A stretch of DNA of 64,000 nt from Amycolatopsis benzoatilytica AK 16/65. GTDB taxonomy: Bacteria; Actinomycetota; Actinomycetes; Mycobacteriales; Pseudonocardiaceae. The translations under genes and the position numbers were made by a program. Numbering within the stretch: position 1 is the first letter of the stretch; every line of letters begins with the position of its first letter. Shown here one piece after another: positions 1-64,000 of this stretch. The stretch lies in NCBI RefSeq assembly GCF_000383915.1, contig NZ_KB912942.1, positions 1,335,953-1,399,952 on the forward strand. The letters run 5' to 3'. Below the pieces are notes generated by a model. The model did not search any database, was not told where the DNA came from, and saw only the letters and a program-made list of their open reading frames with translations.

Positions 1-208
1 TTCCGCGCCGCGTTTTTCCCGCAGCGCGCGGGCGTCCGGGGCGACGTGAGGTCTCATCTTGGCCAGTGTCGCGCCCCCGGTCGGGCGTCTTCTGCCGCCG
101 GAAAGCGAATTTCGCTGGCTTCGACTTGGCACGAGGAGCCAAAGTGGGGAGAGGATGTTCCAAGGCGAACCCATGCACTCCTGCGGCACAGGAAGGACTC
201 CCGGAACC

Positions 209-1405
209 ATGGGACCAGATCAGGCGACCCGGCTGGGCGAACTGGAGGCGGTCGTGGCCCGCCGGCTGCCCGCCATTCTCAACGAGGTCCGCGACCAGCT
301 GACCGACGAGCATCCCGACTACGCGGAATTCCTCGCCGAAGAACTCGCCGATGTGGTCGAGGCCAGCGCGGGGTTCGTGCGGCGGATGATCGACCTCGCC
401 GCCGAACCGGACGCCCGGCTGCCGGAGCTCGGTTCTGGCGTCGAGCAGGTGGTGTTCGAGGAAATCGGCCGCGCGCAGTACCGGCTGGGCCGTCCGGTCA
501 CCGGCCTGCTGTCCGCCTACCGGGTGGGCGCGCGGGTGGCGTGGCGACACGTCTCCGACGCAGCGCTCGACCTCAGCGTGCCCGCGGAACTGTTCGCGTC
601 GCTGGCCACCACCGTCTTCGCGCTGGTGGATCAGCTTTCCGAGTCGTCGTTGCGCGGTTACCTGCAGGAACAAGCCGACGCGGTACGCGCGCGGGATCGG
701 CTGCGCGACGAGTTGACCGCGTTGCTGTTGTCCGATCGCGCGGACATGGCGGCAGTGCGCGCGGCCGCGGCGCGCGCGGATTGGCGATTGCCGAACCAGG
801 CCGCGGTCGTGTTGGTGCAGGACGACAACGAGCTGGGCCGGGAGCTGGTGTTCCGGCTGGAGGACAGCTGTCTGCGGCTGCACCGTCCCGGCGTGGTGGT
901 CGCGATCGTCCCGGACCCGGACGGGCCCGGCCGGCGGGCGTGGCTGGCCAGGGCGCTGCGGGGCGGGGGAGCGGTGGTGGGCGCGGCGGTGCCGCTCGAC
1001 CGGCTGCCAGCCAGCCTGCGGATCGCCGAAGTGACCGCGCGGCTGCGCCGGGACCACCTGCTCAGCGACGACCCGGTGTTCGCCGACGAGCATCTGGACG
1101 CGATCATCGTGCACCGCGACGACCGGCTGCTGGACGTGCTGCGAAGACAGGCGCTGGCCCCGCTCGACGAGCTGAACCAGTCTGCGCGGGACCGGCTGTG
1201 CACCACGCTCACGTCCTGGCTGCTGCACCTGGGCGACCGCAAAGCAGTGGCCGAGGACCTGCACATCCACCCGCAGACGGTGTCTTACCGGTTGGGCCGG
1301 CTGCACGATCTTTTCGGGCCCTCGCTGGACGATCCGTCCGCGCGCGCGACGCTGCTGCTCGCGCTGGCCTGGGGTCCGCCCGGCGGGCCGGACCGGATCG
1401 GCTGA
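209..1405 (+). CDS. PucR-type helix-turn-helix transcriptional regulator
   Basis: About 398 residues. The last ~70 residues match the PucR C-terminal helix-turn-helix (HTH_30), with the pattern RKAVAEDLHIHPQTVSYRL near residues 342-360, which is used by PucR/CdaR-like activators to bind DNA. The middle part resembles the GGDEF-like central region of this family, and the N-terminal ~150 residues are a helical sensor-like domain. The start at 209 is chosen because the conserved helical domain begins right after it and a GGAAGG lies upstream; in-frame ATGs at 155 and 173 would add residues that look unconserved. The ligand and target genes are not visible. The convergent neighbour is an SDR. Confidence 0.8.
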   Translation: MGPDQATRLGELEAVVARRLPAILNEVRDQLTDEHPDYAEFLAEELADVVEASAGFVRRMIDLAAEPDARLPELGSGVEQVVFEEIGRAQYRLGRPVTGLLSAYRVGARVAWRHVSDAALDLSVPAELFASLATTVFALVDQLSESSLRGYLQEQADAVRARDRLRDELTALLLSDRADMAAVRAAAARADWRLPNQAAVVLVQDDNELGRELVFRLEDSCLRLHRPGVVVAIVPDPDGPGRRAWLARALRGGGAVVGAAVPLDRLPASLRIAEVTARLRRDHLLSDDPVFADEHLDAIIVHRDDRLLDVLRRQALAPLDELNQSARDRLCTTLTSWLLHLGDRKAVAEDLHIHPQTVSYRLGRLHDLFGPSLDDPSARATLLLALAWGPPGGPDRIG

Positions 1406-1478
1406 TCGGGGAATGTCCCGGATGCGGCGGCGGGCGCGCGGTTCTACGTTGAATCTTGTGACAGACGGCGGGGACGCA

Positions 1479-2228
1479 TCAGCTTTCGGCGCCGAAGCGC
1501 GCGGCGAGCGTGCGGTAAACGCCGGGTGCCGCGCCGCGCAACGCGGCCGGGAAACGCAGCCAGCGCGGCAGGTAGTAGTCGCCGGGACGGCGCGCGGCGT
1601 GCACCACCGCGGCGGCGACGCGTTCCGCGCTGACCGGACGCGGAATACCGCGGGTGTACGGCCGGCCGCGGCGGGTGAAGAATTCCGTGCGCACCACACC
1701 GGGAACTACGACTCCGACCGTCACTCCAGTCCCGTGCAACTCGAATCGGAGACTCTCCGCGAAAGCGTCCACACCGGACTTGGTCGCCGCGTAGACCGCT
1801 TCCCCAGCGACGCCGGTGCGCCCGGCGATCGAGGACACGAACACGAGCTGCCCGCGGCCATGGTCGAGCATCGCGGGCAGCAGCGCGCGGGTCAGCTCGA
1901 TCGGAGCGGCGAGGTTCACCGCGACGAGTTCGGCCAGTCGCCCGGCCGGCAGTTCGGGCAACGGACCGGCCCAGCCGAGCCCGGCGTTGTTGACGAGCAG
2001 ATCCACCGATCCGGTGACAGCGAGCGCGCGTTCGGCAAGATCCGTTGCGGCGCCGGAGAGTCCGAGATCGGCAGGGAGCGCGGTGCCGTCGGTTTCCGCG
2101 GCGAGCGCGGCCAGCCGGTCCTCGTCGCGGCCGTGCAGCAGCACGCGGGCGCCGGAACGGGCCAGCAGCCGAGCGGTGGCGGCGCCGATGCCCGACGACG
2201 CGCCGGTGACCAGCGCCGTTCGGGTCAT
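1479..2228 (-). CDS. Short-chain dehydrogenase/reductase
   Basis: A 249-residue classical SDR. The N-terminus carries the glycine-rich NAD(P)-binding motif TGASSGIG, followed by a NNAG motif, a catalytic serine in SSIAG and a YAATK (Y-x-x-x-K) active site. It should reduce or oxidise a hydroxyl/carbonyl substrate with NAD(P)H in the cytoplasm; the substrate cannot be told from sequence. The ATG at 2228 overlaps the TGA of the upstream membrane protein gene (ATGA), so the two are probably translationally coupled. The open frame continues upstream, but that extension lies inside the neighbouring gene and is not SDR-like. Confidence 0.85.
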   Translation of the reverse strand: MTRTALVTGASSGIGAATARLLARSGARVLLHGRDEDRLAALAAETDGTALPADLGLSGAATDLAERALAVTGSVDLLVNNAGLGWAGPLPELPAGRLAELVAVNLAAPIELTRALLPAMLDHGRGQLVFVSSIAGRTGVAGEAVYAATKSGVDAFAESLRFELHGTGVTVGVVVPGVVRTEFFTRRGRPYTRGIPRPVSAERVAAAVVHAARRPGDYYLPRWLRFPAALRGAAPGVYRTLAARFGAES

Positions 2229-2890
2229 GCGGCCAGCGCGGCCGGGCGGTGGCCCATGCGCAGCGTGATGCCCGCCGAGCGCAGCGACCGGCGGAACCAC
2301 CACAGCGAACCGGCGATCGCCAGCCCGATCACGGTGTACGAGCCGGCAGTGCTCACCATGAGGAAGTTCCCGACCGTCGCGGTCGCGAGCATCAGCAGCG
2401 TGACCGTTCCGTTCACCGCGAACACCAGCGCCCACAGCACCGACACCCGCTGGAAGAACCGGCGCATTCCGGGGTGCGCCGACAGCGATTCCGGGAATGC
2501 GCAGAAATCGCCGGCGAGCCGCGCGAGCAACGGTTTGTTGAACGGGGCGGACGCCAGGAACAGGACGGCGACGACGAAATTCTGTAAAGTCGGCTGCAGG
2601 AAGTACAGGAAAGCACTGCCGGTCGCCAGGCCCAGCACGGTGCGCGCGACCAGCAACCCGGTGGTCAGCAGCAGCACCGCGGGAATCGGCTTGCGCCGCA
2701 GCAGTCGCGTCCCGATCACCGCCGCCGCCCAGCTGAGCGCCGCGATGACCCCGCTGTCGAAGCTCACCAGGGTCAGCAGGAGGTAGAAGAGGCCGGCCGG
2801 GACCAGCGTCGACTCCAGCAGGTGCCGGCCCCCGCCGGTGACGAGGCTGCGGAACGAGGGGAGGTCGATCGTGAGGTGGTGGTGTCGCAT
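2225..2890 (-). CDS. VC0807-like integral membrane protein
   Basis: About 221 residues with roughly six hydrophobic segments, including stretches near FYLLLTLVSFDSG, VLLLTTGLLVA and TVTLLMLATATVG. It resembles the VC0807 family of uncharacterised membrane proteins. The start at 2890 (ATG, encoding MRHHHLTIDL) is preferred because a GGAGG lies upstream; an ATG at 2941 has no ribosome binding site. It is the first gene of a two-gene leftward unit with the SDR. No function can be assigned. Confidence 0.7.
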   Translation of the reverse strand: MRHHHLTIDLPSFRSLVTGGGRHLLESTLVPAGLFYLLLTLVSFDSGVIAALSWAAAVIGTRLLRRKPIPAVLLLTTGLLVARTVLGLATGSAFLYFLQPTLQNFVVAVLFLASAPFNKPLLARLAGDFCAFPESLSAHPGMRRFFQRVSVLWALVFAVNGTVTLLMLATATVGNFLMVSTAGSYTVIGLAIAGSLWWFRRSLRSAGITLRMGHRPAALAA

Positions 2891-2979
2891 GCGGGTTCTG
2901 CTGCCTCCGGTGGCCGGTCTTTGCGGGCTACTACCCAGCATAAACGCAGCGGATGGGGACGATGTGAGGTGAAAGCTCC

Positions 2980-3933
2980 GTGACAGTTACGGGGATGTCG
3001 CTCGTCGTGGCCGTCCCCGCCGCCGTCGCCGGCGCGGCGTGCATGGGCATTGCCAGCGCCGCACAGGCCAGGGCGACCAAAGAGGTGGAAACCGGCAAGC
3101 CGCTGGACCTGACGCTGTTCAAGCGGCTCGTCGGACGCCCATTGTGGCTCATCGGCATCGCGGCGACCATCCTGGGGCTGGTATTGCAGCTGGTCGCGCT
3201 CGCCTTCGGCCCGTTGCTGCTGGTCCAGCCGTTGCTCGTGACATCGTTGATGTTCGCCGGTTTCGCGTCCGCCCGGCTGGAGCGCCGCCGTCCGGACCGG
3301 ACGATGAGCGTCGGCGGATTGTTGTGCGCTGCCGGGCTGGCGGCGTTCCTGGTGATCGCTCGCCCGGGCGGCAACGGCGAAACGCTGGTGAACGGAAGCG
3401 CGTTGCTGCCGTTGGGAATCACGCTCGCGGTGGTGACGCTTATCTCGCTTGTTGTTGCGGCGTCAACGAAATCTGGATCTTTGCGGGTGCTCGGGCTGGC
3501 CGTCGCCACCGGCGTGCTCTACGGGCTGACCGCCGGGCTGATGAAGGTGGTCGCCGGACAGTTCCGGTCCGGCGTCGACGAACCGTTTCGGCACTGGACG
3601 CTGTATCTGGTGTGCGTGGTGGGGCCGCTGGGATTCCTGTTGAGCCAGAACACCTTCCAGCAGGGCCGGTTCCTGACGCCCGCGCTCGCCGTCATCACCG
3701 CGCTCGACCCGCTGGTCGGCGTCGCGATCGGGCTGTCCTGGATGGGCGAGTCGGCGGACGGCAGGCCGCTCGCGCTGGCCGGCGAGGCGCTGGCCGCACT
3801 GGTGATCGTGGTGGGGATCGCGATGCTGTCCACCCGGGCCTCGCATCTGTCCGCGGAAATCCCTGCCGACGAAGAGGAATCCACACCGGGCGAACCTGAC
3901 GACGGGTTCGGTCTCGCCCGGTCCGCTGGCTGA
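2980..3933 (+). CDS. DMT (EamA-like) family transporter
   Basis: About 317 residues, GTG start preceded by GTGAGGTGAAAG. The protein has around nine to ten hydrophobic helices in two halves, as in drug/metabolite transporters of the EamA or magnesium-transporter NIPA-like type, and ends in an acidic hydrophilic tail (PADEEESTPGEPDD). It ends 15 bases before the glycosyltransferase/acyltransferase gene, so the two probably form an operon. A role in moving a product or precursor of that enzyme is possible but is only an inference from position. Confidence 0.75.
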   Translation: MTVTGMSLVVAVPAAVAGAACMGIASAAQARATKEVETGKPLDLTLFKRLVGRPLWLIGIAATILGLVLQLVALAFGPLLLVQPLLVTSLMFAGFASARLERRRPDRTMSVGGLLCAAGLAAFLVIARPGGNGETLVNGSALLPLGITLAVVTLISLVVAASTKSGSLRVLGLAVATGVLYGLTAGLMKVVAGQFRSGVDEPFRHWTLYLVCVVGPLGFLLSQNTFQQGRFLTPALAVITALDPLVGVAIGLSWMGESADGRPLALAGEALAALVIVVGIAMLSTRASHLSAEIPADEEESTPGEPDDGFGLARSAG

Positions 3934-3948
3934 GCTGAAGGGGGCAGC

Positions 3949-6621
3949 GTGCAGCGCGTGCTGATCGTGTCCGCGAACATGGGACAGGGGCACAACGCCA
4001 CTGGGCGTGCGCTCGAAGAGGCGGTGCGTGCGCGGTGGCCGGAGGCGACCGTGCGCTGGGTGAACGCGCTGGAACGGCTCGGCCCGGGTTTCGAAGATCT
4101 TTTTCAACGGATCTATGTCGCGAATGTGGAAACCACGCCGTGGCTGTACGAATTCTTCTACCGGGCGATCTGGCGGATCGGCTGGTTCGCCGCGGCGTCT
4201 CGCCGGTTCGTCGCCGCCTGGTGCGGGCGGCGGCTGGCCCGGCCGGTCGAGGAATTCGCGCCGGACCTGGTGCTGTCGACCTATCCGATGGGCACCGCGG
4301 GCCTGGCCTGGCTGCGCCGGCACGGAAGACTCGACGTTCCGTTCGGCGCCTGGGTTTCGGACTTCGCGCCGCATCCGTTCTGGGTTTACGGCGCGGCGGA
4401 CCTGACCATGGTGATGCACGAGGTGGCGGTGGCGCCGGCGTTGCGGGCGTCGCCTTCGGCGCGGGTGGGAGTGTCCGCGCCGCCGGTGCGCGCGGTCTTC
4501 CGCGCCGGCGACCAGGCGGCCGCCCGCCACGAGCTGGAATTGCCGCCGGACGCGTTCGTCCCGCTGGTTTCGTGCGGCTCGCTCGGTTTTGGAGAAATCG
4601 AGTCGACGGTCAGGGAATTGCTTTCGGCCGACGAGACGGTGGTGCCGATCGCGATTTGCGGCCGGAACGAGGCGCTGGCCGCTCGATTGCGGGCGCTGGG
4701 TTCGCCCCGGTTGCGGGTGGTCGGATGGACCGACCGGCCGGAGGTGTACACGCTCGCATCGGATGTGGTGGTGACGAACGCGGGCGGGGCGACGGCGCTG
4801 GAGGCGTTCGCGTGCGGCCGGCCGGTGCTGATGCACCGGCCGATCGCCGCGCACGGCAAGGCGAACGCGCGGCTGATGGCGGAGGCCGGGCTGGCGGTGG
4901 TGTCGTGGCGGGAGGGCTCGCTGGCGCCGCTGGTCCGGGAGCTGCTGGAGTCGCCGGAACGCTTCAAGGAGTTGGTTGAAGCGGTTGTCCGGCATGGGGA
5001 AACAGCGATGCCGTTGGTGACTGCGCTGGAGGAGCTGGTTTCGGGGCCGCGGAATCCGCCGACGCAGCGGTTGCGGGCGGAGGACGCGTTGTTCGCGCAC
5101 GTGGCCACGGCCGCGGTGCCGCAACAGGTCGGGGCGGTGCTGGTGTTCTCGCCCAAGGCGGACGGATCTTCGGTGACCCGAGCGGACGCCGAGCACCTGG
5201 TGGCCGCGACCCCGGGCCTGCGCACCCGGTTGCTGCCCGGCGGCGGCTGGTGGCGGGCGCGGTGGCAGGAGGACCCGGGGCGGACCGCGGCGACGGTGCT
5301 GACGGAGTCGGCGGCGGGTTCCGGGGACGCGCTGACGGCGGCGATGGACGAGTTTTTCTCGGAGCCGGTGACGTCGGAACACCCGGTGCGGGCGAGGCTG
5401 GTGACCGGTCTGGTCGGCGGGGAGGCAGCGTTGCTGATCGCGCTGCATCACGCGGCCAGCGACGGGATCGCGGTGATCAGCGCGCTGGTGGGGCGGGCTC
5501 GCGGGAAGGACGTGGTGGAGCCGGCACCGCTGGTGCGAAAGGGGAGACTGGGGGAGCGGGTTCGCGGGGTGCTGGAGGGCAGGGCGGGGGAGCGGGTTCG
5601 CGGGGTGCAGGAGGGGAAGGTGGGGGAACGGGTTCGCGGGGTGCAGGAGGGCAGCGGGCCACTCGGCGGGCGCCGGCTGCGCCGAGAACGGTCTGCCGAG
5701 CCGGCTCGCGGAGCGGCCGGTGCGGGGTCGACCGACGCCGCCACACCGCGAGGCCGGACCGCCGAGCTGCTTGGCCGGACCGCCACGCAGCGCGGCCGGG
5801 CCGCCGAGCTTAGCCGTTTCCGTGAAGGGCCCCTTGCGGGAATCAGATTCCCGCAAGGGGCCTTTCACGGACGCGCGCGAGCAGGTTCGGGTGACCGCCG
5901 TCGGAGGGCGGCCGAACTGGCCCGCGGAATCTGGGCGCTGGCCCGAGCCGGCACCGCCCCCCGCGTTCGCTGGGACAATCGCATCACCAGCCCCAGCCGA
6001 CACTTCGCCCGTGCTTACCTGCCGGCCGCCGAAGTCCGCGCCGCCGCGCGGCGGGCCCGTGTCGCGACTACCAACCTGGTCCTCGCCCTCGTCGCCGAAG
6101 CTCTTCACCGCGAACTCGGTGCCGCGGCCCCGGACCGGATCCGCGTGCTCATCCCGATATCCGTCCGCGACACCGGCACTTTCCGCAAACTCGGCAACCA
6201 CACCGGCGCGGCGTCGGTCGACCTTCCGACCGGGCCGATGCCGCTGGAGCGGCGGATCCGCGAAACCGACCGGATGCTCGCGAGCCAATCCGCCGCGCCC
6301 CGGGCGGGCAACGCCGTCGTGCGCGTCGTCGGCGTCCTTCCGCCGCGCCTGCACCGGCTGGCCGCCAAGCTGGTCTACCGCGGCACCTGGTTCAGCGCGA
6401 TCGCCTCAGTCCTGCCCGGCGCTCGCTCGCCGGTCGTGCTGAACGGCGCCCTGGTTCGCACCGTCTACCCGGTGCTTTCGCTCGCTCCGGGGGTGCCGGT
6501 CGCCGTGGGCATCTTGACCTGGGCCGATCGCTTCACCGTGTGCGTCACCGTGCCGTCCGGCCAGTACGGCCGCGGGGACCGGCTGGCCGCGGCGGTCGTC
6601 GAGGCGTTCGGGCAGCTCTGA
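3949..6621 (+). CDS. Fusion of GT28/MGDG-synthase-like glycosyltransferase and WS/DGAT-like acyltransferase
   Basis: An 890-residue two-domain protein. Residues ~1-370 look like a diacylglycerol glycosyltransferase (MGDG synthase/MurG-like, GT28): an N-terminal ANMGQGHNATGRAL motif and a C-terminal sugar-nucleotide region with TNAGGATALEAFACGRPVL. Residues ~385-525 and ~655-890 resemble the two halves of a wax ester synthase/diacylglycerol acyltransferase or condensation fold, with the catalytic HHAASDG motif near residue 500 and a late SPVVLNG motif. Between these halves lies a low-complexity insert (residues ~526-650) made of tandem repeats and a genomic palindrome. A role in making or acylating a glycolipid is plausible for the pair of domains, but the substrates are unknown. 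GTG start with GAAGGGGG upstream. Confidence 0.75.
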   Translation: MQRVLIVSANMGQGHNATGRALEEAVRARWPEATVRWVNALERLGPGFEDLFQRIYVANVETTPWLYEFFYRAIWRIGWFAAASRRFVAAWCGRRLARPVEEFAPDLVLSTYPMGTAGLAWLRRHGRLDVPFGAWVSDFAPHPFWVYGAADLTMVMHEVAVAPALRASPSARVGVSAPPVRAVFRAGDQAAARHELELPPDAFVPLVSCGSLGFGEIESTVRELLSADETVVPIAICGRNEALAARLRALGSPRLRVVGWTDRPEVYTLASDVVVTNAGGATALEAFACGRPVLMHRPIAAHGKANARLMAEAGLAVVSWREGSLAPLVRELLESPERFKELVEAVVRHGETAMPLVTALEELVSGPRNPPTQRLRAEDALFAHVATAAVPQQVGAVLVFSPKADGSSVTRADAEHLVAATPGLRTRLLPGGGWWRARWQEDPGRTAATVLTESAAGSGDALTAAMDEFFSEPVTSEHPVRARLVTGLVGGEAALLIALHHAASDGIAVISALVGRARGKDVVEPAPLVRKGRLGERVRGVLEGRAGERVRGVQEGKVGERVRGVQEGSGPLGGRRLRRERSAEPARGAAGAGSTDAATPRGRTAELLGRTATQRGRAAELSRFREGPLAGIRFPQGAFHGRARAGSGDRRRRAAELARGIWALARAGTAPRVRWDNRITSPSRHFARAYLPAAEVRAAARRARVATTNLVLALVAEALHRELGAAAPDRIRVLIPISVRDTGTFRKLGNHTGAASVDLPTGPMPLERRIRETDRMLASQSAAPRAGNAVVRVVGVLPPRLHRLAAKLVYRGTWFSAIASVLPGARSPVVLNGALVRTVYPVLSLAPGVPVAVGILTWADRFTVCVTVPSGQYGRGDRLAAAVVEAFGQL
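5551..5658 (+). repeat. 36-nt tandem repeat, three copies, inside coding sequence
   Basis: Three consecutive 36-nt units (5551, 5587, 5623) each encode GERVRGV(L/Q)EG plus two variable residues. They are followed by three 21-nt units at 5752-5814 encoding variants of GRTAELL. Both sets keep the reading frame. They form the linker inside the acyltransferase part of the fusion protein and are probably recent expansions. Confidence 0.9.
5820..5870. repeat. 51-bp interspersed palindrome, in-frame copy inside a gene
   Basis: This is a copy of the palindrome family seen between genes elsewhere in the window, with arms CCGTGAAGGGCCCCTTGC and GCAAGGGGCCTTTCACGG around AATCAGATT. It is 51 bases long (17 codons), so it leaves the frame of the fusion gene open and is translated as part of a FREGPLAGIRFPQGAFHG segment. 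One arm has a single C-to-T change. Confidence 0.9.
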
Positions 6622-6622
6622 G

Positions 6623-7339
6623 CTACCTCGAGAAGTGCGTCCGCGGCCGGGCGAGAAGTTCCCCGTCCACTTCGATATCGACCATCTCGTTGTAGAACGC
6701 GACCAGCCCGGCGATCGGAAGGACCGCCGCGGCCGGATAGGTGTACGTCCAGGCGAGATGCCGGTGCCGGACCTCACCGATCCGCACGGACCAGTAGCCG
6801 GACGTCTCGCCCTTGTACGGGCAGGCCGTCGCCGTCTCCGGCTCCGGGACCAGGTGCGCGAAGTCGACTTCCGTGCGGTTGAAGTAGTACCGCGTCGGCA
6901 AGCCGGTCTCGAACAGCAGCACCGGCGACGACGATTCGGCCAGCCGGACCCCGTCGAGCAGCACGCGGACGTGCCGCGTCGAGCGCAGCGCGTCCACCCG
7001 CGTATACGGATTGCGCGGGTGGACGTAGACCTGCTCGTCCTCCTCGAACCAGGCGTCGAACGCGTCCCATTGGAACCGGACGTGCCCGGGCAGCTCCGCG
7101 GACGCCCAGGCGGCGGCGGGCTTTTCCACGTCGCCGGCCCGCACCGTGAACTGGTCGTCGAGAGCGCCGGGCCGGACGTCTTCGAGCGGGAAGTGAAACT
7201 GCGGGTAGTACGGCCATTCCCAGACGTACTTCGCGTTCGTGCTGTCCACGACGGTCTCCCCGGCGAGCATCGCGCGCACCCGCCGGGGGACCGGCTCGAC
7301 ATGGCCGGCCTCGACCGCTGGCCCCGGATAGCCGGTCAT
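6623..7339 (-). CDS. DUF427 domain protein
   Basis: About 238 residues. The second half carries the DUF427 signature ([30 protein letters not shown] split over residues ~120-150, then [13 protein letters not shown] and [18 protein letters not shown]). The family is cytoplasmic and of unknown function. The ATG at 7339 overlaps the msrA stop codon (ATGA), which indicates translational coupling behind msrA. Its stop lies one base after the stop of the convergent glycosyltransferase/acyltransferase fusion gene. Confidence 0.8.
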
Positions 7340-7836
7340 GCGGTTCGGCGGGGGAGTTTCCAGCCGGGGCGGGGGAAGTGGCAGGTGTAGCCGTTGGGGT
7401 AGCGCTGGAGGTAGTCCTGGTGTTCGGGTTCGGCTTCCCAGAAGTCGCCGGCCGGGGTGACTTCGGTGACGACTTTGCCGGGCCAGAGGCCGGAGGCGTC
7501 GACGTCGGCGATGGTGTCTTCGGCGATGCGTTTCTGCTCGTCGGTGGTGTAGAAGATGGCGGAGCGGTAGCTGGTGCCGATGTCGTTGCCTTGCCGGTTC
7601 GCGGTGCTGGGGTCGTGGACCTGGAAGAAGAATTCGAGCAGGGCGCGGAAGTCGGTCTGCTGCGGGTCGTAGGTGACTTCGATGGTTTCGGCGTGGGTGC
7701 CGTGGTCGCGGTAGGTGGCGTGGGGGACGTCGCCGCCGCTGTAGCCGACGCGGGTGGCGGTGACGCCGGGCTGGTGGCGGAACAGCTCCTCCATGCCCCA
7801 GAAACACCCGCCGGCCAGAATCGCCTTTTCCGTCAT
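7336..7836 (-). CDS. msrA: Peptide methionine-S-sulfoxide reductase MsrA
   Basis: 166 residues. It reduces methionine-S-sulfoxide in proteins with thioredoxin as electron donor. The catalytic motif GGCFWGMEE is at residues 9-17 (nucleophilic Cys 11), followed by the family patterns [22 protein letters not shown] and the C-terminal [25 protein letters not shown] ribosome binding site precedes the ATG. The open frame extends far upstream, but the extension overlaps the LysR gene antisense and is not homologous. It leads a two-gene unit with the DUF427 gene. Confidence 0.95.
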
Positions 7837-7916
7837 TTCACGCCTCTCTCGTCGGGGAATTCCCACCCTGCTTGACGCTGGGCGGCCGGTCGCTATTCCG
7901 GTCGCGGAGGGGGCGG

Positions 7917-8822
7917 TCAGAACTCGGTAATATCTTCCTCCGCCGCGGCGGTGACGAACAGGTCGAGCAGCGTCCGCAACGCCCGCGAGGGCGGCCGCGC
8001 GGCCGAGACGACCACCGAAAGCGGCAAGGTCAGCGCGGAGCCGGCGAGGTCCTTCGCCACCGTCCCGGGGAAAGCCCGCGGCCCGGTGCCTGGTGTGACC
8101 GCGACGCCCAGCCCGGCGGCGACGTACCGGGGCAGCGTGCGCAGATCCGCGACCTCGACGATCACCCGGCGGGACATCCCGAGCGCGGCGAACGCCCGGT
8201 CCACCGCCAGCCGGTTCCCGAAGCCGCGCGGGCAGTCCACGAACTGCTCGCCGTCCAGGTCCGGCAGCGCGATCGACGGCCGGTCGGCGAGGCGATGCGC
8301 GTCCGGCAGCACGGCGTAGTACGGCAGGCTCGCCAGCGGTGTCACGTCGAGCCCGCCCAGTTCGGAGTGGGCGAGGCCGAGCAGTGCGACGTCCAGCCGG
8401 CCGTGCCGGACGTCGTCGGCGAGGCCGGTCGAGCCGGTCATGGACACGGTCAGATGCAGGTCGACCCTCGGGTGTTTGCGGTGGAACGCGCCGAGCAGCA
8501 CCGGCAGGTCGAAGGCGCTCATGCTGGTCAGGGTGCCGATCCGGAGGCTGCCGCGCAGTCCGGCGGACGCCTCCTGCACCACCGAACGCGCCCGTTCCAC
8601 CGATTCCAGCGCCGCTTTCGCCTCCGGCAGGAAGAGCATGCCGGCCGCGGACAGCGCGACCCGTCGGGTGGATCGGTCGAACAGAGTCGTGCCGAGGTCG
8701 GTCTCCAGTGCGCGGATGGTCGCCGAGACCGTGGACTGCGTCGCGAACAGCCGCTGCGCCGCCCGCGTGAAGCTCAGCTCTTCGGCGACCGCCACGAAAT
8801 ACTCCAGCTGCCGCGTCTCCAT
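7917..8822 (-). CDS. LysR-family transcriptional regulator
   Basis: 301 residues. The N-terminal winged helix begins [20 protein letters not shown] and continues with the recognition helix region [11 protein letters not shown]; the rest is a periplasmic-binding-like effector domain. It is divergent from an MFS transporter gene 108 bases away, a common arrangement in which the LysR protein controls both genes from the shared region. A palindrome with the LysR-type ATC-N9-GAT spacing lies in that region. The effector is unknown. Confidence 0.9.
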
Positions 8823-8830
8823 GGCACCGA

Positions 8831-8849
8831 TTATCGCTCAAGGCGATAA
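8831..8849. promoter_or_regulatory. Probable LysR operator
   Basis: TTATCGC-tcaag-GCGATAA is a perfect inverted repeat with the ATC-N9-GAT (T-N11-A) form of LysR boxes. It lies 8 bases upstream of the LysR start and about 80 bases before the MFS start. A second weaker pair, CCAAG...CTTGG at 8856-8878, follows. Confidence 0.6.
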
Positions 8850-8930
8850 CTGTGACCAAGACTTTTCGTTGGACTTGGTGAGTGGGCCGAGGGATCGTTG
8901 CAGGCGAAGGCTCCCGCTTGGAAGGTCGAC

Positions 8931-10157
8931 ATGGTCAGCACTGTGCAGCCAGCTTCGCTCGCTCCCGCCGCCTGGCGGGTCAGCTACGGCTGGGGTTTCC
9001 GGGTGATCGCGTTCGCGTTCGCCGCCTGCCTCGCGTTTTCCACCGTGCCCACCCCGCTGTACGCGCTCTACCAGCAGCGCGACGGCTTCCCGACGTTCCT
9101 GATCACGGTCATCTTCGCCGCGTACGCGGTCGGCGTGATGACCAGCCTCTACCTGGCCGGGCACGTGAGCGACTGGCTCGGCCGCCGCCGCGTCATCCTC
9201 GCCTCGACGCTCGCGGTCGCGCTGTCCGCGGCGCTGTTCCTGATCTGGCCGGATGTTCCCGGTTTGCTGCTGGCACGGTTCGTGACCGGGGTGGGCATCG
9301 GCGCGTTGACCGCGACCGCCACCGCGCACCTGTCCGAGCTGCGCGCGGTGACCCGGCCGGAGGAGGATCTCGGCCGATCGGGCTTGATCGCCACCGTGGT
9401 GAACATGGGCGGTCTGGGGCTCGGCCCGATCGTCGGCGGCGTTTTCGCCCAGTACGTCGACGGACCGCTGACCAGTACGTTCGTCGTGTTCCTGATCGTG
9501 CTTCTGGTCGCTGCGGGTGCGGTGTGCCTGGTGCCGGAGACGGTCGAACGGCGCGAGGAGCGTCCGGCGTACCGGCCGCAGCGGGTGTCGTTGCCGACCG
9601 GGGCGCGGCCCGCGTTCGTCGGCGCGGCGGTCGGCGTGTTCGCCGCGTTCGCGATCACCGGGCTGTTCATGTCGCTGGCGCCGACGCTGCTCGCGGAGGG
9701 CTTGCACCAGCACAACCGGATGCTCGCCGGCGTGACGGCCGGTTCGATGCTGGTCGCCGCGGCGGTCGCGCAGGTCGGGTTCGTGCGAATGGCGTCGCGG
9801 GCGCAGCTCCGGCTCGGGTTCACGCTGATGCCGGTCGGCCTGGTGGTGTTGTCCGCAGCGGCCTTGCTGCCTTCCCTCGCGCTGTTCCTGGCCGGCTCCG
9901 TCCTCGCCGGGGCCGGGGTGGGCCTCGGTTTCCGCGCCGCGGTGGGGACTGTCGCCGCGCTGGCCGACCCGATGTCGCGCGGAGAAGTGCTCGCGGCGCT
10001 GTTCCTGGCGGCCTACGCCGGGCTCGTGGTGCCAGTGCTGGCGACGGGGCTGACGCTGCGATGGGTGTCGAGCCCGGTCGCGCTGGTCGGATTCTCGGCG
10101 GCGGAGCTGGTGCTGCTCGGGCTGTCCGCGGCGCGAGTGTTGCGAGCCTCGGCCTGA
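8931..10157 (+). CDS. MFS transporter, drug/sugar efflux-like
   Basis: About 408 residues with twelve predicted membrane helices in two six-helix halves. The cytoplasmic loop 2-3 motif reads [12 protein letters not shown], the usual MFS motif A. It belongs to the general efflux-type MFS proteins; the substrate is unknown. The ATG at 8931 has GGAAGG just upstream; an in-frame ATG at 8898 is less well placed. Probably controlled by the divergent LysR gene. A hairpin follows the stop. Confidence 0.85.
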
Positions 10158-10158
10158 A

Positions 10159-10177
10159 GTCCGGGAAGGCCCCGGAC
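10159..10177 (+). terminator. Hairpin after MFS gene
   Basis: GTCCGGG-aaggc-CCCGGAC is a seven-base-pair stem just past the TGA of the MFS gene. No U-tract follows, as is common in high-GC actinomycetes. Confidence 0.55.
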
Positions 10178-10188
10178 GAAACCGGGGA

Positions 10189-10341
10189 TCAGGCGACCGG
10201 CAATTTGTGACCCAGCACCCATTCGTCGCCGCGAATGCGTTCGAGAAGGATTTCGGCGGCGTGCGCGGCGAGCGGATGCCAGTGCCGGAGGAAGAACGTT
10301 CCGGGCTTTCCCGAACGGCTCGGCGGACGCGGCGATGCCAC
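10189..10341 (-). pseudogene. Possible GntR-type HTH fragment
   Basis: A GTG-started 50-codon frame whose C-terminus reads HPLAAHAAEILLERIRGD, EWVLGHKLP, then stops. This resembles the first helices of GntR regulators (LxxxIxxRIxxGxWxxGxxLP), but nothing of the remaining domain follows before the stop. It may be a gene remnant or a small unknown protein. The rest of the 328-base gap 10158-10485 shows no other gene. Confidence 0.3.
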
Positions 10342-10485
10342 TGCGGCGCAGGCTCTCCGCCGAGTGTCGAGTGTGGACCGGCGCTGCTCGCTGGTCCGAT
10401 GAGTTTTGCCTTTTCCTGACCCGTTCGGGTGGGTTCCGGTGGTTCGATTTCGGTTTTCCGGGGACGGCGGGCAAAGATCGGGCAC

Positions 10486-11916
10486 ATGCGTGCCAGAAAA
10501 GTGGCCGTGGCCGGCGGAGCGATCGCCGCAGCGGTTTGTGCGGTGGCGTTCGTCGCCGGTCCGGGAGCCAGTGCCGCGCCGTTGCCCGGCGGGCTGGGTC
10601 CGTGCGTCGGCGACGCCTGTCCGGACAAATACCCGCCGATCAACAACGGCTCGTTCGCCGGCCGCGACGACGGCATCAACGTCTTCGCCGGCGGCGATTT
10701 CAAGGTGCGCGAAGGAGCGGCGGAGGCCGAGGGTCGGGTCGTCGTGCTCGGCGGCTTCGACATGGCGAAGCGGGCAGGCGCGTCCGCGATCTACAACATC
10801 GGCGTCGTCGGCGTCGGTTCGCGCGTGCCCCCGCCGGACGGCAGCGATTTCCTGGTGACCGGCAAGGACGTCACCATCGCCCCGAACCAGCGCCTGCTCG
10901 CCGACGGCGGCGTGGTGCGCTACGGCGGGACGGTCACCGGCACCGTGACCGGCACGCTGAAGCAAGACCCGAAGGCGACCGAGCCGTACCGGCAGCTGCG
11001 CGCGCAGCTGACCGCGGCGAGCGCCTGCTACGCGAAGTCCGCCGCGACCGGCACCGCCCGCAACGCCGGCCACGCGACAGTGTTCACCGGCGACGGCAAG
11101 TCCGCGCTGCAGGTGTTCGACGTCGACTTCGACCTGACCGGCGCGAACGGCGGAATGCAGGGCATCGAGTTCAACGGCATCCCCGAGGGCGCCACCGTGC
11201 TGGTGAACCTCGTCGGTGCGAACCGCACGATCAACACCTACACCGGCGACCCCGGCGATGCCGGCCCGGTGAACAAGCTGCGCGAGCGGCTGCTGTGGAA
11301 CTTCCCGGAGGCGTCGAAGGTCAAGATCGCCGGCCAGGCTCAGTTCCAGGGCAGCGTGCTGGTCGGCAATCCGTCCAGCGACACCACGGTGACCGCCTCG
11401 GGCACCAATGGCCGCTTCTTCACCGCCGGAAACCTGCTGCACGCCTCGGACGGGGCCAGCGGCGGGCAGGAATTCCACTCCTACCCCTTCGACGGGGACC
11501 TGCCGGACTGCCAGGCGCCGACCACCAGCCCGACGAGCAGCACCACGTCAAGCAGCACGAACAGCACCACTAGCAGCAGCACGTCTTCCACGTCGAGCAC
11601 GTCCTCGACGACCAGCACCAGCCCGACCAGCTCCTCGGCGACGGAGTCCAGCTCCCAGCCGACCTCTTCGACGTCCTCGAGCCGCACCACCGCGCCGACC
11701 ACGACCAGCTCCTCGAGCGAAGGACCGGCCCCGATCACGACCACGAGCACCAGCTCCGGCGGAGTGGGCCCCAGCGGCAGCGCTCCGACCGGCCAGGGCC
11801 CGCTGGCCTCGACCGGCACCGACATCCGCGGCTACCTGATCACCGGCGGTGTCCTGGTCCTCCTCGGCGGCGCGCTGGTGGCGTTCACCGTCCTGCGCAG
11901 GCGCCGGAACACCTGA
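10486..11916 (+). CDS. Choice-of-anchor A family surface protein with LAXTG sorting signal
   Basis: About 476 residues. It starts with a signal peptide ([11 protein letters not shown] then hydrophobic, cleavage near ASAAPL). Residues ~35-345 form a choice-of-anchor A domain ([30 protein letters not shown], later [13 protein letters not shown]). A long Ser/Thr-rich linker follows (~residues 345-430), then LASTG at residue 440, a hydrophobic helix and an RRRR tail. LAXTG is the motif used by class E sortases, so the protein is probably linked to peptidoglycan. Its binding partner is unknown. The ATG at 10486 begins the signal peptide; an in-frame start at 10429 would put charged residues before it. 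Confidence 0.85.
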
Positions 11917-11926
11917 TCCGCACCTG

Positions 11927-11977
11927 AGGCGCAAGGGGCAGGCAGGGGAACGACTCCCTTGCCTGCCCCTTGCGCCT
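11927..11977. terminator. Strong bidirectional terminator hairpin
   Basis: An 18-bp perfect stem, AGGCGCAAGGGGCAGGCA paired with TGCCTGCCCCTTGCGCCT, sits between the convergent surface-protein and SDR genes. Its sequence differs from the 51-bp palindrome family. Confidence 0.85.
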
Positions 11978-11995
11978 GCGCGCGCCGCGCCGGGC

Positions 11996-12832
11996 TCAGC
12001 CGCGTACGCCCGTGCCGAGCTTGATGAGGGTGTCGAAGGCCCGGTCGGGGAGAAAACGGCGGAGCAGCAGCAACGGCTTGGCGCCCATGCCGACCTGGTA
12101 CCGGGTGCGCGGGCGACGCGCGGAAGCCGCCTTGGTCACGGCCTTGGCGACTACCTCAGGCCCCGACGCCATCCGGTAGCCGGGTTTGGAGCTGGCGTCC
12201 AGCGTGTCCGCCATCGCGTTGGCCTGTGCGGCGTACGGGCCGCTGCCGGAGATCGCGCGGACGTTGTCGGCGGCGATGGCGCCCCACTCGGTCCGGATCG
12301 ACCCCGGCTGGACCACTACGACCTTGATGCCGAACCGCTTCAGCTCCAGCCGCAGCGCGTCACTGAGGCCCTCCACCGCGAATTTGCTGGCGTGGTACCA
12401 GGATCCGAGCGGTGTCGCGAACCGGCCGCCCATCGAACTGATGTTGACGATCGTCCCGCCGCGCTGGGCGCGCAGATGCGGCAGGACCAGCTGGGTGAGC
12501 CGGGCCAGGCCGAGCACGTTGACGTCGAGCTGCGCCTGCGCCTCGGCCAGCGGGACCTCTTCGAGCGATCCGTAGGAGCCGTAACCGGCGTTGTTGACCA
12601 GTACGTCGATCCGGCCCTGCTCGGCGAGGATCGTCTCGACGGCGGAGGCGGCGGACGCCTGGTCGGTCACGTCGAGCGCGATCGTGTGCACGCCGGCGTC
12701 GCGCAACGGGGCCATCCGCTCGGTGCGCCGGGCCGCGGCGTACACCACGAACCCGGCCTCCTGCAGCCGCCGCGCGGCGGCCTCGCCGATGCCGGACGAA
12801 CCGCCGGTGACCAGTGCGACCTTCTTGCCCAT
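11996..12832 (-). CDS. Short-chain dehydrogenase/reductase
   Basis: 278 residues. It has the TGGSSGIG cofactor motif, DVTD, NNAG, a serine in ISSMGG and YHASK as the active-site Y-x-x-x-K. The late segment (PGSIRTEW...) and length are typical of the SDR oxidoreductases often annotated as acting on sterols or ketones, but the substrate is not known. The gene diverges from a TetR regulator across a 111-base region containing three operator-like repeats, so that regulator most likely controls it. Confidence 0.85.
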   Translation of the reverse strand: MGKKVALVTGGSSGIGEAAARRLQEAGFVVYAAARRTERMAPLRDAGVHTIALDVTDQASAASAVETILAEQGRIDVLVNNAGYGSYGSLEEVPLAEAQAQLDVNVLGLARLTQLVLPHLRAQRGGTIVNISSMGGRFATPLGSWYHASKFAVEGLSDALRLELKRFGIKVVVVQPGSIRTEWGAIAADNVRAISGSGPYAAQANAMADTLDASSKPGYRMASGPEVVAKAVTKAASARRPRTRYQVGMGAKPLLLLRRFLPDRAFDTLIKLGTGVRG

Positions 12833-12872
12833 GTCCCGATTCCTGTTCTGTCGGAGCGATCCGCCGGGTAAC

Positions 12873-12930
12873 GGACCGATGGTCTCTAAACTAAGAGACC
12901 GCTGGTCTGGTGTCAACAGACCGGCGGTCT
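12873..12930. promoter_or_regulatory. Three TetR-type operators between SDR and TetR genes
   Basis: Three copies of a 13-bp palindrome, consensus AGACCGNNGGTCT, lie at 12873-12885 (first base G), 12896-12908 and 12918-12930. Centres are 22-23 bases apart, about two helical turns, so bound dimers would lie on one face of the DNA. The last copy sits just before a TACGAT -10-like element (12932-12937) for the TetR gene. Confidence 0.75.
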
Positions 12931-12943
12931 GTACGATGTGGCG

Positions 12944-13606
12944 GTGAGCACCTTCCAGCGAGCCCGCAACGAGGAACAACGCGAGATCAGGCGCCGCGCC
13001 ATCCTGGAGACAGCGGCGGCGATGATGGGCGAGATGCCGGTCGCCGCGGTCAGCCTCAACGAGCTCAGCCGCCGAGTCGGCCTCGCCAAGTCGAACGTGC
13101 TCCGCTACTTCGAGTCGCGCGAGGCGATCCTGCTCGACCTGCTGTCCCTGCGCGCGGACAGTCTTCTCGAGCGGATCGCGGAGCAGCTGCCCGGCATCAC
13201 CGGGCCGGTCCGGTCGCGGGTGGCAGGAGTCGCGTCGGCGCTGGCGAAGGAGTTCGCGGCAGATCCGATGCTGTGCGAGCTGCTGAGCGCGCAGGCGGGA
13301 GTGCTGGAGCACAACGTGTCCGCGGAGACCGTGGCGCAGTACAAGCGGGACGGCTACCGGATCCTGGCCAGTGCCGCCGCGACGCTCCAGCAGGTTCTCC
13401 CCGAGCTGGGCGACGCGGCGGCCGAAGCGGTGCGGACGCTGCTGGTGCTGGCCGGGGCGCTGTGGACCCATGCGCATCCGCCGCAGGCGGTGCGGGACGC
13501 GTACGCGGCCGATCCGTCGCTGGTGTTCCTGCCGGAGGGGTTCGTGCGCACGCTGGATCGGACGATCACCTTGGTGTTGCTGGGGATTCTGGCCAGCGGG
13601 GAGTAG
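12944..13606 (+). CDS. TetR-family transcriptional regulator
   Basis: About 220 residues. The N-terminal HTH runs RRRAILETAAAMMGEMPV, then LNELSRRVGLAKSNVLRYFESREAI over residues ~15-65, and the C-terminal half is an all-helical ligand domain of the TetR_C_17-like kind. No ribosome binding site precedes the start. A TACGAT -10-like element six bases upstream of GTG 12944 suggests a leaderless mRNA beginning there; GTG 12938 in the same frame is the alternative. It probably represses itself and the divergent SDR through the three palindromes upstream. Confidence 0.88.
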   Translation: MSTFQRARNEEQREIRRRAILETAAAMMGEMPVAAVSLNELSRRVGLAKSNVLRYFESREAILLDLLSLRADSLLERIAEQLPGITGPVRSRVAGVASALAKEFAADPMLCELLSAQAGVLEHNVSAETVAQYKRDGYRILASAAATLQQVLPELGDAAAEAVRTLLVLAGALWTHAHPPQAVRDAYAADPSLVFLPEGFVRTLDRTITLVLLGILASGE

Positions 13607-13648
13607 CGCGCGAAGAGGTTTCGACGACGCCGCGCGGCGAAACTCCGG

Positions 13649-15745
13649 CTATGCGGCGGTCCGGCTCCGCCACAACAGCCAGCCGAAGTACGGGGCGCCG
13701 ATCAGCGCGGTGACCAGACCGGCCGCGATCTGGGTCGGGGCCAGGACCGTGCGGCCGAGAGTGTCCGCGACGCAGACGAGTACCGCGCCCACAACCGCGG
13801 CGACCGGCAGCGACCGGGAATGCTGGGAGCCGACCAAGGCCCGGGCGGCGTGCGGAGCGACCAGGCCGACGAAACCCAGCGCGCCGACCGCGCACGCGGC
13901 CGCCGCGGTGAGCACGCCGGCCAGCGACGCGAAGGCCAGCCGCGATCGGTCCAGCGGGACGCCGAGCACGCGCGGCACATCTTCGTCCAGAGCGACCAGG
14001 TCGAGGGTGCGCGCTTGCGAGAGGGCCAATGGCAGCACCACGGCCAAAGCGAGCAGGACCGGCAGAACCTGGTCGAACTCGCGGCCGTAGGTCGAGCCGA
14101 CGAGCCAGGTGAGAGCGAGATTCGCGTTCCACGGCGAGGTGAGGACGACGACCAGCGTGGTGATCGCGTTGGCGGCGGCACTGACGCCGATGCCTACCAG
14201 CACCAGCCGGTCCGACGAGAGGCCGCGCGAGCCCCGGCCGCTCGCGAGCCAGTGCACGAGCGCGAAGGTGGCGAACGCGGCGACCGTCGCCGCGCCCATC
14301 ATCGGCCAGATTCCGATCCCGGGCGCGAGCAGCACGACGCTGATCGCGCCGACGCTCGCACCGGGCGTCACGCCGAGCAGGCTCGGTTCGGCCAGCGGGT
14401 TGCGGCAGATCGCCTGCACCAGCGAACCGGCGACGGCCAGCGCGGCGCCGCCCAGCAGTGCGGCGAGCATTCGCGGCCAGCGCAGGTCCAGAGCGAACGA
14501 CACTTCGGTGCCGGCCAGGCCGCGCAGCCAGTTCAGGACGTCGCCGAGCAGCACGATCCGATCGCCGAGCAGCAGGGCGGAGACCACCGCGCCGACCAGC
14601 GCGACGGCGAGCACGAGCCCGGTCGCGAAGACCCAGCGCCGCGAACGGACCGTGCCATGCGTTCCCCGGGCGGACGGTGTGCCGGACGGCTGCCGTCGGG
14701 CGAGCCAGACCACGACGACCGCGCCGGCGAGCGTCGTGACGACGCCGGTCGGGACGGAAACCGCTTTGTCCGCCGGGACAAGCGCGCGCAGGAGAACGTC
14801 GGCGGCGACCACGGCCAGTGCGCCGGCGAGCCCGGAGAGCGGCAGCAGCAGCGGGTGCTTGCCCAGGCCGGGCACCCGGCTGGCGATCAGCCGGGCGATG
14901 ACCGGGGCGCACAAGCCGACGAAGCCGATCGGGCCGGCGACGGTCACCGCGACGGCGGAAAGCAGCACCGCGACGACGACGGCGAACGTGCGGGTGCGGC
15001 GGACGTCGACGCCGAGTACCCGCGCTTGGTCGTCGCCGAGGCCGAGCACGTCGAGCCGGTGTGCGAGCAGCAGAGTGGCCGCGATGCCGAGCGCGATGAC
15101 CGGGGCCGCCAGGGAAACCTGGCGCAGTCCGGATTGGACAGTCGTGCCGCTGCCCCAGCCGTAGAGACCGGCTGTCCGTTCTTGGAAGAGCATCAGCAGC
15201 ACCGACGTGAGCGCGGTGAGCGCAAGCGCGATCGCGGACCCGGCGAGCACCAGCCGGGCCGCGCCGCCGCTGCTGCTCCGCGCGACCAGCAGCACCAGCC
15301 CGGCCGCCGCCAGCCCGCCGGCGAACGCGACGATCCCGTTGACATAGAACGGAAGCGAGATCCCGAACGCGGCGACGCCGACCACGGAAACGTACGCGCC
15401 CGCGTTGACGGCCAGCGTGTCCGGCGAGGTGAGCGGGTTCCGGGCGATCGACTGCAGCACGCACCCGGCGAACCCGAGGGCCAGCCCGACGAGCAGCGCC
15501 GCGGCCAGCCGGGGGAGCCGGCTGGCGACGAGCACCGCCACGGCTTGGCTGCTTGGCTCGTCGTCGGCACCGGGCAGGATCGCGTGCAGGAGGTCGCCGA
15601 ACCCGAGGTGCGACGAGCCTTGCAGCAGGTGCACCGCGGACAGCACGAGCAGCGCGACGATTCCGGCGAGGAAGACGATCGGTGCCTTGCGGCTGCGCGG
15701 GGCCGGTGCCGGCGGCCGGGCTGGAGCGGGGGCGGCTGCGGTCAT
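13649..15745 (-). CDS. Iron-siderophore ABC transporter permease, fused double FecCD
   Basis: About 698 residues with roughly twenty membrane helices. The protein is two FecCD permease domains in tandem, like FhuB, each with the conserved coupling stretch (GFAGCVLQSIARNPLTSPDTLAV in the first, VAGSLVQAICRNPLAEPSLLGV in the second) and the GLCAPVIAR / GLVAPHAAR motif. It would form the whole membrane channel of a ferric-siderophore importer. It starts two bases after the stop of the binding-protein gene, so it is the third gene of the leftward iron operon. Longer in-frame upstream starts lie inside that gene. Confidence 0.93.
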   Translation of the reverse strand: MTAAAPAPARPPAPAPRSRKAPIVFLAGIVALLVLSAVHLLQGSSHLGFGDLLHAILPGADDEPSSQAVAVLVASRLPRLAAALLVGLALGFAGCVLQSIARNPLTSPDTLAVNAGAYVSVVGVAAFGISLPFYVNGIVAFAGGLAAAGLVLLVARSSSGGAARLVLAGSAIALALTALTSVLLMLFQERTAGLYGWGSGTTVQSGLRQVSLAAPVIALGIAATLLLAHRLDVLGLGDDQARVLGVDVRRTRTFAVVVAVLLSAVAVTVAGPIGFVGLCAPVIARLIASRVPGLGKHPLLLPLSGLAGALAVVAADVLLRALVPADKAVSVPTGVVTTLAGAVVVVWLARRQPSGTPSARGTHGTVRSRRWVFATGLVLAVALVGAVVSALLLGDRIVLLGDVLNWLRGLAGTEVSFALDLRWPRMLAALLGGAALAVAGSLVQAICRNPLAEPSLLGVTPGASVGAISVVLLAPGIGIWPMMGAATVAAFATFALVHWLASGRGSRGLSSDRLVLVGIGVSAAANAITTLVVVLTSPWNANLALTWLVGSTYGREFDQVLPVLLALAVVLPLALSQARTLDLVALDEDVPRVLGVPLDRSRLAFASLAGVLTAAAACAVGALGFVGLVAPHAARALVGSQHSRSLPVAAVVGAVLVCVADTLGRTVLAPTQIAAGLVTALIGAPYFGWLLWRSRTAA

Positions 15746-15747
15746 CG

Positions 15748-16755
15748 TCAGCGGGTCAGCGCGGCGGTGAGCGCGTCGACGTAAGCGATCCCGGACTTCG
15801 GGCCGCCGAACGTCCAGATGCCGTCCGGGATCCGGTGCAGGCTGCCCGACTTCACGAAGGGCAGCTGCCGCCACACCGCGTTGCCGGCGAGGTCCTCGGC
15901 GAACACGTCGGTCTCGGTCCCGTTGGCGACGTAGACGAAGGACGTCGCGGGATCGCTGATCTTGGTCAGGCCTTCGACGTCGGTGGGGGCGAGGCCGTAC
16001 ACCTTGTCGCCTTCGCCGGTCCACTGGTTGGCAGCGCCGAGCCGCGCGGCGATGCTTCCGAGGAACGAGCCCTTCGTGTACATCCGGACGGTGACCGTGC
16101 CGGACGTCGTGGACCCGTTGGCCATCACGAACTTGGCACCGGACTTGCCCGCGGCGGCGATCTTCTTCGTGCCGTCGGCGACCTTGGCGTCGAACTCGGC
16201 GAGCAGGGCGCGGCCCCGCTCCTGGGTGCCGGTCGCGTCGGCCAGCGTCGTCACGGTCTTGCGCAGATAGGCGATCGGGTCGGCGGAATCGGAGCCGCGC
16301 AGGGTGAGTACCGGCGCGCGCTTCGAAAGCTGCGCTATGACGTTCTCCGGCAGGTCCGTCGTGGCGACGACGAGGTCCGGGTGCAACGCGGAGATCGCGT
16401 CGAGGCTGGGTTCGCCGCGGGTGCCGACGTCCGGCGTGGCTTCGGCGAGCGGCAGCACCTTGTCATAGGTGTTGTAGCCCTTCACATCCGCGGCCCCGAT
16501 CGGCTGCACACCCAGCGCGAGAAGGTTCTCGGTGAGACCCCACTCCAGCGAGACGATCTTCGCGGCCGGCGCGGGCAGGTCGACCTTGCCGCGCTCGTCG
16601 GCGAGGCGCACCGGGCCGGCTGGCTTCGCGGCGGCGGACTGGTCCGGACTGGCCGGGGCTTCGGTGGTGCCGCAGGCGGCGAGGGTGACCGTGGCGAGCA
16701 GGGCCGCGGCGGCTGAGAAGAACGGTCTGCGGGCAGGGCGGAACACAGCGGACAC
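15748..16755 (-). CDS. Iron-siderophore ABC transporter substrate-binding lipoprotein
   Basis: 335 residues. A lipoprotein signal peptide ends in LAAC (Cys near residue 28), so the protein is anchored on the outer face of the membrane. The rest is a FecB/FhuD-type (class III) binding fold with KIVSLEWGLTENLLALGVQPIGAAD, HPDLVVATTD and a C-terminal GGPKSG. It captures an iron-siderophore complex. GTG start with GAAGGA upstream. It is the middle gene of the operon, between the ATPase and the permease. Confidence 0.93.
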   Translation of the reverse strand: MSAVFRPARRPFFSAAAALLATVTLAACGTTEAPASPDQSAAAKPAGPVRLADERGKVDLPAPAAKIVSLEWGLTENLLALGVQPIGAADVKGYNTYDKVLPLAEATPDVGTRGEPSLDAISALHPDLVVATTDLPENVIAQLSKRAPVLTLRGSDSADPIAYLRKTVTTLADATGTQERGRALLAEFDAKVADGTKKIAAAGKSGAKFVMANGSTTSGTVTVRMYTKGSFLGSIAARLGAANQWTGEGDKVYGLAPTDVEGLTKISDPATSFVYVANGTETDVFAEDLAGNAVWRQLPFVKSGSLHRIPDGIWTFGGPKSGIAYVDALTAALTR

Positions 16756-16783
16756 GGGTTTTCCTTCGTACTAGGGGAATGGG

Positions 16784-17614
16784 TCAGGCGGAGCGGGCCG
16801 GCCGCCGCCGGGTGGTGTGCCGTCCGACCGGGCGCGTGCGGACGTGCCCTTCCTCGTCGGCATCGACGTCGATGCGCAGCCCGTATACGGCGCTGAGCAG
16901 TTCGGACGTCAGCACGTCGGCCGGGCGGCCGGTGGCGCGGACCGTGCCTCGGCACAGCAGCACCACCTCGTCGGCGACAGCGGCGGCCTGGTCGAGGTCG
17001 TGCAGCACGACGCCGACCGCGACGCGGTGTTCGTCGGCGAGATCGCGGACCAGATCGAGTGTTTCGATCTGGTAGCGCAGGTCGAGGAACGTGGTCGGCT
17101 CGTCCAGCAGGACGACGCCGGTGTCCTGGGCGAAACAGGTCGCGAGCCAGACTCGCTGCAGCTCTCCGCCGGACAGTTCGTCCACCGGGCGGTCGGCCAT
17201 CGCGTCGACGCCGGTGTGCCGCATCGCCCGTTCGACCAGTCGCGCGCCGTCGGGGTCGCCGGTGCCGAAGCGGCCGCGATACGGGTGCCGGCCGTAGGCG
17301 ACCACATCGCGGACGCGGACGCCGCCGGGCGTCGGGCGCGACTGCGTCAGCAGCGTGACTTGCCGGGCGAACTCCTTGGCGGACAAGGCACGCGCGTCTT
17401 TGCCGGTCAGCGTGAGGTCACCGGCGGTCAGCGGGTGCAGCCGGGCCAGCGCCCGCAGCAGCGTCGACTTGCCGGAGCCGTTCGGTCCGATCAAGACGGT
17501 GACCGTGCCGGAGCGCAGCGTGAGCCCGGCGTCCTCGACCACCGGCTTTCCGCCGTAGCCGAGTGCGAGCCCGGTTCCGGCGAGGGCCGGGGCATCCGGC
17601 CAGGAGTCACTCAT
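16784..17614 (-). CDS. Iron-siderophore ABC transporter ATP-binding protein
   Basis: About 276 residues. The Walker A motif is GPNGSGKST, the Q-loop lies in LLTQSRP, the signature is LSGGELQRVWLA and Walker B is VVLLDEPTTFLDL, followed by a switch histidine in VLHDLDQA. It is a FecE/FhuC-type ATPase that drives uptake through the fused permease. It is the first gene of the leftward operon. An iron box lies two bases upstream of its ATG, so the operon should be repressed when iron is plentiful. The longer frame to 17806 would run through that operator and is rejected. Confidence 0.93.
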   Translation of the reverse strand: MSDSWPDAPALAGTGLALGYGGKPVVEDAGLTLRSGTVTVLIGPNGSGKSTLLRALARLHPLTAGDLTLTGKDARALSAKEFARQVTLLTQSRPTPGGVRVRDVVAYGRHPYRGRFGTGDPDGARLVERAMRHTGVDAMADRPVDELSGGELQRVWLATCFAQDTGVVLLDEPTTFLDLRYQIETLDLVRDLADEHRVAVGVVLHDLDQAAAVADEVVLLCRGTVRATGRPADVLTSELLSAVYGLRIDVDADEEGHVRTRPVGRHTTRRRPARSA

Positions 17615-17616
17615 GA

Positions 17617-17631
17617 AGGTTAGCCTAACCT
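17617..17631. promoter_or_regulatory. IdeR/DtxR iron box
   Basis: AGGTTAGCCTAACCT is a perfect 15-bp palindrome identical to the core of the DtxR/IdeR consensus. It lies immediately upstream of the first gene of the iron-siderophore ABC operon and would block RNA polymerase when the Fe(II)-bound repressor is present. Its closeness to the ATG implies a very short leader. Confidence 0.88.
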
Positions 17632-17946
17632 GACCGACGGATCGAGGGAAACCGGGCACATCGGCGGTGCCGGACGTCACGGACGTTTCGTGCCGGCCGA
17701 CCCGGCCCGGAGGTGAAACGCCGCTGCCGCGCATTGCCGCCGCTCTGGCTTCGGCTGTCTCGGCTCCCGCATCGGCGAGCGCACCACCGGGGGGTGTGGC
17801 GGGCACGGTGGGCCGGGTCCGCGGCCGGGAGGTACGGCCTGATGGCGGACCTGGCGCGGATGATCGTCCGGGTGCGCTTGCCGGTGTTCCTCAGGGCGGC
17901 GGCTCCCAGGCACCGCAGGGAGGCGATCGCCGTCGATCGACGGTGT
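17632..17946. other. Gap without recognised gene
   Basis: This 315-base stretch lies between the iron box and the 3' end of the alditol oxidase gene. It presumably holds the iron operon promoter at its left end. I see no convincing coding sequence or RNA in the rest. Confidence 0.5.
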
Positions 17947-19194
17947 CTACTGTGGACTGTTCGAGAGCAGGTGCCGTTCCAGGAATGGATTGCGGAACTT
18001 TCCCGCCGGGTCCAGCTCCGCCGCCAGCTCCCGGAACTGCCGTACCCCGCGGTGGTCGAGGTCCAGCGCCGCGCCGTGGAACAGCTTGCCCCAGTGCGGC
18101 CGGGCGGTGAACGGAGCGAGCCGTTCCTCGATCAGCGGCAGCACCGCTTCCACTTCCGGCTGGCGAGGCTGCCAGGTGAAATGCAGTGCCACCCGGTCGC
18201 CGTCGAAAGCGGGGCTCAGCCAGAGGCCGTCGCCTGCCACCGTGCGGATTTCCGATACCACCAGCAGCGGCGCGATCCGGTCGCCGATGCCGCGCAGCGC
18301 CTCGAACGCCGCGGTGGCGTGCGCGCGCGGCACGAAGTACTCGCTCTGCAGTTCCGCGCCGACACTCGGCGCGAATTCCAGCCGGAAGTGCGGCAGCCGG
18401 TCGTACCACGGACCGGGGATCCCGCCTTGCACCGTGGTGTTTTCCGCCGCGATGCCCGCCGCGTGGGCGGGGTGGCGCGGACCGTCGGCGGGCAGCGCGC
18501 CGAACAGCGAGTCCGGCGCCTCGTGCGGGACTCGGTTTTTGAGCAATACCTGATCGATGACGTCGCGCGCCCAGTTCGTGAACAGGCTGACGCTGTAGCC
18601 CGCCGCTTGGATCTCGTCGAAGTGCTCGAGGGCGGCAGACCACGGGAGACTGTCGAAAACGTCTTGCCGGACCGAGAAAGCCGGTTCCAGGTCGAGGGTG
18701 AGCCGGGTAACGACGCCGAGCGCGCCGACGTTCACGACCACGCCGGGGAACATGTCGTCGGCGCGGGAGAAGGTGCGAAGCGACCCGTCGGAGGTGAGCA
18801 GTTCCACCGCGGACACCGCCGACGCGAGGCCGCGCAGCCGCTCGCCGGAGCCGTGGGTGCCGGTCGCGACGCTGCCGGCCACCGTGATGTGGGGGAGCGA
18901 GGCCAGGTTGGCCAAGGCGAACCCGGCCTCGTGCACCTGGGCGACCACGTCGCCGTAGCGGGTACCGCCGGCGACGGTCAGCGTGCCGGCCGCGATCTCG
19001 GGTGCCAGGACGATGGCGGACAGGTCGAGCTGGAGCCCGTCCGGGCTGTCTGCGACGGTGTTGAAGCTGTGCCGGCTGCCAAGAGCCTTGACCCGGGTCG
19101 CGCCGGCCACGAGTTCCTGCGCTTCGGCGAGCGTGCGCGGGGCGAGGATCTCGCGGCCGCGATAGGTGAGGTTGCCAGCCCAGTTTTCGGTCAC
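17947..19194 (-). CDS. FAD-linked alditol oxidase-like protein
   Basis: 415 residues, close to the ~418 of Streptomyces AldO. The N-terminal FAD_binding_4 domain contains GSRHSFN (residues ~39-45), where the histidine is the expected covalent flavin attachment site, and LPHITVAGSVATGTHGSG. The C-terminal half is the D-arabinono-1,4-lactone oxidase domain ending with HWGKLFHG. Members oxidise sugar alcohols such as xylitol or sorbitol at C1 with O2, giving H2O2. The fit is to alditol rather than gulonolactone oxidases, but substrate choice is not proven. GTG start; divergent from the NAD kinase gene. Confidence 0.85.
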   Translation of the reverse strand: MTENWAGNLTYRGREILAPRTLAEAQELVAGATRVKALGSRHSFNTVADSPDGLQLDLSAIVLAPEIAAGTLTVAGGTRYGDVVAQVHEAGFALANLASLPHITVAGSVATGTHGSGERLRGLASAVSAVELLTSDGSLRTFSRADDMFPGVVVNVGALGVVTRLTLDLEPAFSVRQDVFDSLPWSAALEHFDEIQAAGYSVSLFTNWARDVIDQVLLKNRVPHEAPDSLFGALPADGPRHPAHAAGIAAENTTVQGGIPGPWYDRLPHFRLEFAPSVGAELQSEYFVPRAHATAAFEALRGIGDRIAPLLVVSEIRTVAGDGLWLSPAFDGDRVALHFTWQPRQPEVEAVLPLIEERLAPFTARPHWGKLFHGAALDLDHRGVRQFRELAAELDPAGKFRNPFLERHLLSNSPQ

Positions 19195-19260
19195 GGACGG
19201 GAAGCCTAATCAGCCCGAGCGCGGCAGACTGGGGACAGGCCGACGCGAGGGGACCGGACA

Positions 19261-20118
19261 ATGCAATCTGCTGGACTCGTGCTGCATCCGCGCCGCGACT
19301 CGAAGCCAGCGGTGGACGCCGTGCTGGGCTGGGCGGCCGGGCGCGGGATCGAGATCCTCGGCATCGCCGACGAGATCGCGCGGGTCGACTGCTCGGCGAC
19401 CAGCGTCACCCCGGCCGAACTGGGCAGCCGGGCGGACCTGCTGGTCAGCCTCGGCGGCGACGGCACCATGCTTCGTGCGATGCGGCTCGCCGACGGCCAG
19501 CACGCGCCGGTGCTCGGCGTCAACCTGGGGAAACTCGGCTTCCTCGCCGAGGTGGACGTGCCGGATCTGCCGCTCGCGCTGTCCGCCATCGACCGGGAGG
19601 AGTTCACCGTCGAGCCTCGGCTGGCGGTGGACGCGCGGCTGCGCGATCGGGTCGAGACCGCGTTCAACGACGTCGCGGTGGTCCGGGTGCCCGGCGACGG
19701 CAGCGCGGTAGTGGCGGTGCTGGTGAACGGCGAGCAGTTCGTCAGCTACGCGGCCGACGCGGTCGTCGTCGCGACCCCGACCGGCTCCACCGCGTACAGC
19801 TTCTCCGCGGGCGGGCCGATCACCAGCCCGGCGGTGGAAGCGCTGCTGGTCACGCCGGCCGCGCCGCATTCGGCGTACAGCCGCGGGGTGGTGCTGTCCG
19901 TGCACGACACGGTGACCCTGCAGGTGCTGCCGTCCAGCGGGCGGCTCGCGGTGGAGGTGGACGGCCGGGTCGCGGGCTACGTCGGGCCTGGCGAAACCAT
20001 CGATCTGCATGCCCGGCCGGCGGCCGCACGGGTCGTCCGGCTCGGGATGACGACGTTCTACCAGCGCGCCCGGCGCAAGCTGCGGCTCACCGACTCGGCG
20101 GAGATCCCGCTGGCCTGA
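19261..20118 (+). CDS. NAD(+)/NADH kinase
   Basis: 285 residues. It phosphorylates NAD(H) to NADP(H) using ATP or polyphosphate. The diagnostic GGDGTMLRA motif is at residues ~66-74, followed by NDVAVVR and TPTGSTAYSFSAGGPI. A GAGGGG ribosome binding site precedes the ATG. Actinomycetes usually have a main NAD kinase near recN/tlyA; this stand-alone copy beside an alditol oxidase is probably a second paralogue. Confidence 0.92.
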   Translation: MQSAGLVLHPRRDSKPAVDAVLGWAAGRGIEILGIADEIARVDCSATSVTPAELGSRADLLVSLGGDGTMLRAMRLADGQHAPVLGVNLGKLGFLAEVDVPDLPLALSAIDREEFTVEPRLAVDARLRDRVETAFNDVAVVRVPGDGSAVVAVLVNGEQFVSYAADAVVVATPTGSTAYSFSAGGPITSPAVEALLVTPAAPHSAYSRGVVLSVHDTVTLQVLPSSGRLAVEVDGRVAGYVGPGETIDLHARPAAARVVRLGMTTFYQRARRKLRLTDSAEIPLA

Positions 20119-20265
20119 GCGGCTTTCGCGGTTTTCGGTAATCGGCCGCTGACCTGCGGTTATCTTGTTCGGACTGTGCTGACTGTCACTTGTCGGAGAC
20201 ATTCCCGTGTCCTATTCGTAATGTCATGGCGGCTTTGCGGATCCGAACGAGGAGAGTGGTGCGAG

Positions 20266-20937
20266 GTGTCCGGTAGACATCGCGACGGATCGAAGTCGTG
20301 GCGGCTGCCGGCCGCGGCGGGCGTGCTGGCGGCCGGTGCGCTGGCGGTGCCGGCCTGGCTGACGGCCGGTCCGGCCGAGCCGTTGCCGACTCCGATGGCC
20401 GCCGCCGACCTGCACGCGTTCAGCGCGCCTCGGCCGTCGAGCAGCACTCCGCGAACGACTTCGGCCCCGCCGTCGACGTCGACGACCAGCGCCGCGCCCC
20501 CGGCTTCCTCGGCTCCCTCGACTCCCTCGTCGTCGCGACCCGCCACCACGTCGAAGACGCCGGTGACCCCGGCCGCCCAGGCGTGTTCGTCCACTTTGGC
20601 CGGCACGCAGCCGGCGGTGGCCCAGGCCGGGAACTTTCTCAAGGAAAAGTTCGGAGTAACCGACGTGGGCGGCCGGGCCAGCCGGTCCGGCACGAGCGAC
20701 CATCCGGCCGGCCTCGCGCTCGACTTCATGGTCGACACGAACACCGGAAACGCTTTGGCCGCTTACGTTCTGGCCCATCAGAACGAGCTCGGCGCGAAGT
20801 ACGTGATCTGGCAGCAGCGCTACAACGACGGCAGCGGCTGGTCGTCGATGCCAGACCGCGGCAGCGAAACCGCGAACCACTTCGACCACGTCCACGTCTC
20901 GTTCGAACGCGGCGCCAAGGTCTCGGTTACCTGCTGA
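20266..20937 (+). CDS. Secreted protein with M15-like C-terminal domain
   Basis: About 223 residues. A signal-anchor-like helix (WRLPAAAGVLAAGALAVPAWL) is followed by a Ser/Thr/Pro-rich linker and, from about residue 110, a domain with SGTSDHPAGLALDFMVDT and ANHFDHVHVSF. These keep the H-x(6)-D and H-x-H spacing of M15 peptidase-like (ARB_07466-type) extracellular domains, so a cell-wall role is plausible. The GTG at 20266 has GAGGAG upstream and puts the hydrophobic helix near the N-terminus; starts at 20176 or 20221 would add a Cys/Arg-rich leader. Confidence 0.75.
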   Translation: MSGRHRDGSKSWRLPAAAGVLAAGALAVPAWLTAGPAEPLPTPMAAADLHAFSAPRPSSSTPRTTSAPPSTSTTSAAPPASSAPSTPSSSRPATTSKTPVTPAAQACSSTLAGTQPAVAQAGNFLKEKFGVTDVGGRASRSGTSDHPAGLALDFMVDTNTGNALAAYVLAHQNELGAKYVIWQQRYNDGSGWSSMPDRGSETANHFDHVHVSFERGAKVSVTC

Positions 20938-21048
20938 CACCCGACTTTCGGCCGGTGTGCCGGGTTCGCCCGGTTGGGCACACTGTGCGCTGTCGACCGG
21001 TTACCGTCCGCGTGCGGTGACTTCCGTTCGTCCGCGTGAGGAGCTCCG

Positions 21049-22362
21049 ATGACGGGCAGGTTCTCGATCCGGCTCACCCTTGGCCTGGCCGGAGCGCTGA
21101 TCGCGCTCGGCGGAACGCTGCCCTCGGTTGCCTCCGCCGCGCCGGACGACCCGGTTTCCTGGAAAGTCCCGGCCAACGCCGCCCAGGCGGCCGATCTGGC
21201 CCGCGCCGGATTCGACGTGGCCGGCGCGGATGCGGGCGCGGCGTATGTGGTCGGGAACCGGTCGGTCGCCGGGAAGCTGCGAGAACGGGGCTATGCGCCG
21301 GAATTCTTCGACACCGTCTACAAGGGAGTTTCGACCCGGGCGGCGGGTGAGACGTTCTACGGCGGTTACCGGACGGTCGCGGCGCAGGAAGCCCATCTCG
21401 CCAGCGTCGCCGCCGCGCATCCGGACCTCGCGACCGAGTACTCGCTCGGCCAGTCGTGGCTGAAGACCCAGGGCAAGGGCGGCCACGACGTCAAGGCGAT
21501 CTGCCTGACCAAGAAACGGGCTGGCGACTGCACACTGTCCCCGACGTCGGCGAAGCCGAAATTCGTGCTGATGGCCCAGATCCACGCCCGCGAGATCTCC
21601 ACCGGCGAGCTGGCTTGGCGCTGGATCGACTACCTGGCCGACGGCTATCCGGCCGATGCCACTGCCAAGTCCATTTTGGACACCACTGAGGTGTGGGTGG
21701 TTCCGATCGCCAACCCGGACGGCGTCGACATCGTGGCGTCCGGCGGCGACTCGCCGAAACTGCAGCGCAAGAACGCGAACGGCAGCCGAGGCGGATGCAC
21801 CGGCACCGACCTCGGCATCGACCTCAATCGCAACTCGAGCTTCCGCTGGGGCGGCGACTCGAACTCCCCGTGCTCGGAGACCTACCAGGGGACCGGTGCG
21901 GCGTCGGAGCCGGAGACCGCGGCGCTGGAGAAGTTCTTCCGTGCGATCTACCCGGTCCAGCGCGGCAGCGGCGACAACGACCCGGCTCCGGCGACCGCGC
22001 GGGGCACGATGATCACGTTGCACAGCTACGGCGACGACATCGTGATCCCGTGGGGATTCACCGACGCGGTGTCGCCGAACGACGCCGCGTACCGGAAGCT
22101 CGGCGCGAAGTTCAGCGCGTCGAACGGGTACCTGGTGGGGACCAACGGGGAGACGGTCGGGTATTCGACCAGCGGCACCACGGACGATTTCACGTATGGC
22201 GCGCTGGGCGTCGCGAGTTTCACCTTCGAGGTCGGCGCCCAGAGCGGTTCGTGCGGCGGGTTCCTGCCAAAGTACTCGTGCGTGGACAGCACGTTCTGGC
22301 CGAAGAACAAAGCCGCGTTCGTCACGGCGGCGAAAGCGGCCGCGGCGCCGTATCAGCAGTAA
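21049..22362 (+). CDS. Secreted M14-family zinc carboxypeptidase
   Basis: 437 residues with a clear signal peptide cleaved near ASAAPD. The M14 catalytic domain starts around residue 105. The zinc ligands are visible as QIHAREISTGE (H-x-x-E) and a later TLHSYGDD histidine; DLNRNSSFRWG gives the substrate-binding Asn-Arg pair, and TFEVG carries the probable catalytic Glu. It should trim C-terminal residues from extracellular peptides. The N-terminal ~70 residues after the signal look like a propeptide. The next gene is convergent. Confidence 0.92.
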   Translation: MTGRFSIRLTLGLAGALIALGGTLPSVASAAPDDPVSWKVPANAAQAADLARAGFDVAGADAGAAYVVGNRSVAGKLRERGYAPEFFDTVYKGVSTRAAGETFYGGYRTVAAQEAHLASVAAAHPDLATEYSLGQSWLKTQGKGGHDVKAICLTKKRAGDCTLSPTSAKPKFVLMAQIHAREISTGELAWRWIDYLADGYPADATAKSILDTTEVWVVPIANPDGVDIVASGGDSPKLQRKNANGSRGGCTGTDLGIDLNRNSSFRWGGDSNSPCSETYQGTGAASEPETAALEKFFRAIYPVQRGSGDNDPAPATARGTMITLHSYGDDIVIPWGFTDAVSPNDAAYRKLGAKFSASNGYLVGTNGETVGYSTSGTTDDFTYGALGVASFTFEVGAQSGSCGGFLPKYSCVDSTFWPKNKAAFVTAAKAAAAPYQQ

Positions 22363-22395
22363 GGCCGGACGGCGCCGCTCCTGGCCGGTCCGCGG

Positions 22396-22608
22396 TCAGT
22401 GCGGACCGTGCCAGGGGTGCCCGTGCAGTTCGACCGGACGGTTGAGCAGCCGGTTCACCGTGTCGATGCTGTCGTACTCCTGCTCCGGCAGCGTGGCCAG
22501 CCAGCCGAGAACGTCGTCGCCCGCGCCCTGGGCGGTCGCGCTGCGCAGAAGTTCCGCCCGGTCGCAGGGGTAGCGGACGCTGGCCAGGCAGTCGCGGATG
22601 TCGATCAT
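22396..22608 (-). CDS. DUF2795 small protein
   Basis: 70 residues. The stretch LASVRYPCDRAELLRSATAQ and WLATLPEQEYDSIDTVNRLL match the DUF2795 fold, a small helical domain common in actinomycetes and of unknown function. GGGAGG is eight bases upstream of the ATG. The frame continues far upstream but antisense to the MFS gene, so the short form is taken. Confidence 0.8.
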   Translation of the reverse strand: MIDIRDCLASVRYPCDRAELLRSATAQGAGDDVLGWLATLPEQEYDSIDTVNRLLNRPVELHGHPWHGPH

Positions 22609-22700
22609 CGCCGACCTCCCTTGGTTGACGGCGAAGGTGCTTGCCCTGACCGCATACCCGGTCCAGACGGCGGGTATGCGCTCGCTGGGTATCCCGCTGA

Positions 22701-22784
22701 TTAGCTCGGTGAGCGAACTAACTCTCCTGCGCTCTTGCCAGTACGGCTGGTTATGCCCGTAATATAGTTCTGCACTGGAACTAA
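22701..22784. promoter_or_regulatory. Two MarR-type operators upstream of MFS-MarR operon
   Basis: Two inverted repeats share the consensus TAGTTC-N7-GAACTA: TTAGCTC-N7-GAACTAA at 22701-22721 and TAGTTC-tgcactg-GAACTA at 22765-22783. Centres are about 63 bases apart, close to six helical turns. They lie in the intergenic region that reads into the MFS-MarR operon and are likely binding sites of its MarR product. Confidence 0.7.
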
Positions 22785-22800
22785 TAGACGGGAGCAGACG

Positions 22801-24159
22801 GTGACGATCGGCCACGAACGCGCTCGTCCGGCGATCGTGCGGGACCACCCGATGGCCGGCTGGTTCGCGGTCGGCGCGGTGTGTTTCGGCGCCTTCATGG
22901 GGCAGCTCGACGCCAGCATCGTCACTCTCACCTTCCCCGCCCTCCAGCACGAGTACGGCGAGCCGCTCGCCGCCGTCCAGTGGGTGTCGCTGGCGTACCT
23001 GCTCGCGCTGGTCGGCCTGCTCGCGGCGGTCGGCCGGGTGGCCGACGCGGTCGGTCGCAAACTCACCTACGTCTACGGGTTCGGCGTGTTCACCGTCGCG
23101 TCGGTCGCTTGCGGGCTGGCCCCGACGCTCGGCTGGCTCATCGCGTTCCGGGTGGTGCAGGCGATCGGGGCCGCGATGCTGCAAGCCAACAGCGTCGCCC
23201 TGGTGGTGCGCAGCGTGCGCGCGGACCGGATGCGCGCCGCCCTCGGGGTGCAGGCGGCCGCGCAGGCGCTCGGGCTCGCGTTGGGGCCGGCGGTGGGCGG
23301 GCTGCTGGTCGACACGGTCGGCTGGCGATGGGTCTTCCTGGTCAACGCGCCGGTCGGGCTCGCCGGGCTGATCGCCGGGCGCTACTTGCTGCCGCGGACT
23401 CGCGAGCGGACCCCGCTCGGCCGGTTCGACGGCGCGGGCGTCGCGTTGCTGGCGACGGCGTCGACCGCGCTGCTGCTGACGATCTCCGCGGTGTCCGGGC
23501 TGGCGGTGCCCGGATGGGTGCTGACGGTGCTGGCCGGAGTGACGGTGGCCGCGGCGATCGGTTTCGTGCTGCGGGAAAACTCGGCCAGCAGCCCGATTCT
23601 GCAGCTTTCGGTGCTGCGGCCGCCGGTGGTGTCGCTGGGCCTGGCCGGGGCGCTGTGCGGGTACCTCGTCCTTTTCGGCCCGCTGACGTTGCTGCCGCAG
23701 GTGCTCGGCGCGGCGGGCGGCACCGGGCTCGTGCTGACCTGCCTGCCCGCCGGATTCGCGGTCGCGGCGGTGCTGGCGGACCGGGTCCTGCCGGCGAGGT
23801 TCGGTGCCCGCGCCCGCACGGTCCTCGGCGCGCTGGTCGCCGCGGCCGGCTGCGCCGGGCTGGGGCTGGCGTCCGCGGAGTGGGAGGTGGGCGTGTCGCT
23901 GGTGGTGGCCGGGTTGGGTCTGGGAGTGTTCATTCCGGCGAACAACTCGGCTGTCATGGGCGCGATCCCGGCGCGGATGTCGGCCACCGGAGGAGGACTG
24001 GTGAACATGGCGCGCGGACTGGGGACGGCGCTCGGAGTGGCGCTGGTGACGTTGTGCCTGCACGCCGCCGGAGAAACGGCCGCGGTCGCGGTGCTGGCGG
24101 CCGCCGCGGTGCTGGCCGCGGCGACCGGGCTCGCGGCGCGTCCGGAGACGGGTCGGTGA
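22801..24159 (+). CDS. MFS drug transporter (DHA2-like)
   Basis: 452 residues with about fourteen hydrophobic helices, as in the EmrB/QacA group. FGAFMGQLDASIVTLTFPAL is the typical first helix (motif D1) and GRVADAVGRKLTYVYG is motif A. It should export a drug or metabolite by proton antiport. GTG start with GGGAG upstream. The stop overlaps the start of the MarR gene (GTGA), so both are one operon, probably repressed by that MarR through the two upstream palindromes. Confidence 0.9.
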   Translation: MTIGHERARPAIVRDHPMAGWFAVGAVCFGAFMGQLDASIVTLTFPALQHEYGEPLAAVQWVSLAYLLALVGLLAAVGRVADAVGRKLTYVYGFGVFTVASVACGLAPTLGWLIAFRVVQAIGAAMLQANSVALVVRSVRADRMRAALGVQAAAQALGLALGPAVGGLLVDTVGWRWVFLVNAPVGLAGLIAGRYLLPRTRERTPLGRFDGAGVALLATASTALLLTISAVSGLAVPGWVLTVLAGVTVAAAIGFVLRENSASSPILQLSVLRPPVVSLGLAGALCGYLVLFGPLTLLPQVLGAAGGTGLVLTCLPAGFAVAAVLADRVLPARFGARARTVLGALVAAAGCAGLGLASAEWEVGVSLVVAGLGLGVFIPANNSAVMGAIPARMSATGGGLVNMARGLGTALGVALVTLCLHAAGETAAVAVLAAAAVLAAATGLAARPETGR

Positions 24160-24614
24160 CCGGCGCGGAACCAGGGCTCGCGGACGTCGTCGCCCGGCTG
24201 CGGCGTGCGATGCGGCGGGCCGCGCGGACGGCGGACCCGGACAACACGCTGTCGGTCGCGCAACTGGAACTGCTGTCCTGCCTCTCGGAAAACCCCGGCG
24301 CGCGGCCCAGCCGGATCGCGCAGCTGCTGAAGCTGGCCCCGAACTCGGTGACGACGATGGTGACCGGCCTGCGCGCGCGAGACCTGGTCACTCGCACGAG
24401 CGGCGGCGACGACCGGCGGACGGTGGCGCTGGAACTCACCGGCAGCGGGCGCGCCGCGGTCGAGAAGTGGCAGGGGCACAACGCCGCCATCCTCGCCGCG
24501 GCGCTCGACGGGGTGCATCCGGCGTGGCGGCATCTGATCGCCGCCGCGGTGCCCGCGCTCAACGAGCTGGTCCGGGCGATCGACGCGCTCGCGGAGTCCG
24601 GCCAGGAGCACTGA
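24156..24614 (+). CDS. MarR-family transcriptional regulator
   Basis: About 152 residues. The winged helix is seen as LSVAQLELLSCLSENPG, RPSRIAQLLKLAPNSVTTMV and the wing TSGGDDRRTVALELT. The GTG start overlaps the MFS stop codon by four bases. As the second gene of the operon it is a likely feedback repressor of the transporter. The same frame is open far upstream but lies inside the MFS gene. Confidence 0.9.
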   Translation: MTGAEPGLADVVARLRRAMRRAARTADPDNTLSVAQLELLSCLSENPGARPSRIAQLLKLAPNSVTTMVTGLRARDLVTRTSGGDDRRTVALELTGSGRAAVEKWQGHNAAILAAALDGVHPAWRHLIAAAVPALNELVRAIDALAESGQEH

Positions 24615-24699
24615 CCGGACTCGCCGAGCTGTGCACCGCGCCGGACCGCGCGGCGCGGTCGCGGTGCCTGGGCGGCGGGCAGCCAGTTTGCTGGTCGGT

Positions 24700-24750
24700 C
24701 CGTGAAGGGCCCCTTGAGGGAATCCAAGTGCCGGAAGGAGTCCTTCACGG
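24700..24750. repeat. 51-bp interspersed palindrome, degenerate copy
   Basis: CCGTGAAGGGCCCCTTGAGG on the left and a diverged right arm ending TCCTTCACGG. It lies between the convergent MarR and DoxX genes, where it may act as a terminator. Apart from this repeat the 310-base gap 24615-24924 shows no gene. Confidence 0.85.
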
Positions 24751-24924
24751 CCAGACCAGCGGACCGTTCGGCGAACTCCACCTGAGACAAGCTTCAGCCG
24801 CGGCCCGCGAGCATCACGACAGCGCCACGTGAGACCTGCCCCAAGGCATCGAACGCGGGTCGCCGCAGGGGAGGCGGACCACCGGCTCGTGATCGGCGAA
24901 TCGTCCCGGGGGCGAACGGCGAAA

Positions 24925-25353
24925 TCAGGCGCGCGGGACCGCGTCAACGCGAGATTCCCTGGGCCGCAACGGGGAAAGCGCTCCGGCGAGCGCGAATCGG
25001 CCCGGCCCGACGAACGCGAGGATCAGCAGCGTCCAGCAGAACATCGCCGCCGCTTCGCCGCCGTTCTCGATCGGGAAAAGCGCCTTCGGCAGGTGGACGG
25101 TGAAGTAGGCGAACGCCATCGACCCGGATCCGAGCAAGGCCGCGAGCCGGCTTCCGATGCCGAGCAGCACCAGGACTCCCGCGACGAGCTGGATGAGCGC
25201 CGCCCACCAGCCGGGCCAGGCCCCGGCCGGGGCGGGGTCGTGCGCGCCCAGCACTCCGAACAGCGTTTTCACGCCGTGGCAGGCAAAAAGAAACCCGATG
25301 ACGATGCGGAACAGTCCGATCGCATAATCCCGTGCCGCGTCCAGCCGGTGCAT
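24925..25353 (-). CDS. DoxX-family membrane protein
   Basis: 142 residues with four hydrophobic helices. DYAIGLFRIVIGFLFACHGVKTLFG and the following GAWPGWWAALIQLVAGVLVLLGIGSRLAALL match the DoxX family, small membrane proteins linked to redox or detoxification in some bacteria; the exact role is unknown. GGAGG stands six bases before the ATG at 25353. An upstream in-frame start at 25467 would add a leader without membrane character. Confidence 0.85.
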   Translation of the reverse strand: MHRLDAARDYAIGLFRIVIGFLFACHGVKTLFGVLGAHDPAPAGAWPGWWAALIQLVAGVLVLLGIGSRLAALLGSGSMAFAYFTVHLPKALFPIENGGEAAAMFCWTLLILAFVGPGRFALAGALSPLRPRESRVDAVPRA

Positions 25354-25674
25354 GCTGCCTCCACAAAGGACGACTCGGACGGACAGCCCCGCTGCCGTGC
25401 GGGCACCGGTCCGGCCCGTTAAGTGGTCCAGACCTTTTGGCGGACCGGTACCAGGTATACCGGCCACCCGAGCCAGGCGATACCTGCGAAAGTCAGGTTC
25501 CGCCCGAATCGCGGTGCGTGGTCACGGTCGGTGCGGGTACCGGCGTCCGATCCGGGGACGGCCCGGGGCGGTGCGGAGGAATGGGTTCGTTCGTTTGCCG
25601 GAACGAACGGTACGGACAATTCGGCGGGCAAAGCCGGGCGGGCGGCAGCGATTTCCGGGCTCGGCACTGCGCTG
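25354..25674. other. Gap without recognised gene
   Basis: 321 bases between the DoxX start and the TetR stop. Small frames exist on both strands, but none has a family pattern or a good ribosome binding site. It presumably contains the DoxX promoter. Confidence 0.45.
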
Positions 25675-26247
25675 CTACGCCGGCCACCCGTATCGCAGCA
25701 CTTCGAACACCCCCGCCAGCGCCGCCAGCGGATCCGCCGCTGTCCCGGTCAAATCCGGCACCTCCAGCACGAACCGGGCCAACGCCAGCACCGCCGGATC
25801 ATCCGCCGCGAGTCCGCTCTCCTCGGCCAGCACCGGCACCAGCAACGGCTCGCACGAATGCCACAACCGTCGCGCGTAGGACCGCAAGGCCGGCGTCTCC
25901 ACGATCAGATCCCGCTTCTCCGCGTGTTCCGCGGGCAGTTTCGTCGAATACGGACCTCTGCTCGCGAAAAACCGCTCCAGTGCGTCCAGTACCGACTCCG
26001 TGTCTGCCCGCTCTCGCACTGCCGCGACGATCCCCGCCCGTCGTTCGCTGCCGTCGTCGAAGATCAACGCTTCCTTGCCGTCGGGGACGTGCGCGAAGAG
26101 CGTGGCGACCGAGATGTCCGCTGCGTCGGCGATTTGCGCGACCGTCACCCCGTCGTAACCGTGCTCCAGAAACAGCCGCAGGGCGACCTCGTCCAGGCGG
26201 CGGCGGGTTTCGAGTTTGCGGCGTTCGCGGCGTCCGGTGTTGACCAC
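25675..26247 (-). CDS. TetR-family transcriptional regulator
   Basis: 190 residues. The DNA-binding domain reads TRRRLDEVALRLFLEHGYDGVTVAQIADAADISVATLFAHVPDGKEAL over residues ~14-60, the classical TetR N-terminus with an unusual F-A-H in place of the common Y-x-H. The C-terminal helical domain is the inducer pocket. GTG start with GAGG upstream. It is divergent from an SDR gene 66 bases away and probably controls it; the spacer is AT-rich and holds a weak AAATCT...AGATTT pair. Confidence 0.9.
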   Translation of the reverse strand: MVNTGRRERRKLETRRRLDEVALRLFLEHGYDGVTVAQIADAADISVATLFAHVPDGKEALIFDDGSERRAGIVAAVRERADTESVLDALERFFASRGPYSTKLPAEHAEKRDLIVETPALRSYARRLWHSCEPLLVPVLAEESGLAADDPAVLALARFVLEVPDLTGTAADPLAALAGVFEVLRYGWPA

Positions 26248-26313
26248 GGGGCCAGCCTACCTCAAATCTAAAGTGAGTATATAATCAGAATGACTACAGA
26301 TTTGGGAGGCGTC

Positions 26314-27174
26314 ATGGCGGTGCTGGTGACCGGCGGCAACGCGGGGATCGGCTACTTCGTCGCGGAGCAGCTGGCCGAGCAGGGCGTGGAGGTCGTCCTC
26401 GGCAGCCGCGACGCGGGGAAAGCCGAGGTCGCGCTGAAAGTGCTCCGGGAGCGGGTGCCAGAAGCGCGGGTGCGGCACGTGCCGCTGGACCTGGCGTCGC
26501 TTGAGCAGATCAAGGAGGTCGACGCGGGCCCGCTCGAGGCGGTCGTGCTGAACGCGGGCGTGTACCTCCAGCAAGCCGAGCGGCGCGAGACCCCGGCGGG
26601 GCACGAGATGGCGTTCGGCGTCAATCACCTCGGGCATTTCGCGTTGGTAGCGGCGCTGTGGCCGCAATTGCGGCCGGACGCGCGGATCGTCAACACCGGC
26701 AGCTTCGCCGCGAAGTCCGCCAAGCTCGATTTCGCGGATCTCCAGACCCGCCAGAACTACACGCCGAAACTCGCCTACGAGCGGTCGAAACTCGCGCAGA
26801 CGCTGTTTGCGCTGGAGCTGGACCGGCGGCTGAAAGCGGCGGGCAGCGACCGGCTCAGCGTGGTCGCGCACCCGGGCGGCGCTCTCGACAGCCTGACCCC
26901 GGACCGTCCGCCGCTGCACGTGCGAAAGGCAAAGGACCGCCTCGGGCTCTCGCGGATCATCTTGCAGGGCAAGGACGGCGGTGCCCGTACCGCGGTACGC
27001 GCGGCAGTCGGCCCAGATGTCCACAGTGGTCAGATCTGGGGGCCGCGAGTGTTCGGCCTCCGCGGACGGCCGCGCCCGGAACCGGTGCGCGCGCCGTACG
27101 CGGACGTCGAGGCGGCGCAACAGCTGTGGGCCGCCAGTGTGGAACTGACCGGGGTGGAACCCTTGGTCAGCTGA
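26314..27174 (+). CDS. SDR-family oxidoreductase
   Basis: About 286 residues. TGGNAGIG is the cofactor-binding motif and LNAGVY corresponds to the NAG motif. The active site is YERSK, and VNTGS is where the catalytic serine lies. It resembles retinol dehydrogenase/WW-domain-oxidoreductase-like SDRs, which are longer than classical ones. The ATG at 26314 has GGGAGG five bases upstream; ATG 26290 in frame has none. The 3' end overlaps the convergent quinone reductase gene by eight bases. Confidence 0.85.
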   Translation: MAVLVTGGNAGIGYFVAEQLAEQGVEVVLGSRDAGKAEVALKVLRERVPEARVRHVPLDLASLEQIKEVDAGPLEAVVLNAGVYLQQAERRETPAGHEMAFGVNHLGHFALVAALWPQLRPDARIVNTGSFAAKSAKLDFADLQTRQNYTPKLAYERSKLAQTLFALELDRRLKAAGSDRLSVVAHPGGALDSLTPDRPPLHVRKAKDRLGLSRIILQGKDGGARTAVRAAVGPDVHSGQIWGPRVFGLRGRPRPEPVRAPYADVEAAQQLWAASVELTGVEPLVS

Positions 27175-28195
27175 CGTCGATCAGGATCTTCCCGGCGATG
27201 CCCTTCTCGGACGCCTCGTGCGCGCGAGCGGTTTCCGTTAGCGGGAACCGGTGCACGGGCAGGCCGTGGTCCGGGCCGAGCCGCAGACCGCCGTCCCGGA
27301 AAGCGGCGGTGAGGTCCTCCGCGCCGGCCCGGAGCTTGTCGAAGCCCACGGTGTAGAGCACCAGGAACTGGTATCGAGTGTTCAGAAAGAGATGCTGCCC
27401 GAAGTCGATGGTCACCGAACCGGTTCCGCCGTCGTCGCCGTAGACGGCCACCGTGCCGCGGGTGCGAAGGACCGCGGCGTGCAGGGGGGCGTTCGCGCTA
27501 GCCGCGACCTCCACGATCACGTCGACCCCGTCCGGCGCGATCTTCCGGACCTCGGCCGCGACATCCTGCTCGGTGTACCGAACGACATGCTGGGCGCCTG
27601 CCGCGCGGGCCAACTCGGCCTTGACCTCGGTGCTCACCGTGGCGATCACCGTCGCGCCGGCCCAGCGCGCCAGCTGGATGGCCGAGTTGCCGACCGCGCC
27701 GGCCCCGCCGCTGACGAGAATCGTCTTGCCGGACAACGCATTCGGCGCGAGCCGTCGCGGGCCGTCCTCCGCGACGGTCAGCGCGCGGTGCGCGGTCAGC
27801 GCGGGGATGGCGAACGCGGCGCCCTCGTCGAAACCGGTCTCGTCCGGCAGCGCGACGAGCCGGTCGGCGGGGAGCACGACGTACTCCTGCGCGGTCCCGG
27901 ACAACGGCGAGTGCGCGGCCGCGAGCAGCACCCACACCCGGTCGCCGACCGCGAACTCGCCGACGTCCGGGCCGATGGCGTCGACGACCCCGGCCCCGTC
28001 CTGGTTCGGCACCGACAACTCGGCTTCGCCGCGCGCGACGGCGCCGGAGCCGGAGCGGGCTTTCCAGTCGGTCGGGTTCACCGCGGACACGACGATCCGC
28101 ACCCGGACCTCGCCCGGGCCCGGCTCCGGCACGGGAAGGTCGGTCAGCGTCAGCACTTCCGGTCCGCCGCGGCGGTGGTAGGTCACAGCTTTCAC
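27167..28195 (-). CDS. NADPH:quinone reductase-like (zeta-crystallin/MDR family)
   Basis: 342 residues of the zinc-independent medium-chain dehydrogenase type. The N-terminal GroES-like domain begins MKAVTYHRRGGPEVLTLTDLPVPEPGPGEV, and the Rossmann domain holds VSGGAGAVGNSAIQLARWAGATVIA (residues ~148-172). No structural zinc cysteines are seen. It should reduce quinones or enones with NADPH in the cytosol. The stop overlaps the 3' end of the convergent SDR gene. Confidence 0.9.
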   Translation of the reverse strand: MKAVTYHRRGGPEVLTLTDLPVPEPGPGEVRVRIVVSAVNPTDWKARSGSGAVARGEAELSVPNQDGAGVVDAIGPDVGEFAVGDRVWVLLAAAHSPLSGTAQEYVVLPADRLVALPDETGFDEGAAFAIPALTAHRALTVAEDGPRRLAPNALSGKTILVSGGAGAVGNSAIQLARWAGATVIATVSTEVKAELARAAGAQHVVRYTEQDVAAEVRKIAPDGVDVIVEVAASANAPLHAAVLRTRGTVAVYGDDGGTGSVTIDFGQHLFLNTRYQFLVLYTVGFDKLRAGAEDLTAAFRDGGLRLGPDHGLPVHRFPLTETARAHEASEKGIAGKILIDVS

Positions 28196-28318
28196 CCTCG
28201 GTGCAATTCACTCTCGGGCGCGGCTATTCCCGGAAGCGCAGCGGCGGCACGCTGGGACGAGCGCGGCCGGGCTGTTGCCGCTGCGGTCGGGGCTGGCTGC
28301 GGCCGAGTTTGCCTCTAT

Positions 28319-28463
28319 CCGTGAAGGGCCCCTTCAGGGACTCCAAGTCTCTCAAGGGGCCCTTCACGGATCCACCGCCAGTCCCGGAAGGGCCCCTTCA
28401 GGGAATCGAGGTCCCTTAAGGGGCCCTTGACGGAATCCAAGTCCCTCAAGGGGCCCTTCACGG
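28319..28463. repeat. Cluster of two and a half palindromes
   Basis: A full 51-bp palindrome at 28319-28369 is followed by a 50-bp variant at 28384-28433 and by an additional half copy ending at 28463, all with CCCTTCACGG-type arms. They share arms so that several alternative hairpins can form. The cluster lies downstream of the peptidoglycan-binding gene and upstream of the quinone reductase. The rest of the gap 28196-28618 holds only a twofold 23-nt direct repeat (around 28543-28588, core GCGGCGACCACGGCCGCC) and no gene. Confidence 0.88.
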
Positions 28464-28618
28464 ACGGCCCGCGGGTTGGTTCCACGGGCACGGCCAGGTG
28501 TTTCCTCGCCCCGCCGGGGCGGCTCGTCCGCGATCGCGGCACTGCGGCGACCACGGCCGCCGCACCGCGGCGACCACGGCCGCCGCACCGCTGACGGCGG
28601 ATGCGGCGGCCGGGAGAC

Positions 28619-29446
28619 TCAGCCGCGCTGGTACTGCTCCCAGGTCAGCTTCGGGTTCACCGCCGGGCCGTCGTCCTTGCCGTGGTTGGCGAGGCCGTTC
28701 TGCCCGAGGTAGTACGCGCCGACCTGGTGCTGGGCGCCCGAGGACAGGTCCGGGTCGTTCACCGCGACCGCGTGGATGTGGTATCCCCAGTCGCCCTGGT
28801 CGGGCGTGCGGACCCAGGCCGCGAAGCCGACCTTGCGCAGGTCCTTGGCGAAGTCCGTGCGGGTCGCCGAAGACATCCCGGACACCGACACGTCCAACGC
28901 GCCGCCGCCGTCGTGCGTGCCGGCCGAGGCGCCGACCCCGCCCGGGTTGTACGAGCCCTGGGTGAGGCCGACTTCCTTGCCGAACAGCTTCTCCGCCGCC
29001 TGCAGCATGGCCTTGGTACGAGTGTTCAGCGTGACGCCGTGGTAGGTCACGTGGCTGCCCGCGGAGACCGGGTTCGTCACGGTGTACCGGTTGGCGCCGA
29101 GCTTCTCCAGCGAGGTCTTGCCGGGCAGGCCGGACGCGTCGAGGCCGGTATAGCCCAGCGACTTCTGGTATTTCGCGTACGCGTCGATGGTGGTGGTGCC
29201 GAAGTAGCCGTCGACGTACTTCGCGTCCAGCAGCCCCTTGGCCTGCAGCGCCTGCTCGACGAGCAGCACGCTGTCGTGTGCGCCCGGCGTCTGCGTGCTG
29301 TCCGCGCGCTGCGGGTCGATCTGGGCCGCGAGCAGCACCGCCTCCATGTTCGCGGACGGCAGCGCGGCGGCGGTGCCCGGCGCGGCGATCGCGACCGCGG
29401 CGGCGGTGGCCGCCCCGGCAGTCAGCACTGCGAGATTCTTCAACAT
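28619..29446 (-). CDS. Secreted peptidoglycan-binding protein
   Basis: 275 residues. A signal peptide (MLKNLAVLTAGAATAAAVAIAAPGTAAA) is followed by a PG_binding_1-like region (VLLVEQALQAKGL then DGYFGTTTIDAYAKYQKSLGY, residues ~60-105) and a C-terminal domain with GTHDGGGALDVSVSG and GDWGYHIHAV, which keeps the histidine/aspartate pattern of M15-type peptidases. It probably acts on or binds the cell wall. Divergent from nothing; the upstream cupin gene reads the same way but 96 bases away. Confidence 0.8.
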   Translation of the reverse strand: MLKNLAVLTAGAATAAAVAIAAPGTAAALPSANMEAVLLAAQIDPQRADSTQTPGAHDSVLLVEQALQAKGLLDAKYVDGYFGTTTIDAYAKYQKSLGYTGLDASGLPGKTSLEKLGANRYTVTNPVSAGSHVTYHGVTLNTRTKAMLQAAEKLFGKEVGLTQGSYNPGGVGASAGTHDGGGALDVSVSGMSSATRTDFAKDLRKVGFAAWVRTPDQGDWGYHIHAVAVNDPDLSSGAQHQVGAYYLGQNGLANHGKDDGPAVNPKLTWEQYQRG

Positions 29447-29542
29447 CCGTGTTCCTCCCGGTCCTGGTCGATCCGGGGCTGATCATCGCCGGGAGGGATA
29501 CACGAGACGTACAAATGAGCCGTTTTCAGGCTCCGGCCGCAA

Positions 29543-29851
29543 TCACTCCAGCCATTCGGTGACGAACCGGTCGTTCTCGTGGATGTGCACGGCCTCGTAC
29601 GGCTCCGGACCGAGCGAGGCGAACTTGTGCGGGGTGTCCGGCGGGCAGACCAGCACATCGCCGGCGGCGCCCTCGCGCTGCTGGCCGCCGATGGTGAACA
29701 GGGCGCGGCCGCGCTGGATGACGAACGTTTCGCGGTAGGGGTGCTTGTGCAGCCGGGGTCCGGTGCCCGGCTCGGCGGTGTACTCGCGGATGACCGAAAC
29801 ACTGGAGCCGACCTCGTAGCCCTCGACGTTCCGGGTGGCAGGTGCTGTCAT
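29543..29851 (-). CDS. Cupin-domain protein
   Basis: 102 residues forming one cupin barrel. The metal-binding motif is seen as HKHPYRETFVIQRGRALFTIGG and the second box as GDVLVCPPDTPHKFAS. Small single-cupin proteins bind a metal and act as enzymes or sensors; no specific function can be given. Divergent from the GH92 gene. Confidence 0.88.
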   Translation of the reverse strand: MTAPATRNVEGYEVGSSVSVIREYTAEPGTGPRLHKHPYRETFVIQRGRALFTIGGQQREGAAGDVLVCPPDTPHKFASLGPEPYEAVHIHENDRFVTEWLE

Positions 29852-29949
29852 ACCGCCTCACGGTAGCCCTCGCGGGTGCCCCTCGGAGGCGTTTCGGCCG
29901 AGCGAGCCGGCTGTCGGATGTCTGTCCGGTCAGAACCGGCCAGATCCGT

Positions 29950-29963
29950 GTCAACCGGTTGAC
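29950..29963. promoter_or_regulatory. Palindromic operator upstream of GH92 gene
   Basis: GTCAACCGGTTGAC is a perfect 14-bp palindrome with a central CG, typical of LacI-family operators. It lies 54 bases before the GTG of the mannosidase gene. The regulator is not in this window. Confidence 0.5.
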
Positions 29964-30017
29964 CGCGCTGCCCGCCAGCCGCAAAGGTCGGACCACAGCA
30001 GAGTTCCGGGAGGGCGT

Positions 30018-33000
30018 GTGCGGCACTCAGTCGTGGCAGCGTTGGTGACGGCGGCCGTCGTCGGTGCGGGGACGGTCGCGGCGGCCGCGCCGCAGACCCC
30101 GCTGACGGCCGATCCGGCGGCGTACGTCGATCCCCTGATCGGCACCGGCCGCGGCGGCACGTCGGTCGGCGAGATCAACAACTTCCCCGGGCCGGCCGCG
30201 CCGTTCGGGATGATGCAGTTCTCGCCGGACACCGACGGGTCCTACGCTGGCTACCAGTACCACAGCGACAAGATCCGCGGCTTCAGTCTCGACCATGCGT
30301 CGGTCGGCTGCAATGCGTTCGGCGACGTGCCGATCCTGCCGGTGACCGGCGACGTCGGAGCGAAACCGTGGGACCGCGTCGAGCGCTTCACCCACGACGG
30401 CGAGCAGGCCGAGCCCGGCTACTATTCGGTCGCGTTCCCGGACTCCGGCGTGCGCGCCGAGCTGACCGCGACCACCCGCACCGGCCTGGCCGCGTTCACG
30501 TTCCCCTCCGGAGCCAACGCGCAGGTGCTGGTGAAGGCCGGCGCGAGCCTGGCCGGAAACTCCGCGGCCGGCCTGCGGATCACCGGCGACCGCGAGGTGA
30601 GCGGCTCGGCCACCACCGGGCACTTCTGCGGCAAACCCAACAAGTACACCGTCTACTACGACATCACGTTCGACAAGCCGTTCACCGCGCACGGGACCTG
30701 GGACGGCACTGCCGTCCAGCCGGGCAGCGACCGGGTCGACGCGGCGAAAGCCGGCGCGTACCTGACCTTCGGCGACGCGGGCGTGGTGCACGCGAAGGTC
30801 TCCATGTCCTATGTGGACGTCGGGGGTGCCCGCGCGAACATGGCGGCCGAAGCGCCCGGCTGGAACTTCGCGGGCATCCGCGGCGCCACCCGGAACGCCT
30901 GGAGCGATGCGCTCGGCCGGATCCGCGTGGCGGGCAAGGATTCCGAGCAGCTCAAGACGTTCTACACCGCGCTCTACCACAGCCTGATGCACCCCAACAC
31001 TTTCAACGACGCGGACGGCCGATACATCGGCTTCGACAACCAGATCCGCACCCTCCCGGCCGGGCACGCGCAGTACGCCAACTTCTCCGATTGGGACACC
31101 TACCGCTCGCTCGCGCCGTTGCACGGGATGTTGTTCCCGAAGGAAGCCAGCGACATGGCCCAGTCGCTGACGAACGACGCGGTCCAGGGCGGCTGGTGGC
31201 CGCGCTGGCCGATGGCCAACGGCTACACCGGCCAGATGACCGGCGACAGCTCGGTCGCACTGCTGTCCAGTCTCTACGCCTTCGGCGCCCGTGACTTCGA
31301 CGTCAAGACCGCGCTGAAGTACCTCGTCAAGGGCGCGACGTCAGTGGACGAGACGCCTGGCGCGTACCAGGAACGCCGCGGGATCGCGGACTATCTCGCC
31401 CGCGGCTACCTGCCCAACAACGACGCCTCACGCGGCGACCATGCGCGCGTCGGCGCGTCGATCACGCTGGAATGGGCGATCGACGACTTCGCGATTTCCC
31501 AGTTCGCCGGAGCGATCGGCGACCGCGGCGTGGCCCGCGACTTCGCGAAACGCGGCCAGAACTGGCAGCACCTGTTCAACCCGGCCACCGGCTACCTGCA
31601 GCCGCGCGGCCAGGACGGCCGGTTCCCGGACGGCCCCGGCTTCGTGCCGCCGCCGCCCGGCAAGTTCGGCCAAGACGGGTTCGACGAGGGCAACGCCGCG
31701 CAGTACGCCTGGCTGGTGCCGCAGGACCCGGCCGGCCTGGTGACCGCGATGGGCGGCCCGGCCGCGGCGGCCGGGCGGTTGGACGCCTTCTTCCAGAAGC
31801 TGAACGTCGGCCCCAACGAGCCGTACATGTGGGCCGGCAATGAGCCGGACTTCGGCGTGCCGTGGCTGTACAACCACGTCGGCCAGCCGTGGAAGACCCA
31901 GGAGGTGGTGCGCCGGATCGCGACCACCTTGTTCAGCGCGACCCCGGACGGCGAGCCCGGCAACGACGACCTCGGCGCGCAGTCCTCGTGGTACGTCTGG
32001 GCGGCGCTCGGCCTCTACCCGACGACCCCGGGCACGCCGGACCTGACCGTGCACAGCCCACTGTTCGAACGCGCGGTGCTGAGCCTGCCGGGCGGTCGCA
32101 CGCTGGACCTTCGGGCACCGGGGGCGTCCGCGACCACGCAGTACGTCCACGGCCTCGCGCTGAACGGACACCGGTGGGATCGGACGTCGCTGCCGCGGGA
32201 CCTGGCCCGCGACGGCGGCCGGCTCGACTTCACGCTGTCCGCGCAGCCGGATCGGACCTGGGCCGCGAACACCCAGCCGCCGTCGTACCGGGACAACGAA
32301 GAGCCCTATGTGGCTTCGGCGACGAACCAAGTCACCGTGGCGCCGGGCCAGTCCGGCACTGTCGAGGTGCACGGCCAACGGCTCGGCGGGCACCTGCGTT
32401 CGCTCGACCTGACGACCTCGGCCCCGGCCGGGATCGCCGTCTCCGGGCCGCGTTCGGTCGTGCTCGACGACCGCACCGGCGGCGGGAAAACCGACCTGAC
32501 GGTGGCGGTCCAATCCGGCACGGCGGAGGGCTACTACCAAGTTCCGGTCACGGTGCGAGGCGCCGGACATTCGGTTTCGTCTTCGGTTATCGTGTTGGTC
32601 GCACCGAAGGGAAGTCTCGCCGACGCGTTCGGTAACGCCGGAATTTCCGAGGACGGCGACGGCGGTTCCGCCAATTTCGACGGCGCGGGCAACAGTTATT
32701 CCGGTAATGCGCTGTCCGACGCCGGTCTCGCTCCGGGTTCGGCCGGACACGCAGCGGGTACGACCTTTGTCTGGCCCGCCGCGCCGGCCGGCCGCCCGGA
32801 CAACGCGGTGCCGTCCGGGCAGAAGCTCGACCTGGCTGGAACTTCAGCCAGCCGGCTGCTTTTCGTTGGCTCGGCGACGAACGGCGACCACCGGGGCAGC
32901 GCCACCGTCGCTTTCACCGATGGAACAACGGCGACCGCCGACCTGTCGTTCGGCGACTGGGTATTGCCCGGCGGAGGTACCGAACCAGTGTTCGGTAATT

Positions 33001-33164
33001 CGTTGGTCGCCCGCGCCGCATATCGGAATCAGCCAGGCGGTCGAGGATCCGGCGCGTCGGTGTACGCCACGAAACCGCTGGAAATCCCAGCAGGCAAGAA
33101 GATCGCTGCGGTGACTCTGCCGACCGACCCGGACCTGCACGTTTTCGCTCTCGGGCTCGGCTGA
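30018..33164 (+). CDS. Secreted GH92 alpha-mannosidase
   Basis: About 1048 residues. The signal peptide is VRHSVVAALVTAAVVGAGTVAAAAP. The GH92 catalytic region starts with YVDPLIGTGRGG and includes the N-terminal beta-sandwich, then NEPDFGVPWLYNHVGQPWKTQ and GNDDLGAQSSWYVWAALGLYP followed by HSPLF, which are the family hallmarks. These enzymes are Ca2+-dependent exo-alpha-1,2 (or 1,3/1,6)-mannosidases. From ~residue 770 onward come a NEW3-like domain and a C-terminal beta-domain that may bind carbohydrate. GTG start with GGGAGG four bases upstream; the longer frame from 29835 would hide the signal peptide. Confidence 0.93.
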   Translation: MRHSVVAALVTAAVVGAGTVAAAAPQTPLTADPAAYVDPLIGTGRGGTSVGEINNFPGPAAPFGMMQFSPDTDGSYAGYQYHSDKIRGFSLDHASVGCNAFGDVPILPVTGDVGAKPWDRVERFTHDGEQAEPGYYSVAFPDSGVRAELTATTRTGLAAFTFPSGANAQVLVKAGASLAGNSAAGLRITGDREVSGSATTGHFCGKPNKYTVYYDITFDKPFTAHGTWDGTAVQPGSDRVDAAKAGAYLTFGDAGVVHAKVSMSYVDVGGARANMAAEAPGWNFAGIRGATRNAWSDALGRIRVAGKDSEQLKTFYTALYHSLMHPNTFNDADGRYIGFDNQIRTLPAGHAQYANFSDWDTYRSLAPLHGMLFPKEASDMAQSLTNDAVQGGWWPRWPMANGYTGQMTGDSSVALLSSLYAFGARDFDVKTALKYLVKGATSVDETPGAYQERRGIADYLARGYLPNNDASRGDHARVGASITLEWAIDDFAISQFAGAIGDRGVARDFAKRGQNWQHLFNPATGYLQPRGQDGRFPDGPGFVPPPPGKFGQDGFDEGNAAQYAWLVPQDPAGLVTAMGGPAAAAGRLDAFFQKLNVGPNEPYMWAGNEPDFGVPWLYNHVGQPWKTQEVVRRIATTLFSATPDGEPGNDDLGAQSSWYVWAALGLYPTTPGTPDLTVHSPLFERAVLSLPGGRTLDLRAPGASATTQYVHGLALNGHRWDRTSLPRDLARDGGRLDFTLSAQPDRTWAANTQPPSYRDNEEPYVASATNQVTVAPGQSGTVEVHGQRLGGHLRSLDLTTSAPAGIAVSGPRSVVLDDRTGGGKTDLTVAVQSGTAEGYYQVPVTVRGAGHSVSSSVIVLVAPKGSLADAFGNAGISEDGDGGSANFDGAGNSYSGNALSDAGLAPGSAGHAAGTTFVWPAAPAGRPDNAVPSGQKLDLAGTSASRLLFVGSATNGDHRGSATVAFTDGTTATADLSFGDWVLPGGGTEPVFGNSLVARAAYRNQPGGRGSGASVYATKPLEIPAGKKIAAVTLPTDPDLHVFALGLG

Positions 33165-33270
33165 GCGTTGTCAAGCGGGATTATCGCAGTGTGATCTGTT
33201 CGGCGGTTCCGGAATTTCTCCGGCCCCTTCGTCGTAAGTGACTGGCGTGCTCACGACGAAGGGGAGTGGC

Positions 33271-34533
33271 GTGAACGAAACACGCGAAGCGGCGAGGGGC
33301 GCCGCAAGCCAGCTCAAGCTGGTGCTCGTGCTGGGCGTTCTGGTGGCATTGGGGCCGCTGTCCATCGACATGTACTTGCCGGCGCTGCCGGACATCACCC
33401 GCGAACTGTCGACGACGGAGTCGACCATTCAGCTCACCCTCACCGGAACGGTGCTGGGACTCGGGCTCGGCCAGCTGATCGCCGGCCCGCTCTCGGACGC
33501 GATGGGGCGGCGGATCCCGCTCGTCGCGGGAAGCCTGATCCACGTCGTCGCGTCGCTGTTGTGCCTGGTGGCGCCGAACGTCGAACTGCTGAGCGCGGCG
33601 CGTGTCCTGCAGGGCCTGGGGGCCTCGGCAGGCGCGGTGCTGGCGCTGGCCGTGGTGCGCGACCTCTACACCGACCGCGCGGCCGCGAAGCTGCTGTCCA
33701 AGCTCATCTTGGTGATGGGTGTTTCCCCGGTGCTCGCACCGACGCTCGGCAGCGCGCTGCTGGCGTGGACGCACTGGCGCGGGGTGTTCGTGGTGCTCGC
33801 CGCGATTGGTCTGGCCAGTGGCATCGCCGCGGCGCTGGCGCTGCCCGAGACGCTGCCGGCGGCGCGGCGTCAGCCCTTCCAGGCGAGGGCGACCGTGCGG
33901 TCCTACCGGAGTCTGTTCACCGACCGCTCGTTCCTCGGGCTGGTGCTGGTGGCCGGGTTCGCGATGGCCGGTCTGTTCGCGTTCGTCAGCGGCGGGTCGT
34001 TCGTGTTCCAGCAGCAGTACGGGCTGGACCAGCAGCAGTTCGGCCTGATGTTCGGGGCCAGCGCGGTGTGGCTGATCGCCGCGACGCAGGTCAACGCGCG
34101 GCTGATGAACCGCTTCGAGCCGCATCAGGTGCTGCTCGTGGCGAGCGTTGCCGCGGCGGTTTCGGCAGCCGTGCTGCTGACGACCGCGCTGACTGGGCTC
34201 GGCGGCATGTTCGGTGTCGCGGTGCCGGTGTGGGCGGTGCTGTTCTTCGCCGGGCTGATCCTGCCGAATGCTCCCGCGGTCGCGCTGGACGCGCACGGCG
34301 ACAACGCCGGGACGGCCGCGTCGCTGCTGGGGGCGGTGCAGTTCGGCGTCGGCGCGGCGATCTCGCCGGTGGTCGGCCTGCTGGGCAACAACGCGGTCGC
34401 GATGGCCACCGTGATGTTCGGCGGACTGGTCGTTTCCGGGCTGGTGCTGTGGCTGATCGCGCGGCCGTGGCAGGGCCGGGCAACCGAGCAGAGCGAACTG
34501 GCCGACACCCTGGTCCCGGTGGCGGTCGACTGA
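33271..34533 (+). CDS. Bcr/CflA-type MFS drug transporter
   Basis: About 420 residues, twelve membrane helices. ALGPLSIDMYLPALPDI in helix 1 and GPLSDAMGRRIPL in loop 2-3 are characteristic of the Bcr/CflA subfamily (bicyclomycin, chloramphenicol and sulfonamide exporters). The GTG at 33271 has GGGGAG upstream; GTG 33238 is an alternative without a site. A 55-bp palindrome after the stop separates it from the convergent lexA. Confidence 0.9.
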   Translation: MNETREAARGAASQLKLVLVLGVLVALGPLSIDMYLPALPDITRELSTTESTIQLTLTGTVLGLGLGQLIAGPLSDAMGRRIPLVAGSLIHVVASLLCLVAPNVELLSAARVLQGLGASAGAVLALAVVRDLYTDRAAAKLLSKLILVMGVSPVLAPTLGSALLAWTHWRGVFVVLAAIGLASGIAAALALPETLPAARRQPFQARATVRSYRSLFTDRSFLGLVLVAGFAMAGLFAFVSGGSFVFQQQYGLDQQQFGLMFGASAVWLIAATQVNARLMNRFEPHQVLLVASVAAAVSAAVLLTTALTGLGGMFGVAVPVWAVLFFAGLILPNAPAVALDAHGDNAGTAASLLGAVQFGVGAAISPVVGLLGNNAVAMATVMFGGLVVSGLVLWLIARPWQGRATEQSELADTLVPVAVD

Positions 34534-34552
34534 CCCAGCCGGGGCACCCGCT

Positions 34553-34607
34553 GTCCGTGAGGGGAACCCTGAGGGACTCTGATTCCCTCAGGGTTCCCCT
34601 CACGGAC
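34553..34607. terminator. 55-bp palindrome between MFS and lexA genes
   Basis: GTCCGTGAGGGGAACCC with TGAGGGA on the left and the exact reverse complement on the right, around a seven-base loop. It is a diverged member of the interspersed palindrome family, with GGGAACCCT replacing GGGCCCCTT in both arms, so base pairing has been conserved by compensating changes. Its place between convergent genes fits a bidirectional terminator. Confidence 0.85.
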
Positions 34608-34618
34608 CTTTCGGCGCT

Positions 34619-35272
34619 TTACATGCTGCGCAGCACTGAGACGATCACGCCGAGCACCGTGGCCCGGTCTCCGTCGATCACGTCGTAGGCCGGGTTCCGG
34701 GGCTCCAGGTAGACGTGCCCGTCGCGGCGGCGGTAGACCTTCACGGTCGCTTCCTCGTCGATCATCGCCGCGACGATCTGACCGGAATGCGCCTCGGCCT
34801 GCTGCTTCACCACGACGATGTCGCCGTCGCAGATCGCCGCGTCGATCATCGAATCGCCGCGCACCCGAAGTCCGAAGACGGTCCCGCGCCCGGTCAGCCC
34901 GCGCGGCAGCTGCAGGACGTCGTCCAGGTGCTCCTGTGCGGCGATCGGCGTGCCCGCCGCGATGTCGCCGACCACCGGGACCGGCACCGAGTCGCCGCCG
35001 TCGCGGGTGGGCAGGTCGCCGAGGAAGGCGCGCACGTCGATCGGCCGCGACATGGTCGAACTGCGCCGCAGGAAACCCTTGTCTTCGAGGGCGGCGAGGT
35101 GCTTCGAGACCGACGACGTCGACCGCAGGCCCACCGACTCGCCGATCTCGCGGGTGCTCGGCGAGTAGCCGTGGCGGCCCACCCAGTCCCGGATGGTGGC
35201 GAGGATGCGCTGCTGACGCTCCGGCAGGGCCGAGGCGTCGAGGTCGTCGTAGACGTCGTCGTAGGCGGTCAC
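34619..35272 (-). CDS. lexA: LexA SOS repressor
   Basis: About 217 residues. The N-terminal winged helix (RQQRILATIRDWVGRHGYSPSTREIGESVGL) is followed by the S24 peptidase domain. The autocleavage site is the Ala-Gly in IAAGTPIA, the catalytic serine lies in VRGDSMID and the lysine in VVVKQQ. LexA represses DNA-damage genes until RecA-stimulated self-cleavage. GTG start; the open frame extends upstream without similarity. I could not find a clear CGAAC-N4-GTTCG box upstream. Divergent from a membrane-protein gene. Confidence 0.95.
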   Translation of the reverse strand: MTAYDDVYDDLDASALPERQQRILATIRDWVGRHGYSPSTREIGESVGLRSTSSVSKHLAALEDKGFLRRSSTMSRPIDVRAFLGDLPTRDGGDSVPVPVVGDIAAGTPIAAQEHLDDVLQLPRGLTGRGTVFGLRVRGDSMIDAAICDGDIVVVKQQAEAHSGQIVAAMIDEEATVKVYRRRDGHVYLEPRNPAYDVIDGDRATVLGVIVSVLRSM

Positions 35273-35392
35273 GGGCCTGATCGTAGAGGGCGCCGGGCAC
35301 GTCCGCCGGGACCGGGGCGGCTGCTCCACTGTGGACTGTCCGAGCGGGCCGGTAGACTCTCCGCGCCCGAGGGGTGACGGAGGGGGACCGGG

Positions 35393-36091
35393 ATGACACA
35401 GCCGATGACACGGCCGAAGGCGACGGGGATCGGGATCGCGCTGGCGATTCTGCTGAGCCTGCTGGAGGCCTACGTGACGAAGTTCGGTATCTTCGGGATT
35501 TACTGGCTCTTCGCGAGCGGAAGCCGCATCGACGCCTACGCCTGTCTCGTTGCCGTCATCGGCGTGCTCGCGCTGCCCGTGGTCGTTGGTGCGGTGCTGA
35601 TCCTGGCGCGGCGCCCGGCGGTCGGCCGGGTTCTCCTGTGGTGCGCGCCCGCACAGCTGCTGCTCGCGGCCAGCAAGTTGGCATTCGTCCACAATGCTTG
35701 GGCAAATCTCGTCATTTTCGCCGTGCTGACCGCGCTGGCGGTGGTGCTGTGGCTGCCTGGTGTGTCGGCGAAAGTGCCGGCGACTGCGCCGCAGTGGGGT
35801 TACGGGATGCCTTACGGGGCAGCGGTTCCGCCCGCGGCGCCAGGGCATCCAGGTCAGGTTCCGCCGGGATATTCAGGTCAGGTTCCGGTCGGGACGCAGT
35901 ATCCGCACCCCGGGGCGGGTTTGGCGCAGTATCCGCAGCAATACAGCGCTCCGGCAATGCCCCCGCAGCCCATGCCCCCGCAGCCCATGCCGCAGCAACC
36001 GATCCCGGGACAGATTCCGCCCGGTCAGCCGATCGGGCAGTGGCCCGCGCCGGGGCAGCCGCAGGGATGGCCCGGACCACCCGGGCCGTAG
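35393..36091 (+). CDS. Membrane protein with Pro/Gln-rich tail
   Basis: 232 residues. Four hydrophobic segments occupy residues ~10-125 (for example ALAILLSLLEAYVTKFGIFGI and VLALPVVVGAVLILA). The last ~100 residues are a flexible tail rich in Pro, Gln, Gly and Met with short repeats such as PPQPMPPQPMPQQP. No family is recognised. GGAGGGGG precedes the ATG. The tail could mediate cytoplasmic contacts, but this is a guess. Confidence 0.7.
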   Translation: MTQPMTRPKATGIGIALAILLSLLEAYVTKFGIFGIYWLFASGSRIDAYACLVAVIGVLALPVVVGAVLILARRPAVGRVLLWCAPAQLLLAASKLAFVHNAWANLVIFAVLTALAVVLWLPGVSAKVPATAPQWGYGMPYGAAVPPAAPGHPGQVPPGYSGQVPVGTQYPHPGAGLAQYPQQYSAPAMPPQPMPPQPMPQQPIPGQIPPGQPIGQWPAPGQPQGWPGPPGP

Positions 36092-36138
36092 CCGTCTCTC
36101 CGCCCGGGTGCGCCCACAGCGACCGGTCCGACAGCGGT

Positions 36139-36591
36139 TCACGGTCCGGCGTAAACCCGCTGCTGCTCGGTGACTTCCGCGAGCGTCCGTTTGAACCGTT
36201 CGTACTCCGCCCGGCCGAGTCGGCCGGCGTGCCGGTCTTCCAGTTCCGCGAGGATGCGCGTCGATGCGCTGATCATGGCGTTCCCGCGCGCCGTCGGGCA
36301 CACGAGTTTCGCCCGCCGGTCGCCGGGGTCCGGGCGGCGCTCGACGTACCCGAGCGTTTCGAGCTCGTCCACCATCGCGCCGATCACCTGTTTGCGCCGC
36401 CCGGACCGCCGGGCCAGCTCGGTGGCGCGCGAACCGTCCGGTTCGAGGTAGGCCAGCACCGCACCGTGGCGCGGGCTCAGGTCGGAGAATCCTTCCGCGG
36501 ACAGCGCTGTGAACAGTTCCCGCTGCACCGCGAACAGCAGCCGCCCGGCGAGCATGCCGAGGTCGGGCGGGCGGGCGGCGGGTTCGGGCAC
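36139..36591 (-). CDS. MarR-family transcriptional regulator
   Basis: 150 residues. The winged-helix core is LSPRHGAVLAYLEPDGSRATELARRSGRRKQVIGAMVDELETLGYVERRPDPGDRRAKLV, typical of MarR with the DxRxxxx wing. GTG start. It is followed by nothing in operon; the upstream VOC gene reads in the same direction with a 36-base gap and may be co-transcribed. Confidence 0.88.
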   Translation of the reverse strand: MPEPAARPPDLGMLAGRLLFAVQRELFTALSAEGFSDLSPRHGAVLAYLEPDGSRATELARRSGRRKQVIGAMVDELETLGYVERRPDPGDRRAKLVCPTARGNAMISASTRILAELEDRHAGRLGRAEYERFKRTLAEVTEQQRVYAGP

Positions 36592-36627
36592 GGCGAAGAT
36601 CGTAGCCCGCGCCCGGTGGCGAAAACG

Positions 36628-36990
36628 TCAGGGTCGTCGGGGGAGGACGCAGAATTCGTTGTCTTCGGGGTCTTTCAGCACGATCCAGTGGTCGTCCTCG
36701 GGGTCTTCCGCCACTTTCGCGCCGAGCGTCACGAGACGGGCCACTTCGTCGCGCTGTTCCACCCGGTCCGGCGCGATGTCCAGGTGCAGGCGGTTCTTCC
36801 CGCTCTTGCCCTCAGAAACCGGCTGGAACAGCAGCGCCGGCCGGTCCGCGGCCTTCAGCTCGACGTAGGTGAGCCCGTGGCTGTCCTGCCATCGTTCGGT
36901 GTGCGGATAGTCCAGCGCGGCGCGCCAGAATTCGGCGAGGGCTTCGGCGTCGCGGCAGTCGACGGCGACGGCGATCAGACGGCTGCTCAT
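36628..36990 (-). CDS. VOC-family (glyoxalase-like) protein
   Basis: 120 residues forming one vicinal-oxygen-chelate unit (Glyoxalase_6-like): VDCRDAEALAEFWRAALDY at the N-terminus, NRLHLDIA and HWIVLKDPEDNEFCVLP at the end. These proteins act on small metabolites or bind drugs; the role is unknown. It lies just upstream of the MarR gene on the same strand. Confidence 0.85.
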   Translation of the reverse strand: MSSRLIAVAVDCRDAEALAEFWRAALDYPHTERWQDSHGLTYVELKAADRPALLFQPVSEGKSGKNRLHLDIAPDRVEQRDEVARLVTLGAKVAEDPEDDHWIVLKDPEDNEFCVLPRRP

Positions 36991-37039
36991 GTCCAGGGCA
37001 TACCCGCGATCAGCCGGGGTTACCCGCCGGGACTCCGGA

Positions 37040-37765
37040 TCAGTGCGGTTGCGCGAGGAGCGTGCCGAGACCAGGCCCGGCCGCCGGGCGGCCGAGAAGG
37101 CGAAGGCAGTGCCAGAGCGTCACTTGCGTCGAGGTGAGCACTGGTTTGCCGGCCAGCTCCTCAAGACCGGCGAGCAGCGGCGCGGTGTGCAGGGCGGTTT
37201 CGGGAACCAGGACTGCTTGTGCGTCCGGGGACTGCGCGGCGTCCACGAGGTCGCGGATGCGCTCGCCGGGCCAACGCGCCAGGTCACGATCCGAACCAGC
37301 GTCGGCCGAGACCGCGTGCACGGTGGCGATGTCTTCCTCGGCGAGGAAAGCGGCGAACGCGTCGGTGAGTTCTGGCGCGTACACGGAAGCGAGCGCGACG
37401 CGCTCCAGCCCGAGTCGGCGGGCGGCGGCGGCGAACGCCAGGGACGTGCTGCTCGCCGGAACGCCCAGCGCAGCAGACAGGGCGGCGGTTTGCGAGCTGG
37501 CGGCAGCCGCGCCGTCAATGAAGCTGCAGCTTGCGCACGCCCAGCTGACCACCCGTGGCGACCCGGTGAACGACCTCGCCGCGCGGACCAGTCGATCGGG
37601 CTGGCCTAGCTCGTGCACGGCGGTCGCAGCGGTTTGCCGTTCGACCGTGCGCCGTGTCCAGGGGACGTAGGCGAATTCCACCCCGGGCCGGGCGTCAAGA
37701 CACCCCGCCAGCGCGGTGAAGTCGTCTTCGGCGCAGTCGCGGGTCGGATAAAGCAGGCCGATCAT
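37040..37765 (-). CDS. Asp/Glu racemase / maleate isomerase family protein
   Basis: 241 residues. The sequence has the two-cysteine type organisation of the arylmalonate decarboxylase/maleate cis-trans isomerase superfamily, with SWACASCSFIDG near residues 75-86 carrying the first catalytic cysteine. In the second half, VLVPETALHTAPLLAGLEE occupies the place of the second cysteine, which appears to be missing. Such single-cysteine forms are found among arylmalonate decarboxylase-like members. The substrate is unknown. Confidence 0.7.
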   Translation of the reverse strand: MIGLLYPTRDCAEDDFTALAGCLDARPGVEFAYVPWTRRTVERQTAATAVHELGQPDRLVRAARSFTGSPRVVSWACASCSFIDGAAAASSQTAALSAALGVPASSTSLAFAAAARRLGLERVALASVYAPELTDAFAAFLAEEDIATVHAVSADAGSDRDLARWPGERIRDLVDAAQSPDAQAVLVPETALHTAPLLAGLEELAGKPVLTSTQVTLWHCLRLLGRPAAGPGLGTLLAQPH

Positions 37766-37811
37766 CGAAGCCAGTGTCGCATCCGTCGACGGTCTTCGCC
37801 GGGTGTCTCGT

Positions 37812-38333
37812 TCAGCTCGCGGCGCGCGTCGCGGCGAACCCGGGATGCGGCAGCCGTTGCGGCGGACCGTCCGGGTGGTACTCGAAGTGCCACCATTCGT
37901 TGTCGTACACGCGGTACAGCCCGTACCGCGCGCCGTGGACTTCCAGCCACTGCGCGCCTTCGTACGGTCGCACGTCGAGTGCGACGCCTTGCACGTGCTG
38001 GGATTGCGCCGGCGGCAGCGCCAGGCGCAGGGCGCGCTCGTACGAGCCGGTCCGCTGCACTTCCGCGTCGAACAGTTCGGCCTGCGTCTCGGCGTCGCGG
38101 TGCCCCGAGGTCAGGCCGAGCAGGATTCCGTGCCGCCACAAGGCTTTGGTGCGCGCCGCGGTGAAGGCGGCGTGCGCGCCGGGGGTGAGTCCGGAGAGGT
38201 TTTCTGCCGGGTAGCGGGTATTCAGCGCCCACTGGCACGCCACGTGCAGCGCCCGCCCCCGCGCGACCACCCACGCGACCGGCACGAAAAGCACCGCGAG
38301 CACGTGGGTGATCACTCGGTAAATACCGGTCAC
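37812..38333 (-). CDS. VanY-like M15 D,D-carboxypeptidase
   Basis: 173 residues. An N-terminal membrane helix (VITHVLAVLFVPVAWVVA) tethers an M15B domain with the zinc-site motifs SQHVQGVALDV and EWWHFEYH. It should remove the terminal D-Ala from peptidoglycan stems. Its GTG overlaps the stop of the class A beta-lactamase gene (GTGA), so the two are expressed together; the pairing suggests a joint response to beta-lactams or cell-wall stress. Confidence 0.88.
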   Translation of the reverse strand: MTGIYRVITHVLAVLFVPVAWVVARGRALHVACQWALNTRYPAENLSGLTPGAHAAFTAARTKALWRHGILLGLTSGHRDAETQAELFDAEVQRTGSYERALRLALPPAQSQHVQGVALDVRPYEGAQWLEVHGARYGLYRVYDNEWWHFEYHPDGPPQRLPHPGFAATRAAS

Positions 38334-39223
38334 TGCAACGCCTTCGCGACCGCGGACGCGGCCTGCGCGATCAGCTTGTCGTCGGTTTTCGCGTCTTTCT
38401 GCGCGTGGTCGGACAGCACAGCGAGCACGATCGGCGCCCGGTGCGGCGGCCAGAGCACGGCGATGTCGTTGCGGGTGGCGTAATCGGCCGTCCCGGTCTT
38501 GTCGGCGACTTGCCAGTCAGCGGGAACGCCCGCGCGGATGGCGTTGGTGCCGGTGGTGCTGGCCCGCATGATTCCGGTCAGCACGGCCTGCTGGTCCGTC
38601 GGGAGACCGCTGCCCAGCGCGGCGGCGCGCAGGTCTGCGGCCCAGATTCGCGGGGTGGTCGTGTCCCGGACGTCACCAGGGCTCGTCTCGTTGAGAGCGG
38701 GCTCGATGCGGTCCACGCGGGTGACCGTATCGCCCAGCCGGCGCAGGTCGGAACTCAGCCCTGCGGGGCCGCCGATTTCGCGGAACATCAGGTTACCCGC
38801 GGTGTTGTCGCTGTAGCGGAGCGCAGCATCGAGGACGCTCCGTAATGACATCGGGGTGTCGAGATGCTTCTCCGTGATCGGGGAATTGGGCACCAGGTCG
38901 CTTTTCCGAATTGTGATCATCCGGTTCAGATCTTCCCCGCGGTGCAGGATCGCGGCCGCGGTGAACACTTTATGGGTGGAAGCGTAGGCGAAGCGATCGT
39001 CGGCGTGGTAAGCGATCTCGCGGCCATTGCCGGTATCGATCGCGAATACGCCGAGCCGGGCTCCGAAAGCCTTCTCCAGCTGGGAAAAATCGGGCTGCGC
39101 GGCGGCGCGGGCAGCGGCCGGCGCCGCGGGCGCGGCGCTGGCTGGTGTTTCCGGTGTTTCTGCTGTGGCGCACGAGGTCAATGCGAACAGGGCGAGCGAG
39201 GCCACGGACAGCCTGCGGATCAC
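38330..39223 (-). CDS. Class A beta-lactamase, lipoprotein form
   Basis: About 297 residues. A signal peptide ends in the lipobox LTSC (Cys 18), so the enzyme is probably membrane-anchored. All class A motifs are present: S82-T-H-K85 (the S70-x-x-K active site), SDN (S130 loop), EPALNE (E166 region) and KTGT (K234-T-G). It hydrolyses beta-lactams by an acyl-serine mechanism. GTG at 39223 has GGAGGG eight bases upstream; the TTG five codons earlier is rejected. It diverges from a LysR gene, as in ampC/ampR and Streptomyces blaL/blaA. Confidence 0.95.
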   Translation of the reverse strand: MIRRLSVASLALFALTSCATAETPETPASAAPAAPAAARAAAQPDFSQLEKAFGARLGVFAIDTGNGREIAYHADDRFAYASTHKVFTAAAILHRGEDLNRMITIRKSDLVPNSPITEKHLDTPMSLRSVLDAALRYSDNTAGNLMFREIGGPAGLSSDLRRLGDTVTRVDRIEPALNETSPGDVRDTTTPRIWAADLRAAALGSGLPTDQQAVLTGIMRASTTGTNAIRAGVPADWQVADKTGTADYATRNDIAVLWPPHRAPIVLAVLSDHAQKDAKTDDKLIAQAASAVAKALQ

Positions 39224-39332
39224 GGATGCTCCCTCCAAGACGGATCTTCTTCCCGAACACTGCCGGAGCCCCGGTCATGCTCGCTAAGACACTTCTGTGC
39301 GAGTTGATGCGAATCTGGCATAAGGTGAGGTC

Positions 39333-40199
39333 GTGGACTTGGTCGGCTGCAGCAAAGCCTTCGTGAGCGTCGCCGAGGCGGGGAGCTTCACCGGAGGGGC
39401 GGCCGTCGCGCGGATCCCGCAACCGGTGGCGAGCCGCCGGATCGCCGCGCTCGAGCGGCACTTGGGGGAGCGGCTGTTCGACCGCTCGACCCGCCGCGCA
39501 CAGCTCACCCAGTTCGGCCGTGACCTGCTGCCCTCCGCGCAACGCCTGGTCCGGCTGGCCGAGGCGATGGAGAACGACGCCCAGCGCGCCCGCCGCCGCC
39601 CGCTGCGGCTGGCTGTCCCGGACACCTGCACGACCCGCGACCTGGCCGAGCTGGAAGCGCAGGCGCGGACCGTGGAGGTGTTCCTGGAGTTCCGCGTCGC
39701 CGGGCCGGCCGAGCGAGCGGAACTGGTGCGCACGCAGGAAGTGCGCGCCGCGCTGGTCGCCGTGCCGCCGGAGGACGGGGCTTGGACGGTGCCGCTAGGC
39801 CTGGCCAGCGAGGCTTCATCGGACGAAGCGGTGCGGTATCTGGAGACGTTGCGCGCGGGTCGCTCGCCAGGCCCGCGACGCCGGGTGTGGGTCCAGCCCG
39901 AGGACGATGTGCCGCACGTGCGAGACCGCATGTTCCGGGCTCGGGACTCGGCCGGGCTGCTGCCGGCGCAGGTGGAGGTCGCGGCGACCTTGACGACGGC
40001 AGCCGCGAGTGTGTTCGGATCCTCGGACTTGCTGCTGTGCTCAGCGGACCAGGCGCGGGAACTGGGCTTGGACTGGCGGCCGGTCGGCGGGGTCCGGCTC
40101 GCGCGCGGGTACGACGTGGCGGCCGGGCTGGGCGACGATGTCGACCGCGTGCGCGCACCGCTGCGCAGTGCGGTCGCTCGGTGCTTGGGCGCTCTTTGA
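39333..40199 (+). CDS. LysR regulator, BlaA/AmpR-like by position
   Basis: 288 residues. The N-terminal HTH reads [51 protein letters not shown]. The effector domain is short. It lies divergent from the beta-lactamase gene with a 109-base spacer and is followed by a penicillin-binding-like protein gene, the order known for blaA-blaB in Streptomyces cacaoi. It is likely to activate the beta-lactamase operon; this is inferred from context. Confidence 0.85.
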   Translation: MDLVGCSKAFVSVAEAGSFTGGAAVARIPQPVASRRIAALERHLGERLFDRSTRRAQLTQFGRDLLPSAQRLVRLAEAMENDAQRARRRPLRLAVPDTCTTRDLAELEAQARTVEVFLEFRVAGPAERAELVRTQEVRAALVAVPPEDGAWTVPLGLASEASSDEAVRYLETLRAGRSPGPRRRVWVQPEDDVPHVRDRMFRARDSAGLLPAQVEVAATLTTAAASVFGSSDLLLCSADQARELGLDWRPVGGVRLARGYDVAAGLGDDVDRVRAPLRSAVARCLGAL

Positions 40200-40260
40200 G
40201 AACTCGCGGCGATGGCCGCGCGGGCCGGCGCGGTGCCGGCGGTGCGGCACACTGGCGGCC

Positions 40261-41166
40261 GTGAACACTGAAGCGCTGCTGGCGAACCTGCGGGACGAGC
40301 TCGAGGCGGGCGGCCTGCGCGGCTCGTTCCTGGTCCGCGATCTCGGGTCCGGCCAGGAGATCGGGATCGAGCCGGACCTGGAGTTCCCGACCTCGTCGTT
40401 GGTGAAAGTGCCGCTGGTGGCGGTCACCGAGGACCGGATCCGGCGCGGCGAACTCGACGGCGCGCAGCCGGTGGAGGTCGGACCCGGCAAGCTCGACTCC
40501 GCGGGCCCGACCGGTCTGTCCCGGTTCCGGTACCCGGCGCGGATCGCGATCGCCGACCTGATGTACCTGGCGTCGGCGATCAGCGACAGCACCGCGGCGG
40601 ACGCGTTGTTCGCGCTCACCCCGCCCGCAGAGGTCGCGCGGACCGTGCGGGAGTGGGGCATCGCCGGGATCTCGGTGCGGCACCCGGTTCGCGAACTCAG
40701 CGATACGCCAGCGGAACGCTTCGCGGTGGGGGAAGTGCACCTGGCGCATTCCCTGGCGATCGGCGCGGCCACCGAAGGCCGTGGCCACCCAGTGCGGCAG
40801 CTGGACGTTTCCCGCGCGAGTTCCGGTTCGGCACGCGCGTTCACCGATCTGCTGGCCGCGCTGTGGACTCCGTCGAAGATCGACCCGGAGGTGTCCGCCC
40901 GAGTCCGCCACCTGATGGGCGACAACCTCCTGCGGCAGCGACTGGCGCCGGATTTCGCGTCGGATTCGGCGAAATGGTCCTCGAAAACGGGGACGCTGCT
41001 GAATATGCGGCACGAAATCGGAGTGGTGGAGCACGAGGACGGCCAGACCTTCGCGGTCGCCGCGCTGACCGAATCCCGGGTGCCGGCCGCGATCCAGCCG
41101 GAGGCGGAGATCCTGATGGCGCGGGTCGCCCGGTCGCTGCGGGACCACCTGCGCGCCCGGAGCTGA
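40261..41166 (+). CDS. Cytoplasmic serine hydrolase of the beta-lactamase/PBP fold, BlaB-like
   Basis: About 301 residues with no signal peptide. It keeps penicillin-recognising motifs: S46-L-V-K49 (S-x-x-K), SDS and KTGT, in the order of class A beta-lactamases, but lacks the E166-x-x-x-N element in the usual place. A protein of this kind, BlaB, is required with LysR-type BlaA for beta-lactamase induction in Streptomyces cacaoi. The GTG start at 40261 has a weak ribosome binding site, 61 bases after the LysR gene, so it is probably in the same transcript. A plain esterase or beta-lactamase role remains possible. Confidence 0.75.
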   Translation: MNTEALLANLRDELEAGGLRGSFLVRDLGSGQEIGIEPDLEFPTSSLVKVPLVAVTEDRIRRGELDGAQPVEVGPGKLDSAGPTGLSRFRYPARIAIADLMYLASAISDSTAADALFALTPPAEVARTVREWGIAGISVRHPVRELSDTPAERFAVGEVHLAHSLAIGAATEGRGHPVRQLDVSRASSGSARAFTDLLAALWTPSKIDPEVSARVRHLMGDNLLRQRLAPDFASDSAKWSSKTGTLLNMRHEIGVVEHEDGQTFAVAALTESRVPAAIQPEAEILMARVARSLRDHLRARS

Positions 41167-41315
41167 GTTGTCGCCGGCCAGGCGAAAAGGCTGCACAGCC
41201 AGATCGCCGGCAACGCGGTGACGCAGTTCTTCGGACAGCTGTGACTGTCCGGCGCAGATCGCCGCGTCGGACGAGATGGCGCGGCTCGCCCGGGCCTGGA
41301 ACGGTGCGTGACTGT

Positions 41316-41366
41316 CCGTGCAGGGCCCCTTGCGGGAATCAGATTCCCGCAAGGGGCCCTTCACGG
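41316..41366. repeat. 51-bp interspersed palindrome
   Basis: CCGTGCAGGGCCCCTTGCGG on the left, GCAAGGGGCCCTTCACGG on the right, with AATCAGATT at the centre. It lies between the convergent serine-hydrolase and trypsin genes and is probably a bidirectional terminator. Confidence 0.9.
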
Positions 41367-41378
41367 CCTTTCGTCCGG

Positions 41379-42092
41379 TCAGACGCCGGCGACCGACTTG
41401 ATCCAGTCGCGGTAGCGGGTGACGTTGATGTAGGCGGTGTAGGACTTGCGGTCGCTCGTGGACGCGACGCCGACCTGCTTGCCGTTGGCGTACATCGGGC
41501 CGCCCGAGTCGCCGCCTGCGGTGATGCCGTCGACGCGGTCCGCGCAGACCGAGACCCCGGCCGCGCCGTCCGGGCAGTCGACCGAAGTGACCTTGACGTT
41601 CGCCACCTTCAGCGTCTTCGACTGGCAGTTGATCTCCGGCTGATCGGTGCAGGTCGCGCCCCAGCCGTAGACCTGGACCTGGTCGCCCGTCTTGACGTCG
41701 CTCTCGGTGCCGAGCGGCGCGTAGTCGGTCTGGACTTTCTGGTCGATCTGCACCAGCGAGAGGTCAGCGTCGGGGGAGTCGTGCACCGACGTCGCGGACA
41801 CTGCGGTGCCCTTGGTCTGGTCCAGGTCTCCGACGTGGAAGGTGATCTGCTTGCCGCCGGCGCCCTGGGTGCAGTGCCGGGCGGTGAGGATCCAGTCCGG
41901 TGCGACGATAGTGGCCGAGCACAGCTCCTGGCCGCCGGCGAACATCCGGGCGGCGGAGTGCGGGGAGTCGGCGTTGCTGCCGTCGATGATGGCGGGCAGG
42001 GCGGCCGGCGTGGCGGCAGTGGCCGGGACGGCCGCGGCCACCGCGGCGAAGGCCAGGCCGGACAGGGCTGCTGCGGTACGCGCGATTCGCAC
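41379..42092 (-). CDS. Secreted trypsin-like serine protease (S1)
   Basis: 237 residues with signal peptide (RIARTAAALSGLAFAAVAAAVPATAA) and a short activation segment before AIIDGSNAD. The catalytic triad is visible as TARHC (His), DADLSLVQI (Asp) and TAGGDSGGP (Ser). Asp/Ser residues before the active serine fit trypsin-like or related specificity. Cysteines are placed for three disulfides. GTG start with GGAG upstream. Confidence 0.92.
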   Translation of the reverse strand: MRIARTAAALSGLAFAAVAAAVPATAATPAALPAIIDGSNADSPHSAARMFAGGQELCSATIVAPDWILTARHCTQGAGGKQITFHVGDLDQTKGTAVSATSVHDSPDADLSLVQIDQKVQTDYAPLGTESDVKTGDQVQVYGWGATCTDQPEINCQSKTLKVANVKVTSVDCPDGAAGVSVCADRVDGITAGGDSGGPMYANGKQVGVASTSDRKSYTAYINVTRYRDWIKSVAGV

Positions 42093-42353
42093 GGGCGATC
42101 AACTCCGTTGAGTACGGGGAGTGTTCGGTCAGGTACTTGCTCACCGTCTTAAATGTCGGTAAATGACGGAACCCGCCGAAGGTCGGTCGCCGCGTGGCTC
42201 ACGACTTTCGTCGTGGTCCAGCCGGAGCAGCCGCTTCGGGCGGCCGTCAGAGGCGGACTGTGGGCGCGGTCACCATGCCCACAGGGTCCAGAATGGTCTC
42301 GGGTGGACATGCGGGTCGACAGGCCCCGCCTGAACAGGGAGCGCAGCACGAGG

Positions 42354-42770
42354 ATGGAAGCCGGCTCACAGGGATCGGCGCGGCTCAAGTCGTCGTACCG
42401 CTACGACGATCTTGACGTGCTCACGCTGCTGCTCGCCGGAGAGCTCGATGCCGATACCGCCCTGGTCGTGGTCCGCGCGGTGACTTTCGCCTTGGCGAAA
42501 CGGCCGATGGCGCTGGTCCTGGACCTGAGCGAGCTGAGCCTGCTGACTGACGCCGGAGTCCACGTGCTCCGCGCCGCACAGGACCGGGCAGCCGCCGAAG
42601 GGGTGGTGCTGCGGCTGCTCGCGCACCCCTTCGGGGCGGCCGTGCGGTACCTCGCCGAGACCGGGATGACCGGAGTTTTCGACGTGTATCCAGACCGCAC
42701 AGCGGTCCGGGTGGAGACGGACCGGATCGCCTTCCTGCGCCGGATGAAGCGGCGGCTCGACGCCGGCTGA
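42354..42770 (+). CDS. STAS-domain protein
   Basis: About 138 residues. The single STAS domain runs LTLLLAGELDADTALVVVRAV then ALVLDLSELSLLTDAGVHVLRAAQDRAAAEGVVLRLL. Anti-sigma factor antagonists have a phosphorylatable serine in the position where this protein has LLTDAG, so the serine may be replaced by threonine. The start is uncertain: ATG 42354 is chosen with GGGAG 12 bases upstream; ATG 42309 is possible. No anti-sigma kinase is nearby, but a decayed and an intact sigma-factor gene follow within 3 kb. Confidence 0.75.
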   Translation: MEAGSQGSARLKSSYRYDDLDVLTLLLAGELDADTALVVVRAVTFALAKRPMALVLDLSELSLLTDAGVHVLRAAQDRAAAEGVVLRLLAHPFGAAVRYLAETGMTGVFDVYPDRTAVRVETDRIAFLRRMKRRLDAG

Positions 42771-43062
42771 GCGACGCCTCGGCAGGCCGATCCGGGCGTT
42801 TCGGGTCCGGCTCGCCGGGTCCGGTGGCCCCGAGCGGGTGAACTTTCCGAACTTTCTCCGGCATTGGTTCGGCCGACCTGGCCCGCCGGGTGCAGCGGCT
42901 CGCAGGTACGGCGGGCTCCTGATTCCGGTGGGGCACGCCGGTTCATCGGCCCGGTCGGGCACCGGCTCGGCTGAGCGCGGCAACGGAGCCGCGCTCCAGT
43001 GGTCGCAGCGAGTGACCGGTCTCCTCGACGAAGCTGCGGTTCGCCTCGCCGGTTGCGCTCGG

Positions 43063-43500
43063 TCAGGCGAGCAGCGCGTCTGCCAGTTCCGGTGCCTGGA
43101 CCGGCTCGCGCAGCTTCGCCAGCGCCCAGCACTGCGTAACCCGAACGTTCCCTGGCGAGATGCCGAGCGCCGCAACGGTTTCCGCGGACGTCAGGCCGAC
43201 CACGAGCCGCAGGACCAGGATTTCCTGGTGCAGCTTCGGCAATCCCCGACATCAGCTGGCCGAGCGCGGTGCCGAGGTTGGCGGTGAGCAACCTCGCCGA
43301 CAGGCTCGGGCTCGGTGGCGGACATGAGGCGTTCCATTCGTGCCGGCGGCCGCCACGATCCTTGCGCGCTCGATCCGGAAAACGACGCGGAGGTTGCGTG
43401 CGCGCCGGTGTTGTCCAGGTTCGGTTCGTTGCTGGGCAACGGGATCCACGCCGATCTCGACAGATCTTGGACAACCGCAGTGCGCCGGTGTCGCGAGCGA
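43063..43500 (-). pseudogene. Decayed ECF sigma factor
   Basis: Read leftward, three frames join into a sigma-70-like protein that parallels the intact factor at 45043-45660. A region-2 remnant (LRVVFRIERARIVAAAG) corresponds to FLHLVYAITANKIADAFRAAG of the intact gene; then LLTANLGTALGQLMSGIAE changes frame to LHQEILVLRLVVGLTSAETV and AALGISPGNVRVTQCWALAKLRE, which matches region 4 closely. At least two frameshifts break it. The right boundary is approximate. It cannot make a working factor. Confidence 0.7.
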
Positions 43501-44066
43501 TCCCGGGGCGGTCGGCGAAAACCGATCCGAGAGGGGGTGCGATGAGCACGCACTGACCGGCGGAACTGGCCAGGCAGCGGTGGCTGGCCGGGCTCTCGAC
43601 GCGGCAGAATCTGGAGCCTGGCCGAGCAATTGCGTCCGCCAGCTTACGAAAAAGCCCGCGGAATCGGTTCCGGCGGGCGCGTCAAGACACCGCCGCACGC
43701 AATGCTTCAGCGCGCGGCGGGAACGCGAAAAGATACCTGCCCCAACATCAATCCTGCGGCGATCGGCCTCGCGCGACGTCGTCCAGCCGACCCTGGCGGT
43801 GACCGAAGCCCTTCCGCCCGGGGACCTGCGACCCCAGCCCGTGGCCGGCCGAACCGCGAGAGTGGAGGTCGCCGGGAAACCGGCGACCCGCCCGGGCGGC
43901 GGCCTGGTTGTCCGCAGGCTCGCGGCCTGGATTGACCCATCGTCGCAAGACGGGGAAGCCGCACCCGGGCGGGCCTTATCTCGGACCTGCCGTCCCGGCC
44001 GCACCGGATGGGCCGTGCGACGGCAGAGGTTTCCGCTTCTTCGGTGCACCAGGGAGGACGCACGCG
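43501..44066. other. Gap without recognised gene
   Basis: About 560 bases between the sigma-factor remnant and the next SDR. Open frames exist on both strands but show no family pattern. The stretch 42771-43062 on the other side of the remnant is likewise empty. Confidence 0.45.
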
Positions 44067-44870
44067 ATGACATTGCCTCGAGGGCAAGACCTGATCAGCC
44101 TGACCGGCCGGACGGCGATAGTCACCGGCGGTGCGATGGGCATCGGTTACGGGATCGCTTACCGGCTCGCCGAGGCCGGGGCGAAAGTGCTGGTAGCCGA
44201 CCAGGACGAGGCAGCGGCGAAGTGGGCCGCGACGCGGCTCGAGGACGCCGGTTTCGTCGCCGCCGCGGTACGGGCCGACGTCGCGGACCAGGAGCAGGTG
44301 CTCCACATGGCCGACACCGCCGCGAACCGCTTCGGCGGGATCGACATCCTCGTCAACAACGCCGGGATCTACCCGGCCCGGTTGATGATGGACCTGACGG
44401 CGGCCGAATTCGCCCGGGTCGTCGCGGTGAACCTCACCGGAGTGTTCCTCTGCACCCAGGCCGTCGCGCGGCACATGATCGACCAGGGCCGCGGCGGCCG
44501 GATCGTCACCGTCACCTCGATCGACTCGGTGCACCCCTCGTCGCCCGGGCTGGCCCACTACGACGCGTCGAAGCACGGCGTGTGGGGGTTCACGAAGAAC
44601 GTCGCGCTCGAACTCGCGCCGCACCGGATCTGGGTCAACGCGATCGCGCCCGGCAGCATCGCCACCCCCGGCGTCGCCGCGCAAACACAGCCTGGAACGG
44701 CCGGGGTGGACCTGACCGCACTGCTCGAGTCCTTCGCGGCCAAGGTCCCGATGCGGCGGATCGGAGACCCGGACGACATCGGGCGCGCGGCGCTCTTCCT
44801 GGCGTCGGACCTGTCCTCGTACATCACCGGCGCCCAGCTGGTGGTGGACGGCGGCATCTTGCTCACCTGA
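44067..44870 (+). CDS. SDR-family oxidoreductase (glucose/gluconate dehydrogenase-like)
   Basis: About 267 residues. The motifs are TGGAMGIG (cofactor), NNAGIY, TVTSIDS (catalytic Ser) and YDASK (Tyr/Lys), ending DDIGRAALFLASDLSSYITGAQLVVDGGILLT as in FabG- and glucose 1-dehydrogenase-like SDRs. GGGAGG lies ten bases before the ATG. A longer frame upstream is not SDR-like. Substrate unknown. Confidence 0.87.
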   Translation: MTLPRGQDLISLTGRTAIVTGGAMGIGYGIAYRLAEAGAKVLVADQDEAAAKWAATRLEDAGFVAAAVRADVADQEQVLHMADTAANRFGGIDILVNNAGIYPARLMMDLTAAEFARVVAVNLTGVFLCTQAVARHMIDQGRGGRIVTVTSIDSVHPSSPGLAHYDASKHGVWGFTKNVALELAPHRIWVNAIAPGSIATPGVAAQTQPGTAGVDLTALLESFAAKVPMRRIGDPDDIGRAALFLASDLSSYITGAQLVVDGGILLT

Positions 44871-45042
44871 CAGCTGAGGGCCGCTGGCCTTCGCAGGGGG
44901 CCGGAAGGCTCTCATCGCCGGGTGCCGCTCCGGGAGACGCAGGCGGCCGAGGGAGGACTATCGCCATGACTTGCCGACAAAACCACATCGGCTCGGCCCG
45001 CGCCGCGGCTTCCGCGTCCGGGCGACAGCACACGGAGGCAGC

Positions 45043-45660
45043 GTGACACGGCCGGCATTCCGCGTCGACGCCGCACGCACCCCGGCTGCCCGCAGCCCGA
45101 CGCTGGACGAGCTGGACCCGCTCGTCCGGGCCGCCGGACGCAACGACCCGGCGGCGGTCGCGCAGGTGCTGCGACTGCTGCAGCCGGTCATCGTGCGCTA
45201 CTGTCGCGCCCGCATCGGGGGGCGCGACCTGTCCTATCTGTCCGCCGACGACGTCGCCCAGAACGCCTGCATCGCCGTGCTCAACGCCCTGCCCGCACAC
45301 CACGACCGCGGCGGCTCGTTCCTGCACCTGGTGTACGCCATCACGGCGAACAAGATCGCCGACGCCTTCCGGGCGGCCGGACGCGAGCGCGCCGATCCGG
45401 TCGCCGAGCTGCGCGACGACCCCCAGACCGGCAATGAACCCGAGGCACACGCACTGCGCCTCGACCTCGGCAGCCAGCTGAGCGAACTGCTCGGCAAGTT
45501 AGCTCCGGCGCAGCGGGAAATCCTCGCGCTGCGCGTCATCGGCGGGCTCAGCGCCGGCGAGACCGCCGAGGCGCTCGGGATCTCCGCCGGGAACGTCCGG
45601 GTCATCCAGCATCGCGCGCTCACCAGACTCCGCGGGATGCTCGGGGAGAAGGAACTCTGA
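45043..45660 (+). CDS. ECF RNA polymerase sigma factor, SigD/ShbA-like
   Basis: About 205 residues. Region 2 includes LSYLSADDVAQNACIAVLNALPAHHD and FLHLVYAITANKIADAFRAAGRER; region 4 is LAPAQREILALRVIGGLSAGETAEALGISAGNVRVIQHRALTRLRGML. The DDVAQ, FLHLVYAI and HKI-like pattern recalls SigD/ShbA factors of actinomycetes. No anti-sigma gene is adjacent. The GTG has GGAGG five bases upstream. A decayed relative lies 2 kb away. Confidence 0.88.
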   Translation: MTRPAFRVDAARTPAARSPTLDELDPLVRAAGRNDPAAVAQVLRLLQPVIVRYCRARIGGRDLSYLSADDVAQNACIAVLNALPAHHDRGGSFLHLVYAITANKIADAFRAAGRERADPVAELRDDPQTGNEPEAHALRLDLGSQLSELLGKLAPAQREILALRVIGGLSAGETAEALGISAGNVRVIQHRALTRLRGMLGEKEL

Positions 45661-46132
45661 TCCGGCGGTTCGGGCCGGGGCGCTCGGCGGTGCGGACAAA
45701 ACTCGTTGGTCCGCGTCGCTGTCGCACATTCCGGGCACGCCTGCGGGATTCCGTGCTGGTGCTCGACCGCGCCGACCAGGTTCGGTCGCCGTTGCCCGCC
45801 GAGCCGGAATGCCGCATCGTCATCGCTGGCCGATCAGGTCTGCTCGTGCTCGACGAGGTCGAGCACGTTCCCTGAGCGTTCTCCCTCGGAAACCGTCGTG
45901 TCCTTGGCATCCCCGATCTGAACCCGACCGTTCGCGGGCCGCGGCCCGCCGGGCGGCAGAGTCCGGCTCGGCCGTCGCTGGACAGTGCCAGCCGGGCCGC
46001 GGCATCGTCGGCGGTGGCGGCCGGAGGACGTCGTCGTAGCCAGCCATCCGGCGCACCACCAGCCGATGCGCGCGGCGGTTGCCGATGCTGGTCGTGCCCG
46101 AGGCGCGGGCGACGCCGCCGAGCCGTGCCGGG
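45661..46132. other. Gap, possible gene remnant
   Basis: 472 bases between the sigma factor and the MFS stop. A leftward frame ending at 45834 finishes GDAKDTTVSEGERSGNVLDL, which has natural-looking composition and high GC at third positions, but no start and no known family. No intact gene is seen. Confidence 0.35.
45845..45867. terminator. Hairpin downstream of sigma factor gene
   Basis: CGTGCTCGA-cgagg-TCGAGCACG gives a nine-base-pair stem with a five-base loop, about 185 bases after the sigma-factor stop. Confidence 0.45.
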
Positions 46133-47581
46133 TTACGGGTGCGCTGCCTCCTTGGCCTGCTCCGGGCGAGCCGACCGGATGAACCAGGCGCCGACCAGTC
46201 CGACCAGGCCGATACAGCCGGAGACCACGAACGCGGTGTGCAGGCCGTCGGCGTCCGGGCTCGTGGCGGCGTGTTCGGCGGTGCCGAGCGTCGCGACACT
46301 GACGAACACCGCGGTGCCCAGCGCGCCCGCCACCTGTTGCAGGGTGGACAGAATGGCGCTGCCGTGCGAGTAGAGGTGGTCCGGCAGAGCCGCGAGCGAT
46401 TCGGTCATCAGCGGCGTCATCATCAGGCCAAGGCCGGCCATCAGGACGATGTGGATGCCGATCACCGCGATCAGCGGCGAATCCGGGCCCAGCACGGAGA
46501 ACAGCCACAGGGCGGCGGTCATCGCGAGGGCGCCGGGCAGCACCAGCGGACGGGCGCCGACCCGGTCGAACAACGCGCCTACCGGACGGCCCAGCAGTCC
46601 CAGGACGAGTCCGCCGGGCAGGACCGCCAGGCCGCTCACGAACGTGGACTTGTGCAGCACTGTTTGCAGGTACAGCGGCAGCAGGATCGCGCCCGCGCCG
46701 ATCAGGCACATGAACAGGACCGCGCTCAGCGCCAGCGCGACCACGAAGTTGCGATGGGTGAACGGCCGCAGGTCCAGCAGCGCGCGGTTGCGTTGTTGCA
46801 GGCGGAGCTGCCGCCATCCGAACACGGCCAGCGAGGCCGCGCCGACGACGATCGGCAGCCACGGCGGCACGAGCGCGGTCTCGGCGGATTCGCCCGCCGA
46901 CGACAGGCCGTACAGGACGCCGCCGAAGCCGATGGCGGACAGGACCACGGACAAGACATCGAGCGGAACAGCGCGGGTTTCGCTGCCGATCCGCAGGCGC
47001 AGCATCCCGACGACCAGTGCGGCCAGCGACAGCGGCAGGACGATGAAGAACATCCAGCGCCAGCTGAGCGACGCCAGCACCGCGCCGCCGATGGTCGGCC
47101 CGATCGCCGGGGCGACCGCGATGACGATGCTGATCGTGCCCATGGTCGCGCCGCGGCGTTCGGCCGGCACGAGCCGCATGACGGTGGTCATCAGCAACGG
47201 GATCATCACCGCGGTGCCGCAGGCTTGGACGACCCGGCCGGCCATCAGCAGCCCGAAGCCGGGCGCGACGCCGCACATCAGGGTGCCGGCGCTGAACGAA
47301 GACAAAGAGAAGAGGAACACCTGGCGCGGCGTGAACCGTTCGAGCAGGAATCCGGTGGCCGGGATGACCACGGCCATGGTCAGCAGGAAACCGCTGGTGA
47401 GCCACTGGATGGTGGTCGTCGGCACGGACAGCTCGACGGTGAGGTCGCGCAGCGCGATGCTCAGGATGGTCTCGTTGAGGATCATCACGAACGCGGACAG
47501 CACGAGCACGCCAATCAGCAGTCCCGGCTTCGTCTCGGCTCGCGCGGGCGCCTCGCTGGGCGGCGAGGACACGCCGCTCAT
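46133..47581 (-). CDS. MFS drug transporter (DHA2, EmrB/QacA-like)
   Basis: 482 residues, fourteen predicted helices. LSAFVMILNETILSIALRDL and the loop FLLERFTPRQVFLFSL fit the multidrug DHA2 group, as do GTAVMIPLLMTTVMRLVP and the late GSAILSTLQQVAGALGTAVF. Motif A is poorly conserved. It probably exports a drug or metabolite. No regulator is adjacent. The 390-base gap upstream (47582-47971) shows no gene. Confidence 0.9.
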   Translation of the reverse strand: MSGVSSPPSEAPARAETKPGLLIGVLVLSAFVMILNETILSIALRDLTVELSVPTTTIQWLTSGFLLTMAVVIPATGFLLERFTPRQVFLFSLSSFSAGTLMCGVAPGFGLLMAGRVVQACGTAVMIPLLMTTVMRLVPAERRGATMGTISIVIAVAPAIGPTIGGAVLASLSWRWMFFIVLPLSLAALVVGMLRLRIGSETRAVPLDVLSVVLSAIGFGGVLYGLSSAGESAETALVPPWLPIVVGAASLAVFGWRQLRLQQRNRALLDLRPFTHRNFVVALALSAVLFMCLIGAGAILLPLYLQTVLHKSTFVSGLAVLPGGLVLGLLGRPVGALFDRVGARPLVLPGALAMTAALWLFSVLGPDSPLIAVIGIHIVLMAGLGLMMTPLMTESLAALPDHLYSHGSAILSTLQQVAGALGTAVFVSVATLGTAEHAATSPDADGLHTAFVVSGCIGLVGLVGAWFIRSARPEQAKEAAHP

Positions 47582-47971
47582 CGGAGGGCCTCGCCTCGGA
47601 GCGGGCCCGCGACGAGCGCGGCCGCCGGAAACAACACGGCGGCCGGTCGCCCGGATGGCGCCGGGCGGGGAAGCACGGGTCTGCGCGCGGCCGCACCGGC
47701 GGCCGAGGACGGGAGGGGGGACTGCTGGATGATCACTCGGTCAGGATACGGAGGAGGACCGACAAAACCGGCGCGCTTTTCCCCGCGACCGGCCGGGCGG
47801 GCGGCCGGTTGGCGGCTGGATCCGCAGGTGGGCGGTCGCTTTGGGAAATGTGAAAACTCTGGGCGGCTGGCTTCTTCCGCACTGCGCGCGACTGGTTCGG
47901 CCTCGCGCGACGGGAGGGGAGGCCGGGGCCGGGGCCGAGTCAGCCGACCGCCAGGGCGCGAACCGTAACCG
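47582..47971. other. Gap without recognised gene
   Basis: 390 bases between the MFS start and the Ca2+/H+ antiporter stop. It should hold the MFS promoter. No coding or RNA pattern is recognised. Confidence 0.45.
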
Positions 47972-49066
47972 TCAGGGATTCATCGCGAGCACCAAGAACC
48001 CCGCCAGCAACACCAGGTGCACCCCGCCCTGCAGCCGCGTAGCGCGCCCAGGCACCACCGTCAGGACGCTGATGACCACTGTCAGCGCGAGCAGCACGAT
48101 GTGCGTCTCTCCAAGCCCCAGGAGCAACGGCCCCTTCAGCCACACCGAGGCGAGCGCGATCACCGGAATCGTCAAGCCGATGCTCGCGATCGCCGATCCG
48201 TACGCCAGGTTAAGGCTGATCTGCATCCGGTCCCGCCGCGCGGCGCGGACCGCGGCCAGCGTCTCCGGTGCCAGGATCAGCAGCGCGATCACCACACCGA
48301 CGAACGACTGCGGTAGCCCGGCCGCGCGCACGCCCGCCTCGATCGCTGGCGACTCGACCTTCGCGAGGCCGACCACGGCGATCAACGACAAGAGCAGCAG
48401 AACGAGGCTGACCATGGTGGTCTGGAGGCTCGGCGGGTCCGCGTGGTCCTCCTCGCGAGCCTCGCCGTCGGCGTCGACCGGGAGAAAGAAGTCGCGGTGA
48501 CGGATCGTCTGGGTCGTCACGAAGGTCGCGTACAGCACGAGCGACGCGCCGGCGGCGAAGGCCAGCTGCGGCGCGGAGAACGCCGGTCCGGGGCGGCTGG
48601 ACGTGAAGGTCGGCAGGACGAGGCTCAGCGTCGCGAGCGTGCCGACGGTCGCTAGCGCCGCACCACTGCCTTCGGGGTTGAACCGGGTTTCGCCGTACTT
48701 CCGCGCGCCCACCAGAAGGGACAAGCCGACGATGCCGTTCGTGGTGATCATGACCGCCGCGAAGACCGTGTCGCGCGCCAGGGTGTCGGCTTTCTCGCCG
48801 CCGGACGCCATCATCGTGACGATCAGCGCGACTTCGATCACCGTCACCGCGACCGCGAGCACCAGCGACCCGTACGGTTCCCCGACCCGGTGCGCGACGA
48901 CTTCGGCGTGGTGCACGGCGGCGAGCACGGTGCCGCACAGGGCGATCGCGACCAGCGCGACCGCGATCGGGCCCAGATCCCGGCCGAAGGTGACCGCCAG
49001 CAGGATCAGGGCGACCACCGGCAGCAACGTGGTCCAAGACAAGAGATAACTGCGGGCGCGCGCCAT
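47972..49066 (-). CDS. Calcium/proton antiporter (ChaA-like, CaCA family)
   Basis: About 364 residues with eleven or so helices. The two alpha repeats of the CaCA family are seen: VEVALIVTMMASGG...ARDTVFAAVMITTNGIVGLSLL (residues ~80-125) and LILAPETLAAVRAARRDRMQISLNLAYGSAIASIGLTIP. It should extrude Ca2+ or Na+ in exchange for protons. The ATG at 49066 has GAGGGTGAG upstream; an in-frame start at 49171 lacks support. Divergent from the acetate transporter. Confidence 0.9.
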   Translation of the reverse strand: MARARSYLLSWTTLLPVVALILLAVTFGRDLGPIAVALVAIALCGTVLAAVHHAEVVAHRVGEPYGSLVLAVAVTVIEVALIVTMMASGGEKADTLARDTVFAAVMITTNGIVGLSLLVGARKYGETRFNPEGSGAALATVGTLATLSLVLPTFTSSRPGPAFSAPQLAFAAGASLVLYATFVTTQTIRHRDFFLPVDADGEAREEDHADPPSLQTTMVSLVLLLLSLIAVVGLAKVESPAIEAGVRAAGLPQSFVGVVIALLILAPETLAAVRAARRDRMQISLNLAYGSAIASIGLTIPVIALASVWLKGPLLLGLGETHIVLLALTVVISVLTVVPGRATRLQGGVHLVLLAGFLVLAMNP

Positions 49067-49259
49067 GCGCTCACCCTCGCATACCGGACTCCCGGGCGCT
49101 GGCAACCCGTCCGCGCGGGGGAGTGTCGCGTCCGAGTGGACGCCGCCGGCCGCGCCTCCGCCGAAATTCACTCGTTCGGCCTACTGATTGCAGGGTTCCG
49201 CGGATGGACGGCGGGGTACGCGCGGCGAACGGGGGACCTCGGCAGGAGAGGAGCCGGAG

Positions 49260-50024
49260 ATGACCCGCGAGATGCCGGACATCCGGATGCCGGACAGCCG
49301 CTCGATGGGCGGGGACGGCGCGGAGTATTCGTTCTGGCGCGAGCACACGCACATCAACCTGAGTCCGGTGGCGGCGCCGTCGATCCTCGGCCTCGCCGGA
49401 TTCGCTGTCTCGACGTTCATGGTGGCCGGCAACATGGCCGGCTGGTACGGCAACGGCACGACGACGCCGTTGCTGCTGGCCCCGCTGGCGTTCGCATTCG
49501 GCGGTGTCGCACAGTTTCTCGCCGGCATGTGGTCCTACCGCGCCCGCGACGCGCTCGCCACGGTGGTGCACGGGACCTGGGGCGCGTTCTGGATGGGCTA
49601 CGGGGTGTACCAGCTCTTCGTCGGGCTCGGCGGGCTGCCGTCGACCTCGGCGAGCCCGGTCGCCGCTTCGGCGATCGGCTTCTGGTTCATCGGGCTGGCC
49701 GCGATCACCTGGACCGGTGCGGTGGCCGCGCTGGCGGAAAGCCTGGTGATCACGTCGGTGCTCGCGGTTCTCGCCGCCGGGTCGACGCTGCTGGCGATCG
49801 GCCTGATCGCCGACGTGGGCGCGGTCCGCACGATCGCCGCCTACTTCCTGCTCGTGTCCGCGGTGCTGGCTTGGTACGCGTGCAGCGCGATGGTGCTCGA
49901 AGCGGCGCACCACCGGGTGATCCTGCCGATGGGCCTGCGCCAGCCGCGCCGGGTCCCGGCGGCGCCGTTGCACCAGGCGATTCAGTTCGACCACGGAGAG
50001 CCGGGAATCAGGGCCGGACAGTAA
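49260..50024 (+). CDS. GPR1/FUN34/YaaH acetate uptake transporter
   Basis: About 254 residues, six helices. The family signature is recognisable as NLSPVAAPSILGLAGFAVSTF (a variant of the NPAPLGL motif), and GVAQFLAGMWSYRARDALATVVHGTWGAFW is the second conserved region. SatP-type members import acetate or succinate with protons. ATG 49260 has GGAG upstream. It is followed on the same strand by two small membrane proteins and cytochrome oxidase subunit I. Confidence 0.88.
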   Translation: MTREMPDIRMPDSRSMGGDGAEYSFWREHTHINLSPVAAPSILGLAGFAVSTFMVAGNMAGWYGNGTTTPLLLAPLAFAFGGVAQFLAGMWSYRARDALATVVHGTWGAFWMGYGVYQLFVGLGGLPSTSASPVAASAIGFWFIGLAAITWTGAVAALAESLVITSVLAVLAAGSTLLAIGLIADVGAVRTIAAYFLLVSAVLAWYACSAMVLEAAHHRVILPMGLRQPRRVPAAPLHQAIQFDHGEPGIRAGQ

Positions 50025-50039
50025 AAGGGGGCACCGCTG

Positions 50040-50465
50040 ATGAAAGGGAACACCGCGCTGACCGGACTGCGGACGCGGGACCGGAAGCTGCGAGAAAGCC
50101 GGCTGCCGCTCACCGCCGAGTTCATCGCCGGGGTGTGGCTGGTGATCGCGGCGTTCGCCTACAGCTACAGCTACACGCTGTCGGCGGTGGCCGGGTTCTG
50201 GAACAGCCTGCTGTGCGGGATCGTCGTGGCCGCGGTCGCGCTGGTCCGGTTCGGCTTGCCGGAGCGGGCGCGCTGGCTGGGAGTGGTCAACCTGGCGATC
50301 GGCGCGTGGCTGATCGTGGCTCCGTTCGCGTTCGGTTACCCAGTCGACGGGCATCGTGACGCGCTCCGCACGAGCGCGTTGCTCGTCGGCGTGCTGCTGG
50401 CGATTTTCTCGGTCGTCTCGATGACCGTCGCGTTCCGACGGCACAGCGGCGATTTCCGGGAGTAG
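50040..50465 (+). CDS. SPW-repeat membrane protein
   Basis: 141 residues, four helices in two similar halves: AEFIAGVWLVIAAFAYSYS and VNLAIGAWLIVAPFAFGYP. Each half resembles the SPW repeat (W-L-x-x-x-P/A-F-x-x-x-Y), a two-helix unit of unknown role. It starts 15 bases after the acetate transporter stop and is probably co-transcribed. Confidence 0.82.
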   Translation: MKGNTALTGLRTRDRKLRESRLPLTAEFIAGVWLVIAAFAYSYSYTLSAVAGFWNSLLCGIVVAAVALVRFGLPERARWLGVVNLAIGAWLIVAPFAFGYPVDGHRDALRTSALLVGVLLAIFSVVSMTVAFRRHSGDFRE

Positions 50466-50471
50466 GAGGAC

Positions 50472-50714
50472 ATGTACTGGCCGGTGCTGGCCGTGCTCGC
50501 GATCGGCGTGCTCGCCCTGGGCAGCGCGGGGCTGCGTGCGCGCAAGGCGGCCTCACCGAGCCGGAAGGAGACGTTGCTCGGCGCGTGGCTGATCGCCGCC
50601 GCGGGCGTGGTGTGGTGGGCGTCGTCGCCTGCCGTCAGCGCGGTGTTCCTGGTGATCGGGGCCGCGGTGGTGTTCGGCGTCGTGCTGACAGACCGTCAGT
50701 TGCCGCTGCGCTGA
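50472..50714 (+). CDS. Small membrane protein
   Basis: 80 residues with three hydrophobic segments (VLAVLAIGVLALGSAGL, LLGAWLIAAAGVVWWA, AVFLVIGAAVVFGVVLT). GGAGGACAT leads into the ATG. No family is recognised. It directly follows the SPW protein gene and likely belongs to the same transcript. Confidence 0.7.
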   Translation: MYWPVLAVLAIGVLALGSAGLRARKAASPSRKETLLGAWLIAAAGVVWWASSPAVSAVFLVIGAAVVFGVVLTDRQLPLR

Positions 50715-50806
50715 ATTGAAGGTTTGCCCCCGGACGGCTCGGGTTATCCGGGGCGAAGTGTGCCGGGCCGCCGCCCGGCGCTCGTCGCGCGCGCGGGAGG
50801 TCGATC

Positions 50807-52507
50807 ATGACGCAGCTCAAGCCCCGACCCGTAGTCATCGCGGAAGCGCGGCCGCGCGGGAAGAAAGGCTCGGTGCTGCTCGGCATCCTGCGCACCACCG
50901 ACCACAAGACGATCGGGTTGCTGTACCTGGGCACCTCCTTCGCGTTCTTCCTGGCCGGCGGCGCGATGGCGCTGCTGATGCGCACCGAACTCGCCCGGCC
51001 GGGCCTGCAGTTCCTGTCGCAGGAGCAGTACAACCAGCTGTTCACCATGCACGGCACGATCATGCTGCTGCTGTACGCGACGCCGAACGTGTTCGGGTTC
51101 GCCAATTTCGTGCTGCCGCTGCAGATCGGCTCACCGGACGTCGCCTTCCCGCGGCTGAACGCGTTCTCCTACTGGCTGTACCTTTTCGGCGGGTTGATCG
51201 TGATGGGCGCGTTCCTCACTCCGGCCGGCGCGCCGGACTTCGGCTGGACCGCGTACACGCCGCTGTCGGACGCCACCCACACGCCGGGCATCGGCGGCGA
51301 CCTGTGGATCATGGGCCTCATCGTCGCCGGGCTCGGCACCATCCTCGGCGCCGTCAACATGTTGACCACGATTTTGTGCCTCCGCGCGCCGGGAATGATG
51401 ATGTTCCGGATGCCGCTGTTCACCTGGAATATTTTCTTCACGGCGATCCTGATCCTGATCGTGTTCCCGATTCTGACCGCCGCGCTGTTCGCGCTGGAAG
51501 CCGACCGGCGGCTTGGCGCACACGTGTTCGATCCGGCCAACGGCGGTGCGATCCTGTGGCAGCACCTGTTCTGGTTCTTCGGTCATCCGGAGGTGTACAT
51601 CGTCGCATTGCCGTATTTCGGGATCGTCACCGAAATCATTCCGGTGTTCAGCCGGAAACCGCTTTTCGGCTACCGGCTGATGGTGTTCGCGACGGTGGGC
51701 ATCACCGCGTTGTCGGTGGCGGTCTGGGCGCATCACATGTTCGCCACCGGCGCGGTGCTGCTGCCGTTCTTCTCGATCATGACGTTCCTGATCGCGGTGC
51801 CGACCGGGATGAAGTTCTTCAACTGGATCGGCACCATGTGGCGGGGCGCGATCTCGTTCGAATCGCCGATGCTGTGGTCGATCGGGTTCATGGTCACCTT
51901 CCTGTTCGGCGGTCTGACCGGGGTCATCCTCGCCTCGCCCCCGCTGAACTTCCACGTCACCGACACTTACTTCGTGGTCGCGCACTTCCACTACGTGCTG
52001 TTCGGCACGATCGTGTTCGCCACTTTCGCCGGGATCTACTTCTGGTTCCCGAAGATGACCGGCCGGATGCTCGACGAGCCGCTCGCGAAATTGCATTTCT
52101 GGACGACTTTCATCGGCTTCCACACGACGTTCCTGGTGCAGCACTGGCTCGGGGTGGAAGGAATGCCGCGCAGGTACGCCGACTACCTGTCCTCGGACGG
52201 GTTCACGGTGCTGAACACGATCTCCACGATTGGTGCTTTTCTGCTCGGCGCCTCGGTGCTGCCGTTCATCTGGAACGTGGTGAAGAGCTACCGATACGGC
52301 GAGAAATGCGAAGTGGACGATCCATGGGGTTACGGCAATTCCCTGGAGTGGGCGACGTCGAGCCCGCCGCCGCGGCACAATTTCACCGAACTGCCCCGGA
52401 TCCGTTCCGAACGGCCTGCCTTCGAACTGCACTATCCGGAGGCGGTGCAGCGGATGAGGGAGGAGCAGCACGTCCATTGGGGGCGGCGGGACAAGGTCGA
52501 CGCCTGA
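50807..52507 (+). CDS. ctaD: Cytochrome c oxidase subunit I (aa3-type)
   Basis: 566 residues, twelve helices. The haem and copper ligands are present: TMHGTIM (haem a), [14 protein letters not shown] (Cu-B His and the Tyr cross-link), the HH of VWAHHMF, and [10 protein letters not shown] near helix X. It is the catalytic subunit that reduces O2 to water and pumps protons. GGGAGG stands six bases before the ATG. No subunits II or III lie in this window, so it is probably an additional orphan copy working with subunits encoded elsewhere. Confidence 0.95.
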
Positions 52508-52527
52508 TCAGCGCTGCCGGAAGCCGG

Positions 52528-52556
52528 TGATCGGCGCGCGCCCGGCCCGCCGATCA
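52528..52556. terminator. Bidirectional hairpin between ctaD and S4 gene
   Basis: TGATCGGCG paired with CGCCGATCA across an 11-base loop, between two convergent genes. The right arm overlaps the stop codon of the S4 protein gene. Confidence 0.7.
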
Positions 52557-52919
52557 GCTCCGCTGCTGCCGGAACTCGTCCAGCACGCGCCGTTCCCGCT
52601 TCGTCGGACGGCCCGCCCCTCGCTCCCGGCGGGCGACCGGGATCGCCGCTTCCGGCGGCGGTTTCGGGGTGCGGTCGATCAGGCAGGTGGCCGCGACTGC
52701 CGCGCCCACGCGTTTCTGGATGACCTGGACCACCTCGACCACCCGGGTCGTCGTGCCGATCCGGGCGCGGACCTCATCGCCGGGGACGACCGTGGTCGCC
52801 GGTTTCGCCGGACGGTCGTTCACGCGCACGTGGCCACCCCGGCAGGCGGCAGCGGCGTCGGCGCGCGTCTTGGTCAGCCGGACTGCCCAGAGCCAGCGGT
52901 CGATCCGGGTCGATTCCAT
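52554..52919 (-). CDS. RNA-binding S4-domain protein (Hsp15-like)
   Basis: 121 residues. The S4 fold begins STRIDRWLWAVRLTKTRADAAAACRGGHVRVNDRPAKP and continues VVPGDEVRA, as in Hsp15/HslR, which binds stalled 50S ribosomal subunits carrying nascent chains. The basic C-terminal tail (RRERGAGRPTKRERR) is typical. The next gene upstream ends only a few bases away on the same strand. Confidence 0.9.
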   Translation of the reverse strand: MESTRIDRWLWAVRLTKTRADAAAACRGGHVRVNDRPAKPATTVVPGDEVRARIGTTTRVVEVVQVIQKRVGAAVAATCLIDRTPKPPPEAAIPVARRERGAGRPTKRERRVLDEFRQQRS

Positions 52920-52926
52920 GCGTCCA

Positions 52927-53856
52927 TCATGTCGCGTCCCACCGCCAGCGCGCGCCGAGGATCCCCGGCGTCACGGCGGTCGACACGACGTGCGCCGGGA
53001 GACCAGCGGTCACCGGCAGTTCGGCGACCGCGGTCTCCGGCCCGCCCGGCGAGTCGAGCCGGTAGGCGTGGCAGGACCGCGGTTCGTCACCGGCCGGAAA
53101 GTGCAGTTCCATCAGGTGCTCGTGGACGGCGTTGCGGAACCGGCGCTCGTAGAAGGGCTCGGGCCGGTCGTCGGCGAACTCGAACTCGTACTCGGCGATC
53201 GCGGTTTCGCCCCGGTCGAGGCCGCGGCCGAGGACGAGTTCGCTCACCGTGTACCCCTCGTCGGCCAAGGTTTCGGTGCGCCCGGGCGAGCAGTAGCGGG
53301 TGCGTGCCAGCCGCGGCGGGCAGCCCGGCCCGGCTCCGTACGCGGTGACCAGCCGGACCTGTGTGTCGTCTTCGGTCGCGCGCAGCACCTCGCGCACTTC
53401 CAGCCGGTCCAGCCGCCGGTCCGCGCCGACGTGCACCGCCTCGTGCAGGCTCACCACCACCAGCGCTGACCGCTCGTCCGCCTCGAACGAGCTCAGCACC
53501 CGCAGTACCGGGTTTCGCGTGCCCCACAGCCGTTCCCATCGCACGACCGGCACCGGCGGCGGTCCCGGATCGCGGTCGAGCAGCCCGGTCAGCGAGTCCG
53601 GCGGCAGGTCGAGCACCTGCTCCAGGATCCGCACCGCGGCCCGGGACCGGGCGCGGCCGGGCGTGGTGCGGCCGGTGCGCCAGTAGCTGAGCGTGGTGGT
53701 GCTGACCGCCGCGCCGGCCGCGGCGAGCCGGTCGCGCACCCGGTCCAGCCCGAGCCCGCGCCGGTCGATGGCCAGCGTCAGCGCGCGGCTGAACGGCCCG
53801 TCCGCCAGCGCGTCGGCCAGCTGGTCCGGCGGCACGCCGGGACTTGTCGAGAACAC
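52927..53856 (-). CDS. Helix-turn-helix protein with unknown C-terminal domain
   Basis: About 309 residues. Residues ~20-85 look like an XRE-type HTH (LTLAIDRRGLGLDRVRDRLAAAG then STTTLSYWRTGRTTPG), followed by LEQVLDLPPDSLTGLL. The remaining ~210 residues, with WERLWGTRNPVLRVLSSFEADER and YEFEFADDRPEPFYERRFRN, match no family I know and look like a beta-rich ligand or enzyme domain. The GTG at 53856 has GAGGAGG upstream. It may be co-transcribed with the S4 gene. A sensor-regulator function is likely but unproven. Confidence 0.7.
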   Translation of the reverse strand: MFSTSPGVPPDQLADALADGPFSRALTLAIDRRGLGLDRVRDRLAAAGAAVSTTTLSYWRTGRTTPGRARSRAAVRILEQVLDLPPDSLTGLLDRDPGPPPVPVVRWERLWGTRNPVLRVLSSFEADERSALVVVSLHEAVHVGADRRLDRLEVREVLRATEDDTQVRLVTAYGAGPGCPPRLARTRYCSPGRTETLADEGYTVSELVLGRGLDRGETAIAEYEFEFADDRPEPFYERRFRNAVHEHLMELHFPAGDEPRSCHAYRLDSPGGPETAVAELPVTAGLPAHVVSTAVTPGILGARWRWDAT

Positions 53857-53938
53857 CTTCGTCCTCCTCGGATCGCCCCCTCCCATTCCGCTGCCGGAAG
53901 GGGCGATCCGCAACCGTCGAAGGTCGGGTGTTGGCCGG

Positions 53939-54760
53939 TCAGCGGGCCGACTCGGCGATCGGCTCCTGGAGTTCGACGACCCATTCGCGCTCGTCGCCGG
54001 AAGTGTGCAGGTAGGTCTCGCGCGGGAATCCTTCGGCGCGGTGCCCGTGCTCGTCGGTCCACCGGGCCAGCTCCTGGTAGCCGGCCAGGACGCCGCTCAT
54101 CGGGCCTCGGTGGAGCAGCGTCGCGGCGCGGGCGGCGGGCAGCTCGGCCACTTCGAGCCCGTTCGGCTCGGAGACCGCGCCGGACACCGGCAACGCGGCG
54201 TGCACGACGATCGGATCGTCCTCGCGGGCCGGCTTCTCGTAGTAGCAGACGAGCGGACCGGCCGGAGCGGCGTCGGAGCCTTCGAGCCGGCGGCCCAGTT
54301 CCTCGCAGAGCGGGCGCACGACCGGGGTGATCGCCTCCGGCGAGAAGCTGTCCACGGTGGCGGTGAGCCGGACGACGCGGGTCGCGGGGAGGTCTTTGAC
54401 GATGATGTCGGACATGGCGTGCTCGCTTTCCAGCGTGCGGAGTCTCGCCTCGACCTCGGCAAGCCGGAGCCGGTCGGCGGCCAGCTGCTGCGCCAGCTCG
54501 GCGCGGCGCAGCAGCAGCATCCCGCGGACCTGCTCGGGCGTGACCTGCTCGGCCAGCAGTTCGCCGACCTCGCCGAGACCGAAACCGAGCTCCTTCAGCG
54601 CGACGATCCGGTTGAGCGTGGCCAGCTGGTCCGCCGAGTAGGAGCGGTAGCCGGTGTGCGGGTCGACCCGGGCGGGCCGGAGCAGGCCGAGCGCGTCGTA
54701 GTGCCGAAGCATCCGGACGGAAACCCGGCCGTGGCGGGCGAATTCTCCGATGGTGAACAT
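53939..54760 (-). CDS. MerR regulator with GyrI-like effector domain
   Basis: 273 residues. The MerR HTH is MFTIGEFARHGRVSVRMLRHYDALGLLRPARVDPHTGYRSYSADQLATLNRIVALKELGFGLGEV, followed by a coiled dimerisation helix and, from ~residue 120, a GyrI/AraC-E-type ligand domain like that of BmrR. Such proteins sense cationic drugs and activate efflux genes. No efflux gene is next to it, so its target is unknown. Confidence 0.9.
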   Translation of the reverse strand: MFTIGEFARHGRVSVRMLRHYDALGLLRPARVDPHTGYRSYSADQLATLNRIVALKELGFGLGEVGELLAEQVTPEQVRGMLLLRRAELAQQLAADRLRLAEVEARLRTLESEHAMSDIIVKDLPATRVVRLTATVDSFSPEAITPVVRPLCEELGRRLEGSDAAPAGPLVCYYEKPAREDDPIVVHAALPVSGAVSEPNGLEVAELPAARAATLLHRGPMSGVLAGYQELARWTDEHGHRAEGFPRETYLHTSGDEREWVVELQEPIAESAR

Positions 54761-55032
54761 GACCTCCCCAGCACACGCTCTGCCCCAGTGTGAGAGTCAA
54801 GTGTGCCTTCCGGGCCGGGAGCGGGCCGGCCCCCTGCGCCGACCCGCTCCGGCGGCCCCCTCGTCCCCCGACGAACGAGGGGGCCACGTCGGTCCGCCAC
54901 CCTCCAGATACGGACCGGCGCCGGTCTTCGCGGCTCCCGCGAACGGAACAGCGCAGTCGGCGGGTCGTGACGGCGGTCGCCCGGAAACTCCCCCGAACGG
55001 GTTACCGGGCGTTGGTCCGTACGCTGGTCCGG

Positions 55033-55725
55033 GTGAATCGCACGGACCGGTTGTACGCGCTCGTCGAGGAGCTCCGGGCGATCGCGCCGCGCACTCGGAC
55101 CGCCGCCTGGCTGGCCGGCCGGTTCGAGGTCAGCGTTCGCACGGTCGAACGCGATCTCGGCGCGTTGCGCGAGGCCGGCGTGCCGATCTGGACCGAGACC
55201 GGGCGGTCCGGCGGCTACGGCCTGGACCGCGAACGGACGTTGCCGCCGCTCGCGCTCACCGCGGAAGAAGCCATCGCGATCACCGTCGCGTTGCGTTCGG
55301 CCGCCGGTTCGCCGTTCGCCGCGGCCGCGCAGTCGGCGGCCCGGAAGGTGCTCGCGCGGCTGCCGACCGATGTCCGCGACGCCGAACAGCACTTGGCCGC
55401 CCGGTTGCACCAGGTCGGCGAGCCGGCGCCGCCGGTGGCGCACGGCGGGCTGATCGTGTCCGCGCTCGCCGCCCGGCGGGTCGTCCGGCTGTCCTATGTG
55501 GACGCCAAAGGGCACTCGACGGAACGGGCGTTGGAGCCGCTGGGGCTGCTGCGGGGCCCGGCGGGCTGGTACCTCCTGGGCTGGTGCCGGCTGCGCGACG
55601 CAGTGCGCGGCTTCCTGCTGGACCGCATCGGCGAGGTCGAGTTGACCGGTGAGCGGGTGCGGCGGCGCGAGGTGGACCTGGACGCGGAGCTGGCCCGGAT
55701 TTCGGCCCGGCCGCTCGCGCAGTGA
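55033..55725 (+). CDS. WYL-domain HTH transcriptional regulator
   Basis: About 230 residues. The HTH-11 part is NRTDRLYALVEELRAIAPRTRTAAWLAGRFEVSVRTVERDLGALREAG; a WYL domain follows with RALEPLGLLRGPAGWYLLGWCRLRDAVRGFLLDRI. WYL proteins bind nucleic acid or nucleotide ligands and often repress neighbouring genes. The GTG at 55033 fits the domain start; the frame upstream is open to 54790 but not conserved. The 272-base stretch before it shows no gene. Confidence 0.87.
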   Translation: MNRTDRLYALVEELRAIAPRTRTAAWLAGRFEVSVRTVERDLGALREAGVPIWTETGRSGGYGLDRERTLPPLALTAEEAIAITVALRSAAGSPFAAAAQSAARKVLARLPTDVRDAEQHLAARLHQVGEPAPPVAHGGLIVSALAARRVVRLSYVDAKGHSTERALEPLGLLRGPAGWYLLGWCRLRDAVRGFLLDRIGEVELTGERVRRREVDLDAELARISARPLAQ

Positions 55726-55789
55726 CCTGCGCCACCGGGGCGGGAAACACCGACAGGACGGTGTCGCCGATGCCCGCGATCGTCATCGC

Positions 55790-56374
55790 ATGGCAGAAAA
55801 CCTGAACCCCGAAGAGATCCCCGCCCTCTGGTGCCGCATGTGGAACGAGGACGCAGCGCTCGCGCACCGGCTCCTCACCGACGACGGCAGGCAGTGGTCG
55901 GGCGCCAAACCCGGCCTCGACCCGCTGGTCGGCCCGGCCGACGCGGAGGCGTTCATCGCGAAGTACCAGCAGGACGTCGGCAACCGGTTCGTCCCGCGCA
56001 CGCTCGTCGTCGACGGTGCCGACCGGCTCGCCTTCACCTGGGACGTCACCCGCCGCGACGGCGTGGTGATCACCGGTGCCGACATGTTCGTACTGGCGGG
56101 CGGGAAGGTCGCCCGGAACTGGACGATCCCGTCGCCGGACGGCCGCTCCGCGGTGGGGGACGGGCCGGGCGCGGGCAGCCTGGACCGGGACGAGCTGATC
56201 GCGCTGGCGAAGAACGCGCATCCGTGGCGGGGCGAGCTGGCGGCGGATCCGGCGCGGCAGACGGTCGCCGGGGTGTGGTCGGACGGCGTGCGCGGCGGGA
56301 TCTCCGTGCTGGTCGCGGTCGACGGACGGGCCGACCGCGAGTGGGTAGTGCCGGGGACGCGCAGGCTGCCGTGA
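55790..56374 (+). CDS. SnoaL/NTF2-like protein
   Basis: About 194 residues. The N-terminal ~110 residues resemble an NTF2/SnoaL cone fold (ALWCRMWNEDAALAHRLLTDDGRQW, YQQDVGNRFVPRTLVVDGADRLAFTWDVTRRDG), as in many small ligand-binding proteins. The C-terminal ~80 residues (ALAKNAHPWRGELAADPARQTVAGVW) are unknown. No enzymatic function can be assigned. It is 21 bases upstream of the two-component pair. Confidence 0.65.
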   Translation: MAENLNPEEIPALWCRMWNEDAALAHRLLTDDGRQWSGAKPGLDPLVGPADAEAFIAKYQQDVGNRFVPRTLVVDGADRLAFTWDVTRRDGVVITGADMFVLAGGKVARNWTIPSPDGRSAVGDGPGAGSLDRDELIALAKNAHPWRGELAADPARQTVAGVWSDGVRGGISVLVAVDGRADREWVVPGTRRLP

Positions 56375-56395
56375 GCCCGAGGGCATGATGGCGGC

Positions 56396-57079
56396 ATGGC
56401 GAACCGGGTTCTGCTGGCGGACGACGACCGGGCGATCCGCGAGTCGCTGGTCCGCGCGCTCGAGCTGGAGGGCTACGAGGTCAGCGAGGTAGCCGACGGC
56501 GTCTCGGCGCTCGCGACCGCGCGGCGGGAGGAGTTCGACGTCCTGATCGTCGACGTGATGATGCCCGGCGTCGACGGCCTCGGCGTGTGCCGCGTGCTGC
56601 GCGCGGACGGCGACCGCACTCCGGTGCTCATGCTGACCGCCCGGGTGGAGACCGCCGACCGAGTCGCCGGTCTGGACGCCGGAGCCGACGACTACTTGCC
56701 GAAACCTTTCGAACTGGACGAGCTGCTCGCCCGGCTCCGCGCGTTGCTGCGCCGCAGCGCCGACCCGGGCGAGCAGGCCCAGCGCGTGGTGCGGCTCGCC
56801 GGGCTGGCGGTCGACAGCGGCGCGCGCCGGGTGTGGTGGCACGACACCGAGGTGCCGTTGTCGAAGACTGAGTTCGACCTGTTGGAGCTGCTGGTGCGCA
56901 ACGCCGGGATCGTGCTCGACCGCGGCACGATCCACCAGCGGATCTGGGGCTACGAATTCGGCCCGGAGTCGAAGAACCTGGCGGTGTACATCGGCTATCT
57001 GCGGCGGAAGCTGGAGCAGGCCGGCGCGGACGAGCTGATCCGTACCGTGCGCGGCGTCGGCTACGTGGTGCGGCCGTGA
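56396..57079 (+). CDS. Response regulator, OmpR family (MprA-like)
   Basis: 227 residues. The receiver domain has the acidic pair in LLADDDRA, the phosphorylated aspartate in LIVDVMMPG, and a lysine in LPKPFEL. The C-terminal trans_reg_C winged helix reads [17 protein letters not shown] then [28 protein letters not shown]. It overlaps the kinase gene by four bases (GTGA). The arrangement and sequence resemble MprA/MprB of mycobacteria, which respond to envelope stress. Confidence 0.93.
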
Positions 57080-58410
57080 ACCTGCGGGGGAAGCTGGCCG
57101 TCGCGTTCGCCGTGGTCGGCGGGGCGGCGGCGATCCTGGTGGGAGTGCTGGGCTATCAGACGAGCTCGCACCGGATCCGCGCGGAGCTCGACCGGTCGCT
57201 GCTGAACACCGCGGCGCAGGTCGCCGCCGGCGGGGTGCAGGTCCTCGCGCCGAGCCCGATCACCCGCGGCCCCGGCGACGACGACCACGACGAGGCGCAG
57301 CCGATGGTCGCCCAGTCGATCGCCCCGGACGGGACCGTGCGGCGGATCGGCGGGCGCCCGGTAGACCTGCCGGTGACGGCGGACGATCGCGCGCTGACCT
57401 CCGGCACCCGCTATACGGACGTAACGGTCGGATCGGACGGCTACCGGGTGCTGACCGTCGCGCTCGGCCCGGACCGCGGGTCGCTGCAGCTGGGCATCGA
57501 CACCGACGAGACCCGGCGCGTCCTCGGCGATCTCGCCGAGCGGATGACCTGGGTGAGCGTCGCGGTGCTGGCCGGCGCCGCGCTGGCGGGCTGGCTGATC
57601 GCCCGCCAGATCACCCGGCGGCTGGTCCGGCTCACCCGGCTGACCGAGGAAGTGAGCGCGGGCAGCCGGCCCGGGATCGGCGTACCGGACCGCGGCCGCG
57701 ACGAGGTCGGCCGGCTGTCCGCGTCGTTCGCGGAGATGCTGCGGCGGCTGGCCAGCGCCAGAGAGGACCAGGAGCGCCTGGTCCAGGACGCCGCGCACGA
57801 GCTGCGGACGCCGCTGACCAGCCTGCGGACCAACGCGAGCGTGCTGCGGCGGTTCGCGGAGCTGTCTCCGGACGCGCGGCAGCGGCTGCTCGCGGACGTG
57901 GACGGGGAGACGCGCGAGCTGACGCATCTGGTCGAGGAGCTGGTGGAACTCGCCACCGGGCAGCACGACGACGAGCCGCGGCAGCCGGTCGAACTGCGCG
58001 AGCCGGCGGAGCGGGCCGCCGAGCGGGTGCGCCGTCGATCGGGACGGGAGATCTCGGTCGACGCGGACGGAACGACCACCGACGGACGGCCGAAGGCGCT
58101 CGAACGGGCGATGACGAATCTGCTGGAGAACGCGGTGAAGTTCGGCGGCGGGCCGGTGGCGCTGCGGGTGCGCGACGGCCGGGTCGAGGTGGCCGACCGC
58201 GGGCCGGGGATCGCCGAGGAGGACGCGGACCGGGTGTTCGACCGGTTCTACCGGGCCGCGGACGCCCGCTCGCTGCCCGGTTCCGGGCTGGGCTTGGCGA
58301 TCGTGCGGGAGGTCGCGCGCTCGCACGGCGGTTCGGTGTTCGCCGGTCCGCGCGACGGCGGTGGAGCGGTGGTCGGATTCACCGTCGCTCTTACCGGATT
58401 CATACCTTGA
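57076..58410 (+). CDS. Sensor histidine kinase (MprB-like)
   Basis: 444 residues. A first helix ([20 protein letters not shown]), an extracytoplasmic sensor region of ~130 residues and a second helix ([18 protein letters not shown]) are followed by a HAMP domain, then the phosphoacceptor motif [17 protein letters not shown] and the ATPase boxes NLLENAVKF (N), [12 protein letters not shown] (G1) and [12 protein letters not shown] (G2). It phosphorylates the adjacent response regulator. GTG start overlapping that gene. The signal is unknown. Confidence 0.93.
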
Positions 58411-58479
58411 TCTTGCCCGCGGTTAACGGCGTTCGGCCAGAGTGAGGGGTGCTGGTTCGATCTTGTCCTGGAAGGCGTC

Positions 58480-59112
58480 ATGACGACTGTCAACGGCTTG
58501 CCCGCCCACATCCTGCTCGTGCACGCGATCGTCGTGCTGCTGCCGCTTTCGGCATTGCTGCTGGTCCTGACCGCGTGGCTGCCCGCGGTACGGCGGCGCC
58601 TCGCCGGCGCGAACGCGATCTTGTCGGTGCTCGTGGTCGTCCTCGTGCCGATCACGACGGACGCCGGGGAGTGGCTGGAGCGGAGGGTGGCGCGGACGGC
58701 GTTGCTGCGTACGCACACCGAGCTGGGCGACACGGCGGTGTGGGCGGCGATTCCGGTGGCGCTGCTGGCGTTGGCGGTGTGGTGGCGGCAGCGGGAAGCG
58801 GCGGCCGCCCCGGTCGCCGGGGCACGGGGCACTGCCGGAGCCAGTGCCGTCGGCGGGCAGCTGCCGGGTCCGGACGGCGCGCAGGCGACCGGGTCGGTCG
58901 CGACCCGAACGGAGAGCGATTCCCGCCCCGCCGCGTCCGGGCGACGCACCTTCCTGGCTCCGGCGTCGAAGGCCGTCAGCGTCACCTTGATCGTGCTGTC
59001 CGTCCTGGCCGCCGCGGCGGCCTGCTACGACATCGTCCGGATCGGCGATTCCGGCGCGCAGGTCAGCTGGCAGGGCAAGTTCCAGCAGAACGCGGCACCG
59101 CGCGAGCACTGA
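58480..59112 (+). CDS. DUF2231-like membrane protein
   Basis: 210 residues. GLPAHILLVHAIVVLLPLSALLLVL is the usual first helix of DUF2231 proteins, with further helices around residues 45-65, 85-105 and 168-185. A hydrophilic Gly/Ala-rich loop sits before the last helix. Function unknown. It is 69 bases after the sensor kinase on the same strand. A 51-bp palindrome, now split by an insertion sequence, follows its stop. Confidence 0.75.
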   Translation: MTTVNGLPAHILLVHAIVVLLPLSALLLVLTAWLPAVRRRLAGANAILSVLVVVLVPITTDAGEWLERRVARTALLRTHTELGDTAVWAAIPVALLALAVWWRQREAAAAPVAGARGTAGASAVGGQLPGPDGAQATGSVATRTESDSRPAASGRRTFLAPASKAVSVTLIVLSVLAAAAACYDIVRIGDSGAQVSWQGKFQQNAAPREH

Positions 59113-59130
59113 GACCGCTTGACTGAAAGT

Positions 59131-59162
59131 CCGTGAAGGGCCCCTTGAGGGAATCAGATTCC
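59131..59162. repeat. 51-bp palindrome interrupted by IS110 element (left part)
   Basis: CCGTGAAGGGCCCCTTGAGG and GAATCAGATTCC form the left 32 bases of a palindrome copy; the remaining 19 bases (CTCAAGGGGCCCTTCACGG) lie at 60583-60601 beyond the insertion sequence. Joined, they give a perfect 51-bp copy lying between convergent genes. Confidence 0.95.
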
Positions 59163-59187
59163 GACTTGTATGTGGTGACCGGTTGGA

Positions 59188-59215
59188 TTGGCTGGCTGAT
59201 CACTGGTCGTAGTCT
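59188..59215 (+). promoter_or_regulatory. Candidate promoter of the bridge RNA
   Basis: TTGGCT (59188-59193) and TAGTCT (59210-59215) are separated by 16 bases and resemble -35 and -10 elements. They would start a transcript near 59222, at the foot of the first stem of the predicted bridge RNA. Reactivity cannot be judged from sequence. Confidence 0.5.
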
Positions 59216-59221
59216 GCCGGA

Positions 59222-59400
59222 AGTGCCGGGCTGGGATCGCTCGTGAGATTCCTGCCGCCCTTGTGCGGGCTGGCTCGTTGAGGGTGTGTGTCCTGGTCCG
59301 GCACCGGCTGCGGTCTGACTCAACAGAGGTTCGGGCACCACAAGCTGAAAGTCGGAATGTCGACCGCGGTTTCCCGTATCTGACGAGGAAGGAACGCGGT
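59222..59400 (+). ncRNA. Predicted IS110 bridge RNA
   Basis: Two stem-loops lie in the left end. Stem 1 pairs GTGCCGG (59223-59229) with CCGGCAC (59298-59304); its loop holds AGATTCC (59246-59252), identical to the left target, and TTGAGGG (59278-59284), the reverse complement of the right target CCCTCAA. Stem 2 pairs GCGGTC (59310-59315) with GACCGC (59362-59367); its loop holds ACAGAGG (59323-59329), identical to the element right end at 60572-60578, and AAGTCGG (59349-59355), the reverse complement of its left end CCGACTT. This is the target-loop then donor-loop order known for IS621. Ends are approximate. Confidence 0.85.
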
Positions 59401-59402
59401 TG

Positions 59403-60566
59403 ATGGTCGTGATCGGAGTCGACCCGCACAAGTCCAGTCACACTGCGGCGGCGCTCGACCCGGGCAGCGACGCGACGCTGGACACCGTCCGCATCGACGC
59501 GGCATTGCCGGAATACCGGAAGCTGCTGGTCTGGGCCCGGCGGTTCGGGCAACGCCGCTGGGCGGTGGAAAACGCCTGGGGGCTCGGCCGTCATCTGGCG
59601 CAGTGGCTCACCGCGCGGGGCGAGACCGTCGTGGACGTCCCCGCGACCGCGACCGCGCGGGTGCGGCAGCTCTCGCGGGGCCGCCGGAAGAACGACGCCC
59701 TGGACGCCGCGGCGGCGGCCAGCGTGGCAGCGCTGCAGGGCGACGGGACCCCGGTGACCGCCGAGGGGCTCTCGACGGTGCTGGGGATGCTCGACGAGCG
59801 GCGGACCAACCTCACCCGGCAACGCACCCGGACGGTCAACCAGCTGCACGCCCTGCTGCGCGAACTGATGCCCGGCGGCGCACCCGCCGACCTGACCGCC
59901 GGCCAGGCGGCCGCGATGCTGGCGCGGGTCCGGCCGGCCTCTCCGGCGGAGCAGGCCCGCAAGGACCTCGCGCGGGACCTGGTCGCCGACATCCGCGCAC
60001 TGGACACCCGTGTGAAGACGAACCAGAAGCGCATGCAGCAGGCCGTCGCCGATTCCGGCAGCAGCCTGCCCGACGTCGTCGGCATAGGCCCGGTGGTGGC
60101 CGCGCGGCTGATCGGGCGCACCGGTCGCGCCTCGCGGTTCCCGACAGCAGCGGCCTTCGCCGTCCACGCCGGCGCGGCGCCGATCGAGATCGCCAGCGCC
60201 GGCACGGCGCGGCACCGGCTGTCGCGCCAGGGCGACCGCAAGCTGAACAATGCCCTGCACACGATCGCCTTGACCCAGGTGCGCATGTCCGGAACCAGAG
60301 GACGCCTCTACTACGACCGCAAGATCGCCGAGGGCAAGACTCACAAAGAAGCGATGCGCTGCCTGAAACGCCGTCTGGCCGACCACGTCTGGCGAGTCAT
60401 GATCGCCGACCAGCGCCGGCAGACACGAGCGGCGGGCCCGGGAGGACACGCGGGGGCGACTCTGACATCCAGCGCGACCAGCCCTACCCCGACGGCCGGC
60501 TCTTCGGACAAGTCACTTCCCGGACCCGCCAACCACAACTCTACGACACCGAACCCAGCAGCTTGA
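59403..60566 (+). CDS. IS110-family transposase (bridge-RNA-guided recombinase)
   Basis: About 387 residues, full length. The RuvC-like DEDD domain shows D7 in IGVDPHKSSH, a Glu in AVENAWGLGRHL and the Asp pair in RKNDALDAAAAA. The C-terminal Transposase_20 domain has the helix-hairpin DVVGIGPVVAARLIGRTG and the serine region SAGTARHRLSRQGDRKLNNALH near residue 265. These proteins recombine donor and target through a serine intermediate under guidance of a bridge RNA. The Ser/Thr-rich C-terminal tail of ~50 residues is extra. ATG 59403 has AGGAAGGA upstream; no frameshift is seen, so it may be active. Confidence 0.93.
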   Translation: MVVIGVDPHKSSHTAAALDPGSDATLDTVRIDAALPEYRKLLVWARRFGQRRWAVENAWGLGRHLAQWLTARGETVVDVPATATARVRQLSRGRRKNDALDAAAAASVAALQGDGTPVTAEGLSTVLGMLDERRTNLTRQRTRTVNQLHALLRELMPGGAPADLTAGQAAAMLARVRPASPAEQARKDLARDLVADIRALDTRVKTNQKRMQQAVADSGSSLPDVVGIGPVVAARLIGRTGRASRFPTAAAFAVHAGAAPIEIASAGTARHRLSRQGDRKLNNALHTIALTQVRMSGTRGRLYYDRKIAEGKTHKEAMRCLKRRLADHVWRVMIADQRRQTRAAGPGGHAGATLTSSATSPTPTAGSSDKSLPGPANHNSTTPNPAA

Positions 60567-60616
60567 CAAACACAGAGGAACCCTCAAGGGGCCCTTCACG
60601 GACGGGTCAGGCGGGG

Positions 60617-61789
60617 TCAGGCGCCGATCCGCCGCTCGAACCCGTCCGGCACGATCAGATCGTCCCGGCTGAGATCCCGCACGCTGCGGTGCCCGAGCGC
60701 CAGCAGCGTGGAATCGATGCCGTTGCGCAGCACGTCCAGGACGTTCTCCACACCGGACTGTCCGCCCGCGGCCAGGCCCCACAGGTACGCGCGTCCGATC
60801 AGCACCGCGCGCGCTCCGAGCGCCAGCGCCTTCACCACGTCGCTGCCGCGGCGGATTCCGCCGTCCAGCAACACTTCCACCTCGTTTCCGACCGCTTCCG
60901 CGACCGCTGGCAGCGCGCGGATCGTCGCGGGCGTGCCGTCGAGGTTGTTGCCGCCGTGGTTGGACACCGAGATCGCGCTGACGCCGGCGTCGACCGCGCG
61001 CCGCGCCTCGTCGACCCGGTACACGCCCTTCAGCAGGAACGGCCCGTCCCACTGCTTCCGCAGCCAGCTCACGTCGTCCCAGGTCGGCGGCGCGGTCTGC
61101 ATCCACTGGCCGTAGGCGTTGAAGAACGTCGGCACCGGGCTGCCCGGCTCGGCCATGTTCGGCACGCTGAGGTCGGGCAGTTTCCGGGTGCGCGCGTAGG
61201 CGAGCAGCCAGCGCGGGTGCAGCATGCCCTCGGGCGCGAACCGGAGGAGCTCGCGCAGGGTGAGCTTGTCCGGGATGTGCGGGCTGCCCCAGTCGCGGCT
61301 GTGCGAGAACGACCAGTCCAGGGTGAGGACGATGCCGACCGCGCCGGCCGATCGAGCGCGCTCCAGCCGGCCCAGGATGTCGTCGCGGGTGCCGGTCCAG
61401 TAGACCTGGAAATAGGTGTTCGGGTTGGCCGCGACCACCTCCTCGATCGGCTTGCTGGCGAACGACGACAGGCCGATCGAGGTGCCGCGCGCGGCGGCGG
61501 CGCGAGCGACGGCGACCTCGCCGTCCGGGTGCACCGCCTGCACGCCGGTCGGCGAGATCAGTACCGGCAGCGCGACGTCGCGGCCGAGCACGTTCGTGCT
61601 CAGGTCGCGTTCGCCGGGCAGCCCGGCGGTGCGCGGGGCGAACCGGAGCTCGTCGTAGGCGGCCAGGTTGTCCTGCAGCGTCAGGCCCTTTTCCGACCCG
61701 GCGATCAGCGCCGAGTAGACCGACGACGGGAGCCGTTTCTTCGCGCGCCGTTGCGCTTCCGCGACGGACTCGAACCAGGTGGTGCTCAT
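60617..61789 (-). CDS. mftD: Pre-mycofactocin synthase MftD
   Basis: About 390 residues of the FMN-dependent alpha-hydroxy-acid dehydrogenase fold. MSTTWFESVAEAQRRAKKRLPSSVYSALIAGSEKGLTLQDN is the usual MftD N-terminus; VSNHGGNNLDG holds the FMN-binding/active-site His, and LDGGIRRGSDVVKALALGARAVLIGR is the phosphate-binding segment. MftD oxidatively deaminates the AHDP intermediate to give pre-mycofactocin, the redox-active form. Its ATG overlaps the mftF stop codon (ATGA). The gene ends just before the IS110-split palindrome. Confidence 0.95.
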   Translation of the reverse strand: MSTTWFESVAEAQRRAKKRLPSSVYSALIAGSEKGLTLQDNLAAYDELRFAPRTAGLPGERDLSTNVLGRDVALPVLISPTGVQAVHPDGEVAVARAAAARGTSIGLSSFASKPIEEVVAANPNTYFQVYWTGTRDDILGRLERARSAGAVGIVLTLDWSFSHSRDWGSPHIPDKLTLRELLRFAPEGMLHPRWLLAYARTRKLPDLSVPNMAEPGSPVPTFFNAYGQWMQTAPPTWDDVSWLRKQWDGPFLLKGVYRVDEARRAVDAGVSAISVSNHGGNNLDGTPATIRALPAVAEAVGNEVEVLLDGGIRRGSDVVKALALGARAVLIGRAYLWGLAAGGQSGVENVLDVLRNGIDSTLLALGHRSVRDLSRDDLIVPDGFERRIGA

Positions 61790-63213
61790 TGTTTTCCCTT
61801 CCGGTCGACGCGCAAGGGGCGCCAGGTGATGCGCGGCCGCAGCGGGACCGCGGTCCGGTGGTTTAAGCAGCCCGCCCACACCCCGGCGCCATACGCGAGG
61901 TCGTCGGCGATCGCGCCGGCGGTGTAGCGGAACGGATCCAGGCCGGGCCGGTTCTTGGCCCAGGCGGTCAAGGGGGGTCCGGCGAGCAGCGACGCGATCG
62001 CGGCTCGCCGTCCCCAGCGCCGCCGCCCTCCGGGCAGGAGCAGCGCGGCGAGCAGGGGAGCGGCGAATTGCGTGCCGTAGCGGCCGAATCCGAGCCAGGT
62101 TTGGCCGACCGCGGTCGCCATCGCCGGAACGACGCCGTTCGTGGGCACGTCGCCGCGCCGGAGGGCGCGGGTCATGCTCAGCACCGCGCCCGCGAACCCG
62201 GCCGAGGCGAGCAGCGGACGGCGGGCGAGGAGCGCGGCGGCGGTCAGCGTCGGCCAGGGGTGCAGGACGAGCGGGGCCATCGCGTCCGGGCGGCGCAGCG
62301 CGAGCGGGGCGGCGGATGTTCCGTAGCTCGCACGCCGGCGCAGGACAGCTGGCCAGCCGGCCGGTTCGTGGTGGTCGACCTGCGCGGACGGCTCGTAGCG
62401 GAGCCGGAATCCGGCGTCGTGCAGCCGCCAGCCGAAATCGACGTCCTCGCCGACGCGCATCTCCGGATCGAAGGCAACCGAAGCCATCGCGGACCGGCGG
62501 ACCAGGAGCGCGGCAGTGGGCACATAGGACAGCCGGGTGCCGGGGGCGACGCGGGCGGGCGCGGTGCCCATGTCGAGGCTGCTCGCGGCGCGGCTGTAGC
62601 GGCCGGCCCAGGTGCCCGGGGCGAGCGGGCGGATGCGCGGGGCGACGGCGGCGACGAGCGGGTCGGCGAAGTGCCCGGCGAGCCGGTCGATCCAGTCCGG
62701 CGACGGGACGCAATCGCTGTCCAGGAAGGCGATCAGGCTGGTGGACACGTGGTCCAGCGCGGTGTTGCGGGCCGCCCCGGGGCCGCCGTTGACATCTCGG
62801 CGGACGAGCTTCGCGCCGTGCGCGGAAGCGATGGCGGCGATCGCGGCCGGGTCGGCGGAGCCGTCGTCGACCACCAGGACCGGGTAGCGGCCGCCGAGAC
62901 TGTCGAGTCCGCCGAGGCAGCGGTCGAGCAGTTCGGCGCGGTCGAGGACCGGGATGACGACCGTCGCGTCGGCGGGCTCGGCAGGCGCAGGCGGTACGGG
63001 ATGCGCGAAACCGGCGTCGGTGAGCAGCCGGGCCAGCGTGCCTTCGGCGGGGGTGGCGACGGGATGGTCGGCCAGCCGCTCCCATGCGGCCCGCCCGGCC
63101 TTGGTCAGGCGCAGTACGCGAGCCGGGGAGCCGCCGAAAAGCAGGCCGTCGGCGAGTGTTTTGACGCTCGGGTCGAGCATCAGGCGGAATCCGGCGGGCA
63201 GGGGAGTGGTCAC
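61786..63213 (-). CDS. mftF: Mycofactocin glycosyltransferase MftF
   Basis: About 475 residues. A short N-terminal domain (residues 1-90) precedes a GT2 domain with TVVIPVLDRAELLDRCLGGLD, VVDDGSAD, GGPGAARNTAL, the DSD metal site in AFLDSDCVPS and VGEDVDFGWRLHDAG. C-terminal hydrophobic segments suggest membrane association. MftF adds beta-1,4-glucose units to pre-mycofactocin. GTG start overlapping the stop of the upstream SDR; its own stop overlaps the mftD start, so the three genes are one translationally coupled unit. Confidence 0.95.
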   Translation of the reverse strand: MTTPLPAGFRLMLDPSVKTLADGLLFGGSPARVLRLTKAGRAAWERLADHPVATPAEGTLARLLTDAGFAHPVPPAPAEPADATVVIPVLDRAELLDRCLGGLDSLGGRYPVLVVDDGSADPAAIAAIASAHGAKLVRRDVNGGPGAARNTALDHVSTSLIAFLDSDCVPSPDWIDRLAGHFADPLVAAVAPRIRPLAPGTWAGRYSRAASSLDMGTAPARVAPGTRLSYVPTAALLVRRSAMASVAFDPEMRVGEDVDFGWRLHDAGFRLRYEPSAQVDHHEPAGWPAVLRRRASYGTSAAPLALRRPDAMAPLVLHPWPTLTAAALLARRPLLASAGFAGAVLSMTRALRRGDVPTNGVVPAMATAVGQTWLGFGRYGTQFAAPLLAALLLPGGRRRWGRRAAIASLLAGPPLTAWAKNRPGLDPFRYTAGAIADDLAYGAGVWAGCLNHRTAVPLRPRITWRPLRVDRKGKQ

Positions 63214-63998
63214 AGTGCCAGACCTCCGTCGACCGGGACGACCGCGCCGGTCATCGCGCTGCTCTCCGGACTGGCCAGGAACGCCAGCACAGCAGCGACT
63301 TCGGCGGGGTCCAGCAGACGGTGCATCGGCTGCTGAGCGGCGAATGCGCGGGCTTCCGGAAGGTCGTAGAGCCGGGCGCTTTCGGCCAGGATCGGAGTGT
63401 CGGTGGAGCCGGGGCTGACCGCGTTGGCGGTGACGCCGGAGTCGCCCAGTTCCGTGCCGAGCGCGCGAATCAAGCCCGCGACGCCGGATTTCGCCGCGCA
63501 GTAGGCGGCGAGCATCGGCAATCCGCGCGTCGCGGCGGCGGACGCTACGGCGAGAAACCGGCCAGAGCGCGGCTTCGGCCGGTTCAGCAGGGCCGGGATC
63601 GCGACCCGGGCGAGGTTCAGGACACCGCGGAGATTCACGTCGAGAACCGCGTCTTCCTGTTCTGGCGGCATTTCCCATAGCGGTGCCCCGCCGCCGATCA
63701 CTCCGGCGGCGGCGATGGCTGCGTCGAGACCGCCCCAGCGCTGTTCGGCTTCCGCGACGGCTTCGGCCAACCGGCCTCGGTCTCGGACATCCGCGCGGAA
63801 TTCCGCTGCGGTACCACCGGCCTCGCGGATTTCAGCGACCACTGTGGACAGTTGCTTCGCGGTGCCGAGCGGATACGGCAGAGCCGGGTCGTCGTCGGCG
63901 AGGTCGACCGCGAGCACGGCCCAGCCCTGCGCGGCGAGCTTCTTCGCGGTGGCGGCGCCGATGCCGCGGGCCGCGCCGGTCACCAGAGCGGCCTTCAT
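63210..63998 (-). CDS. Mycofactocin-associated SDR oxidoreductase
   Basis: 262 residues. TGAARGIGAATAKKLAAQGWAVLAVD is the cofactor site; the catalytic Ser is in VASAAA and the Tyr/Lys in YCAAK. It matches the SDR subfamily encoded inside mycofactocin operons, in which NAD is held tightly and re-oxidised by mycofactocin rather than exchanged. The ATG lies two bases from the window edge. The upstream mftA-mftE genes would be expected just beyond it. Confidence 0.88.
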   Translation of the reverse strand: MKAALVTGAARGIGAATAKKLAAQGWAVLAVDLADDDPALPYPLGTAKQLSTVVAEIREAGGTAAEFRADVRDRGRLAEAVAEAEQRWGGLDAAIAAAGVIGGGAPLWEMPPEQEDAVLDVNLRGVLNLARVAIPALLNRPKPRSGRFLAVASAAATRGLPMLAAYCAAKSGVAGLIRALGTELGDSGVTANAVSPGSTDTPILAESARLYDLPEARAFAAQQPMHRLLDPAEVAAVLAFLASPESSAMTGAVVPVDGGLAL

Positions 63999-64000
63999 CG

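What the first reader, a model, noticed from the sequence alone, without database searches (positions are those of the whole stretch)
59222..59400. Readable bridge RNA in an IS110 element, with all four guides matching its own target and donor
Seen in sequence: two stem-loops in the left non-coding end, GTGCCGG/CCGGCAC (59223-59304) and GCGGTC/GACCGC (59310-59367). The first loop holds AGATTCC (same as left target 59156-59162) and TTGAGGG (reverse complement of right target 60581-60587). The second holds ACAGAGG (same as element right end 60572-60578) and AAGTCGG (reverse complement of element left end 59161-59167). Three of the four matches include the CC core; the left donor guide stops two bases before it. 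Established knowledge: IS621 bridge RNAs of about 177 nt have a target loop then a donor loop with left guides pairing to the bottom strand and right guides to the top strand. The order, strand sense and size (about 178 nt from the candidate promoter) all agree. Four ordered 7-mer matches, each in its own enclosing stem, are very unlikely by chance in 240 bases.
Basis: partly seen in the sequence, partly recalled or inferred. Interest (0 to 1): 0.95.

Follow-up and report, generated by a model that had tools for sequence, protein, structure and literature searches.

The report
Bridge-RNA transposon carrying a second RNA
This mobile DNA element, present in three copies in an actinobacterial genome, carries short stretches in its left end that match both its own ends and the repeated palindrome in which each copy sits, and is predicted to make a guide RNA that steers it there; relatives in other sites carry correspondingly changed stretches, and a second conserved block at its other end is predicted to make an antisense RNA resembling a mycobacterial small RNA.

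Summary
The element (59161-60580, IS110 family, three copies in the genome) has a predicted bridge RNA at about 59178-59371, starting upstream of the stated 59222. All four 7-mers are in place; 0 of 100,000 shuffled left ends had all four. The three copies sit in different members of one palindrome family; the exact 14-base target occurs 69 times in the genome, reversed control 0. By itself this is a new member of a known kind. Beyond it, the 3' end of the transposase gene holds a second conserved block on the opposite strand (60530-60431): four-fold sites 0.80-0.91 identical against 0.39-0.61 elsewhere, strand-specific pairing and a -10-like box, and reciprocal model matches to RNAs of the mycobacterial ncrMT1302/Mcr11 kind. 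No expression data were at hand for either RNA; that is the main gap.

The parts
59161..60580 (+). IS110-family element, 1420 bp counted from the left CC core; the right CC core is 60581-60582
   Evidence: Three copies in the genome with the same ends in three different flanks; copy L002 identical over 1420 bp, copy L003 differs only by one N
59129..59162 (+). Left part of the target palindrome: 27-base arm 59129-59155, loop A 59156, start of the other arm 59157-59162; left target ends in core CC 59161-59162
   Evidence: Read; 30 fetched exact 14-mer sites lie in similar, not always perfect palindromes (by eye)
60581..60603 (+). Right part of the target palindrome (core CC, then the rest of the second arm to 60603)
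   Evidence: complementary to the left arm
59178..59371 (+). Predicted bridge RNA (start inferred from the junction promoter and the start of the conserved fold)
   Evidence: Consensus fold of 19 left ends, 40 pairs, 16 with changes on both sides; junction promoter-like pair
59179..59220 (+).
   Evidence: Helices 1-3, 89.5-96.5% of cells paired
59246..59252 (+). Left target guide AGATTCC
   Evidence: changes with the left target in relatives
59254..59274 (+). Hairpin between the two target guides
   Evidence: Helix 6, 97.0% of cells paired
59278..59284 (+). Right target guide TTGAGGG
   Evidence: changes with the right target in relatives
59306..59371 (+). Donor loop and its closing stem
   Evidence: Helix 7, 13 pairs, 99.2% of cells paired
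59323..59329 (+). Left donor guide ACAGAGG
   Evidence: equals 60572-60578, two bases short of the core
59349..59355 (+). Right donor guide AAGTCGG
   Evidence: complementary to 59161-59167
59400..60566 (+). Transposase gene (388 aa)
   Evidence: PF01548 85.5 bits and PF02371 70.5 bits; ISCro4 and IS621 transposases as PDB matches over residues 220-334
60563..60568 (+). TTGACA, candidate -35 that would act on a joined circle with -10-like TTGTAT at 59166-59171 (17-base spacer)
   Evidence: TTGACA in the last 40 bases of the right end in 23 of 24 elements
60431..60530 (-). Second conserved block, predicted RNA antisense to the 3' end of the transposase gene
60538..60543 (-). Conserved -10-like box TANNNT (TAGAGT) upstream of the predicted antisense RNA
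   Evidence: 35 of 38 right ends

Best explanation
This is the left end of an IS110-family insertion sequence that carries, in two loops of a conserved predicted RNA fold, short guides matching the palindrome it sits in and its own two ends, so that the RNA would act as a bridge RNA steering the transposase by base pairing. Shown here: the guides, the conserved fold, three copies in three different palindromes, and guides that change with the insertion site in relatives. Inferred from work on IS621 and ISEc21: the element leaves as a circle; the joined ends bring TTGACA to 17 bases from TTGTAT and would drive the RNA; the left target guide pairs the bottom strand and the right target guide the top strand of AGATT-CC-CTCAA, just 3' of the palindrome apex; the donor guides pair the joined element ends; the transposase exchanges strands at CC. 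The same element is predicted to make a second, antisense RNA from its right end, of unknown role; my guess is that it dampens transposase expression, but no test here bears on that.
For: Coordinates and chance test. Pfam domains. Three copies in three different members of one palindrome family, with different arms and outer flanks but the same TCAGATTCC / CCCTCAA at the junctions. Guides follow targets: left guide mean 8.38 of 9 pairs over 16 distinct combinations (31 rows) against 5.9 shuffled; right guide 7.04 of 8 over 23 combinations (28 rows) against 5.15; 0 of 20,000 shuffles in each. Clear retargeting: L056 (same element as L038, transposase 77% identical) has AGGTTCC and CCGGGGG and sits at AGGTT-CC-CCCGG; L067, L068 and L129 have core TC in target, both target guides and right donor guide together. 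Right donor guide follows the element end (7 combinations, 6.86 of 7 against 5.53; 64 of 20,000 shuffles). Fold: 96.3% of cells paired against at most 46.8% when slid; covariation score 0.398 against 0.207 shuffled. A model of the fold finds nine places in 7 of 80 genomes of the genus, all beside an IS110 gene, five of them the training elements or their copies.
Against: No transcript, RNA-protein binding or transposition could be examined. The left donor guide of this element mismatches the two spacer bases and one core base, and the spacer bases show no covariation (6,741 of 20,000 shuffles reach the value). Exceptions in the table: left side L051 (5 of 9; a one-base shift) and L073 (4 pairs and 2 wobbles of 9); right side L080 (5 of 8) and L055, L064, L066, L078, L125 (6 of 8). 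The count of pairs with double changes was reached by 5 of 500 shuffles. The core was placed by hand in the group sitting in IS30-type genes. Related rows are not independent. No orthologous empty site was found.
Confidence: 0.93

Rival explanations
1. The left end is only a structured leader that controls transposase expression; the protein itself recognises the palindrome.
For: The fold lies directly upstream of the gene; the ISPpu9 transposase is reported to be controlled by its 5' leader and two small RNAs (PMC8450116, title and abstract start in the listing).
Against: Loop letters match the insertion site element by element, also at sites inside transposase-like genes that are not palindromes by eye; a protein reader would not make the loops vary with the site.
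Confidence: 0.03
2. The hairpin or cruciform shape of the palindrome is recognised, with base pairing only aiding.
For: The cut lies close to the apex of a perfect 27-base palindrome, and the arms change together among sites (by eye).
Against: Relatives with the same loop layout sit in sites that are not palindromes by eye, such as integrase-domain genes.
Confidence: 0.03
3. The four matches are chance or by-products of local repeats.
For: The palindrome repeats TTGAGGG at 59145; the guides are only 7 bases long.
Against: 0 of 100,000 shuffles and the change of guides with sites in relatives.
Confidence: 0.01

Closest known systems
IS621 bridge RNA (Durrant et al. 2024, PMC11208160; abstract, sections 7 and 12 and passages seen)
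   Same: IS110 group with long left end; target loop then donor loop; left guides read the bottom strand and right guides the top strand; palindromic repeats as targets
   Different: Core CC (TC in some relatives) instead of CT; left donor guide does not reach the core in this element; extra predicted antisense RNA in the right end
ISEc21 seekRNA and its relative ISMch6 (Siddiquee et al. 2024, PMC11187229; abstract, sections 12 and 13 and passages seen)
   Same: IS110 group; target inside IS3-family genes, and some relatives of this element also sit in transposase genes; natural redirection in a 72% identical relative; promoter made at the circle junction
   Different: There one natural redirection is described; here 13 distinct left and 17 distinct right guide strings in one clade, some differing by one base
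REP-targeting IS110 elements ISPpu9, ISPpu10, ISPa11, ISRm19 (Tobes and Pareja 2006, PMC1525189; passages seen)
   Same: Insertion in repeated extragenic palindromes
   Different: The exact 14-base target here is in 11 of 80 genomes of the genus, and the genome has no match to the Y1 transposase family of REP-associated enzymes
Rfam RF02341 ncrMT1302, the mycobacterial small RNA Mcr11 (PMC4109619 and PMC8628891, passages seen)
   Same: Compared with the right-end block: same order of conserved stretches and the same distance from a -10-like box
   Different: Stand-alone genes, one beside an adenylate cyclase, not inside a transposase gene; the window scores 35.3 bits, below the 45-bit cut-off

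Membership tests
IS110 family (IS110 group) | Transposase with PF01548 DEDD domain and PF02371 domain | tested here: met
   85.5 bits (cut-off 29) and 70.5 bits (cut-off 21.3); D8, E57, D99, D102, S275 invariant in four aligned members (that these are the catalytic residues is recalled)
IS110 family (IS110 group) | Long non-coding left end, short right end | tested here: met
   239 non-coding bases on the left (59161-59399), 14 on the right (60567-60580); subterminal repeats were not searched for
IS110 family (IS110 group) | Circular intermediate | not testable with these tools
   Needs PCR or reads across the junction
Bridge RNA / seekRNA | Structured RNA in the left end with a target loop and a donor loop | tested here: met
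   Conserved fold; the transcript itself not seen
Bridge RNA / seekRNA | Target guides complementary to both strands of the insertion site and changing with it | tested here: met
Bridge RNA / seekRNA | Donor guides complementary to the element's own ends | tested here: met
   7-base matches in the window; right donor guide follows the element end
Bridge RNA / seekRNA | RNA is made and bound by the transposase | not testable with these tools
   No expression or binding data at hand
IS621 bridge RNA in the strict sense | Core dinucleotide included in all four pairings | tested here: not met
   Three of four; left donor guide 7 matches, 2 mismatches, 1 match, 1 mismatch. So it is filed as a bridge RNA of the IS110 group, not as an IS621-type one
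REP of the RAYT kind | Genome encodes a Y1 REP-associated transposase | tested here: not met
   PF01797: 0 matches in the genome, control rings in 5 of 14; so I call the targets REP-like palindromes
RF02341 ncrMT1302 | Score at or above the gathering score of 45 bits | tested here: not met
   Window 35.3 bits; 14 of 16 block-bearing elements given match, at 25-42 bits, 2 do not (L044, L046); 0 of 3 lacking the block. Not filed as a member; common origin is argued from the reciprocal model

The most novel reading that the evidence does not exclude
IS110 elements of this kind carry two RNA genes: the bridge RNA on the left and, on the opposite strand inside the 3' end of the transposase gene, a promoter-bearing small RNA of about 100 bases that shares ancestry with the mycobacterial small RNA Mcr11 (ncrMT1302); Mcr11 and other stand-alone members are likely domesticated copies of this transposon RNA.
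Probability: 0.45. Interest if true: 0.8.

Novelty: new variant of a known kind. Interest (0 to 1): 0.6.

Why it matters
The bridge RNA alone is a new member of a known kind, but its clade is a natural retargeting series: one layout, 13 distinct left and 17 distinct right guide strings, a palindrome family and transposase genes among the sites, and a natural switch of the core from CC to TC. That gives matched guide-target pairs from high-GC bacteria for recombinase work and a direct test of how guides evolve. If the right-end RNA is real, these IS110 elements carry a second RNA gene that the sections and passages I read do not mention, and a studied mycobacterial small RNA would have a transposon relative whose function can be tested in harmless hosts.

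Tried and rejected
Orthologous empty sites. Window copy: the nearest genome found has another left neighbour. Copy L003: all 10 genomes searched have the right-flank gene; in 7 the two flank genes lie close together without a palindrome, in 2 (L163, L167) another hairpin lies between them, in 1 (L171) the left neighbour differs (by eye). Copy L002: 9 of 10 genomes have a long match to the flank, G020 only a short one; none of the 9 shows the target palindrome at the junction (by eye). So the uninterrupted target is taken from other palindromes of the same genome only.

The single-sequence fold is too weak to use alone. Rfam gave no bridge RNA match. An orphan bridge RNA was sought and not found in 80 genomes (stricter filters lose weak matches). 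Pairing of the antisense RNA with the bridge RNA or the transposase start is no better than shuffles (18 of 30 and 14 of 30 shuffles at least as good), so I claim no duplex target. Gene orientation round 30 palindromes by a crude codon-position test: 9 convergent, 11 same-strand, 2 divergent, 1 inside a frame, 7 unclear. In one search the left end of L065 was misread by my pattern, and spacings of elements whose left end was read one base early are one base too long.

Papers: ten searches. Among the listed rows no title or abstract start ties Mcr11 or ncrMT1302 to IS110; the searches cover open PMC papers only, and long lists were cut. Section 12 of PMC11208160 and section 12 of PMC11187229 mention no antisense RNA in the right end; I did not read those papers whole.

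Full report
WHAT IS THERE. The finding lies in the left end of a 1420-bp IS110-family element, 59161-60580, with a 388-residue transposase at 59400-60566. The genome (8.7 Mb, one contig) has three copies: L002 is identical to the window copy over 1420 bp and L003 differs by a single N. The genus is most likely Amycolatopsis: same-genus genomes G035 and G017 carry the elements that the named scan returns from A. orientalis and A. echigonensis, at matching coordinates and identity.

CHANCE. With five registers allowed for each guide, exact 7-mers and any order, none of 100,000 dinucleotide shuffles of the left end held all four guide types; 21 held three.

TARGET. The three copies lie in different members of one palindrome family: the arms differ in places and the outer flanks look unrelated, while TCAGATTCC and CCCTCAA at the junctions are shared. 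The window site reads as a perfect 27-base palindrome with a one-base loop, cut just 3' of the apex. The 14-mer TCAGATTCCCTCAA occurs 69 times exactly and gives 245 matches with up to one mismatch, where one palindrome can count on both strands; the reversed control gives 0. Exact copies are in 11 of 80 genomes of the genus, none in 69. The 30 fetched sites show matched changes in the two arms (by eye). The genome has no match to the Y1 transposase family, so I call these REP-like palindromes, not REPs.

GUIDES FOLLOW THE SITE. One protein-alignment scan of GTDB contigs gave 80 loci. I examined 33 of them, mostly those with the higher identity, plus L051 and the three own copies: 37 in all; the other 47 were not examined. 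Four had no readable target loop (L057, L069, L101, L131) and were dropped; 33 remain. The left target could be read in 31 and the right in 28. Left guides pair with their own site at 8.38 of 9 positions on average over 16 distinct combinations, against 5.9 when sites are shuffled; right guides 7.04 of 8 over 23 combinations against 5.15; no shuffle of 20,000 reached either value, also with one row per distinct guide. The table was typed from earlier outputs, the core was placed by hand in the group sitting in IS30-type genes, and rows are related, so the shuffles are not strict probabilities. Exceptions: left side L051 (5 of 9, a one-base shift) and L073 (4 pairs and 2 wobbles of 9); right side L080 (5 of 8) and L055, L064, L066, L078, L125 (6 of 8). 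Four elements (L067, L068, L084, L129) have core TC instead of CC on the right side, with left guide, right guide and right donor guide changed to suit; L084 has TT on its left side.

DONOR. In 25 typed rows, right donor guides match element ends in 7 distinct combinations at 6.86 of 7 against 5.53 shuffled (64 of 20,000 shuffles reach it). The left donor guide over nine bases gives 8.07 against 7.56 (30 of 20,000), but the two spacer bases alone show nothing (6,741 of 20,000). In the window the spacer is AA against TT in the RNA; relatives with spacer CA or TA mostly pair through it.

FOLD. Nineteen left ends give 40 pairs, 16 with changes on both sides. 96.3% of cells pair, at most 46.8% when slid; 77 cells with double changes against 26.3 shuffled; the count of 16 pairs with double changes was reached by 5 of 500 shuffles. 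The fold starts at 59179 with a 5' hairpin to 59220, then the target loop with an inner hairpin at 59254-59274 between the two guides, then the donor loop 59306-59371. A circle would bring TTGACA (60563-60568) 17 bases from TTGTAT (59166-59171), predicting a start near 59178; TTGACA is in 23 of 24 right ends. A model of the fold found nine places in 7 of 80 genomes: eight adjoin IS110 genes listed, and the ninth, L159, adjoins a frame that reads like one (by eye). Five of the nine are training elements or their copies.

WHAT RELATIVES TARGET. I tested 20 flanking frames (picked by a coding score). Fourteen matched transposase, integrase or HTH_21 domains at E up to 0.001, three of them (L064, L071, L076) only below the curated cut-offs; six had no such match (L102, L062, L065, L068, L078, L129). 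By eye and from recalled family traits the sites read as IS3-type ends and IS30-type transposase genes. IS110 members that target IS3 genes (ISEc21, PMC11187229 section 12) and palindromes (IS621 and others; PMC11208160, PMC1525189) are known, as is one natural redirection (ISMch6, same section 12).

SECOND RNA. An Rfam scan meant for the bridge RNA instead gave ncrMT1302 (RF02341) on the minus strand at 60423-60518: 35.3 bits, cut-off 45, E 0.00028. It recurs at the same place in 6 of 6 further elements, weakest L060 with 25.2 bits and E 0.66, and in 7 of 9 more bearing the block (not L044, L046), but in 0 of 3 lacking it. Four-fold degenerate sites in 13 transposase genes are 0.80 and 0.91 identical in codons 341-360 and 361-380, against 0.53 over the whole gene and 0.39-0.61 in the other windows. 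The block is in 51 of 96 records searched with nhmmer, some of them copies of one element. On 38 of these 51 right ends (near-copies left out) the antisense strand folds at -39.6 kcal/mol with 27 pairs, the sense strand at -15.6 with 17. On the antisense strand 98.5% of 1026 cells pair; read on the other strand only 84.8% would, because 143 are G-U. Slid versions reach at most 56.1%. A one-base gap falls in the block in 8 of 38, which would shift the last codons of the transposase but keeps the RNA. A TANNNT box sits 8 bases before the stem in 35 of 38 (chance about 0.005 per site), while the bases between are poorly conserved (0.40 against 0.77 in the block).

RELATION TO Mcr11. RF02341 matched 39 of 298 genomes of the order and none of 14 named control genomes; in the window's own genome exactly the three element copies. 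All 14 genomes over the cut-off are of one genus (g53, family f8; unnamed, by content presumably Mycobacterium). Of 30 loci fetched, 11 (one of them the window's own) held an IS110 gene beside the match and 19 held none within about 1.5 kb. A model built only from IS110 right ends (R2) matches at the same place in all 29 loci given it, the 19 without IS110 included, with E from 3e-21 to 0.018 for those 19; the weakest, L188 and L189 (18.7-18.8 bits), are not far above matches elsewhere or on the wrong strand (up to 15.9 bits). The stand-alone genes have TANNNT 25-27 bases before the match in 19 of 19; in the window the distance is 25. One (L183) lies beside an adenylate cyclase with its regulatory domain, as Mcr11 does (PMC8628891, passages); others lie next to a thiolase, a luciferase-like gene or a nitroreductase. 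On a transposase tree of 59 rows (66 of the 80 loci plus the window were given, 8 dropped for stops) the block needs three changes. Since the block occurs in transposons of many actinobacterial families and the over-cut-off stand-alone genes in one genus of this sample, I lean to transposon first, domestication later; the reverse, capture of a host RNA by the element, is not excluded.

VERDICT. Bridge RNA: supported, new member of a known kind. The element with its second predicted RNA: a new variant. Neither RNA has been seen as a transcript here.

Noticed in passing
60431-60530 (minus strand), box at 60538-60543: Structured, strand-specific conserved block antisense to the transposase 3' end, related to RF02341 ncrMT1302/Mcr11.
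   Followed up: yes
L182-L195, L197, L199, L201, L210, L211: Stand-alone RNA genes of the same kind without an IS110 gene within about 1.5 kb, in several different gene neighbourhoods; L211 is close to the transposon form (99 bits with R2).
   Followed up: partly
59129-59162 and 60581-60603; L007-L036: A palindrome family with 69 exact target sites in the genome, exact target in 11 of 80 genomes of the genus, matched arm changes by eye and no Y1 transposase match in the genome.
   Followed up: partly
L163 and L167: At the place of copy L003, two other genomes have a different hairpin between the same two genes and seven others have the genes close together without one, so such palindromes seem to come and go (by eye).
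   Followed up: no
L041, L042, L043: A more distant IS110 group (47-49% identical) in the genus with loop matches to its own site in the 3' part of an integrase-like gene and an apparent CT core, seen by eye.
   Followed up: no
L064 2305-2404: Group II intron match above the gathering score (44.2 against 40 bits) in the left flank of an IS110 that sits in an IS30-type gene.
   Followed up: no
59330-59331 and 60579-60580: The two bases between the left donor guide match and the core pair in relatives with spacer CA or TA but not in the window's subgroup with AA; reason unknown.
   Followed up: partly
L004 and L005 in the same genome: Other IS110 genes, 35-37% identical, lie within 3 kb of each other elsewhere in the genome.
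   Followed up: no
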